A stretch of 42,883 nucleotides of DNA from Fibrobacter sp. (GTDB taxonomy: Bacteria; Fibrobacterota; Fibrobacteria; Fibrobacterales; Fibrobacteraceae), in NCBI GenBank assembly GCA_012511955.1, contig JAAZFC010000043.1, forward strand, positions 1 through 42,883, read 5' to 3'. Made by a program: the position numbers and the translations under genes. Positions within the stretch are counted from its first letter, which is position 1; each line of letters opens with the position of its first letter. The notes beneath the pieces were generated by a model. It made no database searches. It was not told where the DNA came from and was given only the letters and a program-made list of their open reading frames with translations. Shown here piece by piece: positions 1 to 42,883 of this stretch.

Positions 1-864
1 ACCATAGCTTTGGATCAAGACAGTTTATTATGGGGCTGGGGAAGTAATGCTAACGGAAACTTAGGTGAAGTAGGTAACCCTGAAACAGAATATTATTTTT
101 TAAAACCCACCCTTATTGATGGGGAGCGGAAGTGGATTAAGGTCTGGGCCGGTGATGAAACTTCATATATGCAAGCTGTTGATGGAGCTATTTGGGGCAT
201 GGGGGCTAATCATCGAGCTTTGTATCGCAGTCTCTGGGATCCAGTGCTAGAGCCGTTATTTCTTTTTCAAAATCCACCTTTAGAAATGTCGGTGGCTAGC
301 GACCATTATTATGCTATAGATTCTGATAGCCTTCTCAGAGGGTGGGGATATGATAGAGGAAACATAATAATACCACAAAAATTATCCTTCGATAAAAGAA
401 GCGAGAGGAATGATATTGGCTATAGGGTGGAAGGCGATGAATGGCAATGGCAAACGGTGGGTATTAGCGAAGCAACTTCGGCGGCTCTGCGCACCGATGG
501 GGTTATTTACTGGTGGCGCACCACCACTCATCCTTTAGAATATCCTAACAGGTACGCTGTCGGTACACGGGCTTTTGGGCTAGAGGTGGTGTTTGACACC
601 CTGCCCCCAGCGCAAAACCCCAAGGATTCAGCGGATCCCACGGGCATAAGCGCTGCTAAACCCACCTTGGTGGCGCATATTGACTCCCGCACCGGCATTT
701 TATATGCTTCCACTAGCGCCCCCGCCCGCATATTTTCCATTAACGGTAAAATGATTTCCACCGTCCAATTGCACCAAGGTCAAGCCCAACTGCCTCCCTT
801 GCCCCGCGGTTTATACATCATACGCTTGGCTAATGGGCAGAGCCTAAAGTGGAGGAGGGAATAG
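1..864 (+). CDS. Secreted RCC1-repeat protein with T9SS sorting domain (5' partial)
   Basis: The reading frame is open from base 1, so the N-terminus and any signal peptide lie outside the window; the stop is TAG at 862-864. The visible ~287 residues begin with a clear RCC1-type repeat (WGWGSNANGNLGE), followed by weaker copies (IWGMGANHRALYR, LLRGWGYDRGN, and AALRTDGVIYWW), so a beta-propeller or partial propeller is likely. The last ~70 residues form a short beta-sandwich-like tail with the pattern of the type A T9SS C-terminal domain: RIFSINGKMISTVQL, then a proline-rich turn, then PRGLYIIRLANGQSLKWRRE. In Bacteroidota and Fibrobacterota this tail directs export across the outer membrane and is then removed or anchored. 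The passenger function is unknown; RCC1-like propellers usually bind partners. The sorting-domain call is confident; the propeller call is moderate because the repeats are degenerate. Confidence 0.75.
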   Translation, partial: TIALDQDSLLWGWGSNANGNLGEVGNPETEYYFLKPTLIDGERKWIKVWAGDETSYMQAVDGAIWGMGANHRALYRSLWDPVLEPLFLFQNPPLEMSVASDHYYAIDSDSLLRGWGYDRGNIIIPQKLSFDKRSERNDIGYRVEGDEWQWQTVGISEATSAALRTDGVIYWWRTTTHPLEYPNRYAVGTRAFGLEVVFDTLPPAQNPKDSADPTGISAAKPTLVAHIDSRTGILYASTSAPARIFSINGKMISTVQLHQGQAQLPPLPRGLYIIRLANGQSLKWRRE

Positions 865-887
865 GGTTAATGGTGCGGAGCGCAGAG

Positions 888-932
888 CTTCCGACCTCTT
901 TACAAACTAGCTGATGCGAGTTTGTGAAAATC
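888..932 (+). repeat. Constant-loop hairpin repeat, copy A
   Basis: The element starts with CTTCCGACCTCT (888-899). Next come stem arm ACAAACT (902-908), loop AGCTGATGCG (909-918) and a perfectly complementary arm AGTTTGT (919-925), followed by GAAAATC (926-932). Copy C at 40012-40055 has the same flank and loop but a different, fully paired stem. It sits 23 bases after the stop codon of the RCC1 gene. Confidence 0.65.
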
Positions 933-1150
933 ATCCAAGAAGCACCCGGAGTTGTATCGAGGGTTAGACACCGAGATAAATAAAATGGTTTCGTGCAAAA
1001 CTGTATCGACTGTATCGATGAAAAGCAAAGCTTTCCGAAAGCTAACACCTAGCCACTAAAACCTAAAATCTACACGACGCTAGCTGCAACTTACAACTTA
1101 CAACTCTCCGATAAGCTTGTCGCATCCCTAACTTACAACTTTCAAAGAAT

Positions 1151-1170
1151 CTGGTTGCATCACCCTACTC
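1151..1170 (+). repeat. 20-bp exact repeat, also at 39737
   Basis: CTGGTTGCATCACCCTACTC is found here and again, identical, at 39737-39756. Both copies are followed by a C-rich run. Both lie downstream of a hairpin-repeat copy in a tail-to-tail gap, so the two gaps are collinear relatives. A degenerate partial copy (AAAATCTGGTTGCA) follows at 1180-1193. Confidence 0.7.
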
Positions 1171-1199
1171 CCCCCCCTCGAAAATCTGGTTGCACGCCC

Positions 1200-1508
1200 C
1201 TACATCAGACCGGGGATATTCATACCTTTGGTCAGGCTACCCATGGATTCTTGGGTGGCATCGTCTTTTTTGTCCACCACGGCGTTAAAAGCAGCCATCA
1301 ATAAATCTTCTAAGGCTTCTACATCTTCGGGATCCACCACATCTTGGTCTAGGTTGATGGCGGTAACTTTACCAGTACCATCTATGGTTATTTTGACGGC
1401 TCCACCTCCAGCTTCAGCCTCAAAGCTGGTGCTTTGCAATTCTTCTTGAGCTTTTGCCATTTTGCTTTGCATTTTCTGCATTTCTTTTAACATTTTTTGC
1501 ATATTCAT
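1200..1508 (-). CDS. ybaB: YbaB/EbfC family nucleoid-associated protein
   Basis: A 102-residue protein matching the YbaB/EbfC family in length and layout. It has a long charged N-terminal helix (MQKMLKEMQKMQSKMAKAQEELQ) followed by a small beta/alpha domain containing the family-like VKITIDGTGKVTAINLDQDVVDPED stretch, and a Met/Gly-rich tail. Family members form dimers that bind DNA and coat the nucleoid, and the gene usually follows dnaX and precedes recR. Here it starts 9 bases after the dnaX stop, so the two are almost certainly cotranscribed. recR does not follow; instead there is a non-coding repeat-bearing gap. The start ATG at 1508 gives the expected family N-terminus. Confidence 0.93.
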   Translation of the reverse strand: MNMQKMLKEMQKMQSKMAKAQEELQSTSFEAEAGGGAVKITIDGTGKVTAINLDQDVVDPEDVEALEDLLMAAFNAVVDKKDDATQESMGSLTKGMNIPGLM

Positions 1509-1517
1509 AATAACCTC

Positions 1518-3389
1518 TTAATTTTGAGAATGATTGTTTTTTAACTTACTTGTAATGTGTTGCAAGTCAAAAGCTTGGCTAAGCTGTTGCAAAATTGCTT
1601 CTTCTTTTAAATCTTTTTCCCAATATAAGTTAGGCTTAGGCTGGGAAAAACTAGGTTTTGGAGCATTTAACTCCGCTAGTTCTTCGGGGGTGGGATCTAA
1701 AAGTTCGTAACGCAATAAAATATCACCACCCAAAATATTTTGCAAAAACTCCGTTAAAGTGTTCTTGTAATTAGGGGATTTGGTGATTTGCTCATATTGA
1801 AAGTTTTGACTGTGCTTAAAAATTATTTTTAATTCAAAGGGCGAAGCTTGGTAATCCCCCCTTTGTAGAGTTGTTTCCTCTAAATAAGCGCCAACTAAAG
1901 GCTCGCTGTTATAAAAATCTTGCACCACTCTTTTCCATTGGCTAACTATCTCAAAGCGAGGAATTTGAGGGCTAGGAACGCTTACATCGTCAAAATCGAT
2001 GCTAAAATCATCTGCTTCTGGAGGAGCCTCCATATATGGATCAGAATTTGGGTCCAAAGTGGGAGCTGAATCAGGAACTGGCGCTAAATCTGGCTCTGGT
2101 GTAGAACTTAGCTCTGGTGCAGAAAATTGCTCTGGTGTTAAATTTGCTTCTGGCCTTAAAGTTGGTTCTGAGGCTAAGTCTGGTTTTGGCTCTGGGGTAG
2201 TAACTTCAGCAGGAACTAGGGCTTCGTTATATTTTTTTTTATTTTCTGCAGAACTTGTTGCAGATTGTACCGTGGTCAAAATTTTGCGTAAATCGCTGAC
2301 TCTATCTAGCCACGCCATGCGCGCCAAGGCCGTTTCTAAACTTAAACGCGGGTTGGTGCTATAGCGCATTTGCTGCAAAGTGTCGTTGGCGATTTTACCA
2401 TAGCGCAACAAATCGCCGTGGGTGGCCTGGGGAACAGCTTCACGATAGCGCTGAAAAAGGTCTTCTGAAACCTCTAAGGCTTGGTGGTCTAAACCGCTGA
2501 CTTTGGCGAATAAAACATTGCGCAAAAACTGCGCAAATCCTTGTAAAAACACCGATAAATCTAAACCGCTTGCCGTGGCCTGGGCTATAACTCCATAGAC
2601 CTTATCTAATTGATGTTCCCAAAGAGCTTCTATCAAATCAAAGTATAAATCTTCGGGGGGAATACCCAAAATATTGCGCACCGCATCTTCATCGATGTTT
2701 TGTCCGCTAAAAGCATAAATCTGGTCGAAATAGGTGAGGGCATCGCGCATGGAGCCATCAGCTTTTTGGGCAATTAAGTCTAAAGCAGTGAGGCTAGCGG
2801 TAATTTCTTCTTGTTCGCAAATATAAGCCAAGCGATCGCTGATGCTTTTGTTGTTTAAACGCTTAAAATCAAAGCGTTGCACCCGCGACAAAATAGTTTG
2901 GGGAACTTTTCCAACTTCGGTGGTGGCAAAAATAAAAATCACATGGTCCGGGGGTTCTTCTAAGGTTTTAAGCAGGGCATTAAAAGCCGATTTCGAGAGC
3001 ATGTGAACTTCATCTATCACAAAAACCTTGTATTTGCCTATCATGGGGGTATATTTTACTTGCTCAATAATATCCCGCATATCATCTACGCTGGTATGGC
3101 TGGCAGCATCTATTTCTATGACATCCATGGGGTTGCCCGTGGCTATATCTTTACACGAGGTGCAAGTTCCGCAAGGGCTTAAAGGATCGCCCCCCGAACA
3201 GTTGAGGGAGCGTGCTAAAATTCGCGCCGAAGTGGTTTTACCCACGCCACGAGTGCCTGTAAACAAAAATGCGTGATGCAAACGACCACCTTCGATGGCG
3301 TTTTTAAAAGTGCTAGCAATGTGTTCTTGCCCCACTAAATCCGCAAAACTCATAGGACGCCATTTACGCGCCATAGCCATATAAACCAT
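1518..3389 (-). CDS. dnaX: DNA polymerase III subunit gamma/tau
   Basis: The clamp-loader ATPase of the replicative polymerase, 623 residues. Visible features are Walker A (GTRGVGKT, about 45-52), four zinc-ligand cysteines (64, 73, 76, 79), Walker B DEVH (126-129), sensor 1 ATTE (155-158) and the SRV arginine-finger region (~168-170). The AAA+ and collar domains run to ~365. A Pro/Glu-rich linker of PEP-type repeats (~393-460) is followed by a tau-like C-terminal domain (~475-620). Nine consecutive A residues encode Lys384-386 between collar and linker, a possible slippage site that would yield a short gamma form (separate entry). The true start could be M1, M4 or M6; M6 (MARKWRP) best matches family N-termini. 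It is transcribed with ybaB, divergently from the gene at 3447. Confidence 0.96.
   Translation of the reverse strand: MVYMAMARKWRPMSFADLVGQEHIASTFKNAIEGGRLHHAFLFTGTRGVGKTTSARILARSLNCSGGDPLSPCGTCTSCKDIATGNPMDVIEIDAASHTSVDDMRDIIEQVKYTPMIGKYKVFVIDEVHMLSKSAFNALLKTLEEPPDHVIFIFATTEVGKVPQTILSRVQRFDFKRLNNKSISDRLAYICEQEEITASLTALDLIAQKADGSMRDALTYFDQIYAFSGQNIDEDAVRNILGIPPEDLYFDLIEALWEHQLDKVYGVIAQATASGLDLSVFLQGFAQFLRNVLFAKVSGLDHQALEVSEDLFQRYREAVPQATHGDLLRYGKIANDTLQQMRYSTNPRLSLETALARMAWLDRVSDLRKILTTVQSATSSAENKKKYNEALVPAEVTTPEPKPDLASEPTLRPEANLTPEQFSAPELSSTPEPDLAPVPDSAPTLDPNSDPYMEAPPEADDFSIDFDDVSVPSPQIPRFEIVSQWKRVVQDFYNSEPLVGAYLEETTLQRGDYQASPFELKIIFKHSQNFQYEQITKSPNYKNTLTEFLQNILGGDILLRYELLDPTPEELAELNAPKPSFSQPKPNLYWEKDLKEEAILQQLSQAFDLQHITSKLKNNHSQN
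2232..2240 (-). promoter_or_regulatory. A9 slippery tract in dnaX, possible frameshift site
   Basis: On the coding strand this is exactly nine A residues, read AAA AAA AAA (Lys384-386) and flanked by T on both sides. A -1 shift on A AAA AAA reads ATA then TAA, ending at residue 387. A +1 shift reaches TAG after seven more codons. Both would produce a protein ending just after the AAA+/collar region, as gamma does in E. coli (ribosomal frameshift) and Thermus (slippage on A9). No clear downstream stimulatory stem was seen. Confidence 0.5.
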
Positions 3390-3434
3390 AAACAGAAAGA
3401 TAAGAAATTTATTTTATATAGCCGTATAAAATGC

Positions 3435-3440
3435 TATATT
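3435..3440 (+). promoter_or_regulatory. Putative -10 box abutting the start at 3447
   Basis: TATATT ends 6 bases before ATG 3447, with no Shine-Dalgarno sequence between. If used, the transcript would start at or next to the start codon (leaderless). No clear -35 element. The 57-bp interval is shared with the divergent dnaX promoter. Confidence 0.35.
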
Positions 3441-3446
3441 AATCTT

Positions 3447-3926
3447 ATGTTTGAAATTTCTCAATCATCATGGAGCGATCTGTCGCTCACTGAAAGCTAC
3501 GATTTGTTGCGGCATAGGCCTTATTTAGTGCGTATGGATGCCGAACCCGTGTTGCATTACAACGCTCCTTTGGGTATTTGGCAAGGTGCGCCAGTGCATT
3601 ACAATCTCGCCTGGGGTTTAGTGCGTTATAGTTGGAAAGCCACGGTAACCAGTGCTGAAAATCATAGCTTTAGAGCCACTTTAATTGCAGCGGAAGACAG
3701 TCCTTTAGTGGAATTTACTGCCCATCATTCTTTGCAAAGCGAAGAAAGTGGCACCATAATTCGCGAATCGCTCAATGGAGCCTTCAAAGACTCGTCTTTA
3801 AGCGAAGTTTGGGCCAAAGCCCAGGTGGTACACGCTTTTTCTGCCCGACAGTCTGCCAGTCAAAGGGCGGCCGACAAAACCACGGGTAAAATCTCCACCT
3901 TAGATTCGGGCTCCCAAAGCGCATAA
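3447..3926 (+). CDS. SRPBCC-like ligand-binding protein (tentative)
   Basis: A 159-residue cytosolic protein without signal peptide or membrane segment. The central pattern (LVRYSWKATVTSAENHSFRA, then a segment ending PLVEFTAHHSL, then SGTIIRESLNGAF) resembles the beta-strand order of the SRPBCC/START-like fold, where a Gly-Thr and an acidic residue precede the last long helix. That is a pattern judgement, not a database match. The C-terminal ~35 residues are low-complexity, rich in Ser, Ala and Gln. Its stop TAA is directly followed by the ATG of nspC with no intervening base, so the two are probably cotranslated. The ligand is unknown, and a link to polyamine metabolism would be guesswork from position. 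Confidence 0.55.
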   Translation: MFEISQSSWSDLSLTESYDLLRHRPYLVRMDAEPVLHYNAPLGIWQGAPVHYNLAWGLVRYSWKATVTSAENHSFRATLIAAEDSPLVEFTAHHSLQSEESGTIIRESLNGAFKDSSLSEVWAKAQVVHAFSARQSASQRAADKTTGKISTLDSGSQSA

Positions 3927-5096
3927 ATGGCATATCCCAGCATTGCCATAGATTTTTCCCAGGTTCCTTCGCCCTGTTATGTCTTAGAAATGGCGCGTTT
4001 ACGCCAAAATTTAGAGATTTTAGATCGCGTGCAAAAAGAAGCAGGGGTTAAAATAATATGCGCTCTTAAAGGCTTTTCCTTTTGGAGTTCTTTTCCCCTA
4101 GTGCGCCAATATTTGCCAGGTTGCACCGCTAGTTCCTTAAACGAAGCGCGCTTAGCTTCCGAAGAATTTGGCGGCGAGGTGCATGTTTATGCCCCAGCTT
4201 ACGCCGACGACGAAATCCACGAAGTTCTGTTTTTGGCCGACCATATTAGTTTTAATTCCATATCCCAATTGCAACGCTTTCGTTCCGCCATAGCCACTCG
4301 TCGCGAAAAGAGCGATTTAGGGCCGCTTTCTGTGGGTTTACGGGTAAATCCCGAATATTCTGAGGTCAGCACCGATCTTTACAATCCCTGCGCACCTTTT
4401 TCTCGTTTGGGAGTGGTGCGCTCCGAATTTGATCCCCAAGTGATGCCCCAGCTCGATGGTTTGCACTTCCACGCCTTGTGCGAACAGAATGTCAACGCCT
4501 TGGAAGGAGTGCTCGCCAATTTTGAAAAGCTTTTCGGCGAATTTATTCCCCAACTTAAGTGGGTAAATTTCGGCGGTGGGCATCATATTACTCGTTCCGA
4601 TTACGATGTGGAACGCCTAATCCAAGTGTTGCGAGATTTTCAGCAACGCTATCCAGGGGTGCAAGTGATTTTAGAGCCTGGCGAAGCTGTGGGATGGCAA
4701 ACCGGGGAACTGGTGGCCACGGTGCTAGATTTGGTGCGCAATAAAAAGGAAATCGCCATTCTCGATATATCCATTAGCGCCCATTTGCCGGATTGCTTAG
4801 AAATGCCCTACAGACCCGAAGTTATAGGCGCTGCCTTGCCCGGGGAAAAACCCCATAATTATACCTTAGCCGGGGGCACTTGCTTAGCTGGCGATGTTTT
4901 GGGGGATTTTAGCTTTGATAAGCCTTTGACCGTGGGAGATAAGATCGTTTTTCTCGATATGATCCACTATACCATGGTGAAAACGACATTTTTCAATGGA
5001 GTTAAACATCCCAGTATTGCAATATGGCACGAAAATCAGAGTTTAGAAGTGGTGCGAAGCTTTACTTATGAGCAATTTAAGGATAAATTGAGCTGA
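3927..5096 (+). CDS. nspC: Carboxynorspermidine/carboxyspermidine decarboxylase
   Basis: A PLP-dependent alanine-racemase-fold decarboxylase of 389 residues, the usual family length. It converts carboxy(nor)spermidine to (nor)spermidine in the carboxyspermidine polyamine route. Supporting motifs are the N-terminal PSPCYVLE, the PLP lysine in CALKGFS (K48), the NFGGGHHITR glycine-rich phosphate-binding segment, LEPGEAVGW, and the C-terminal catalytic-type segments DISISAHLPDCLEMPYRP and LAGGTCLAGDVLGDF with the active-site Cys and Asp. The partner carboxyspermidine dehydrogenase is not in this window. It starts immediately after the stop of the upstream gene. The substrate choice, norspermidine or spermidine, cannot be decided from sequence alone. 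Confidence 0.93.
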   Translation: MAYPSIAIDFSQVPSPCYVLEMARLRQNLEILDRVQKEAGVKIICALKGFSFWSSFPLVRQYLPGCTASSLNEARLASEEFGGEVHVYAPAYADDEIHEVLFLADHISFNSISQLQRFRSAIATRREKSDLGPLSVGLRVNPEYSEVSTDLYNPCAPFSRLGVVRSEFDPQVMPQLDGLHFHALCEQNVNALEGVLANFEKLFGEFIPQLKWVNFGGGHHITRSDYDVERLIQVLRDFQQRYPGVQVILEPGEAVGWQTGELVATVLDLVRNKKEIAILDISISAHLPDCLEMPYRPEVIGAALPGEKPHNYTLAGGTCLAGDVLGDFSFDKPLTVGDKIVFLDMIHYTMVKTTFFNGVKHPSIAIWHENQSLEVVRSFTYEQFKDKLS

Positions 5097-5126
5097 AAAT
5101 CGTCCATTTATCGTAAAGCACCGCCG

Positions 5127-5161
5127 TTGAGCAATATTTTAACAAAGAATTAGTAAATTTG
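5127..5161 (+). promoter_or_regulatory. Putative nadA promoter, near-leaderless
   Basis: TTGAGC (5127-5132) is followed after 18 bases by TAGTAAATTTG (5151-5161), which also contains TAAATTTG (5154-5161), a match to the TAnnTTTG -7 consensus known from Bacteroidota. Only four bases separate it from ATG 5166. The same 11-base box at the same distance precedes the gene at 13025. Confidence 0.45.
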
Positions 5162-5165
5162 TGCC

Positions 5166-6191
5166 ATGACTGGTGCAGAATTGTATAAAAAGTTAGCAAA
5201 TACTCCTTTGCAAATGGCCATGGCGCCTTATACGCCAGAGCTTTGCGAGGAAATGGCAGTTAAAATTACCCGCATAAATCAGCTTAAAAAAGAGCAAAAT
5301 GCGGTGTTATTAGCTCATTATTATGTGCCCCGAGAAATTGTTTTAGGCCCTGCGGACTTTGTGGGTGACTCCTATAAACTCAGTGACGATGCGTCTAAAA
5401 CCGAGGCCGATACCATCGTTTTTGCCGCAGTGCGTTTTATGGCAGAGACTGCCAAAATTCTTAACCCCAATAAGCGGGTTTTGGTGCCTGGCACGGATCC
5501 CTCATGTAGTTTAGCGGATTCTATTACCGCCAAAGATGTGCGTGAACTTAAATCCCAATACCCAGAGCATACTTTTGTCTGTTACATAAACACCACCGCC
5601 GAAGTTAAAGCGCTGTGCGATGTTTGTGTTACAAGTACCAATGTGGTGGATATTTTTGAGCGCATTCCCAACGATAAAATCGTGTTTTTACCCGATGCTT
5701 TAATGGGGAAAAATGTTATTAATGCTCTAAAAGCCAAAGGTATCGAAAAAGAAGTAGTGCTTTACGAAGAAGGGGCTTGTCATGTACACGAGCGTTTTGA
5801 CTACGAATTTATTGATCTTTTCAAGAAAAGTTTGCCCGGCACTCAAGTTTTAAGTCACCCCGAATGTACACCCGAAGTGGTGGCGCAATCCGATTTTGTG
5901 GGATCCACTTCTCAGATTATCAATCAAGTGAAAAGCTACGACGAGGCGCAAAATTTGTTGGTGCTCACCGAGTGTGGTTTAGTTACTGGTTTGGTAAATG
6001 ATTTTCCCCAACATCGTTTTGTAGGGGCTTGCCAGATGTGTCAATATATGAAATCCAATAGCTTAGATGGAATCTTGCGGGTTCTTGAAAACCCCACTCC
6101 CGCCGACGAAGTTATTTTGGATCCCCAAGTAATGCAAGATGCCCGGCGTTGCATAGACGCTATGTTCAAATACGCTAGACAGGGCAAATAA
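5166..6191 (+). CDS. nadA: Quinolinate synthase A
   Basis: A [4Fe-4S] enzyme that condenses iminoaspartate with dihydroxyacetone phosphate to quinolinate in de novo NAD synthesis; 341 residues. Family signatures include NAVLLAHYYVPREI near the N-terminus, ADFVGDSYKLS, VRFMAETAKILNP, DPSCSLADS and VFLPDALMGKN. Conserved cysteines occur in CDVCVTS, LTECGLV and GACQMCQYMK. No nadB or nadC is in the window. The stop overlaps the start of the next gene by one base (TAATG), so translation of the outer-membrane protein at 6191 is probably coupled. It seems to be transcribed from its own promoter close to the ATG. Confidence 0.96.
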   Translation: MTGAELYKKLANTPLQMAMAPYTPELCEEMAVKITRINQLKKEQNAVLLAHYYVPREIVLGPADFVGDSYKLSDDASKTEADTIVFAAVRFMAETAKILNPNKRVLVPGTDPSCSLADSITAKDVRELKSQYPEHTFVCYINTTAEVKALCDVCVTSTNVVDIFERIPNDKIVFLPDALMGKNVINALKAKGIEKEVVLYEEGACHVHERFDYEFIDLFKKSLPGTQVLSHPECTPEVVAQSDFVGSTSQIINQVKSYDEAQNLLVLTECGLVTGLVNDFPQHRFVGACQMCQYMKSNSLDGILRVLENPTPADEVILDPQVMQDARRCIDAMFKYARQGK

Positions 6192-6850
6192 TGCGCCGTA
6201 TAGCTTGGCTTTTGCTACTGGTTTCTTTTTCCTTTGGGCAAAGACCTTTAGTACGGTATTTCGTGCAAGCCAATGGTGGTTTTAGCGCTCCTTGGGGGGA
6301 TTTTGATGGGCGTAAACAGCTGAATTCAGTGCCTGACAGCATTATTATAGCTGAAACTGTGAATTTGCATAAAATTTCTCCTTATCCCATGGTAGAATTG
6401 CGTTTAGGGGCAAACATTGATGCCAGTGCAGTGGCTATTTCATTGTTTTTGGGTAGTGCAAGCACAAAATACAATGGTGCAGAGCAAGAAGATAAAAGTT
6501 CCTTGCAAGGGCTAAACTTTTTATATCAATATAACTGGAGCTTTAGCCCAGTGGAACCCATGTTTGGAGTGGGCTACGGTTTTACTCGTTTAGGAGTACC
6601 TCAGGCTGCTAAATGGGAGGATGAAGGTGAAAGCCTGCGCGACAAGGTCTTATTTTCTGGAGCGGGTCCTATTATTACCGGAGGATTAAATTTCCCTGTA
6701 AATAAGCATATTCATTTGGGATTTGATAATAGAATATCACTGTTTTGGGCTTCCCCTTTAACCACCACGGCTAATGATTACAGCAAGTTAGATCGAGATT
6801 TGTGGCAATGGTCTTTTAATTCATCTTTAGCGGTAAAAATCATCTTTTGA
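6191..6850 (+). CDS. Small predicted outer-membrane beta-barrel protein
   Basis: A 219-residue protein with a short signal peptide (MRRIAWLLLLVSFSFGQ). The mature part is rich in alternating polar/hydrophobic strands and glycine (VRYFVQANGGFSAPWGDFDG, FLYQYNWSFSPVEPMFGVGYGF, SSLAVKIIF) and ends in Phe, the usual last residue of outer-membrane barrels. The length suits an 8-strand barrel of OmpA/OmpX/OmpW size, but I recognise no named family. It overlaps nadA by one base and is followed after six bases by the UbiD-family gene, so it lies inside a metabolic operon. No functional link to NAD synthesis is visible. Confidence 0.6.
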   Translation: MRRIAWLLLLVSFSFGQRPLVRYFVQANGGFSAPWGDFDGRKQLNSVPDSIIIAETVNLHKISPYPMVELRLGANIDASAVAISLFLGSASTKYNGAEQEDKSSLQGLNFLYQYNWSFSPVEPMFGVGYGFTRLGVPQAAKWEDEGESLRDKVLFSGAGPIITGGLNFPVNKHIHLGFDNRISLFWASPLTTTANDYSKLDRDLWQWSFNSSLAVKIIF

Positions 6851-6856
6851 GGCATT

Positions 6857-8695
6857 ATGGGCTATAAATCTTTGCATGCCGCAGTTTTGGACTTGGAACG
6901 CCACGGTCAACTTATGCGGGTGCAAGAACCCTTAGATCCATACTTAGAAATCCCCGCTATTCAACGGCGTTTATACCAAATTGGTGCCCCAGCGGTGCTT
7001 TTTGAAAACCCCAAAGGCACACAATTTCCAGTTTTGGCCAATCTTTACGGCAATTTGGAGCGCACTCGCTGGCTTTTTCGCAAAAATTTGCCCATGGTGG
7101 AATGGCTTATGAAGGTAGGGGGCGATCCCCTAGAAGTTTTTCACACTCTCAAAAAATGGCCTCGGATACCAGGCTTTTTATGGTCGGCTTTGCCTAAACG
7201 CGTGTTTTCTGGACCAGTTTTTGCCCATGAAACGCAAATTTCTAAGCTGCCCTTGATCCATTCTTGGCCTGAAGATGGCGGTGCTTTTATCACTTTGCCC
7301 CAAGTTTTATCCATGGATGTTAATCGCCCTTCCATAATGAGCTCAAATTTGGGTATGTATCGCATTCAAATGAATGGCAATGATTTTGAGTTGGACAAAG
7401 AATGTGGCATGCACTATCAAATTCATCGGGGCATAGGTATTCACCACCACGCCGCTATACAAAAAGGGGAAAATCTTAAGGTCAGTATTTTTGTGGGAGG
7501 ACCTCCTAGCCATAGCATTGCCGCTATTATGCCCATGCCCGAAGGCTTGCCCGAACTGGCTTTTGCTGGTATGATCGGAAGGCGCGGTTTCAGATATGCC
7601 ATGCACCAAGGGTGGGTGGTCTCCACCGAAGCGGATTTCTGCATTTTAGGGGAAATTGCCCCAGATTTAAAGCCCGAAGGGCCTTTTGGGGATCATTTTG
7701 GCTATTATTCCCTAAAACACGACTTTCCTTACATAAAAATACACAAGATTTTGCACCGCAAAAATGCAATATGGCCTTTTACCGTGGTGGGACGGCCTCC
7801 CCAAGAAGACACCAGTTTTGGCGATTTTATCCATGAAATAACCGGAGCCATGGTGCCTGCTTCGGTACCCGGGGTCAAAGAAATCAATGCGGTGGATGCC
7901 GCTGGGGTGCATTCTTTGTTGCTGGCCATTGGCTCGGAGCGCTATGTGCCTTACGAACTGCGCAGGCCCATGGAAATCTTGACCCAAGCCAATGCTTTGC
8001 TGGGTTTCAACCAGGTTTCTTTGGCAAAGTACCTGTTTATCACCGCCCAGGAAGATAATCCCCAGCTTAAAACCCGCAATATTGTGGAATATTTTAGCCA
8101 TGTTCTGGAAAGAGTTAATTTCCAACGGGATTTGCATTTTCAAACCCAAACCACCATCGACACCTTGGATTATTCTGGAGATGGTCTCAATAGGGGATCT
8201 AAGTTGGTGGTGGCCGTTGCGGGACCAGCTATCAGAAGCTTGGGTAAGAGCCGCGATGAATTTAAAGATATTCCCTTAGACGATGGTTTTAGCAATCCCC
8301 AGATGATTATGCCAGGGATGTTAGCCATACAAGGGCCACCCTGGGAATCCAGCGCTAGCGCTGCCGCAGAGCTGCAACAATTAGCAGAGATTTTGGCCCA
8401 TTGGGAACAGCGGGATAAATGGCCCTGGATAACTATTTGCGATGATAGTGATTTCTGCGCTCAAAGCGTGGACAATTGGTTGTGGGCTAGTTTTATAAAA
8501 TCGAACCCCGCCGCCGATGTGTGGGGGGTGAAGGCCAGCACTTATCAAAAGCACTGGGGTTGCGAGGGACCATTATTGGTGGATGCACGCACTAAAAGCC
8601 ACCACGCGCCGCCTTTGTTAGAAGATCCCAAAATCGCTGCAAAAGTAGATGAAATGTTTGCTTCCAAGGGAATTTTCGGTCATTTATCGGAATAA
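6857..8695 (+). CDS. UbiD-family prenylated-FMN decarboxylase
   Basis: A 612-residue UbiD-family protein, a (de)carboxylase that uses prenylated FMN made by a UbiX partner. Typical sequence includes the N-terminal DLERHGQLMRVQEPLDPYLEIPAI, the central GMYRIQMNGNDFELDKECGMHYQIHRGIG, HGYF-like GDHFGYYSLKHDFPYIKIHKILHRK, and the hallmark VVGRPPQEDTSFGDF (~310-323). It is longer than the ~490-residue UbiD of E. coli, as seen in the long subfamily of anaerobes and Bacteroidota, where menaquinone synthesis is the usual assignment. I leave the symbol blank because UbiD homologs act on many aromatic acids. The GAGG ribosome-binding site is well placed. No ubiX or other quinone gene is nearby. Confidence 0.85.
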   Translation: MGYKSLHAAVLDLERHGQLMRVQEPLDPYLEIPAIQRRLYQIGAPAVLFENPKGTQFPVLANLYGNLERTRWLFRKNLPMVEWLMKVGGDPLEVFHTLKKWPRIPGFLWSALPKRVFSGPVFAHETQISKLPLIHSWPEDGGAFITLPQVLSMDVNRPSIMSSNLGMYRIQMNGNDFELDKECGMHYQIHRGIGIHHHAAIQKGENLKVSIFVGGPPSHSIAAIMPMPEGLPELAFAGMIGRRGFRYAMHQGWVVSTEADFCILGEIAPDLKPEGPFGDHFGYYSLKHDFPYIKIHKILHRKNAIWPFTVVGRPPQEDTSFGDFIHEITGAMVPASVPGVKEINAVDAAGVHSLLLAIGSERYVPYELRRPMEILTQANALLGFNQVSLAKYLFITAQEDNPQLKTRNIVEYFSHVLERVNFQRDLHFQTQTTIDTLDYSGDGLNRGSKLVVAVAGPAIRSLGKSRDEFKDIPLDDGFSNPQMIMPGMLAIQGPPWESSASAAAELQQLAEILAHWEQRDKWPWITICDDSDFCAQSVDNWLWASFIKSNPAADVWGVKASTYQKHWGCEGPLLVDARTKSHHAPPLLEDPKIAAKVDEMFASKGIFGHLSE

Positions 8696-8701
8696 ATTGG
8701 A

Positions 8702-8729
8702 GTTAATCCTAATTTCTTTATAGATTAAC
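8702..8729 (+). promoter_or_regulatory. Inverted repeat upstream of the Rrf2 gene
   Basis: Perfect 7-bp arms GTTAATC (8702-8708) and GATTAAC (8723-8729) are separated by 14 bases, 48 bases before the Rrf2 start. A further GTTAAC lies at about 8756. The spacing suits a dimeric operator, possibly autoregulatory, but it could also be a hairpin ending the ubiD transcript; there is no T-run. Confidence 0.35.
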
Positions 8730-8777
8730 CATGACCTCTATTAAAACAACAAAAAGTTAACTAAATTACTGAACAAT

Positions 8778-9185
8778 ATGAAACTATCAACTAAATGTCG
8801 TTACGGCGCACGAGCCATGGTAGAAATAGCCCGCAATCATCTGAGTGATGTTTTTACCAAACGCAAAGATATCACAGAAAAGCACGGAATTCCAGCAAGC
8901 TATTTAGAAAACATACTGTTAGATTTGCGCAATGCGGGCTTGTTATACACTGTTCGTGGCCCACGGGGTGGTTTCAAATTAACAAAATCTCCAGATGAAA
9001 TAATGATCTACGATGTGCTTTTCGCCTTGTGCGGAAATGATTTACTCAATGTAAATTGCGTAGAAAATCAAGATATTTGTGAGCGCAGTGATACATGTAT
9101 TATGCGTAAAGTCTGGAAAAAAATGCAAATAGCCCAAGATAAAGTTTTAAAAGAAATTTCTTTACAAACTCTTATCGAAGAATAA
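8778..9185 (+). CDS. Rrf2/IscR-family transcriptional regulator
   Basis: A 135-residue winged-helix regulator. The N-terminus MKLSTKCRYGARAMVEIA is the family hallmark, followed by the recognition-helix region IPASYLENILLDLRNAGLLY and the wing VRGPRGGFKLTKSPDEI. Three cysteines at 94, 101 and 107 (CVENQDICERSDTC) match the IscR/NsrR-type iron-sulfur cluster site, so it may sense Fe-S status, oxidants or nitric oxide. There is no isc or suf operon in this window. An inverted repeat at 8702-8729 could be its operator. It converges on the GGDEF-like gene with only 16 bases between stops. Confidence 0.9.
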   Translation: MKLSTKCRYGARAMVEIARNHLSDVFTKRKDITEKHGIPASYLENILLDLRNAGLLYTVRGPRGGFKLTKSPDEIMIYDVLFALCGNDLLNVNCVENQDICERSDTCIMRKVWKKMQIAQDKVLKEISLQTLIEE

Positions 9186-9201
9186 AGTATTTAAAGTTTA
9201 A

Positions 9202-10422
9202 CTATAACTCTAAAAATACATTGCGGTTTTCTTCGGCAAAGTTGAGTAAACCTTGCACACTTTGAGCGTCTTCGGGATAGACCGCTGTGCCCACATTAAA
9301 AGTTACTGAAATATCGTCTTTTTGATATAATACAGTTAATTCAGCAAATTCATTTTTGATCACTACTGCTCTCTGTTGGGTAATATTGCGAGGAGCTTTG
9401 GGCATTACTATGCAGAATTTATCTTCTAAGCGACAGGGAATATCTTCAGAGCGTATAAAATCGGGGACTCTTTGCCCAAATTCCCACATTAAGTGGTCAA
9501 TTCCCTTTTGCCCATGCTTTTCTATGACTTCGGGGGGGATTATTGGGGTAATTAATATGATGCCTATGGATGTCTTATAACGCGATGCTTCGGCAAACTC
9601 TCTTACCAAAGTTTCTTCTAAGTAGCGACGGTTAAATAGTCCAGTTAAGGTATCGCGAATATGATGGTTTTCGATGGATTTAGAAAGACTATGATTGTGT
9701 ATAAATAAAGACAGCATAGATGCTATGGAGAGCATTTTATTTTCTAAATCATCGTATTCTTCTTGAAAAGGGCTATAATCTTCTTCTAAAATTTTTGCAG
9801 CAGTGAGCAAACCTAAAAATTTATCTTCTATAATAATAGGAGCACAAGCCAGCAAAGCATTTTCTTCGGTATGATGGTGCTTACAGTCATTTAAATCTGT
9901 GATGCTTATATGAAACTTTCCCCGCGAAATAGCTGTGCATTCGTTGAAAAGTATGGTATTACCACCGGTTACATTTTCTCCTATTTGCAATTGTAAACCC
10001 ATGGACTGAGAATTTTGACGAATATATAGGGCTAAGTTGGTGTCCGGGAACAATCTTTGCAAAGAAGGTAAAATCTTTTCTAGGGTTTCTTTGATTGGTT
10101 CTTCTTTAGATATGGCGCGCATAATATTGTACCATGCCCACCTTTCAGATTCGCTAATAACAGGGTTATAATAAGATTTCCATAGGGAACTATACATATC
10201 TTCGTTAGAAAGTAAGCCTCTTACAAATTTTTTATAGCGGATGTGTAGCCAAACCACTAATACTACAGTAGGTCCTACTACGCAGGAAGCCTTAACCAAT
10301 GTCTTAAAATCGGGGTGTAGGTTTTGGTTAAAGGTGTTGTATAAATAAAGAAAAAATGCACTGGCAAAAAACCAGAGAATTAGTGATAATAGCGGAAATC
10401 TATATGTTTTTTGTGTTGTCAT
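9202..10422 (-). CDS. Membrane GAF protein with degenerate GGDEF domain
   Basis: A 406-residue protein with two N-terminal membrane helices (~9-30 and ~42-65), a GAF-like sensor region (~95-240) and a GGDEF-fold domain (~250-406). The GGDEF domain begins with the canonical DTLTGLFNRRYLEE. The catalytic signature is replaced by LEDKF (332-336), with both glycines lost, so diguanylate cyclase activity is unlikely. The end of the domain is otherwise well conserved (VTFNVGTAVYPEDAQSVQGLLNFAEEN). It could bind c-di-GMP or GTP, or act as a scaffold for another sensor protein. It is transcribed divergently from sixA across a 101-base AT-rich interval. The fold call is confident; the role is not. Confidence 0.8.
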   Translation of the reverse strand: MTTQKTYRFPLLSLILWFFASAFFLYLYNTFNQNLHPDFKTLVKASCVVGPTVVLVVWLHIRYKKFVRGLLSNEDMYSSLWKSYYNPVISESERWAWYNIMRAISKEEPIKETLEKILPSLQRLFPDTNLALYIRQNSQSMGLQLQIGENVTGGNTILFNECTAISRGKFHISITDLNDCKHHHTEENALLACAPIIIEDKFLGLLTAAKILEEDYSPFQEEYDDLENKMLSIASMLSLFIHNHSLSKSIENHHIRDTLTGLFNRRYLEETLVREFAEASRYKTSIGIILITPIIPPEVIEKHGQKGIDHLMWEFGQRVPDFIRSEDIPCRLEDKFCIVMPKAPRNITQQRAVVIKNEFAELTVLYQKDDISVTFNVGTAVYPEDAQSVQGLLNFAEENRNVFLEL

Positions 10423-10474
10423 AGCTAATAAAATATTATTTATTTAATTATTAGTATAAATATGCTAAAATTTG

Positions 10475-10508
10475 AGCAATTATATATATTTAATTATGAT
10501 TAATTGCT
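10475..10508 (+). promoter_or_regulatory. Inverted repeat in the divergent region before sixA
   Basis: Perfect 8-bp arms AGCAATTA (10475-10482) and TAATTGCT (10501-10508) flank an 18-base AT-rich centre, 15 bases before ATG 10524. It may be an operator for the divergent GGDEF-like/sixA pair. AT-rich sequence makes chance symmetry plausible. Confidence 0.25.
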
Positions 10509-10523
10509 TAAAAATGAGATTTT

Positions 10524-11000
10524 ATGAGAATTTTATACTTAATGCGCCATGGTGAGGCTGAATTAGATGTGCCTGTGGGAACCCGTGACTTCGATAGACC
10601 TTTAACGGAGCATGGACGAGAACTTATAGTAAAACAAGCTGAAACGCTTATTGCTAATGATATTGCTTTTGATGGTTTGATTGCTAGTGCGGCTGCACGG
10701 GCATGGCAAACCGCTGAAATAATTGCTGAAAAATTAGAGATGCAGGCCAATCGCTGTATAAGTTGGCCAATTTTGTATTCTGCTAAAATTCAAGAAGTTA
10801 TTGCGGTAAACATTCCCCGCTCTTGGAGCAGCACTATTTTAATAGGACACAATCCTGTTTTATCCCAAGTGGCTGCAAAGTTATGTTCTGAATTTAATGA
10901 AGATTTAGATGAGGGACAAATTATAGGAATCTCTTTTCCGAGTAGTCAGTGGCTTTGGCCCCATGCAGGGACCTTAATTCATAATTTTAAATCCAAATAA
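10524..11000 (+). CDS. sixA: Phosphohistidine phosphatase SixA-like
   Basis: A histidine-phosphatase-superfamily protein of 158 residues, the SixA length. The N-terminal LMRHGEAE carries the catalytic His9 and RHG motif. FDRPLTEHGRE and AAARAWQTAEIIAEKL follow the family order, and the second catalytic histidine is H109 in LIGHNPVLSQVA. SixA dephosphorylates phosphohistidine, in E. coli on a phosphotransferase-system protein (NPr). One base separates its stop from bioA, so they are cotranscribed; no functional link to biotin is evident. The Shine-Dalgarno sequence is weak. Confidence 0.9.
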   Translation: MRILYLMRHGEAELDVPVGTRDFDRPLTEHGRELIVKQAETLIANDIAFDGLIASAAARAWQTAEIIAEKLEMQANRCISWPILYSAKIQEVIAVNIPRSWSSTILIGHNPVLSQVAAKLCSEFNEDLDEGQIIGISFPSSQWLWPHAGTLIHNFKSK

Positions 11001-11001
11001 T

Positions 11002-12282
11002 ATGTCAAAAAAATCCTTATGGTATCCCTATGCGCAAATGCAAGGGATGAAAGTGGAAAATGTTGTAACTGGTGCAGAAGGGGTAAAGCTACATTTTAGC
11101 GACGGAACTAGTGTAATAGATGCGGTTTCTAGTTGGTGGTGCGTAATTCACGGCTACAATCACCCCGAATTGAATAATGCTTTGCAGAATCAAGCGGAGC
11201 AGTTTTCTCATGTTATGCTGGGCGGTTTAACCCATGCACCGGCGCAAAAATTAGCGCAAAAATTGGTGGAAATCACTCCAGAAGGCCTAAATCATGTGTT
11301 TTTTGCCGATAGTGGTTCCGTGGGCATGGAAGTCGCTACCAAAATGGCGGTGCAATATTGGCACAACAAAGGCGTGGCTGGCAAACAGCGTTTTATCGCT
11401 TTGTACCGCGGTTATCACGGCGATACCACTGGCGTTATGTCCTTGGGCGACCCCGAAGAAGGTATGCACAGTCTGTTTAAAGGATTTTTGCGGGAACAAA
11501 TTTTTGTGAATCCTCCCACCACTTGGGACGGTCTTAGTGACCCAGTTACAGATGAGGTCGCCAAGCTAGATTTGGAGAGAGCTATTAGGGACTTAGAAGA
11601 AGCGTTGCAAAAGCACGGACACGAGGTGGCGGCCATGGTTTGCGAACCGCTTTTGCAGGGCGCCGGGGGAATGAAGTTGTACCCTCCCGAATATTTGCGT
11701 GCGGCGCGAAAGTTGTGCGATAAGTACCAAGTTTTGCTAATTATAGATGAAGTGGCCACGGGTTTTGGACGCACGGGTACATTTTCCGCTGTGGATAGGG
11801 TGGGAATTAGCCCAGATATTGCGGTTTACGCCAAGGGGTTGACGGCGGGGTATTTAGGTTTGAGCGCCACCATGGCCAGCACCGAGGTTTTTGAAGCTTT
11901 TTTAGGAGAAGATAGCGATCGTGCCTTTATGCACGGACCTACTTTTATGGGCAATGCTTTGGCTTGCAGTGTGGCATTAAAGGGCATAGAAATTTTTGCA
12001 AGAGATGATTATTTGACCAAAATATCCACCATCGAAAGCATTTTACGCAGGGAATTGCAAGGTTTTAAACATGAACAAGTGGAAGAAGTGCGAGTTTTGG
12101 GGGCCATGGCGGCTATCCAAGTAAAAGATCCCAAGATTTTTGCCGGCATGCAAGAATTTGCAGCTCAAAATGGAGTTTGGCTACGGCCTTTTGTAGATGT
12201 GGTCTATACCATGCCACCATATATTATTAGCGAAAAAGATTTGGTGAAAATTTGTGATACCATGAAGGCTTGGTTTAAATAA
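11002..12282 (+). CDS. bioA: Adenosylmethionine-8-amino-7-oxononanoate aminotransferase
   Basis: A PLP-dependent class III aminotransferase of 426 residues that makes 7,8-diaminopelargonate in biotin synthesis. Diagnostic segments are the N-terminal WYPYAQM, the substrate-site SSWWCVIHGYNHPELN, SGSVGMEVATKMAVQYW, YRGYHGDTTGVMSLGDPEEGMHSLF, DEVATGFGRTGTF and MHGPTFMGNALAC. The likely PLP lysine is K278 in AKGLTAGY. No other biotin gene is in the window. Its stop lies two bases from the stop of the converging DUF2721 gene, leaving no room for a conventional terminator. Confidence 0.96.
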   Translation: MSKKSLWYPYAQMQGMKVENVVTGAEGVKLHFSDGTSVIDAVSSWWCVIHGYNHPELNNALQNQAEQFSHVMLGGLTHAPAQKLAQKLVEITPEGLNHVFFADSGSVGMEVATKMAVQYWHNKGVAGKQRFIALYRGYHGDTTGVMSLGDPEEGMHSLFKGFLREQIFVNPPTTWDGLSDPVTDEVAKLDLERAIRDLEEALQKHGHEVAAMVCEPLLQGAGGMKLYPPEYLRAARKLCDKYQVLLIIDEVATGFGRTGTFSAVDRVGISPDIAVYAKGLTAGYLGLSATMASTEVFEAFLGEDSDRAFMHGPTFMGNALACSVALKGIEIFARDDYLTKISTIESILRRELQGFKHEQVEEVRVLGAMAAIQVKDPKIFAGMQEFAAQNGVWLRPFVDVVYTMPPYIISEKDLVKICDTMKAWFK

Positions 12283-12284
12283 TT

Positions 12285-12695
12285 TTAATCTTCGCTGTTG
12301 AGATGTTGGGGGTCAGATTCCATATCTTTAAGCTCAATTTCTAAAGCTAAGTTGCCAATGGCTACTTCGTAAAGCAAAATGATTAAGCTAGTGAGCATGG
12401 TGATTAAGCTAATGGCAAAAACGATTTCTCCCCCTTTTTGATAGCCAAAGAACAGGCAAAACATCGAGATCGTGCAAAGGGCAAAAGAAATCACTCCAAA
12501 AAGCTGCATCTGGCGAATTAATCTTAGCCTTTTGCGCAAATTGATGATTTGTGGCCCCACATCAGATGTTTTATTTTCTTTCCACAAAGAATATAATTGC
12601 CTAATTAGCTGGGCCAAGGCAAGAAAACGGTTGGTATAGGACAAAAATAACAGCGAAATAGCTGGAAACAGTAGGGCAGGGGTAGTTAAGTCCAT
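12285..12695 (-). CDS. DUF2721-family membrane protein
   Basis: A small integral membrane protein of 136 residues from ATG 12695. A TTG at 12707 would add four residues but lies inside the previous gene. Hydrophobic segments occur at the N-terminus (LTTPALLFPAISLLFLSYTNRFLALAQLIRQL) and as two closely spaced helices near the C-terminus, with a basic linker (INLRKRLRLIRQMQ). The PALLFPAISLLFL and TNRFLALAQLIR pattern matches the uncharacterised DUF2721 family. It follows the zinc-ribbon gene after two bases, so the two form an operon. No function is known. Confidence 0.75.
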   Translation of the reverse strand: MDLTTPALLFPAISLLFLSYTNRFLALAQLIRQLYSLWKENKTSDVGPQIINLRKRLRLIRQMQLFGVISFALCTISMFCLFFGYQKGGEIVFAISLITMLTSLIILLYEVAIGNLALEIELKDMESDPQHLNSED

Positions 12696-12697
12696 AA

Positions 12698-12991
12698 TTA
12701 GTCCCAAATAATTGAGGGTGGAGGATCTTTGAGATCTTTGTTTTCTTTGGCCGCTTGAAACTTGCGTTCTAGCAGTTCTTTGCGATTTTTCTGTTTTTCC
12801 ATGGCGGCAGCCATTTTGGCATCGAGTTCTTGGCTACGGTTTTTTTGTCGTTCCATAAACTCCGCAATACTTTCTTTCTCTTTTTTGGGCTTTTCATGGC
12901 TAAAAACTTCGCCACTAAGCGCATCAACTACTATAACAGTTTGGCAACAGGGGCAACTGACATTTAAGGTTTTAACTTTTTTATCTTCCAT
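12698..12991 (-). CDS. Small zinc-ribbon, coiled-coil protein
   Basis: A 97-residue protein. The N-terminal LNVSCPCCQTVIVVD contains a CPxC-type half zinc knuckle followed by beta-strand sequence, typical of a small zinc ribbon. The rest is a highly charged helix with two related blocks (EFMERQKNRSQELDAKMAAA and MEKQKNRKELLERKFQAA), probably a coiled coil. The end is PPPSIIWD. Only one pair of cysteines is present, so metal binding would need a dimer or other ligands. It is transcribed with the DUF2721 gene and diverges from the lipoprotein at 13025. Function unknown. Confidence 0.65.
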   Translation of the reverse strand: MEDKKVKTLNVSCPCCQTVIVVDALSGEVFSHEKPKKEKESIAEFMERQKNRSQELDAKMAAAMEKQKNRKELLERKFQAAKENKDLKDPPPSIIWD

Positions 12992-13009
12992 GCTATATAA
13001 AGTAGTAAT

Positions 13010-13020
13010 TAGTAAATTTG
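13010..13020 (+). promoter_or_regulatory. TAGTAAATTTG promoter box, near-leaderless
   Basis: The 11-base box TAGTAAATTTG, including TAAATTTG at 13013-13020, ends four bases before ATG 13025. The identical box at the identical distance precedes nadA. No Shine-Dalgarno sequence fits between box and start, suggesting a leaderless or very short leader transcript. Confidence 0.45.
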
Positions 13021-13024
13021 TAGT

Positions 13025-15646
13025 ATGAAGTTTTTGTTGTTGCTACTAATTTTGTTAGGAAGTTGTGCTGATAAGCCCACAAGTCCTAAAAATAAAGATC
13101 CCTTAGAACCCGATATGCTGACTATAAAAGATAAGGGTAAAATCGTTCCTTTGGGATACCCCGATCATGACCGCCTGTGGGTGCATTTAGATTACGATTT
13201 TGAAATTGGTGTTTATGAACTTAGCCGTAAAGATTATTTTGCTTTGATGGAGCCACAGTTAGAGGTGGAAGACCCCAATTTGCCCATCACAGAAGTTTCT
13301 TGGTACGAGGCACTGCTCTATTGTAATGCTTTAAGTAGGCGTTTGCATTTAGATACGGTTTATGCTTATCAAAGTTTAAAACTCGATGAGAATAACCAAG
13401 TTTTAGGCATTGACGGATTAGTGGTTAATTGGCAGGTAGATGGATATAGATTGCCCACGGAAGCGGAATGGATTGTGGCGACTAAGATGGAGCTGGGAAC
13501 CGAACAAGCTTGGTACAATGCTAACAGTAATTCCCAGTTGCAGCCGGTGGGTACCAAAGCCAAGAAGCACGGTTTGTACGATATGGCTGGCAACGCCATG
13601 GAGTGGACTCAAGACTGGTGGATGCCTTTGCATGGCGATACCATAAATAACTACGCAGGGGGATTAAGCGCAAGCGAAGAAGGGGGCGTGGTGGTGAAAG
13701 GAGGGTCATACACCCATGATGAATCTTTTTTAAGCGTGTGGAGGCGCACGGACACCTACAGCACTACGCCTGAAAATAGGCGACCCTATTTGGGGTTTCG
13801 GGTGGTTAAAGGAGCAGTTAATGCTGTGGCATACACTAATAACGATGGTAAAATCACTAATTCTTACAGTCATATTTTAGCGAGCAAAGAGACTTTGTTT
13901 GGATTTACCGGCATGAGTCAAGCAAAGTTAAGTTTTGTCAACCAAGAACAGCAGTTGATTTTAGTTGACTGGACTGCAATGCCTACAGAACGGAGCGCGT
14001 TGGCTACCTCCGCTCCGCCACATAGTCCCAGTATATCCCCAAATGGACGCTGGTTGGTGTATTCCACTCGGGGCGAAGGTCAAAATAGCAGTGGGCAAAG
14101 CATAATTATAGATTTGCGCAACGGTCAGGAAGTTCATAGTTGGGAAGGAGTGTTGGCGCGCTGGTGGGTGCAAGCAGCAGACACTTTTTTGGTTTATGCT
14201 AGTTCTCCTATAAATAATGAAAATGAGGCGTGGAATTCCACTTATACTGCCAGCCGTTCATTCAAACAAGGCCAATTAGGTGATGAAAACATTATAACTG
14301 CTGAGGGAGCTTTTCACGGAGGAATTTCCGCTGATGGTCAGCTACTAGTTAGTGGTGCCAATAAGTTGGTTGCTGCCAGAAAACCGGATTTTGTCCGCCA
14401 AGAATGGTTCCCTTACCAAGTGTGTAATGTGAGTTTATCGCCAGGGGATGAAAGTCAAGTGGCTTTTTTAGATTTTGGCAGTAGCGAAGACAAAATTGTA
14501 GGGCGTGCTTATGGGATTCACGAATATTTATTTGTGGCTGATAGTACCGGAAAAATCGTCTTTAATTTTGCGGCAGCTAAGCCCTATTTGGGTTTTACAA
14601 ACCCAGAGTGGACCAATGTGCATCCTTTTTTGGTGAGCAATTTATTTGATAAAACAGATTATAGTCCCTTAATTTCTCTTTATAACATGGTGGACTCAAC
14701 TAGCCTTAAGTTGGTGCAAACCGAGCACAGTCGCGACCCTTATATGTGGATTGGTGGCTACCCTTGGTCAAAAATTACTTTAAGCGATAGTGCGGCCAAT
14801 TATAATTATCCCCCTTTGAGTGGGGAACAAGAAATATTTGGTGCCAAAATTCGTCAGTTGTGGCTTATGGATCGCACTGAAGTTAAGCTTGCAGCAGTGG
14901 GAGACTCGCGTATAATGTACGGCTTTGATCCCCTAGCGTTAAATTTTTCTGGCTATAATTTTGCCATTAGCAACACCGGGCCGTGGGTGCATTTCCGCAT
15001 AGCCAAGGAATACCTGTTGCGTCACTTGCCTAATTTGCGCTATTTGTTATTTGGTATATCTTTGAGCAATTTTGGTGTGCCCGACATCACTTGGGATGAG
15101 CGTATAGCCCACGACCAGGGATGGCAATACGATGCCAATCACCATTACTGGGATGGAGGGCTAAGTGAAGAGTTTATTCAAGCGGCTAAAGTTCGCATTA
15201 ATGAGAAACCCTATCAACATTTATGGAAGAACAAAGGGGCTTCTAGCCATGTTACTAATTCCTGGTCCTATGGCAAACCACCTTGGCCTGAACCCTGGCC
15301 ACTACCCTTGGATTTTCAGCCTCATTTAGATTCGCTGCAACACTTGCTTCAGATGGCTACGGAACACGGTGTACAAGTAATAGGAGTGATTATGCCCCAA
15401 AGCCCGCGCTATTTAGACAGTGATTTTTATGGCCCCGAGGGACTTAGTGACAGTGCTGCCACTATTTTAATTAGTGCTTTGCGCCAAATGGAAGTGGACA
15501 ACTCCAATTTTCATTTTTGGGATGAAAATAACTATGGAGATCACTCTTATTTGGATAAACACGCTTACGATGACTTTCATCTAAGTGGAGCTGGAGCAAA
15601 ATACTTTAGTGAACGCTTGCAAAGCTATTTGGCAGATCTTGATTGA
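13025..15646 (+). CDS. Lipoprotein with FGE-sulfatase, propeller and SGNH-like parts
   Basis: An 873-residue predicted lipoprotein. The signal peptide ends in LLGSC (Cys14). Residues ~45-265 form an FGE-sulfatase/SUMF1-type domain (VSWYEALLYCNALSRR, GYRLPTEAEW, GLYDMAGNAMEWTQDWW, VVKGGSY, NRRPYLGFRVVKG). Residues ~290-600 look like a TolB-type beta-propeller (SPSISPNGRWLVYSTRGEG, GGISADGQLLVSG, VSLSPGDESQVAFLD). The C-terminal ~250 residues resemble an SGNH/GDSL hydrolase: AAVGDSRIMYG supplies a candidate nucleophile Ser628, and DDFHLSGAGAKYF supplies an Asp849/His852 pair. A surface role in carbohydrate binding or deacetylation is possible. The FGE part is confident; the SGNH part is plausible from motifs only. 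It converges on the SpmAB-type gene. Confidence 0.8.
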   Translation: MKFLLLLLILLGSCADKPTSPKNKDPLEPDMLTIKDKGKIVPLGYPDHDRLWVHLDYDFEIGVYELSRKDYFALMEPQLEVEDPNLPITEVSWYEALLYCNALSRRLHLDTVYAYQSLKLDENNQVLGIDGLVVNWQVDGYRLPTEAEWIVATKMELGTEQAWYNANSNSQLQPVGTKAKKHGLYDMAGNAMEWTQDWWMPLHGDTINNYAGGLSASEEGGVVVKGGSYTHDESFLSVWRRTDTYSTTPENRRPYLGFRVVKGAVNAVAYTNNDGKITNSYSHILASKETLFGFTGMSQAKLSFVNQEQQLILVDWTAMPTERSALATSAPPHSPSISPNGRWLVYSTRGEGQNSSGQSIIIDLRNGQEVHSWEGVLARWWVQAADTFLVYASSPINNENEAWNSTYTASRSFKQGQLGDENIITAEGAFHGGISADGQLLVSGANKLVAARKPDFVRQEWFPYQVCNVSLSPGDESQVAFLDFGSSEDKIVGRAYGIHEYLFVADSTGKIVFNFAAAKPYLGFTNPEWTNVHPFLVSNLFDKTDYSPLISLYNMVDSTSLKLVQTEHSRDPYMWIGGYPWSKITLSDSAANYNYPPLSGEQEIFGAKIRQLWLMDRTEVKLAAVGDSRIMYGFDPLALNFSGYNFAISNTGPWVHFRIAKEYLLRHLPNLRYLLFGISLSNFGVPDITWDERIAHDQGWQYDANHHYWDGGLSEEFIQAAKVRINEKPYQHLWKNKGASSHVTNSWSYGKPPWPEPWPLPLDFQPHLDSLQHLLQMATEHGVQVIGVIMPQSPRYLDSDFYGPEGLSDSAATILISALRQMEVDNSNFHFWDENNYGDHSYLDKHAYDDFHLSGAGAKYFSERLQSYLADLD

Positions 15647-15675
15647 GCCTAACTGGGCTTAACTGAATAGCTGAA

Positions 15676-16911
15676 TTAAGCACCAAAAAATAAATAAGCG
15701 ATAAATATAGCGGCTATTACCCCAATTAAATCCGCCGCTAAGCCGCAGATAATGGCGTGGCGAGTTTTGCGAATACTCACTGAGCCAAAATACACCGCTA
15801 CAATATAAAAAGTGGTGTCGGCAGCTCCCTGAAATATGCAAGATAAGCGCCCCACAAAGGAATCCGCACCATAGGTGGTCATGGCATCCACCATCATTCC
15901 CCTGGCCCCACTACCGCTGAGAGGCTTCATAAATGCCGTGGGCAAAGCAGGTACGAAATCTGTAGGCAAACCCACTGCGCTAATGGCAGCACCCACCCCG
16001 TGCAAAATTAAATCCATGGCTCCTGCAGCTCTAAATACCGCGATTCCCACCAAAATTCCTATTAAATAGGGCATAATAGTTACCGCAGTGCCAAAACCTT
16101 CCTTGGCGCCTTCTATAAACGACTCCCAAGCGTTGATTTTTTTGAAAGAAGCTAAAACTAAGAAGCCCACAATTAATCCAAAAATCATTAAACCTGACAC
16201 TAAGCCCGAAATTTGCTCCATTTTTTCTTGGCTCAAGCGGGCAAAATAAAACAGCGTACCCATAACAGCGGTGGTCAATCCTAACAACCAAGCCAAAGTT
16301 ACGGGATGGCGGAGCTGAATTTTCTGGAAAAAAGAAGTTACTATCAATCCTCCCAAAGTGGAAAAGAAAGTGGCTAACAATATGGGTAAAAATATATCGG
16401 CGGGGTTGGCGGCGCCTAGTTTAGCGCGATAAACCATAATAGAAACGGGAATCAAGGTCAAACCCGAAGCGTTTAATACCAAAAAGAGTATCATAGCATC
16501 GGAGGCGGTGTCTTTTTTAGGATTAAGGCTTTGCAGCTCTTTCATGGCTTTGAGGCCCATGGGGGTGGCGGCATTGTCCAAACCCAGCATATTGGCGGCG
16601 ATATTCATCAACATAGCGCCCTGGGCGGGGTGGCCTTCGGGTACATCGGGGAACAAGCGTTTAAAAAGTGGATTTACCAAGCGAGCCAGCATATTTACCG
16701 CTCCCGAATTTTCCCCAATTTTCAAAATTCCCAACCAAAGGCTGAGTATTCCGGTTAAACCCAGGGCAATTTCAAAACCGGTTTTAGACATATCAAAGGC
16801 CGCTTGCACCAGTTCGTTGAAAATGCCCGCATTGCCCATAAATAACCATTGGATTATTGCGGATGCAAAGGCGATAACAAAAAAGCTAACCCAAATTATG
16901 TTTAAAACCAT
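15676..16911 (-). CDS. Fused SpmA/SpmB-type nucleoside-recognition membrane protein
   Basis: About 411 residues from ATG 16911, which overlaps the upstream stop by one base (TAATG). A GTG or ATG further upstream would extend into that gene. It is a multi-helix membrane protein made of two nucleoside-recognition (Gate) domains. The first half has the SpmA-like AAFDMSKTGFEIALGLTGILSLWLG and NMLGLDNAATPMGLKAMKEL. The second half has the SpmB-like EGAKEGFGTAVTIMPYLIGILVG and PTAFMKPLSGSGARGMMVDAM. Such fusions occur in many non-sporulating bacteria, and the spore-maturation name is historical; transport is suspected but the substrate is unknown. Confidence 0.85.
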   Translation of the reverse strand: MVLNIIWVSFFVIAFASAIIQWLFMGNAGIFNELVQAAFDMSKTGFEIALGLTGILSLWLGILKIGENSGAVNMLARLVNPLFKRLFPDVPEGHPAQGAMLMNIAANMLGLDNAATPMGLKAMKELQSLNPKKDTASDAMILFLVLNASGLTLIPVSIMVYRAKLGAANPADIFLPILLATFFSTLGGLIVTSFFQKIQLRHPVTLAWLLGLTTAVMGTLFYFARLSQEKMEQISGLVSGLMIFGLIVGFLVLASFKKINAWESFIEGAKEGFGTAVTIMPYLIGILVGIAVFRAAGAMDLILHGVGAAISAVGLPTDFVPALPTAFMKPLSGSGARGMMVDAMTTYGADSFVGRLSCIFQGAADTTFYIVAVYFGSVSIRKTRHAIICGLAADLIGVIAAIFIAYLFFGA

Positions 16912-17378
16912 TATCTGCCACCCATGACCTTGCCCGCCCAACTCAAAAAGATCAGAAAATACAAAGCGTCGATGATAATTAAACGGAAATTATGCCGTGT
17001 CCATAAAGCTAGAGGAACCAATGCGCCCACAATCAGCAATCCTGCAAGGCCAGCGCCAATTTTAAGCCCTAAATCAGCCCCATGGCTGTGGCTAAGGGCG
17101 CTCAATGCGGTGAATAGCACAAAATTACTGGCAAAAGTGAATATCAAAGTGAAAATGCTATAAATTGGTGAGCCTGTAAATAAATTAATATCGTTTTGGT
17201 GCTTGCGGCGCCATCTTCCCACCGGATGGTGAGGGTAGTGCAAAAGCCCCAAGGCTACCAGAGAAAAAAGCGTCCAAAACCATACCTGTCCCCAGTGAAT
17301 ATTTTCCCATAAATAGGTGGGAACTTTGTCCATGGCAAAGTTTATGGCGAATTTTTGAATGGTAGGATTTTTTAGCAT
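16911..17378 (-). CDS. Small four-helix membrane protein
   Basis: A 155-residue protein (ATG 17378; Met16 is an alternative start) with about four predicted transmembrane helices: VWFWTLFSLVALGLL, a segment around IYSIFTLIFTFASNFVLFTA, GLKIGAGLAGLLIVGALVPLAL and LIIIDALYFLIFLSW. A basic, His-rich loop (HYPHHPVGRWRRKHQND) lies between the first two. I do not recognise the family. The stop overlaps the start of the SpmAB-type gene by one base, so the two products probably act or assemble together in the inner membrane. It lies 51 bases downstream of the MpaA-like gene. Confidence 0.6.
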   Translation of the reverse strand: MLKNPTIQKFAINFAMDKVPTYLWENIHWGQVWFWTLFSLVALGLLHYPHHPVGRWRRKHQNDINLFTGSPIYSIFTLIFTFASNFVLFTALSALSHSHGADLGLKIGAGLAGLLIVGALVPLALWTRHNFRLIIIDALYFLIFLSWAGKVMGGR

Positions 17379-17429
17379 TTTTTAAAAATTAATAATTGAC
17401 AAGTTTAAAATAGCAAAACTGGGCAAAAA

Positions 17430-18137
17430 TTATGTTTCGCTGAGTATTTTTGCCAAAATAGCGGCGTATCTTTGGGCTAAAAGTTCCGAAGCCAGTCGGG
17501 GAAGCTCCAAAGTTACGCAGTCTATGTGGTTTTCTTGGCACCAAGTTCCCAGAGAGCCCGGGGTGGGATAGCCAATATCCTCTACCAAAGGCAGTTCGAA
17601 TAGCTTTGCCAAATGCTGGCTCCAAGGGGATTTTGGCGCATCTACGCAATGCAAAGGGGCGTGGATGGATAAAATGCGTTGGGGTTGCACTTGGGAAATG
17701 AGTTTTAGCAGAGCTTGGGTTTCGGGTTCCGAAGCGGGGCGGCCACCCGGGCTTAATTGCGTTACCGAGGGGATTTCTAAAATTAAGCGACAAGTGGTGG
17801 CCTGGCTTTGCCAGTTGCTGGTGGGAAAGTTGCGGTTTAAGTCTATTCCACCAGCATTGCCCCGCGTGCCCCAAGCGAGGCCATCGGGATTGGCACATAA
17901 AACCACCCCTGCAGAGAGTTTTGTGCCTAAAAGGCGCAAAGCGCGAGAAACTAGCATCACGGTTTCGCCTTCTTCGCCGTGAATCCCCGCGATTACCAGC
18001 AAATCACAGGATTCTGGACCAAAATAATGCAAAGGAGCGCCGTGAATGCTGTGCCCATAAGTTCGGGGAGTTAATTGCAGGGTTCCCTGCTGTTCCCAGG
18101 GAGTAAAACCATCGTCTGCACCCGGATAGCTCTTCAT
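17430..18137 (-). CDS. mpaA: MpaA-like M14 peptidase (murein tripeptide amidase)
   Basis: A zinc carboxypeptidase-fold enzyme of 235 residues from ATG 18137, which overlaps the upstream TGA by four bases (ATGA) and has an AGGA ribosome-binding site. Zinc ligands are H53 and E56 in GIHGEEGE and H159 in LSIHAPL. Substrate-binding residues lie in RGNAGGIDLNRNFP, and the candidate catalytic Glu is E211 in VTLELPR. In E. coli, MpaA removes the gamma-D-Glu-diaminopimelate linkage of the murein tripeptide during peptidoglycan recycling. The adjacent M15 carboxypeptidase supports a peptidoglycan role. No signal peptide is visible, fitting a cytoplasmic recycling enzyme. Confidence 0.85.
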   Translation of the reverse strand: MKSYPGADDGFTPWEQQGTLQLTPRTYGHSIHGAPLHYFGPESCDLLVIAGIHGEEGETVMLVSRALRLLGTKLSAGVVLCANPDGLAWGTRGNAGGIDLNRNFPTSNWQSQATTCRLILEIPSVTQLSPGGRPASEPETQALLKLISQVQPQRILSIHAPLHCVDAPKSPWSQHLAKLFELPLVEDIGYPTPGSLGTWCQENHIDCVTLELPRLASELLAQRYAAILAKILSET

Positions 18138-18820
18138 AAATCTTCCTGCCAATAGGGATAAACATATTGCTCTAAAATTTGCGGTAAAGTCGCCAAAATA
18201 GCATCTTTTAATTCCAAGTCGCTGGCGGCCAAAAGTTGGCGCAGTCGCTCAGGGTCAAAGTGTTTTTGCCATTGGTGGGCGGTGGGTAAATGGGAAAGAT
18301 GCCAGCGTTCCGGCTGAATTGCGCCCACCCCAGGCACAAAAGGCCTATAAAAACCTTCGCAATTCTCAGCGGCGATTTGTTGATCTAGCCAAGCGTGCAA
18401 AGGTGCAAAAGGCCCCGCAGATTCTTCGGGGGTGAGTTGCACTTCGTAGCCTTCCGGCACGGCGATGGCATCATAAACATCTATGTCCGTGCCCCAATGA
18501 TGGCGGGAAGTGCCCGGCAAAGCCGACCAAATTAATATAGCCGCCACTTTTTGTTCATCATCTAAGCCACTCAAATCCATGGCTTGGCTGTGGCGGTCAT
18601 ACACAGGAATTTTCCCTAGCGCTTTGCCGTTCCAAATAGCCAATTGCCGCTCAAAGGAACGCCAGGCGCTGGCTGCGGTCAAATTGTACCCAGCTTGGCG
18701 GGCGCGCTTTTGCAAAGCTTGCCAGTGGGGCAATACTTCGCTGTGTAAATAGCTTTTTCCAGTGCTCAAAAGTTGTAAATATTCCTGGTTTAAGCCTAAA
18801 ATCGCCTCAGTTTTTGTCAT
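18134..18820 (-). CDS. M15-family D-Ala-D-Ala carboxypeptidase
   Basis: A 228-residue zinc peptidase of the VanY/DdcY M15B group. The motif SRHHWGTDIDVYD supplies H107 and D114, and ERWHLSH supplies H174, the three expected zinc ligands. AASAWRSFERQLAIWNGK is the usual upstream substrate-binding segment. Such enzymes trim D-alanine or L,D-linked residues from peptidoglycan stem peptides. No signal peptide or membrane anchor is evident, which is odd for an extracytoplasmic enzyme and may point to cytoplasmic recycling with MpaA. The start ATG overlaps the flippase stop (ATGA) and has a good AAGGAG site. Confidence 0.87.
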   Translation of the reverse strand: MTKTEAILGLNQEYLQLLSTGKSYLHSEVLPHWQALQKRARQAGYNLTAASAWRSFERQLAIWNGKALGKIPVYDRHSQAMDLSGLDDEQKVAAILIWSALPGTSRHHWGTDIDVYDAIAVPEGYEVQLTPEESAGPFAPLHAWLDQQIAAENCEGFYRPFVPGVGAIQPERWHLSHLPTAHQWQKHFDPERLRQLLAASDLELKDAILATLPQILEQYVYPYWQEDL

Positions 18821-20358
18821 ATTTCACTCCTTTTCTGCTTACTTCTTTTTTGTCGCCACCACAAGCTCAGCGGATGTTGGGGCAGCCCCGGTAAAAGCAT
18901 ATTGGCTCCCAGCACAATTCCCCAAGTTAATACCAGCATAGCCCCACGCACTTCCCAAGTCCAGGGGCGGGCATTTAGCACAATAAAGGCACTCACTGCT
19001 AAGGCTAAAAGTCCTTTCCAATGCAAGGTGTATCCAAAGGAAACTTTGGGTAATTTGTTCATTTCTATAATTTGCAACATGGAAATACTAAAGTTTGCCA
19101 CGGCTCCGGCGCAAGCGGCTCCTAAAATGCCCCATTTGGGAATCCAAAGCAAGTCTAAAACCACATTTAAAGTCAAAGCCATCAGAGAGTTCATTAGCAG
19201 TAAACGGGCATGTCCGCTCATCAAAAGTAAATTGCCTGCTAAGCCAAAATGCACACTCATAAATGGTCCCACGCATACCAACCAGGGAATCCAGCCTGAT
19301 TCGGTCCAAGCTTGGTTTGTTCCAAAAATAAAATCGGGGAAAAAGAACTGCACCAATAATAAAACGAAAGTTCCCACCAAAGCGCTGAGTAGGGCTAGTT
19401 CTCGCAAGCTTTCTTGAATGCCAACTTTGTTGTTTTGGCTTTGGTAGCGCGCCACTAAGGGGTTGAAAATTCCTGAAAAAGCCATTTTGGGCAGGCGAAT
19501 CATCTGGGCTAAATCCACCAATAAGGCGTAAATTCCCACGGTGTTGGCCGAGGCGAAAACAGACAAAATCAGCGCATCGAGTTTAACTAAACCTGCGTTG
19601 GAAGCCATGTTTAGAGATTGGGGAATGGCAAAACCCCATAATTCTTTGTTGCCTTGGGTGCTAAATATGGTGCGCAATGTCCGCGAAAACGAATAATAAC
19701 GGCGAAACTCAAAAATTACCACGGGCAAACAGCTAAGTAGCGAAGCAATGGTGCCATAAGCCATGCTAAAAATGCCTAAATCTGCACTGAAATGGAAAAT
19801 TAAAGCGTAAATAATGCTCAAAACAGGAAACATGGTTTGCACCACTAAAACCGGAGTGCGCATATCTAAGTGGGCTCGGGTGCTTTCCGCTAACATATAT
19901 ACCAAGGTCAGCAAGGGTAAAGCCCATATAATAATGCGTAATAAAAGCACTACATCGGTGCTGTGATCTTGCCAAAAAGTGCGGTAAATCAGTTCGGCAC
20001 CGCCCCATAAAAGCGCGGTAAAAACCAAAGATATTAGCAAAGAACCTCGTAAACTGGTGGCTAAAGTGCGGTAAAGCTTTTGCTCGCGCCGCTCTTTTTG
20101 TGCGGAGTCTTCGTCATCTGCCGGACTCACATATTTGGCCAAATGATAGGTGATAGCATCGCCGAATCCCCCCAGCACAAAGTTGGAAAGCAATTCCATA
20201 ATGCCGTAGGCAATCATATATAAGCCAAAAGCTTCGCCTCCAAACATGCGGCGCAGCACAAACTGAAAAGCTTTGGAGCCCGCCAAGGAAATTCCACCGA
20301 GAACATTAAGAGCTGTGCCCACTTTTACTTTCCGTCTATCGCTTTGAGTGTAACCCAT
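18817..20358 (-). CDS. Oligosaccharide flippase-like membrane protein (MOP superfamily)
   Basis: A 513-residue protein with about 12-14 hydrophobic helices, the usual size for the MOP superfamily (Wzx/MurJ-like). The N-terminal LNVLGGISLAGSKAFQFVLRRMFGGEAFGLYMIAYGIMEL fits Wzx-type flippases. Helices continue through NFSISMLQIIEMNKLPKVSFGY to a terminal pair (~455-495). These proteins move lipid-linked glycans across the inner membrane. It begins two bases after the LtaS-like gene and overlaps the M15 gene by four. The neighbours suggest a glycerol-phosphate-containing or cell-wall polymer as cargo, but that is inference. Confidence 0.82.
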   Translation of the reverse strand: MGYTQSDRRKVKVGTALNVLGGISLAGSKAFQFVLRRMFGGEAFGLYMIAYGIMELLSNFVLGGFGDAITYHLAKYVSPADDEDSAQKERREQKLYRTLATSLRGSLLISLVFTALLWGGAELIYRTFWQDHSTDVVLLLRIIIWALPLLTLVYMLAESTRAHLDMRTPVLVVQTMFPVLSIIYALIFHFSADLGIFSMAYGTIASLLSCLPVVIFEFRRYYSFSRTLRTIFSTQGNKELWGFAIPQSLNMASNAGLVKLDALILSVFASANTVGIYALLVDLAQMIRLPKMAFSGIFNPLVARYQSQNNKVGIQESLRELALLSALVGTFVLLLVQFFFPDFIFGTNQAWTESGWIPWLVCVGPFMSVHFGLAGNLLLMSGHARLLLMNSLMALTLNVVLDLLWIPKWGILGAACAGAVANFSISMLQIIEMNKLPKVSFGYTLHWKGLLALAVSAFIVLNARPWTWEVRGAMLVLTWGIVLGANMLLPGLPQHPLSLWWRQKRSKQKRSEI

Positions 20359-20360
20359 AT

Positions 20361-22334
20361 TTATCTTTTTTGATAAACTCCTCGTTTTCGTTCAGTGAAA
20401 GGGAAAATTCTGTTTTGATCTAGTAATTCACCATAGGCAAAAATCATGTCGCGATACCTGTGTATGGGAAAATCCCACGGAACCTCATCGCTTTGTTTAG
20501 CTTGATGTCCACTCAATAAAGCATAGTCTCTTTTACTGTTTTTATTCACCTTAAAGTACATGAGTTGGGAACTAAACATTTCAAATAAAACCCTGTGTTC
20601 TTCGTGAATAAAAGCCACGGAATTTTGCCTAAAACTCAGCATTTCTTTGGAAAAAGGCTCAAGTAGAGAGTTGCCCATAAAGTGGTTAGGGGCGTTCATA
20701 TCGAGCATGGCCAGTAAAGTTGGGGCAACATCTATTAAAGATACGGTGGTTTCATGGCGTTGAGGAGTTGGTAAGCCAGGCCAGCCTCCCAAAAACGCCA
20801 AATGCACCCAAGTATGCCCAGGGGTAAAATTACCAGCGACTTCAGTGTTAAAGCGAGCATCCGTAGGAGGTTGTGCATGATCTCCTACCATGACGAGAAT
20901 GGTGTTTTCCCACAAATCACTTTGTTTTAAGTAATCAATGAGCTTAACGATTTGCTTTTCTGCATAGACAATAGCTTGGTCGTAGCGTTCTTCGTCGGTA
21001 TCAGCAATGGGTATTCCCTCGGAAAGAGGAATTGTATATGGTGGGTGAGTGGTAACGGTCCAGGTGGACAGGAAAAAAGGATCTTTGCGATCTATAGTGT
21101 CAAGGGCTTGGATAAAGCGCTCTATTAGTGGACCATCTTGGGTGTATTTTTCACTGTATTCCACATAGTTATACCAACGAGTAAACCACGGGCTTAGATT
21201 AGAAAAAGAAGGGTCAGCTCCTACGAAAATCTCCGTTTTATATCCAAAATCTTGGAATATTTCAGCTAAGGATTTCCAGTTAATGCTTCCATAGCTAGAA
21301 ATGATGATTTTTCGAAAATGGGGCCAAGTTCCCAAGTGTAGATTTTGAGTGCCTTCTACACTGGGGTAGCCTAGAGAATGAGTGTAGGGAAAATACAATG
21401 CTTCATTTTGTATAATAGAGTCCAAAATTGGCGTAAAACTAGGCAAAGTTGTGTCAGGAACAAGACCGGTTTTCCAGCCACGCCATGTTTCAAAGGTTAG
21501 AAACACAATATTAGGGCGCTGAGAGCGGGGCAATTGAATAAAATCAGTTGCAGAAATTGTGCCAGGGCCATGTTGTAGCAGGGGAAATTTAGGAATGCTA
21601 TCTATAGGCTCAGAGGCTAAGTTACCATGCCGGCTAAAGTGAAGCAAGTCTGCATAAGCTTGCTGTGGATTGCGAGGCTTTTCTAGGCCTAAGTTTTGTC
21701 GAAATAAGTCGGTTCCTATACTTAGTACCACGGGTTGAATACGGCGCCATCTTTTTTCACTGGGTATTAACCAAACAGGGCTAGCAATTAAGATCAGACA
21801 AACCAATACTAAGCCGCTCCATATTTTAAATGCGTGTTTGTGAGGAGCTGAAGGTTTGCGAGTTTGCCCTATGGCAGCTATTATAGCCACTAAGATTACC
21901 ATCAGGGCCATAAAAGTGCCAAAAATATCGGATTTAAGTAAAGCTCCTAGCATAACTCCATCGGTGGCTCTAAAGTAATTTTGAATAAACGATAGGGTTA
22001 AATGCTCGCCAAGCCAGCGCACAAATTCTAGGTCAATTTGTGTGAAAATTAAGTATGTACCGCTCAAAAATGAGAAACTGTATTTTAAAACTTTGCCATG
22101 AATGCCTGTGGCTAATGTTAAGAGTCTAAAAATCAAAACCAAAGCTAAAATAACTCCCAATTCTATAGCAATGGCGTTGAAAACTAAACGCCTTGGTTCT
22201 TCTACCAAAGGACCGCCATAGGGGCTATATCCGTAATAATGTAAAAGTAAAGATATTACACGAATTGTACTAAAGATAAGGGTACTTTGTAATATCCAAG
22301 AGTTATTTTGTAGGGATTTTCTAAGGGAAAACAT
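20361..22334 (-). CDS. LtaS-like membrane phosphoglycerol transferase
   Basis: A 657-residue protein with about five N-terminal membrane helices (to ~190) and an alkaline-phosphatase-fold sulfatase domain (~270-570). Expected active-site residues of the LtaS/OpgB group are present in order: E282 (FLTFETW), candidate nucleophile T329 (SVEGTQNLHLG), H430 (TTHPPY) and D485-H486 (VMVGDHAQP). The spacing resembles LtaS (E-T 45, here 47). LtaS moves glycerol phosphate from phosphatidylglycerol to a polymer; relatives decorate periplasmic glucans in diderms. It overlaps the glycerophosphotransferase gene by one base and has a GGGAG site. A phosphoethanolamine transferase is an alternative, but the neighbour favours glycerol phosphate. 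Confidence 0.82.
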   Translation of the reverse strand: MFSLRKSLQNNSWILQSTLIFSTIRVISLLLHYYGYSPYGGPLVEEPRRLVFNAIAIELGVILALVLIFRLLTLATGIHGKVLKYSFSFLSGTYLIFTQIDLEFVRWLGEHLTLSFIQNYFRATDGVMLGALLKSDIFGTFMALMVILVAIIAAIGQTRKPSAPHKHAFKIWSGLVLVCLILIASPVWLIPSEKRWRRIQPVVLSIGTDLFRQNLGLEKPRNPQQAYADLLHFSRHGNLASEPIDSIPKFPLLQHGPGTISATDFIQLPRSQRPNIVFLTFETWRGWKTGLVPDTTLPSFTPILDSIIQNEALYFPYTHSLGYPSVEGTQNLHLGTWPHFRKIIISSYGSINWKSLAEIFQDFGYKTEIFVGADPSFSNLSPWFTRWYNYVEYSEKYTQDGPLIERFIQALDTIDRKDPFFLSTWTVTTHPPYTIPLSEGIPIADTDEERYDQAIVYAEKQIVKLIDYLKQSDLWENTILVMVGDHAQPPTDARFNTEVAGNFTPGHTWVHLAFLGGWPGLPTPQRHETTVSLIDVAPTLLAMLDMNAPNHFMGNSLLEPFSKEMLSFRQNSVAFIHEEHRVLFEMFSSQLMYFKVNKNSKRDYALLSGHQAKQSDEVPWDFPIHRYRDMIFAYGELLDQNRIFPFTERKRGVYQKR

Positions 22335-23548
22335 TAAAGCTCCCGGGAATAAAAGTTAGTGCGCAATTTATTTATGCTTTGTAGAGAATTTGCCGCGTAA
22401 TCAGCTTTTTTAGATGGGAAAAATAACTTTTGCCAATGTAGGCGGCGATCTTGCCATTTTTCTAATTCTAACCAAGACTCACTGAGCAAGCTTTCTATAA
22501 AATCAGTGGAATTTTGCACCCAGGGACCATAGACAAAGTCTGGGTAATTGAGATAAAATTTACGTGTTTGTAGATAGGACTCTAAATCGAAGGTGAAAAA
22601 CATGGCTGGGCGGTCTAATATGAGCCAATCCGCCAGCAAACCCGAATAATCAGAGATAAAAAGTTCTGCTCTTGGAAGTTCTTTGTCCAACTGGGATGGG
22701 GCGATAAATTCGATTTGGCTATTGCTGCTTTTTAGGGATAATTTGGCATTAATATGGTGGCAAATTACCAGAGTGCGTTGGCTATGTTGCAACCATGCTA
22801 GTAATTTAGAATTTTGCACAACTTCTTGGAGGGTGTTTTGCAAATGTTGGGATTCCACACTGCCTTCGCGAAAGGTGGGAAACCATAAAATACGCTTTTG
22901 GGTTTTGTGAGTGCGCATATTAATAAAGTCATCAATATGGGCACCACCTCCCAACTGAATTTGTTCTTTTAAGTGGGGGAGGGCTAAGGCAAAGTTATCA
23001 GCTTCTAGGGGGGAGCTAGCCAATAAAGCGTCGAAATTTACCATAATCCAACCATAAATTTTACGATGCAAAAAATTCATCTTTTCTATGCCTGGCTTAT
23101 ACCATTGTCCCGATTTTAGGTGGTTCATGCAGTGATTTACAAATACCCGCAAACCCAAACGGCCCCGCCATAGCAAAGCGTATTGATCTAAATCGTCTTC
23201 GCCATGGGAATATATCAACACCGGCGCTTTAAGTGTGGCTATGCGAGCTTTCCAGGTGTTGCGCTCAAGGCAATTCACCCCTAGGGAGCGTAGTTCTTTG
23301 CATAAAGCAGCATTGCCAATCCACAAAATCTTTTGCTCGCTGTGTGCGTTGATATAGCGGTACAAAGCTCGGGAATTATCGGCGAAAATTCGCCCTCGGT
23401 GTCCGCCAATTACCCAGGGATGTTTTTGGCTTTCTCGTTGTCTTTTGTACAATGGCGCCAAAATCCACACCACAAAAGCATAAAATAAGTGCAAAGGTTG
23501 TTGTAAAAACCACAATATTTGTTGTAAAAAGTACAATTTCCCTTTCAC
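22334..23548 (-). CDS. CDP-glycerol glycerophosphotransferase-like enzyme (TagB/TagF type)
   Basis: A 404-residue protein of the CDP-glycerol glycerophosphotransferase family. An N-terminal membrane-proximal hydrophobic segment (~8-30) precedes two Rossmann-like halves. Visible hallmarks are HCMNHLKSG (~139-147), a phosphate-site segment LWFPTFREGS (~221-230), CHHINAKL, and the C-terminal ISDYSGLLADWLILDRPAMF (~298-317) followed by FTFDLESY. These enzymes transfer glycerol phosphate from CDP-glycerol in wall teichoic acid synthesis, and homologs in diderms modify capsule or lipopolysaccharide. The start is GTG 23548, overlapping the recG stop by one base, with a GGAG ribosome-binding site. 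No tagD (CDP-glycerol synthesis) is in the window. Confidence 0.85.
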   Translation of the reverse strand: MKGKLYFLQQILWFLQQPLHLFYAFVVWILAPLYKRQRESQKHPWVIGGHRGRIFADNSRALYRYINAHSEQKILWIGNAALCKELRSLGVNCLERNTWKARIATLKAPVLIYSHGEDDLDQYALLWRGRLGLRVFVNHCMNHLKSGQWYKPGIEKMNFLHRKIYGWIMVNFDALLASSPLEADNFALALPHLKEQIQLGGGAHIDDFINMRTHKTQKRILWFPTFREGSVESQHLQNTLQEVVQNSKLLAWLQHSQRTLVICHHINAKLSLKSSNSQIEFIAPSQLDKELPRAELFISDYSGLLADWLILDRPAMFFTFDLESYLQTRKFYLNYPDFVYGPWVQNSTDFIESLLSESWLELEKWQDRRLHWQKLFFPSKKADYAANSLQSINKLRTNFYSREL

Positions 23549-25602
23549 TAATGCACTCCGCTGGCCAGATTGTCAGTTTCTTGGCGCTTTTCTTGATACC
23601 ATTCTTCGAGGATTTCAATTTCTTCGGCACTAAACTTAGGTTTTTTATCAATAATATCTTCTGCTTGGCTAATGGTATCTTCAATCATATCTTTATCTTT
23701 GATCCAATCGACCCAACGCAACACCCAAGAACCCGATTGTTGGGCTCCTTCTAAGTTTCCTGCTCCTCGGTTGGCTAAGTCCAGTTCGGCAATTTCAAAA
23801 CCATCGTTGCTTTGGCTAAAAGCTTGTAAGCGCTCAAAAGCGGAGTTATTTTGATCGGCCATCAAAAAACACCAGGCCTGCACTGTGCTACGCCCCACTC
23901 TGCCCCGAAGTTGATGTAACTGCGCCAAGCCAAAGCGTTCGGGTTGGTCTATGACCATTAAGTTGGCAGCGGGGACATTAACTCCCACTTCTACCACGGT
24001 GGTGCTCACTAAAATATGAATTTTGCCCTGATTAAACTCTTCTAAAACTCGCTCTCGCTGGCTTTCTTCTAAACGGCCATGCACAAAGTCTATGCGCAAT
24101 TTAGGCAAGGCTGTGCGCAGTTCTTCCACCACGGAATCCACCGCTTGGGCTTCCGAATCGGGATCTGCTTCTATTTTAGAGACAATCCAATAGCACTGAT
24201 TAGCGTTTTCTAAGCATTCTCTGGCTATAAATTGGCGCATATCCGCTCTTTTGACGGGGGCCACCAAACGAGTTTTCACCGGCAAACGCCCCGGAGGCAT
24301 GTCCCGCATCACCAAGGGTCGCAAATCGCCGTACAAAGTCATGGCCAAGCTGCGGGGAATAGGGGTGGCACTCATCACCAACATATCGGGCTTTTTGCCT
24401 TTCGCGAGCAGCGCTTCTCTTTGTTGCACCCCAAAGCGATGCTGTTCGTCGATAATCACTAAATCCAGTTGCTGAAAAGCCACATCTTTGCTAAAAAGCG
24501 CATGGGTTCCTACCACCGCGTCCATTATTCCGCTTTCCAAATCAGATAAAGTTTTGCGCCGTTCGGCGGGCTTTAAGGCACCCACCAGCAAGCCCACATT
24601 TAGCCCCAGCTTATCGAAAGTGGGGCGCAAACTGGCCAAATGCTGGCGGGCTAAAATATCCGTGGGGACCATAATCGCCGCTTGCCCTTCTCCGGCGCAA
24701 ATGGCTATCATGGCTAGCATAGCCACCACGGTTTTCCCGGAGCCTACATCGCCCTGTAACAAAGCGTGAAACTGCCCCGGCGCAGCTAATTCCTGCAAAA
24801 TGCTTTGTATTACTTGCTCTTGGCCTGCAGTGAGCTGAAAAGGCAAATCGGAACGAGCTTTTTGCACCATCTCTAAGGCTAAATTTTTGTGGGCATTGCT
24901 TTCTGCTAATTTGCGCCTTCTTTGCACCATGCGCAAACATAAGGGCAAAATTTCCAGAAATTTGAGCTGGCGCCGACCTTGATAGACTTCGCCCATGGAA
25001 TAGGGTAAATGCAAGCGACGCAAATTTGCTAATTCGGGTTTGCATTTTAAATATTCTAATAAGAAGTCTGGGGTGCTAGAGCTTAGTTGCAACCAATCGG
25101 CGGCGAAAATATCGCTGTACAATTTGCGGAAAAATCCTTGCTCCATGCGCGCAGCCCGCATTTCTTCGCTAATGGTATAAACCGGGGTGATTTTTCCGGT
25201 GAAATCTTCGTCGGCTTCTAAGGGTTGCATTTCGGGATGCACTAACTGCAAACCGCGAAAATTTTGCACTTTTGATATAGCTACCCAACGGCTACCCACT
25301 GTTAAACGCTTGTGCCAATATGTAGCCGCTGCAAAAAAGATGAGTGCGATTTCTTGACCAGAAGCGTCGCGTAAATGCGCCATCAAACGCGGCCTGCGCC
25401 CATAAATCAAGTTTGCTCTGCTAATATTCCCTACTAAAACGCAGGAGTCGCCTTCTTTTAAAGAGGAAATGGAGTCAATTTGCGTATGATCTAGCCAAGT
25501 GCGGGGGATATTGCGCAACAAAGCAGGTACATCGCCTAAACCAGCTTTTTGTAAGACCTTTATGCGCTTGGGGCCTAGTCCGGGAATAAACTTTAGATCC
25601 AT
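23548..25602 (-). CDS. recG: ATP-dependent DNA helicase RecG
   Basis: The branch-migration helicase for stalled forks and recombination intermediates, 684 residues from ATG 25602 (a TTG at 25614 would add four). The N-terminal wedge region has IPGLGPKRIKVLQKAG and a helix-hairpin-helix-like start, then an OB-fold (SCVLVGNISRANLIYGRRPRL). The helicase domains contain motif I LLQGDVGSGKTVVA, motif II IIDEQHRFGVQQR, motif III MSATPIPRSLAMTLYGDL, motif V STTVVEVGVNVPAANLMVID and motif VI QLHQLRGRVGRS. The length fits RecG. It heads the minus-strand run of overlapping genes, so it may be cotranscribed with the envelope genes below it. Confidence 0.97.
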   Translation of the reverse strand: MDLKFIPGLGPKRIKVLQKAGLGDVPALLRNIPRTWLDHTQIDSISSLKEGDSCVLVGNISRANLIYGRRPRLMAHLRDASGQEIALIFFAAATYWHKRLTVGSRWVAISKVQNFRGLQLVHPEMQPLEADEDFTGKITPVYTISEEMRAARMEQGFFRKLYSDIFAADWLQLSSSTPDFLLEYLKCKPELANLRRLHLPYSMGEVYQGRRQLKFLEILPLCLRMVQRRRKLAESNAHKNLALEMVQKARSDLPFQLTAGQEQVIQSILQELAAPGQFHALLQGDVGSGKTVVAMLAMIAICAGEGQAAIMVPTDILARQHLASLRPTFDKLGLNVGLLVGALKPAERRKTLSDLESGIMDAVVGTHALFSKDVAFQQLDLVIIDEQHRFGVQQREALLAKGKKPDMLVMSATPIPRSLAMTLYGDLRPLVMRDMPPGRLPVKTRLVAPVKRADMRQFIARECLENANQCYWIVSKIEADPDSEAQAVDSVVEELRTALPKLRIDFVHGRLEESQRERVLEEFNQGKIHILVSTTVVEVGVNVPAANLMVIDQPERFGLAQLHQLRGRVGRSTVQAWCFLMADQNNSAFERLQAFSQSNDGFEIAELDLANRGAGNLEGAQQSGSWVLRWVDWIKDKDMIEDTISQAEDIIDKKPKFSAEEIEILEEWYQEKRQETDNLASGVH

Positions 25603-25638
25603 AATTGCAATCAAAATAAAAAAATACCAAAATGAGTC

Positions 25639-25667
25639 TTGAATTTGTTACTTTAGTATAAAATAAT
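25639..25667 (+). promoter_or_regulatory. Putative promoter of the lipoprotein at 25684
   Basis: TTGAAT (25639-25644) and AATAAT (25662-25667) are 17 bases apart. An AAGGG ribosome-binding site (25672-25676) lies 7 bases before ATG 25684. The region between this gene and the divergent recG start at 25602 is only 81 bases, so both promoters must lie here. Confidence 0.35.
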
Positions 25668-25683
25668 TAACAAGGGTCAAAAA

Positions 25684-26862
25684 ATGGAAAAAATATGGGT
25701 GTTATTAAGTGTTGTTGTTTTAGTATTTATGTCTTGCGGAGACAAAAAAGGAGCGGGTCCTGATGTTGAGGAACCCAAAAGCAGTTCTAGTGTAAAAAAA
25801 GAGCCTAAAAGTTCTTCGTCATCTAAAGTTGAGGAAGTTCCAGTCTTAAATGCAGCCACCACAGATGATTTGTTCGAGATTTTAGCCTTAGATTCTGAAA
25901 ATGGTCGTAGTGTTACTTTGGTTCTGGGTAAAGAATCTGGAATTTACACCAAATTATATTTTGATGAAGACAATACTAGCCCCGCAGCTCAGTTATTGGG
26001 ATTATATAGCTTAGATTCAAAAGGTAAAATGACCTTTGACTTTAAAGATTGTTTAACCACCGAAGCTTTGCGAAAAGAAATTTGTCCAGATGAGCACAGT
26101 GAACCAGTTTTATGGTTTAAAGTTGATAAAGATGGCGATTTACAAATGGGTAGTAGTGAGGATGAGCTTAAAAATGCTGAAATAGCGGAATTAGTTTTAC
26201 CCCCGGCAGCTACAGCTATGCGCAAAGCTAGTGATTTAGTAGGATCTTGGGATTCCGATAGTGTTAGTTGGGAATTTTATAGCGATTATTCTTTTGTGAA
26301 GACTAGCAAGATTAGTGAAACAAAAACTTTAATCCAAGCGGGTCGATACGATATTCAGCGTAGTCAATTAGTGGTGATTAATACACAGAGTGAAGGTTCT
26401 GGCTTGTCTTATTACGAGTTAGAGGTGTTTTCAGCGCTAAAAGATGGTATGAAGTTAAAGCTAAATGGTATTAGTACCCCAGTTTCTTTGGAGTTTAACC
26501 CAGGCGAAGCTTTGGGTGAAGTTTTAGATGCTAGTACTTTAGTGGGTACTTGGGAATCTGCAGATAAGGAAAAGGTTTACTCATTAACAATAAATGAGTC
26601 AGGAGATTTTGTGATTAAAATCTACAAAATTGGTAACACCGTGCCTTCCTTTAACGATACAGGAATATGGTCTTCTGCGGGAAATAGGCTAGTCTTAGAC
26701 TTTAAAGATGGACAAGCCTGTACTGGAGATGGTAAAGTTGGCGGAATTATAATAGATGGCAATGTAACTTGCTACGCAACTGCTATTGGTGTTGCAGAAA
26801 AGAAGGGTGAAAATTTGACATTTAGCACTGAATACTGGCCTAGTAAATGGACTCAACCCTAA
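25684..26862 (+). CDS. Lipoprotein with Ser-rich linker and lipocalin-like repeats
   Basis: A 392-residue predicted lipoprotein; the lipobox FMSC puts the lipidated cysteine at 18. After it comes a tethering linker of Ser clusters and Lys/Glu (two SSSS-type blocks, ~30-55), a style common in Fibrobacter lipoproteins. The rest contains two related segments beginning LVGSWDSDSVSWEFYSDYSF (~180) and LVGTWESADKEKVYSLTINE (~290), each with the strand pattern of lipocalin-like domains. An upstream segment (ALDSENGRSVTLVLGKESGI) may be a third, diverged copy. Cysteine pairs (DCLTTEALRKEIC; ACTGDGKVGGIIIDGNVTC) could form disulfides. Ligand unknown. Confidence 0.7.
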   Translation: MEKIWVLLSVVVLVFMSCGDKKGAGPDVEEPKSSSSVKKEPKSSSSSKVEEVPVLNAATTDDLFEILALDSENGRSVTLVLGKESGIYTKLYFDEDNTSPAAQLLGLYSLDSKGKMTFDFKDCLTTEALRKEICPDEHSEPVLWFKVDKDGDLQMGSSEDELKNAEIAELVLPPAATAMRKASDLVGSWDSDSVSWEFYSDYSFVKTSKISETKTLIQAGRYDIQRSQLVVINTQSEGSGLSYYELEVFSALKDGMKLKLNGISTPVSLEFNPGEALGEVLDASTLVGTWESADKEKVYSLTINESGDFVIKIYKIGNTVPSFNDTGIWSSAGNRLVLDFKDGQACTGDGKVGGIIIDGNVTCYATAIGVAEKKGENLTFSTEYWPSKWTQP

Positions 26863-27184
26863 AAACTTTCCCGAATAAGTAACTTAGGTACTTAAAAAGG
26901 AAAATGCGCAGTCTAAGTATAGAACTGCGCATCTTAGAGTTGCCATATGTGGTTTAGCAGACTACAGTTTTAATTTTTCTACAGAATATCTTGATTTGAT
27001 AGTGGCGTGCCCGGAACAGTGCTTATTCGTTTAATGCTTGGTTGGCATTCAGATTTAGCTGTCAAGCTTATGAGGTGATTCATCAATTTCTTGACCTAGT
27101 CGTCGCAAACTTAGTGTTTTCTCTACCTTTAATTTGTTTATAAGCTTAGATTTAAATGAGTTAAATTACACCGAGGTTAGATTT
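26863..27184. other. Intergenic region with hairpins before the pirin gene
   Basis: About 320 bases without a gene. A 6-bp hairpin lies at 26876-26894 and a stronger 9-bp one at 26904-26932. Shorter symmetry GTCAAG/CTTGAC occurs at 27061-27066 and 27090-27095. I found no tRNA and no sequence shared with the two repeat-bearing gaps. The part before 27185 should hold the pirin promoter, but no clear boxes stand out. Confidence 0.5.
26904..26932 (+). terminator. Hairpin after the Ser-linker lipoprotein gene
   Basis: Perfect 9-bp arms ATGCGCAGT (26904-26912) and ACTGCGCAT (26924-26932) around an 11-base loop, 42 bases after the stop at 26862. The position fits a transcript end, but no T-run follows, so it may be a 3'-stabilising structure instead. 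Confidence 0.4.
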
Positions 27185-28048
27185 ATGCGTCAAGTAGAGC
27201 AAGTTTTATCGCCCCGCCCTTATCATTGGGTGGGGGATGGTTTTAAAGTACACAATTTCATTCCCGCTTTAATGCCCATGGAACGCATGAATCCCTTTGT
27301 TATGTTCGATTACAATGCTCCTTATAAAGTTCCCGCTTCCTCTACACCGCGCGGAGTGGGAGTTCATCCCCATCGCGGTTTTGAGACCGTAACCATTGCA
27401 TATCAAGGCAAAGTTCAGCACCACGATAGTAGTGGCGCTGGGGGAATCATTGGCGAAGGCGATGTGCAGTGGATGACCGCCGGCTCTGGGGTATTGCACA
27501 AGGAATATCACGAAAAAGAATGGAGTAGGCAAGGGGGAGTATTCCAAATGGTGCAGTTGTGGGTAAATTTGCCCCAAGCTGATAAAATGACAGCCCCTAA
27601 ATACCAAGCCATTACCAATGGCGATATGGGCCGACATCAGCTATCCACTGGTGGATTTATAGAGGTTATTGCGGGTAAATATCAAGAAACAGCGGGACCA
27701 GCCTCGACTTTTTCTCCCATTCAGTTGTACAATGCCAAGTTGCAGTCCCAAGAAAAAGCAAGTTTTAGTTTGCCTGCCAACTATAATACAGCCCTTTTGG
27801 CGGTAAAAGGCAGTGCAATAATCAACGAAAAAGACGAATTGCCTGTCAATCACTTAGCTTTAATGGAAAATCAAGGGGAAAAGTTTAATATCAAAGCCCA
27901 AGAAGACTCCATAATATTGGTGATGAGTGGGGAACCCTTCCATGAACCCATAGCAGCCCATGGGCCTTTTGTGATGAACACTAGGGAAGAAATCATGGAA
28001 GCTTTCGAAGACCTTCGCGCGGGAAAATTTGGTTACTTAGAAGATTAA
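27185..28048 (+). CDS. Pirin-family cupin protein
   Basis: A 287-residue two-cupin protein. ATG 27185 is preferred over an upstream TTG at 27134 because of the GAGGT site 7 bases before it and the family-like MRQVEQVLSPRPYHWVGDGFKV. Metal ligands are in HPHRGFETVTIAYQGKVQHHDS and a Glu further on in the first cupin. The segment GGIIGEGDVQWMTAGSGVLHKEYH is a family hallmark. Bacterial pirins often have quercetinase activity or act in redox signalling; the substrate here is unknown. It converges on the PorV/Q-like gene with six bases between stops. Confidence 0.92.
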   Translation: MRQVEQVLSPRPYHWVGDGFKVHNFIPALMPMERMNPFVMFDYNAPYKVPASSTPRGVGVHPHRGFETVTIAYQGKVQHHDSSGAGGIIGEGDVQWMTAGSGVLHKEYHEKEWSRQGGVFQMVQLWVNLPQADKMTAPKYQAITNGDMGRHQLSTGGFIEVIAGKYQETAGPASTFSPIQLYNAKLQSQEKASFSLPANYNTALLAVKGSAIINEKDELPVNHLALMENQGEKFNIKAQEDSIILVMSGEPFHEPIAAHGPFVMNTREEIMEAFEDLRAGKFGYLED

Positions 28049-28054
28049 AGGTGT

Positions 28055-30235
28055 TTAAAACTTGAATAACAATCCAAAGCGCAATTGTCCGTCGCGCACC
28101 CCTTCTCTATTGCCCACGCCTTGAATACTGGCAATATCCAGTTGCAAGACATCGGAAAGCATTACACCTAAACCCCAGTGCGCTTCTTCGCGCTGCCCAC
28201 CTTCGTCGTATAAGTAGCCGGCACGCAAGGCTATGGTATTTGCATAAATATACTCTACACCAGTGTTAAAAACGCCTTGCATTAGGCTCATGCGAGCAAT
28301 GGAGCCAGCTCCGTTATTGGGAGTGCGACCGTCGGGATAAGCCCAAGCTTTCCAAGCGGAAATGTAGAAAGGCTGGGCATTACCACGATTGTCAGTGTAA
28401 ATAACTTGGCGATTATAATCCGCAGTCATGGCTAAACGGTGATCTACGGTTTCTAATAAATCGTAGGCTAAGCCTATGCGCCAGGTTAGGGGAATGGGAT
28501 CATCGCTGGATTTGTCGATGTAATACACATTGGGGCCAATATTGCTTAGGGCTAAGCCAAAATTCAAGTTGCGCCAAATATGTCTTCCTAAAAGCCCAAA
28601 ATCAATGGCATAACTAGCAGTGGTAGCGTTGGGTTCGCCCATGGCTGCCCCTGTGCTTAAGCTAGAGTAGAAAAATTTAAAGTTTAAGCCTAAGCCCCAT
28701 TTTTTACTGAGACGAGTACCATAACTTATACCCCCCACGGTTTCGGAACTGTTAAAAGTGCTTAAATCTTCGTTAACACTTTCCGTGGATACCAAAGTCT
28801 GTCCAAAACTGATAAAGTTGACAAACCCGCCAATGGTTCCCCATTCTCCAGCGGGAAAAGTAGCCCCCACAAATAGGTGATATAAATCGGGGATATTAAG
28901 CACGGGAAGCAATTTCTCATAGAAAAAGCTTAACTGGGATTCCGCATGATTAAAGCGCTCCATACCTTCGGAAGTGCTAAACCATACATCTTTGCCCTGG
29001 GGCAAAACTTTCCACACCTGGTTAGATTTCATCCCATTGCCAGTATGGTAGTGGGACCAAGAACCGCTTTCGCTTTGGCGGGTCATTTCAATCTCTACTT
29101 TGCGCCCTTTGGCGGTGGCGTAGTCGGGCAAATGTCGCCACACACCCTTGTTGGTAGCTATCCAAATTGCGCCGTCTGCAGCCACAGATAAGTCGTTTAC
29201 TTGATTGTTATCAAAGCGAATTTGTTCCCATTTGCGCAAATTAAAATGCGAAACTCCTGCATTATGAGCTGTCCAAATATGCCCCGATGAATCTACTACT
29301 AAGGACAAAGGGTTTAAATCCATTAAACCATCTTCAAGGTTATACAAGCTCCAACGGTCTTTTTCGCTGGGGCTCTTTTTGGGCTGTAAACGCGCAACTC
29401 CAGCCCCTTGTACGGCGACATATAGTTCTTGGCGTAAATCGGACCATGCTAAGGAAACCATGTTTTGACTGGGTAAAACCTTGCCTTTGCGTTCAAACAT
29501 GCCATTGCGGTAGCTGTATAAACCATCGCTGGTGGCAATCCAAATAGTTGCACCTTGGGCAGTTATGGCTTGCACATTTACTGAGTCTAATTCTATGTGA
29601 AAATTGCGCCAACTTTTGCCATCAAAGCGAAATAAGCCTTTTTGCGTACCCACCCAAAGCTTTTCCGTGCGATCTTCGTAAAAAATTGCGGTAATGCTAT
29701 CTGAAACCACTAAATTCCAGGGTAGCCGCACTTCAACTAGGTAAGATTCATCGGTGGCGGTTTCCACATTATTAAAGTTTTTAACAATTTGAGTTAAGGA
29801 GTCCAAATGTCGTTCGGTGCCGGCATAGGTGCGTACCACATCGCGGACACGGGCTGCCCCTTGGGGAGTTTCTGAGTGAAAGTTACGCCAGCGTTTGCCA
29901 TCAAAATGTAAGATTCCATTAGTGGTTCCAGTCCAAAGGTCACTTTTAGCTAAAAATCCACTGCGACTGCGGGCAGCAATGGCAGAAAAATGTGGAGTGG
30001 TGCTCACTGCTTCTCGCGTAAGTTCCCATTCATTGGAAATAGGACCAAAAGCTAAACCTGCAGGGTTGTAATACACGGCGTTGGCATCATTGGCAAAGGC
30101 AACACCAGCTTCAGCCATACCTAATTGTCGAGCTCCTACGGGCATCTCCAAGGTAATAATAGCAGCTCCTCGGGCCCAAAGTGAAGCACTACAAATCACT
30201 AATAGCAAAAAAGATTTTTTGATAAAATTATGCAA
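28055..30235 (-). CDS. PorV/PorQ-like outer-membrane protein with inserted propeller
   Basis: A 726-residue protein with signal peptide (MHNFIKKSFLLLVICSASLWA). Residues ~33-62 show the start of PorV/PorQ-type barrels (VGARQLGMAEAGVAFANDANAVYYNPAGLAF). Residues ~95-410 are a series of two-component-regulator-propeller repeats (LWTGTTNGILHFDGKRW, LWVGTQKGLFRFDGKSW, IWIATSDGLYSYRNGMF, IWIATNKGVWRHLP). Residues ~430-726 return to barrel strands and end RFGLLFKF. PorV and PorQ belong to the T9SS outer-membrane machinery, matching the sorting domain on the protein at 1-864. A propeller inside a PorV/Q barrel is unusual. It shares eight bases with the upstream small gene, so they are cotranslated. 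Confidence 0.78.
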   Translation of the reverse strand: MHNFIKKSFLLLVICSASLWARGAAIITLEMPVGARQLGMAEAGVAFANDANAVYYNPAGLAFGPISNEWELTREAVSTTPHFSAIAARSRSGFLAKSDLWTGTTNGILHFDGKRWRNFHSETPQGAARVRDVVRTYAGTERHLDSLTQIVKNFNNVETATDESYLVEVRLPWNLVVSDSITAIFYEDRTEKLWVGTQKGLFRFDGKSWRNFHIELDSVNVQAITAQGATIWIATSDGLYSYRNGMFERKGKVLPSQNMVSLAWSDLRQELYVAVQGAGVARLQPKKSPSEKDRWSLYNLEDGLMDLNPLSLVVDSSGHIWTAHNAGVSHFNLRKWEQIRFDNNQVNDLSVAADGAIWIATNKGVWRHLPDYATAKGRKVEIEMTRQSESGSWSHYHTGNGMKSNQVWKVLPQGKDVWFSTSEGMERFNHAESQLSFFYEKLLPVLNIPDLYHLFVGATFPAGEWGTIGGFVNFISFGQTLVSTESVNEDLSTFNSSETVGGISYGTRLSKKWGLGLNFKFFYSSLSTGAAMGEPNATTASYAIDFGLLGRHIWRNLNFGLALSNIGPNVYYIDKSSDDPIPLTWRIGLAYDLLETVDHRLAMTADYNRQVIYTDNRGNAQPFYISAWKAWAYPDGRTPNNGAGSIARMSLMQGVFNTGVEYIYANTIALRAGYLYDEGGQREEAHWGLGVMLSDVLQLDIASIQGVGNREGVRDGQLRFGLLFKF

Positions 30236-30800
30236 GTTGTCTCCAATCCGGCACTTTATACTTGCCGTCTTCCTGTGGTAAAAGCGATTTCCAACCCGAT
30301 TTTGAAGGATTGTCCCATGGTTGTTTCAAAGTTAATTCACAAGAACAACCAGGATAATATGGGGGTAACAAATAGGGATGATTATGAATTTGCTCTCTGG
30401 TGATAAAGTTGTCTTCGTGTAAAAAACAACACAAATCTTTGTCTTTATCTTTTATTAAAATTCTAAAAGTGGAAATACCTTCGCTATCGCCTTCTTCCAC
30501 CGTGGATATCACTTGGTCCAAGCTGTTTTGCCATTGCTGTATGTAGTTATCTACTTGTTCTGGGCTTAAATTTTGCTCGGGCTGCTGCAACCAAGCTTTT
30601 ATTTCAGCCATTGCTGGCTTAGCATGTTTTAAATCTTCGCGAATACTGTGGCGTAACACGCCATAAGAGCCCGATCTTTCGATTTTTTTGCTCAGTTCTG
30701 CTTCGTCTTGATTGTTGCGACTTTGTATAGCAACCCAAGCGCCAATTGCTGCTAAAGCTAAGGCAAAAAGAATTATTATCACATTAAGTAATATTACCAT
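30228..30800 (-). CDS. Membrane-anchored protein with Cys/His-rich C-terminus
   Basis: A 190-residue protein. One N-terminal membrane helix (VILLNVIIILFALALAAIGAWVA) is followed by a charged, probably helical region (~30-110). The C-terminal part is rich in Cys, His and Pro: DKDLCCFLHEDNFITREQIH, then NHPYLLPPYYPGCSCELTL. The clustered cysteines and histidines could bind a metal. I do not recognise the family. Its 3' end overlaps the start of the PorV/Q-like gene by eight bases, so the two are likely made together and may interact. Confidence 0.55.
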   Translation of the reverse strand: MVILLNVIIILFALALAAIGAWVAIQSRNNQDEAELSKKIERSGSYGVLRHSIREDLKHAKPAMAEIKAWLQQPEQNLSPEQVDNYIQQWQNSLDQVISTVEEGDSEGISTFRILIKDKDKDLCCFLHEDNFITREQIHNHPYLLPPYYPGCSCELTLKQPWDNPSKSGWKSLLPQEDGKYKVPDWRQLA

Positions 30801-30848
30801 AATTATAAATTAGAAATTTCTACTTTTTGAAGTATATTCGGAGGTTAA

Positions 30849-31997
30849 ATGTTAAAAATAATTATTTTCTGGTGTTTATCGGCCTTTATTTTTGTTAATG
30901 CTGAGGGGTTACAACATACTATTATAAAAAAAGGTGAGGGAATTGGGGCGCAAAGTGGACAAAAAATTAGTGTTCACTATGTTGGCATGCTCACAGATAG
31001 CACTATTTTTGATTCTTCACGGGAGCGCAATGAACCTTTGGACTTCACTTTGGGCGCAGGTTTAGTTATCAGTGGTTGGGAGCAGGGCTTACAGGGAATG
31101 CAAGTGGGAGAGGTGCGTCATCTGGTGGTTCCACCAGAGATGGGTTATGGTGCACAGGCTGTAGGAGCTATTCCCGCTAATTCCACTTTACTTTTTGAAG
31201 TAGAAATGTTAGCCATAGAGCAAGGTTTAGAACCAGATACTTTAAATCCTAAATGGAAAACTTTTGCTTGGGAAGAAAAAATTCCTGGCCTTAAGGTTTT
31301 TGACGAAAAAGCGGGACAAGGTGCGCCAGCGGATGTGGGTAGTGCAATTAAAGTGCATTTTAGTGGCTGGTTGCTGGGTGGAACTAAGTTTTCTTCTTCT
31401 AAAACCGCCAACCAAGCTGTGGAATCAATTTTAGGAACGGGTAAATTTATTCGCGGTTGGGAACATGGATTGTTAGGAGCTCAAGCGGGCACTGTGCGGT
31501 GGTTACAAATTAAATCGCATTTAGGTTATGGAAATCACGCTTTAGCACAAGTTCCCCCGAATTCAGATCTCTTGTATCGCATCGAAGTTTTAAGTGTGGA
31601 AAGAGATGATGAAGCCATGGCGCAAATGGATTTGTTTCCCAAAGTGAACGAAGTTCCCTGGCAAGAAGGTCGTGAAGGCTTACAGTATGCAATAATCCAA
31701 CAGGGGAGTGGTGCCTCAGCCCAAGCGGGTCAAGTAGTGCAAGTGCATTATACCGGCTGGCTTGAAGATGGACACAAGTTTGATTCTTCTAGGGATCGCG
31801 GGCAACAGTTTAATTTTCCTTTGGGCGCAGGTAGGGTTATCCGCGGTTGGGATTTAGGAGTAGAAGGTATGTTGCCTGGCGAAAAACGACTTTTGCGCAT
31901 ACCTGCAGGCATTGGATACGGTTCCCAAGGGGCTGGTGCTATTCCTCCTGATGCTACTCTAATTTTTGCTGTGGAATATTTTGGTTCCCAAGGTTAA
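30849..31997 (+). CDS. Three-domain FKBP-type peptidyl-prolyl isomerase
   Basis: A 382-residue exported protein (signal peptide to ~19) with three tandem FKBP domains at ~20-123, ~147-250 and ~277-379. Domains 1 and 3 keep the active-site residues (FDSS with D55 and D312, the VISGW/VIRGW core, and GYGAQAVGAIP/GYGSQGAGAIP). Domain 2 replaces the catalytic-pocket Asp with Ser182 (FSSS) and loses the following aromatic, so it is probably a binding or spacer domain. Such proteins help fold periplasmic and outer-membrane proteins. A good GGAGG site precedes ATG 30849. The NAD(P)HX repair gene follows after 12 bases. Confidence 0.93.
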   Translation: MLKIIIFWCLSAFIFVNAEGLQHTIIKKGEGIGAQSGQKISVHYVGMLTDSTIFDSSRERNEPLDFTLGAGLVISGWEQGLQGMQVGEVRHLVVPPEMGYGAQAVGAIPANSTLLFEVEMLAIEQGLEPDTLNPKWKTFAWEEKIPGLKVFDEKAGQGAPADVGSAIKVHFSGWLLGGTKFSSSKTANQAVESILGTGKFIRGWEHGLLGAQAGTVRWLQIKSHLGYGNHALAQVPPNSDLLYRIEVLSVERDDEAMAQMDLFPKVNEVPWQEGREGLQYAIIQQGSGASAQAGQVVQVHYTGWLEDGHKFDSSRDRGQQFNFPLGAGRVIRGWDLGVEGMLPGEKRLLRIPAGIGYGSQGAGAIPPDATLIFAVEYFGSQG

Positions 31998-32009
31998 TTT
32001 AGAGGAGTT

Positions 32010-33518
32010 ATGCGTTTAATACCTGTTTTAGATACTGAAGATTGGCGTTCCTTTGAAAAACAAGTATTTGCCGAGAAGCAAAGCTTTACTTTTATGGAGC
32101 AAGCTGCACAAAAGCTGTGGGAACAGCTCAGTAGCGTTTTAGAATCTGGTGAATTAACCAATGCCTCCATGCCCTGTGTGCGGAGTTTTAAATATAATGC
32201 TCAAAAGCCTATTCTTGTTTTGGTGGGGCCTGGTTATAATGGCGGAGATGCTATTCTTTTGGCAAGTATATTACATGTTAAAAACATTCCATACCAGTTA
32301 GTTTTATTGGTGGCTCCCGATGATTTAACTGGGGATGCTCGTTTAGCATGGCAAAAATATGTGGCGATAAATGCACCTTATAAGACTATTATTGGTGAAG
32401 ATCAGCTTAAAAATCATTTAGAAAGCGGTTTTGCTTTAATAATAGATGGAATTTTAGGTACCGGGCAAAAACTCCCCTTGGAGCCATGGTTCGAAGTTGT
32501 AGAGCGATGTGTTGTGCAAAATGCTGCACCGATTTTTGCTGTGGATTTGCCCACGGGAAATTTAAGCGCCACTTGGACGGTGGTTTTGGGCGGTCCTCGC
32601 ACCGAAGTTTACGCCCGCCAAAATTATGGTCAATGGGTGTGGGCCGATCTAGGTTATGACCCTGAAATATGGGCACAATTTGCTAAAAAAGAACTTTATA
32701 GTCCTCAATGGGAAGCGATTTTACCGCCTTTAAACCCCTGGTTGCACAAATACCAGCAAGGAGTGGTGGGAATCATGGCTGGTTCAGAACTAATGCCAGG
32801 AGCTGCGCATTTATGCTGCGATGCCGCATTGCGCACTGGGGCTAGTGTGGTAAACTTGTGCATCGATGAGTTTTGGCCCCACAGCTATAGCGCACAGATT
32901 CCCGAAGTAGTGTTACGCTTGCGCAAAACAGACGGCGAATGGCGCAAAAAGGTCCAAGCATGGTGCGTGGGGCCAGGCTTGGCAGACAATAATGCCACTC
33001 GCAAAGCTTTTGCTGCGCTGTGGGAAAAACGCGAAGCTCCCATGGTGGTAGATGCCACGGCTTTGGATTTTCTTAGTCCTTATCTGGGCTCCATTAAATC
33101 CGATAGTTCACCTGTGATTTTAACCCCCCACGAAGGAGAATGGCAAAGGTTGTGGGGAGAAGTAGCGTCGACGAACTTTAAGGCTAGGGTAGAACAAGTG
33201 TGCCAAGCTGCCCAACAATGGAAGCTTTTTATAGTGCTTAAAGGCCCCACCACGCTCATAGCTTGCCCCCAAGGGCGCGTAGCGGTGTGGAGTTCCCCCC
33301 AAGGAGCCATGGCCAAAGCGGGCATGGGCGATATCTTATCTGGGATAATCACCAGTTTTTGCTCCCAGGGCATGGATGCTTGGTGGGCGGCGATTTTAGG
33401 CGTGGCGGTGCATAGTCGTAGCGCTTATTTAGCACAAAAAACCTGGAATCAGCGCTCTCTGCAAGCCCGAGAAGTGGTGGCGTTTTTGCCGAAAATAATT
33501 GAGGAATGCAGCTTATGA
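32010..33518 (+). CDS. nnr: Bifunctional NAD(P)HX epimerase/dehydratase
   Basis: A 502-residue YjeF-type fusion that repairs hydrated NAD(P)H. The N-terminal epimerase half has GPGYNGGD (73-80; the common family form is GPGNNGGDG), IIDGILGTGQKLP and VDLPTGN. The C-terminal ADP-dependent dehydratase half has GVVGIMAGSELMPGAAHLCC, CVGPGL, VVDATALDFL, LTPHEGEW, LKGPTTLIA and AGMGDILSGII, with the likely catalytic Asp441. The epimerase half has several departures from consensus and may be weak. GAGG ribosome-binding site. Its stop overlaps the start of the next gene (ATGA). Confidence 0.92.
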   Translation: MRLIPVLDTEDWRSFEKQVFAEKQSFTFMEQAAQKLWEQLSSVLESGELTNASMPCVRSFKYNAQKPILVLVGPGYNGGDAILLASILHVKNIPYQLVLLVAPDDLTGDARLAWQKYVAINAPYKTIIGEDQLKNHLESGFALIIDGILGTGQKLPLEPWFEVVERCVVQNAAPIFAVDLPTGNLSATWTVVLGGPRTEVYARQNYGQWVWADLGYDPEIWAQFAKKELYSPQWEAILPPLNPWLHKYQQGVVGIMAGSELMPGAAHLCCDAALRTGASVVNLCIDEFWPHSYSAQIPEVVLRLRKTDGEWRKKVQAWCVGPGLADNNATRKAFAALWEKREAPMVVDATALDFLSPYLGSIKSDSSPVILTPHEGEWQRLWGEVASTNFKARVEQVCQAAQQWKLFIVLKGPTTLIACPQGRVAVWSSPQGAMAKAGMGDILSGIITSFCSQGMDAWWAAILGVAVHSRSAYLAQKTWNQRSLQAREVVAFLPKIIEECSL

Positions 33519-34912
33519 AGCTAGCTTTTTTGATGCTTCTAAGCCTAATAAACCTTAGTTTAGCGCAACCGGGAAGTACTAATAATTCTTGGCTGGGGCG
33601 TGGGGGAGAGTTTTTTGCTTGTATGCAAAACCCCGCCATAAATTGTCCCACTATGGATTATGGTCCCCAAGGAGCAGAAAAAGTGCAGCGGGGTGCTGTG
33701 CTCACCAATTTAAGTGTAGAACAAAAATCCAGCTTAGAGCTTCATCATGGGGATAGCTTTATGGTGGTAAATGACAATAAAATGCAGTTATCATCGTGGT
33801 TAAAAGCTCCTTTTGGCAGTTCTCTGGGCTTTTCTGCCAAACTACCCTTTCCCGACAATCATTTTTACAATTCCCAAGTGGAGCTGGCTCAAAATGAATC
33901 TCACACAGAGGTTGCTTTGCTTTTGGCCAGTGATTTATTGGCTTTAGGCGGCGATGAAGATAGGAAAAACTTCGCTTTAATCACCAGTTTTGCCATTCCT
34001 TTAAGTTCCATGAAAGATCCCTGGGTGGTGGGCTTGGAATGGGTGTGGTTAAAAGGATTTCGCTTGCGAGGAGAATGGTACAATTATCAAGCGAGGGAAT
34101 ATTTAGAAAGCTTTTATTCCAATGTACAAGGCACAAAGCACAGCTGGAAGGAACAAGGTCTAAAATTCGTTTTAGCCACCAGATTGTTTAGATTTTTGGA
34201 CTTGGGGACCTTTGTAGAAGGTGTAAAGTTAGATTCCTTGCCTGGCTACAATTTGCTAAGCACCCAGGGGCAAGTGCAGCGCTATGGAGCGACAATGCAG
34301 TGGGTGCGTCAGCGTTGGAAGTGGGAAAGCGGCGCTTTGGTGCAAAAAATAGCCCGCACCAATGCTTGGGCGGAGTCTAAATCGGGTTGGAATTTGGCCT
34401 ATGACGACACTAATAGTGCTTGGAACTTACACACTAATTTATCGCGACAATGGAAAAATTGGCGACTATCTTGGGGCGCAGAAAAACGCTGTTTTCGGGG
34501 AGCGCCTGCGGACTTAAACATTGGAGCGGGTAAAGAAAGTTCCTTGAGCTGGCTAAATCATTCCCTTTGGAGCCAAGGAGGCGAAAGTTCCCGAGAAAAA
34601 ATCACTTTAAACAAGGTGGAAATGCAAGTGCGTTATTGGGTAGAAGGATTTTTTGTGGAACCAGGATTGGCAGGGGTGTGGGGTTATAATAATAACCAAG
34701 CTCCTTTGTGGAGCACTGGGGGGATTTCATTGTCGCAATTAGATGTACAAAAATACTTTGCTTGGGTGCCTTCGGTGCATTTGGGCTTAGGGAGCAGGCA
34801 TAACTATTTTAGCTACACTTTTAAACAAGCTTTTAGCAGCGATTTCGATGCTAAACAACCAGCTTTATCTTGGGGTGCTTATCATAACTTCAGTTTGGGT
34901 GGATATTTTTAA
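33515..34912 (+). CDS. Predicted outer-membrane protein, unknown family
   Basis: About 465 residues from ATG 33515, which overlaps the nnr stop (ATGA); ATG 33506 would overlap further. A signal peptide (MKLAFLMLLSLINLSLAQ) precedes a short Cys-bearing segment (FACMQNPAINCP). The rest is rich in aromatic and glycine residues in strand-like alternation (RGEWYNYQAREYLESFYSNV, WRLSWGAEKRCFRGAPADLN, YFSYTFKQAFSSDFDAKQPA) and ends SLGGYF. This is typical of an outer-membrane barrel of ~16-18 strands. No named family is recognised. The convergent neighbour's stop is 21 bases away. Confidence 0.55.
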   Translation: MKLAFLMLLSLINLSLAQPGSTNNSWLGRGGEFFACMQNPAINCPTMDYGPQGAEKVQRGAVLTNLSVEQKSSLELHHGDSFMVVNDNKMQLSSWLKAPFGSSLGFSAKLPFPDNHFYNSQVELAQNESHTEVALLLASDLLALGGDEDRKNFALITSFAIPLSSMKDPWVVGLEWVWLKGFRLRGEWYNYQAREYLESFYSNVQGTKHSWKEQGLKFVLATRLFRFLDLGTFVEGVKLDSLPGYNLLSTQGQVQRYGATMQWVRQRWKWESGALVQKIARTNAWAESKSGWNLAYDDTNSAWNLHTNLSRQWKNWRLSWGAEKRCFRGAPADLNIGAGKESSLSWLNHSLWSQGGESSREKITLNKVEMQVRYWVEGFFVEPGLAGVWGYNNNQAPLWSTGGISLSQLDVQKYFAWVPSVHLGLGSRHNYFSYTFKQAFSSDFDAKQPALSWGAYHNFSLGGYF

Positions 34913-34933
34913 TCGCCTTAGTTCAGACCAACG

Positions 34934-35821
34934 CTAATGCTCAGCGACCTTCCATTTTAAGTGCATTTTTCTCACCAAAAGCTTTTGGCGGCTACGATCA
35001 TCCACAAAAGCTGCCCCCATATTATCTTCACCTAAAACAATGCGCGTAGAATCCAAATCACCTCCATCGCCACCGCAATAAATAAGAGTTTTAACTTTAT
35101 TGTTTAGGGCATGGGGAATATGTTCTGCAGAATCCATACATTCTAATATAACCCCCACCGCAAGGGAGTCTTTTAGTGTGTCTTGGGCGGCAATTTGTGC
35201 ATTGGGCCACCATTTGCTTCTATAACCTTCCCAGTCAATAGTTAATTGTGGAGCTAAAAGCTCATTTTCTACAGAAACAAAGCGAAGATCAACTTCTACT
35301 CCTTTGCCCACCCAGGGTTTAAGCCAGGCAAATTCAGCACTATCTTTGTTAAAACGCTCAAATTGTAAATGTGGAGCTGCGCTAGATAACATGCTTTCTG
35401 ACCAGGGATTTTGCCCCAGAATCAACATGGTTCCCCCAGTATCTATAATGCTTCCTAGCTGATCCAAAGTGTTTAAAGGAATAGAATCCCCAATCAAAGC
35501 CATGGCTGTTCCCCTATAGCGTATATGATTTTCATCTTCCAATATATAAGGTTGAAGTGGAGGATTTATCCAGATACGCAAACCCGTGGCGCTATCATTT
35601 TGGTCGTTGCCATCGTTGGGAAGCACAATTAAAGCCGACAAACCTCGAGGAGTGGGCATAATCCAAGCCGAAGCACCGTGTACTCTAGCAATATTGGGCT
35701 TTTTAGGGGCAAATTTCGCATAATAAGTCAATAAAGCAGTGATAGCTAAAAGAAGTACTACACGAATCCAATGCCTAACGCCAATTTTGTTATTATTTTT
35801 AGAAGAAAACAATAAACCCAT
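34934..35821 (-). CDS. Membrane-anchored protein of unknown family
   Basis: A 295-residue protein from ATG 35821. The frame stays open further upstream to 36103, but that part is the shadow of the SPOR gene on the other strand. An N-terminal membrane helix (HWIRVVLLLAITALLTYYAKF) is followed by a domain with beta-rich sequence: ALIVLPNDGNDQN, TAMALIGDSIPLNTLDQLG, GGTMLILGQNPWSE and TLIYCGGDGGDLD. I do not recognise it; alternating strands and glycine turns suggest an alpha/beta fold such as a Rossmann-like or ABC-accessory domain. Only seven bases separate its start from the divergent SPOR gene, so each promoter must lie inside the other's coding sequence. Confidence 0.6.
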   Translation of the reverse strand: MGLLFSSKNNNKIGVRHWIRVVLLLAITALLTYYAKFAPKKPNIARVHGASAWIMPTPRGLSALIVLPNDGNDQNDSATGLRIWINPPLQPYILEDENHIRYRGTAMALIGDSIPLNTLDQLGSIIDTGGTMLILGQNPWSESMLSSAAPHLQFERFNKDSAEFAWLKPWVGKGVEVDLRFVSVENELLAPQLTIDWEGYRSKWWPNAQIAAQDTLKDSLAVGVILECMDSAEHIPHALNNKVKTLIYCGGDGGDLDSTRIVLGEDNMGAAFVDDRSRQKLLVRKMHLKWKVAEH

Positions 35822-35828
35822 AGGTAAA

Positions 35829-36233
35829 ATGTACTCGAATAAAATAAAATTTGCAGCAATTCTCTTAGCTTTTGTGATGGCTGGAGCAAATACCACGGAT
35901 TTAGACACTCTTTTACAAGGTAAAGAATACAAACTTCCCGCTCTTAAAGCTTCCATGCGAGCTAAAGAAGAGCCGGTTAGCACTTCTGAAACCAAAAGTA
36001 AAAGCTCCAACTCTGAATTTACTTTACAATTCGATGCCCTGGCTGATTTTGATGCCGCCCAAAACCGTCGCGCTGATCTGCAGCGGCGCACAGGCATTGG
36101 CATTAGGTTGATATTTGATTCACCTTTTTACAAGCTCAGAGGTGGCAGTTTTAGCACTAAAGACGAAGCCGACGATCAAGTTCGTGCTCTACAAGAATAC
36201 AATATTCAAGCTTTTGTAATAAAAATAAAATAA
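35829..36233 (+). CDS. Secreted SPOR-domain protein
   Basis: A 134-residue protein (ATG 35829; an upstream Met at 35739 would lie in the opposite gene). Signal peptide MYSNKIKFAAILLAFVMAGA, then a Ser/Lys/Glu-rich spacer, then a SPOR domain in ~64-134: FTLQFDALADFDAAQNRRAD, FDSPFYKLRGGSFSTKDEAD and QEYNIQAFVIKIK. SPOR domains bind denuded glycan strands of septal peptidoglycan, so the protein may locate to division sites. It has one domain, no membrane anchor and only a short linker. It converges on ychF with seven bases between stops. Confidence 0.8.
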   Translation: MYSNKIKFAAILLAFVMAGANTTDLDTLLQGKEYKLPALKASMRAKEEPVSTSETKSKSSNSEFTLQFDALADFDAAQNRRADLQRRTGIGIRLIFDSPFYKLRGGSFSTKDEADDQVRALQEYNIQAFVIKIK

Positions 36234-36240
36234 ATATCGC

Positions 36241-37335
36241 TTAAACATTAAATAAGAAGTGCATGATGTCGCCGTCTTGCACCACATATTCTTTGCCTTC
36301 GGTGCGCAAAGCTCCAGCTTCTTTAGCGGCATTCCATGAACCGTGTTTCACATAATCGTCCCAGCCTAAAGTTTCGGCGCGAATAAAGCCTTTTTCAAAG
36401 TCTGTGTGAATTACTCCCGCACATGCCGGGGCCTTCCAACCCGCTTCAAAGGTCCAGGCACGAACTTCTTTTTCGCCAGCAGTGAAATAGGTGCGCAATC
36501 CTAAAATATGGTAGCCCATGCGGATAATTTCATCTAATCCAGAATGTTCCATACCCAGTTCGGTCAAAAACTCTTCTTTGTCTTCGGGTTCCATCACCGC
36601 TAATTCTGCTTCAATTTTTCCGCAAATAACCACCACATCACTGTTGCGTGCCTTGGCGTACTCTTTGAGTTTTTCCACATGGGCATTTCCCGTGGATATT
36701 TCATCTTCATGGACATTGGCGCAGTAAAAAATAGGTTTAGCAGTTAAAAGCCCCATTTCTTTGGTTAAAGCAGGGCCTTCTTCGGAAAGTTCCACATCCC
36801 TTGCGGCTTTTCCTTGGGCAAAAGCATCTTTGAGCTTTTCTAAATCCGCAATGCGCGCCTTAGAATTTTTATCGCCAATACGGGCAGTTTTGGCTAAGCG
36901 AACTAAAGCTTTTTCCACCGTATCTAAATCTTTTAACATCAATTCGGTTTCAATAATCTCCACATCGCGGATGGGATCCACCGTGCCGTGTACATGGGTG
37001 ATATCTTCGTCTTCAAAGCAGCGGACCACCTCTAAAATCGCTTCACATTCGCGGATATGGGTGAGAAACTGATTACCTAAACCTTCGCCCTGGCTGGCAC
37101 CTTTTACTAAACCAGCAATATCCACAAATTGCATTACCGCTGGGAGCTTAACCTGGGTTTTGCACTCTTTAAAAAGACGGTCTAAGCGGGGATCGGGAAC
37201 ATTGACCATGCCCACATTGGGGTCGATGGTACAAAAAGGATAGTTAGCCATTTCAGCTCCCGCATTGGTAACAGCATTAAAAATCGTGGATTTGCCCACA
37301 TTGGGGAGTCCTACTAAACCACATTTAAAACCCAT
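36241..37335 (-). CDS. ychF: Ribosome-binding ATPase YchF
   Basis: An Obg-related P-loop ATPase of 364 residues, the family length. ATG 37335 is preferred over 37356 because of a GAGG site upstream and the family start MGFKCGLVGLPNVGKST. G1 is GLPNVGKS, G3 DIAGLVKGASQGEGLGNQFL, and the adenine-specific G4 NVHE replaces the GTPase NKxD, as known for YchF. The C-terminal TGS region ends AGALRTEGKEYVVQDGDIMH and FLFNV. YchF binds ribosomes and is linked to translation and stress responses. It shares a 54-base divergent interval with the lipoprotein gene at 37390. Confidence 0.97.
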   Translation of the reverse strand: MGFKCGLVGLPNVGKSTIFNAVTNAGAEMANYPFCTIDPNVGMVNVPDPRLDRLFKECKTQVKLPAVMQFVDIAGLVKGASQGEGLGNQFLTHIRECEAILEVVRCFEDEDITHVHGTVDPIRDVEIIETELMLKDLDTVEKALVRLAKTARIGDKNSKARIADLEKLKDAFAQGKAARDVELSEEGPALTKEMGLLTAKPIFYCANVHEDEISTGNAHVEKLKEYAKARNSDVVVICGKIEAELAVMEPEDKEEFLTELGMEHSGLDEIIRMGYHILGLRTYFTAGEKEVRAWTFEAGWKAPACAGVIHTDFEKGFIRAETLGWDDYVKHGSWNAAKEAGALRTEGKEYVVQDGDIMHFLFNV

Positions 37336-37375
37336 AATAAAACCTCGAAAGAACAAATTATGCGTGCATTTTTAG

Positions 37376-37381
37376 TATAAT
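37376..37381 (+). promoter_or_regulatory. TATAAT box directly before the lipoprotein gene
   Basis: A perfect TATAAT ends eight bases before ATG 37390, without a Shine-Dalgarno sequence between. Initiation 6-8 bases downstream would start the transcript at or next to the start codon. No clear -35 element is seen. Confidence 0.4.
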
Positions 37382-37389
37382 TTTCATCT

Positions 37390-38172
37390 ATGATTAAAAA
37401 GCATCGCGTTTTTTACAGCGCAAATATAAGATTTCTCTACGCAAGTGTCCTGTTAATGATTTTAATATCTGCTTGTGCTGGTACCAATGCCGAACATGGA
37501 GCTTATCAAAAGGAAAGCCCTCCCTGTGAAAATTGCGCCACGGGACAGCCCATAGAATTGAGCGTAAGCTCTAAAAAAGAGACTCTATGGATGGATAGTG
37601 CATGGGTGGAAAATCATCGGACAAGTCCTAAAACTTTAATTTCTGCCCCTAGTGTTTTTGTGGATTTACAACAAGTTGAAAAGTGCAGTTTTTGCCACAG
37701 TTTAAGCCCCGATGCTCTGGATTTTGACTTTGGCAATAGAATGGACAGTCTTTTAGGGGAAAACCTGGGTTTTAGCGAACAAGCCGTGTTTTGGCCCGGA
37801 GCGCATATTCCCACCGCAGATAGTGCAGAATGGCGGCAAATATTAGCAGAAATTCAATCTTTGGAGCTTAAAAGCCTAGAAGAAGTGAAAAATCATGGCA
37901 CTTTGGGAGAATTATTGCACAATTACGCTGAAAAATGGGATTTAAGCTATTTGTCTTTGCCTTTGCGCATAGAAGTGATAGTTCACAACAAAAAAGGTAA
38001 AAGTGGGGCTTTTGAGTGGAAATCTCTGTGGACTTTGTGGGATGTTTCTGCGCAAAAACCGTTAATCATAGCTGATTTAGAACTGTTTTGTGCTACACAA
38101 ACCCGCACGCCCCCAGATAAAGATTGGTCGGTTTCGGCGGTGGGTATTTTAAATAAATTCCTAGAAAATTAA
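37390..38172 (+). CDS. Predicted lipoprotein with CxxC and CxxCH motifs
   Basis: A 260-residue predicted lipoprotein. The long N-terminal segment MIKKHRVFYSANIRFLYASV with LLMILISAC gives a lipobox Cys29. Two cysteine pairs follow: C46-C49 (PPCENCATG) and C99-C102-H103 (EKCSFCHSL). The latter has the CxxCH form of a c-type heme site, but a single motif in an otherwise non-cytochrome sequence is weak evidence; a zinc site or disulfides are equally possible. The C-terminal half (FEWKSLWTLWDVSAQKPLII) looks like a small alpha/beta domain. No family is recognised. Confidence 0.6.
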   Translation: MIKKHRVFYSANIRFLYASVLLMILISACAGTNAEHGAYQKESPPCENCATGQPIELSVSSKKETLWMDSAWVENHRTSPKTLISAPSVFVDLQQVEKCSFCHSLSPDALDFDFGNRMDSLLGENLGFSEQAVFWPGAHIPTADSAEWRQILAEIQSLELKSLEEVKNHGTLGELLHNYAEKWDLSYLSLPLRIEVIVHNKKGKSGAFEWKSLWTLWDVSAQKPLIIADLELFCATQTRTPPDKDWSVSAVGILNKFLEN

Positions 38173-38236
38173 GCAAAACTGTGAAACTTGCAAATAATCT
38201 ATTATCTTCTAATATAAGTTATGCAAAGAGGCGTAT

Positions 38237-39646
38237 ATGTATAGGGTTTTAGCTTGGTTATTTTTGGTTTTACTGTGGTCTTGTGGTAGCACCATGCTCA
38301 AAGAAACGGAGCAGGAGTATAATTATACCCAAGCACAATTAAAAGATAGGGTGCAAAAGACAGAATCTCAAGATTTTGCGGAAAAATTAAAGATTAACGA
38401 AGCACAATGGGAGCTAGCTAAAAATGGGGCGAAAAATCCTGTGCGCCAGTTGCGACTAAATTTATGGTTTGATAGGATGGAACTTGCACAAAATGAACTT
38501 GAGCAAGAGTTAAATTTGTTGCAAACACAAAGCGAAGTTCAACAAAAAACCATGGCTGAGTTGCATAAGGTTTTGGAAAAAAATCAAAATTATGCCAATA
38601 ATTACCGTGTAGCAAAAGCTGAGGTGATAAGCAAGGCTCAAGTGGAAAAAAACACGGTTCCTTTAACTTGGCAGTGGGAACTGATAAAAAGTGAGTGGGT
38701 GGATGCCGAAAAATTTGCGGATAGCGCCAGCCAAAAAATCCAAACTTTGGAAAGTACAACGCAGAAGTTCTTGGAATTGCGAGCTCAGCGGGACGCTCAA
38801 GTCAAAAATATTTTAGAATTGCAGAAATACTTTAATGTGCAAGTGCGCCTAAGTCAGCAAGAAGCTGCGCAAAAAATCGCATCCTTAAGTGATTCACTTT
38901 TCACCCAAAAAAGAGTGTGGCAAGAAAAATACGAGGATTTATTGCAAAAATCCATGGATAGAGAGTTTTTAAAGGATCAATTGAGTTTGACTTTACAAGA
39001 ATTGCGGGGAGTTGCGCATACGGCCATGGAAAAAATTCAAAGTTGCAATCAGAATTTGCAAAACTTAAGCGAAAAAAGTTCCCAAGCTTATGGCGCTTTT
39101 ATGGGCATCGCCGCTTTGGGTTTGCGGGGAGTTTCCTTTGAAGATGGTCGCTTTATTTTATCTGTGGATCGCACGGAAATGTTAGACAAATCTTTGGAGC
39201 TTTTGCAAACATTTTGGTCCCAAGCGCAAATTGACGCTGTGCATTGGGTCGATACCAATGAATTTGCTGCAGAAAGCACTTTAGTGGCTAATGTGGTGAA
39301 AAAACGCCACGCTTATTTGCAAAGTCGCTTGCTTTTAAATATCCCCGAAGACTCTCTGGGGCAAAAGCTTAGTTTGCGGGGCTGTGTGCGTCATAATCAC
39401 CAGTTGGTGGTTTTAGAAGAAATGAGCGCAGACTCTAACTTTTTGGCCGAAGAAAGGAAAATCAGAGACTATGGTGATATAAGCTTGGTGGTTTTCGGTG
39501 ACAGTTTGCCCACAGAGCTTAGCATGGATTCAGCTACTGCATGCACCGAAGCGGAAATCCTTTTGCTTGAAAGAGGTGCTCTAAGTGAAAAACTTAATGA
39601 TGAAGACTCCTTAGCACATTCAGATGATAGTTTAAGTAGCGGTTAA
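38237..39646 (+). CDS. Coiled-coil lipoprotein
   Basis: A 469-residue predicted lipoprotein with lipobox LLWSC (Cys16). Residues ~25-300 are a long, Glu/Gln/Lys-rich helical region with heptad-like spacing (NELEQELNLLQTQSEVQQKT, DSLFTQKRVWQEKYEDLLQK), suggesting an extended periplasmic coiled coil. The C-terminal ~150 residues (GVSFEDGRFILSVDRTEMLD onward) are globular and end in an acidic Ser/Asp/Glu tail. The VVKKRHAYLQSRLLLN helix faintly recalls the peptidoglycan-binding end of OmpA-type domains, but the usual D..R residues are not clear. An AGAGG site precedes ATG 38237. The hairpin-repeat gap starts right after the stop. Confidence 0.6.
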   Translation: MYRVLAWLFLVLLWSCGSTMLKETEQEYNYTQAQLKDRVQKTESQDFAEKLKINEAQWELAKNGAKNPVRQLRLNLWFDRMELAQNELEQELNLLQTQSEVQQKTMAELHKVLEKNQNYANNYRVAKAEVISKAQVEKNTVPLTWQWELIKSEWVDAEKFADSASQKIQTLESTTQKFLELRAQRDAQVKNILELQKYFNVQVRLSQQEAAQKIASLSDSLFTQKRVWQEKYEDLLQKSMDREFLKDQLSLTLQELRGVAHTAMEKIQSCNQNLQNLSEKSSQAYGAFMGIAALGLRGVSFEDGRFILSVDRTEMLDKSLELLQTFWSQAQIDAVHWVDTNEFAAESTLVANVVKKRHAYLQSRLLLNIPEDSLGQKLSLRGCVRHNHQLVVLEEMSADSNFLAEERKIRDYGDISLVVFGDSLPTELSMDSATACTEAEILLLERGALSEKLNDEDSLAHSDDSLSSG

Positions 39647-39677
39647 TGGTTAATGGTTAATAATGCGGCACGCATGG

Positions 39678-39708
39678 CTTCCGTAGCTGTTGCGAGTTTG
39701 TGAAAATC
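39678..39708 (+). repeat. Constant-loop hairpin repeat, copy B (left arm lost)
   Basis: CTTCCG (39678-39683), loop-like AGCTGTTGCG (39685-39694), AGTTTGT (39695-39701) and GAAAATC (39702-39708) match copy A. The left stem arm and the ACCTCT flank are missing, so no hairpin forms. It looks like copy A with about 14 bases deleted. Confidence 0.6.
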
Positions 39709-39736
39709 TGGTCGCAGCTTATTACTCCCCGTGACG

Positions 39737-39756
39737 CTGGTTGCATCACCCTACTC
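39737..39756 (+). repeat. 20-bp exact repeat, also at 1151
   Basis: Identical to 1151-1170 and likewise followed by a C-rich run. It lies 28 bases after copy B, whereas in the first gap about 218 bases separate the two blocks. The two gaps therefore share order but differ by a large internal insertion or deletion. Confidence 0.7.
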
Positions 39757-39872
39757 AATCCCCCGAGAAGCTTTTAGTGCGCTACCCAAGAATAGTTCTT
39801 TGGAGTGAGCGAGATGTAATACGAGGCTTGCACTACGGAGGCATGATTACCCCTAAAATCGTTGCACTTCCA

Positions 39873-39900
39873 AGAAAAATCGGCTTTAACAGATTTTTCT
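39873..39900 (+). repeat. 9-bp-stem hairpin
   Basis: Perfect arms AGAAAAATC (39873-39881) and GATTTTTCT (39892-39900) around the 10-base loop GGCTTTAACA. Loop length equals that of the constant-loop hairpins, but loop sequence and flanks differ. A T5 run lies inside the right arm. Confidence 0.55.
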
Positions 39901-39932
39901 CGGAGAAGGACTCTCGCAGGGAGCCCAGCGGG

Positions 39933-39953
39933 CACTGAACACGATGTTCAGTG
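39933..39953 (+). terminator. 9-bp-stem tight hairpin, possible terminator
   Basis: Perfect arms CACTGAACA (39933-39941) and TGTTCAGTG (39945-39953) with loop CGA. It lies between the ends of two convergent genes, so it could end transcription in either direction. The plus side is followed by TCAAAAA, so read from the minus strand the stem is preceded by a T-run rather than followed by one; the terminator role is uncertain. Confidence 0.45.
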
Positions 39954-40011
39954 TCAAAAATAACATGAGGAATATAATGTCCCAAACATAGGCTTGGTTG
40001 TGCTTAATAAA

Positions 40012-40055
40012 CTTCCGAACTCTCTGCCAATTAGCTGATGCGAATTGGCAAAAAC
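40012..40055 (+). repeat. Constant-loop hairpin repeat, copy C
   Basis: CTTCCGAACTCT (40012-40023), stem arm TGCCAATT (40025-40032), loop AGCTGATGCG (40033-40042), complementary arm AATTGGCA (40043-40050), then an A-run. The 8-bp stem is perfect but unrelated in sequence to the stem of copy A, while the loop is identical and the 5' flank differs at one base of 12. Confidence 0.65.
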
Positions 40056-40125
40056 ATTTTATCAAAGTTCAAAGATTTATCGAAGTCTGACGAAGCATAG
40101 CGCCTGCGTAGCCCAAAGAAAAGAT

Positions 40126-42883
40126 TTATTCGGCGGAACCGACGGCAGCCTTAGCAGCAGCAATGCGTGCCACTGGAACGCGGAAAGGCGAGCAAGAAAC
40201 ATAATCCAAACCGATTTCATGGGAGAAAACGATGGAAGCAGGATCACCGCCGTGCTCTCCACAAATTCCCACTTGTAAGTCTGAACGACTGGCACGACCT
40301 TCTTCCATGGCGATTTTCATCAAACGACCCACACCCACTTGATCTAAAGTGGCAAAGGGGTTAGCATCTACGATGCCCACATCGGCGCGTTCGTAGTAGG
40401 GTAAAAAGGCGCCAGAATCATCTCGGCTCATACCCATAGCTGTTTGGGTTAAATCGTTGGTTCCAAAGCTAAAGAACTGCGCGTGCTTGGCTATATCGCC
40501 TGCGGTGAGAGCGGCACGGGGAATTTCAATCATGGTTCCCACCAAGTACTCTACTTCCACCCCTGCAGCTTTCATTTCTTCGGCGGCAATGGCGTGCACT
40601 AATTCTAATTGAAGCTCCAATTCTCTTTCGAAACCTACCAAAGGAATCATAATTTCAGGTTGGGGCTTAACACCGGTGCGTTTTGTTACCGCAATGGCGG
40701 CGCGTATAATAGCACGGGTTTGCATTTCTGAAATTTCGGGATACACAATGCCCAAACGACAGCCGCGATGACCGAGCATGGGGTTAGATTCGTGTAAAGA
40801 ATTAGCAATGCTGGCAACTTTCTCAAAGGGAATATTAAGCTTTTGGGCTAAGTTTTCCATCTGATCTTTGGAATTTGGCAAAAATTCATGCAAAGGCGGA
40901 TCCAAATAACGCACGGTTACTGGACGCTCACCCATGGCTTCAAAAAGACCTTCGAAATCTTCTTGCTGAATGGGCAAAAGTTTGTCCAAAGCGCCGTTAA
41001 AGTGATTGCGTGCCAAGGAATATTCGTTTTCCAACAAAGTGGCATCTTGGGGACGCTCAGCGAGCTTGTCTTTGTACTCGGCGTATTCTCCAGCAAACAT
41101 AATGAGTTCTCGCATGGTGTCGATGCGATCACCTTCAAAGAACATGTGTTCAGTGCGACATAAGCCCACACCTTCAGCGCCGAAGGCCACGGCATTTAAC
41201 CCTTGTTCTGGCTGATCCGCATTGGTGCGAATGCCCAATTTGCGATATTTATCTGCCAATTTCATTACAAAATCGTAGTATTTATAGAGTTCAGAATCTT
41301 CAGGAGCGAGAGTCTTTTCCACTAACACTTGAATTAATTCCGAAGGAGCGGTGTCAATTTTACCAGCAATAACTTCGCCAGTGGAACCATTAATTGAGAT
41401 AAAATCACCTTCTTTAATGCTAACACCTTTGGCTTTCATTTCGCCTTTTTGGTAATTGATTTCGATTTCTCCAGCTCCAGCTACGCAAACTTTACCCATC
41501 TGACGAGCCACCACCGCTGCGTGGGAAGAAACTCCGCCTTTGGTGGTCAAAATACCCGCAGCTGCAAGCATTCCTCGCAAATCTTCGGGGCTGGTTTCCA
41601 CACGAGCCAAAATCACTGGTCCTTTTTCTGCCCATTTTTCAGCTTTTTCCGCAGAAAAAGCCACTACACCAGAAGCTGCACCTGGGCCTGCAGGCAATCC
41701 TGCGCTTAAAACACTACCCGCGTCTTGGGCGGCCTGATAAGCATCGCTGTCAAAAATAGGGGCCAAAAGTTGCTCAATGGCTTCGGGGTCGGCGCTGGCA
41801 ATTACATGGGATTCTGTCATTAGACCTTCTTGTACCATGTCGTAAGCCACTTTCACATAGGCTTGGGCGGTGCGCTTACCATGGCGGGTTTGCAACATAT
41901 ATAGCACGCCATTTTCGATGGTAAACTCAAAGTCTTGCATATCGCCAAACTCTTTTTCTAAGCGTTTGCGCACTTCGCAAAGTTCCACAAAGCAGTGCTC
42001 CAAACCAGGAGCTTTTTCCATTTCACTGATATGCAAAGGAGTGCGAATACCCGCCACCACATCTTCACCTTGGGCATTTACCAAGTATTCACCATAAAAT
42101 TCATCTACACCGTTTGCAGGGTTGCGAGTAAAGGCCACGCCAGTACCAGAATTGTTGCCCATATTACCAAAAACCATGGCTTGCACATTTACGGCGGTTC
42201 CCCATTCGGCGGGGATATTATACTTTTTTCTATATAAAATAGCACGGTCGTTCATCCACGATGCAAATACTGCTCCAGTGGATCCCATAAGTTGTTCGTA
42301 AGGGTCGCTGGGGAACTCTTTGCCCGCTTCTTTTTTCACCAATTCTTTGTATTGGGCGATTATGCTTTTGAGCTCTTCTTCGTTGAGTTCGTTGTCTTGC
42401 TCCACCCCGCGAATGGCACGGGTGGCAGTTAAAATTTCTTCAAAAGGGTCGTTTTCGTCTTCGCTTTTTCTACCCACGCCCATCACTACGCCAGCATACA
42501 TCTGAATAAAACGGCGATAAGAATCGTAGGCGAAGCACCCATTGTCGGTCTTGGCTTTTAGCACTTCTACCGTGGTGTCGTTTAGGCCTAAGTTTAAAAT
42601 CGTGTCCATCATACCGGGCATGGAATCCCTAGCACCAGAGCGTACGGCTAATAAAAGAGGGTTATCGTCGCCACCAAATTGTTTTCCCGTGGCTTTTTCT
42701 ATGTCTTTTACCGCAGTGCGCACATCATTTTCTAATGTTGCGGGGTAGCTGCGATCGTTGTTGTAAAAATAATTACAAACTTCTGTGGTAATTGTAAAAC
42801 CAGGAGGAACATTAAAACCCCTTAGAGCCATTTCTGCTAAATTAGCTCCTTTACCTCCCAATAAAGATCTTTGGGTACCATCT
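40126..42883 (-). CDS. ppdK: Pyruvate, phosphate dikinase (N-terminus cut)
   Basis: Interconverts pyruvate, ATP and phosphate with phosphoenolpyruvate, AMP and pyrophosphate. The frame is open at the window edge. Visible sequence starts [20 protein letters not shown], so only about 5-20 N-terminal residues are missing; ~918 residues are visible. The nucleotide-binding domain contains [16 protein letters not shown] and [21 protein letters not shown]. The phosphohistidine domain contains [19 protein letters not shown], and the C-terminal TIM barrel contains [30 protein letters not shown] and [12 protein letters not shown] with the catalytic Cys. A pyrophosphate-type glycolytic role fits many anaerobes. 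Its stop faces the hairpin-rich gap. Confidence 0.97.

Follow-up and report, generated by a model that had tools for sequence, protein, structure and literature searches.

Here we describe three tightly packed genes in a Fibrobacter genome that encode a TagF/TagB-like phosphotransferase of a distinct subfamily (GlyP), a membrane-anchored phosphotransferase resembling LtaS (the LtaS-like protein) and a Wzx/SpoVB-type flippase. We propose, with a little under even confidence, that they are a co-inherited envelope-glycan cassette in which transfer by GlyP would be followed by flipping and then by head-group addition by the LtaS-like protein, the GlyP donor probably not being CDP-glycerol made by TagD. 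Within the literature collection searched, no description of this cassette turned up.

The genes of this locus all lie on the reverse strand of the 42,883-nucleotide stretch of DNA that was analysed (the window). The recG gene, which starts at 25614 (TTG) or 25602 (ATG), ends at 23548 and scores 591–670 bits against RecG models, overlaps the GlyP gene (22334–23548) by 1 nt. GlyP in turn overlaps by 1 nt the gene for the LtaS-like protein (20361–22334), which is separated by a 2 nt gap from the flippase gene (18817–20358). These three core genes are followed by two accessory ones: an M15/VanY peptidase gene (18134–18820), overlapping the flippase gene by 4 nt, and a gene for an MpaA-like murein tripeptide amidase (17430–18152, with an alternative ATG start at 18137), overlapping the M15 gene by 4 or 19 nt depending on the choice of MpaA start. 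The original prediction had placed these genes here, tightly packed after recG, and the junctions and family profile matches bear this out. Promoter and terminator scans of the locus gave chance-level signals only, and no glycosyltransferase or acceptor-synthesis gene adjoins the cassette in the window, which counts against our proposal.

GlyP, the LtaS-like protein and the flippase are encoded together in this genome, in a second Fibrobacteraceae genus (G010) and in three delta/Myxococcales MAGs; one further MAG has GlyP and the LtaS-like protein only, and at L088 the place of the flippase is taken by a membrane protein that matches no Pfam family, a further point against the proposal. The gene order is not unique to this genome, as it recurs in the second genus, and the three core genes recur in a second phylum. 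They are found in two phyla and in two different orders, tightly packed and as matched subfamilies, in a small sample of six cassette loci (three with flippases 92–94% alike), mostly from MAGs whose completeness is partial or unknown. The flippase (3.3e-13 against Polysacc_synt, PF01943; 44.9 bits against TIGR02900) is 41–58% identical to those of the other cassettes and about 20% identical to other Fibrobacterota flippases. The co-occurrence is beyond chance, and its extension across phyla supports the view that the three proteins form a functional unit. We find it barely credible that these envelope genes came together by chance and serve no common pathway: although the associations with M15, MpaA and recG are lineage-limited, in keeping with a chance grouping, the three core genes stay together across both phyla and both orders.

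The gene recG, downstream of which the original prediction had set the system, is not supported as part of it and adjoins the cassette in this genome only; the upstream neighbour of GlyP in G010 is not recG, and a functional recG linkage was rejected. The M15 protein (86.7 bits, 1.5e-24 against PF02557, VanY) has HxxxxxxD at 107–114 and WH at 173–174, and the MpaA-like protein (236 bits against NF007897, exceeding the cut-off of 157; 180 bits against the solved MpaA, 5hxd) has the zinc motif HxxE as HGEE at residue 58. Neither has a signal peptide, the M15 protein having no hydrophobic N-terminus. Both genes accompany Fibrobacterota copies only (M15 is present in G010); the delta cassettes lack them as neighbours. 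On these grounds the two peptidases were rejected as members of the export path, and the earlier idea of murein trimming as part of a surface pathway is not upheld; they look like cytosolic murein recycling enzymes.

GlyP is a single domain of 404 residues and the sole PF04464 protein in its own genome and in each cassette genome (profile search: 91.7 bits, 6e-26; gathering cut-off 22.1). Its AF2 model (pLDDT 91.3) has TagF and TarL as top fold matches (Foldseek against TagF 3l7i: E 1.2e-17, TM 0.64–0.69) and also matches Cps3D and the Hib polymerase Bcs3. H139, H265 and SDYS (299–302) are invariant in 18 relatives. The catalytic histidines of TagF are H444 and H584 (PMC5974469); profile comparison aligns H139 to the histidine of the TagF WHG motif, and H265 is equated with a TagF catalytic histidine from segment order only. 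On this reading, the two TagF catalytic histidines are retained in GlyP. Across the 18 relatives, WHG is replaced by [NGA]H[CSGT], and an SHGxDD motif is invariant in the subfamily. H[CSGT] is followed by any residue and then by N/A/K/S/T/H in 18/18, with no P or G at +3. A proline in the HGTP donor motif marks glycerol-phosphate transferases (PMC10299916); it is also absent from some canonical local paralogues, so that this motif test is indicative only. Judged by its sequence, GlyP is its own TagF-fold subfamily with an altered donor motif.

These features bear on the original prediction that GlyP acts on CDP-glycerol and the LtaS-like protein on phosphatidylglycerol, so that the product is either a true poly(glycerol-phosphate) or a surface glycan decorated with glycerol phosphate. 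The PF04464 match and TagF fold agree with this, Gram-negative TagF-like enzymes use CDP-glycerol (PMC5974469), and a relative, G003, has a fuller teichoic-type locus that includes a TagD-like gene (140 bits). We nevertheless consider it unlikely, given the replacement of WHG and the proline missing from all 18 relatives. A primase and polymerase pair would mean at least two PF04464 proteins, and each cassette genome has one. The search for a TagD-type glycerol-3-phosphate cytidylyltransferase, which the original prediction had called for, yielded a best score of 56 bits in this genome against a cut-off of 165, and no match in the other cassette genomes (MAGs). Two findings had been named as jointly telling against that prediction, an order unique to this genome and no CDP-glycerol synthesis anywhere; the order recurs, and CDP-glycerol synthesis was not found in the cassette genomes. 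Because no CDP-glycerol-making enzyme was found, the chemistry may differ from that of teichoic acid.

The 56-bit gene adjoins a PEP mutase gene (415 bits) on contig C16 and was rejected as a TagD candidate, being the cytidylyltransferase of a phosphonate locus that also contains a PntC-like fusion and LicD-like genes. This locus, together with a GlyP relative in G029 that lies near a phosphonate cluster having its own PF04464 protein, gives some ground for supposing that GlyP transfers a CMP-activated phosphonate, for example aminoethylphosphonate. We regard this as very improbable: in neighbourhoods of this kind transfer is expected of LicD-like genes (PMC6697681), which this locus has, and none of the other cassette genomes gave a PEP mutase match, so that a phosphonate cannot be the general donor and was rejected as such.

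The LtaS-like protein matches PF00884 with 73.5 bits (2.4e-20, profile search), is the only PF00884 protein in its genome and has four hydrophobic segments before residue 190. In the alignment, E282, S325, H430, D485 and H486 are invariant across the LtaS-like subfamily, and S325, within G-[YF]-P-S-V-E-G, occupies the nucleophile position. All expected active-site residues had been claimed to be present (E282, T329, H430, D485, H486); this holds except for T329, as position 329 is variable among relatives (T/A/C/G/L/M/F). The columns of LtaS W354 and R356, whose roles are described in PMC7576196, are S and L in the LtaS-like protein, which makes its head group uncertain.

Against NF053595 (LtaS) the protein scores 54.8 bits, below the equivalog cut-off of 970, with 40.9 bits for the OpgB-type model and about 12 bits for MCR. 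VP1736 (3lxq) is its best match in both sequence and fold, and the nearest folds are those of VP1736, LtaP, YejM and LtaS, with no Ept/MCR structure among the best 50 fold matches; the AF2 model is of moderate quality (pLDDT 66) and was used for fold family only. The scores and fold support a position nearer to LtaS, LtaP, VP1736 and YejM than to phosphoethanolamine transferases. Grouping with the latter, named beforehand as the outcome that would count against the original prediction, is not seen in the maximum-likelihood tree, where the protein lies apart from Ept proteins and the LtaS-like clade has support 96.4/99, yet when forced it is not rejected by the AU test (p = 0.087), in a poorly resolved deep PF00884 phylogeny and with forced-clade tests that are strict in leaving out sister paralogues. 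This value, the non-conserved W354 and R356 and the phosphatase activity of YejM (PMC7576196), a close fold match, would fit a phosphoethanolamine transferase or metal-dependent phosphatase, with no glycerol phosphate involved; the profile scores and fold matches lead us to doubt such an activity.

In the pathway that we favour, cytosolic GlyP would take a phosphorylated group off a nucleotide-activated donor, possibly UDP-hexose or a CDP-alcohol other than TagD-made CDP-glycerol, and pass it to a membrane acceptor that is probably polyprenyl-linked. The SpoVB/Wzx-type flippase would bring what GlyP makes to the other side of the inner membrane, where the LtaS/OpgB-like enzyme, which is anchored there and faces the periplasm, would then add a phospholipid head group via Ser325, most likely glycerol-phosphate from phosphatidylglycerol; PgsA (the PG synthase gene) is present in all cassette genomes. 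This would yield a glycolipid or short glycan bearing phosphate groups, not the chain of a classical teichoic acid. The analysis shows the families, the predicted GlyP fold, the catalytic residues, co-conservation, the single PF04464 protein, a TagD search without a find and a PG synthase gene; what GlyP uses as donor and acceptor, which way the flux runs and what is made are inferred. It is conceivable, though we lean against it, that a GlyP subfamily using neither CDP-glycerol nor CDP-ribitol, a dedicated flippase and the LtaS-like protein make a glycolipid with phosphodiester decoration that has not been described before, in diderms as unrelated as Fibrobacterota and Myxococcota-type bacteria. 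Little is known of Fibrobacterota envelopes; the title of a 2001 structural study cited in PMC9311074 calls F. succinogenes "lipopolysaccharide-lacking". With cytosolic and periplasmic phosphate transferases and a flippase in two diderm phyla, the cassette offers three defined candidate genes for a so far uncharacterized phospho-glycan of the envelope, together with a member of the TagF family whose donor is apparently other than the textbook one.

GlyP has the fold, catalytic histidines and SDYS in common with TagF, TagB, TarF and TarL, the glycerol- or ribitol-phosphotransferases of wall teichoic acid, and differs from them in SHGxDD, in [NGA]H[CSGT] for WHG and in being encoded by a lone PF04464 gene without TagD. 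Teichoic-acid-like chemistry had been called unexpected in a T9SS-bearing diderm, a view that is not supported, since TagF-like glycerol-phosphate capsule polymerases are already established in Gram-negatives (PMC5974469). The capsule polymerases Cps3D, Cps7D, Cps1B and Bcs3, like GlyP, have a TagF-like domain in a diderm, and this family also transfers hexose-phosphate (PMC5974469). Cps3D-type polymerases are large, multidomain proteins (Cps3D 8qoy chain, 1149 residues) encoded in group 2 capsule clusters, whereas the single-domain GlyP is encoded beside a Wzx-type flippase and the LtaS-like protein. LtaS and LtaP share with the LtaS-like protein a membrane anchor, an alkaline-phosphatase-superfamily domain and the E/nucleophile/H/D/H positions; the latter differs in its Ser nucleophile, its lack of W354/R356 equivalents and its separate clade. 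OpgB (MdoB), VP1736 and YejM/LapC of Gram-negatives likewise have a periplasmic PF00884-type domain. In contrast to the OpgB system, the cassette genomes have no OpgG-type periplasmic glucan gene and so no osmoregulated-glucan partner (OpgG, PF04349: no match in 7 genomes, E. coli control positive), and osmoregulated glucan decoration was rejected. The relative G003 (L074), of the same family, has PF04464, flippase and LtaS-like genes together, as in the cassette, and its fuller teichoic-type locus has, besides the TagD-like gene, a TarI-like gene, two TarF-like proteins with canonical WHG and LicD-like genes.

The cluster is genuine, with a conserved core. Its six minus-strand genes lie where originally predicted, with neighbouring genes either overlapping or separated by no more than two bases, and were identified with Pfam and NCBIfam as recG (23548–25614), a PF04464 protein (TagF/TagB-like; hereafter GlyP; 22334–23548), an LtaS-like PF00884 protein (20361–22334), a Polysacc_synt/SpoVB-type flippase (18817–20358), a VanY/M15 peptidase (18134–18820) and MpaA (17430–18152). 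The host genome (2.68 Mb, 97% complete; Fibrobacter MAGs are among the relatives) contains one PF04464 and one PF00884 protein, both inside the operon. Across a collection of 84,980 species, 18 loci carry GlyP homologues with the signature PWVIGGHRG...YSHGEDD. The order GlyP, LtaS-like, flippase, M15, MpaA is shared with a second Fibrobacteraceae genus (G010, the same record as locus L080), three delta/Myxococcales MAGs (loci L081, L082 and L084) have GlyP, flippase, LtaS-like, and L088 combines GlyP and the LtaS-like protein with a membrane protein lacking a Pfam match. The LtaS-like proteins of these cassettes form a single clade with proteins of genus g15 (SH-aLRT 96.4, UFBoot 99), which adjoin group-1 glycosyltransferases, and the window flippase is 41–58% identical to cassette flippases versus about 20% to other Fibrobacterota flippases. 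This matched co-conservation is good evidence that the cassette genes (GlyP, LtaS-like, flippase) act in one pathway. Other Fibrobacterota GlyP relatives adjoin a different flippase and lack the cassette LtaS-like protein. An additional PF00884 gene lies immediately 5′ of the delta cassette, at least in L081 (2844–4559, plus strand; 79 bits); its product clusters with Firmicutes LtaS/LtaP (94.5/90).

The flanking genes appear peripheral to this core. Adjacency to recG was seen only in the window's genome, and only in Fibrobacterota do M15 and MpaA lie beside the cassette. Neither peptidase has a signal peptide; given the known role of MpaA, cytosolic recycling of murein peptides would fit better than the predicted murein trimming.

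Residue alignments of the LtaS-like protein took in relatives, VP1736, LtaP, LtaS, OpgB and EptA. Four of the proposed active-site residues (E282, H430, D485 and H486) are invariant, whereas position 329 varies freely; the nucleophile column is occupied by S325, within G-Y-P-S-V-E-G, and not by the proposed T329. At the columns of LtaS W354 and R356, which PMC7576196 lists among the active-site residues, the protein has S and L. Profile scores were 54.8 bits for LtaS, 40.9 for OpgB-type and about 12 for MCR, and fold matches ranked VP1736, LtaP, YejM, LtaS and then sulfatases, with no Ept/MCR structure among the top 50. In the tree the protein falls outside Ept, LtaS and OpgB; under strict constraints, a forced grouping with Ept was not rejected (AU p = 0.087), but a forced exclusive LtaS grouping was (p = 0.0007). 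PgsA is found in every cassette genome, OpgG in none.

The AlphaFold2 model of GlyP is confident (pLDDT 91.3), and its best solved-structure matches are TagF, TarL, Cps3D and the Hib polymerase. H139 and H265 appear to correspond to the catalytic H444 and H584 of TagF (PMC5974469). The loop following H139 is unlike those of all canonical WHG paralogues found in these bacteria, and all 18 GlyP relatives lack, at the corresponding position, both the proline of glycerol-phosphate and the glycine of ribitol-phosphate transferases (PMC10299916). Because this loop is difficult to align and canonical paralogues also vary, it provides a hint, not proof, of departure from the canonical donor motif.

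The predicted glycerol-phosphate chemistry is supported for the LtaS-like half and unsupported for the CDP-glycerol half. The search for TagD found none in the cassette genomes. The sole TagD match in the window's genome (56 bits, cut-off 165; contig C16) directly adjoins PEP mutase, near a nucleotidyltransferase–aminotransferase fusion and LicD-like genes, and was rejected as a CDP-glycerol synthase because it belongs to a phosphonate glycan locus. That locus (1–12 kb) encodes PEP mutase, a cytidylyltransferase, decarboxylase-like and alcohol-dehydrogenase-like proteins, a PntC-like fusion and two LicD-like proteins. The cytidylyltransferase and PEP mutase, separate reading frames here, are fused in genome G029; no PEP mutase turned up in the remaining cassette genomes. 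G029 also encodes two tandem proteins (L037, 10.5–19.3 kb) with YidC-like N termini and sulfatase-like C termini; next come a PF04464 protein and genes of phosphonate metabolism. Hexose-phosphate is another group that TagF-like domains can transfer (PMC5974469), which makes UDP-hexose a reasonable candidate donor for GlyP. With a single PF04464 protein per cassette genome, a primase-plus-polymerase teichoic pathway is unlikely.

The remark that this diderm bears a T9SS agrees with a weak C-terminal type A sorting domain (21.5 bits, below the cut-off of 23) in the protein at 10–864 (plus strand). A PorV-family protein is encoded at 28055–30235 (minus strand), with a propeller-like insertion between its PorV-like N terminus (residues 29–62) and its barrel part (429–726; 170 bits, cut-off 90). 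All four Fibrobacteraceae tested, among them the window's genome and G010, have the LPS Kdo transferase KdtA. A search of the delta cassette MAGs (G062, G063, G065, G069 and G077) found none, either because these MAGs are incomplete or because their envelope is LPS-poor; the cassette thus seems not to require KdtA.

No published description of the cassette was found in the literature searched. Although predicted to be unexpected in a diderm, teichoic-like chemistry alone is no novelty there, since TagF-like polymers are established in Gram-negatives (PMC5974469, PMC8262930). The cassette is best filed as a variant of teichoic/capsule-type phosphotransfer systems. Within the same family, G003 holds a fuller teichoic-type locus (L074, 2.7–17.9 kb), with two TarF-like, flippase, acyltransferase, LtaS-like and LicD-like genes and, in contrast to the window cassette, TagD-like and TarI-like genes.
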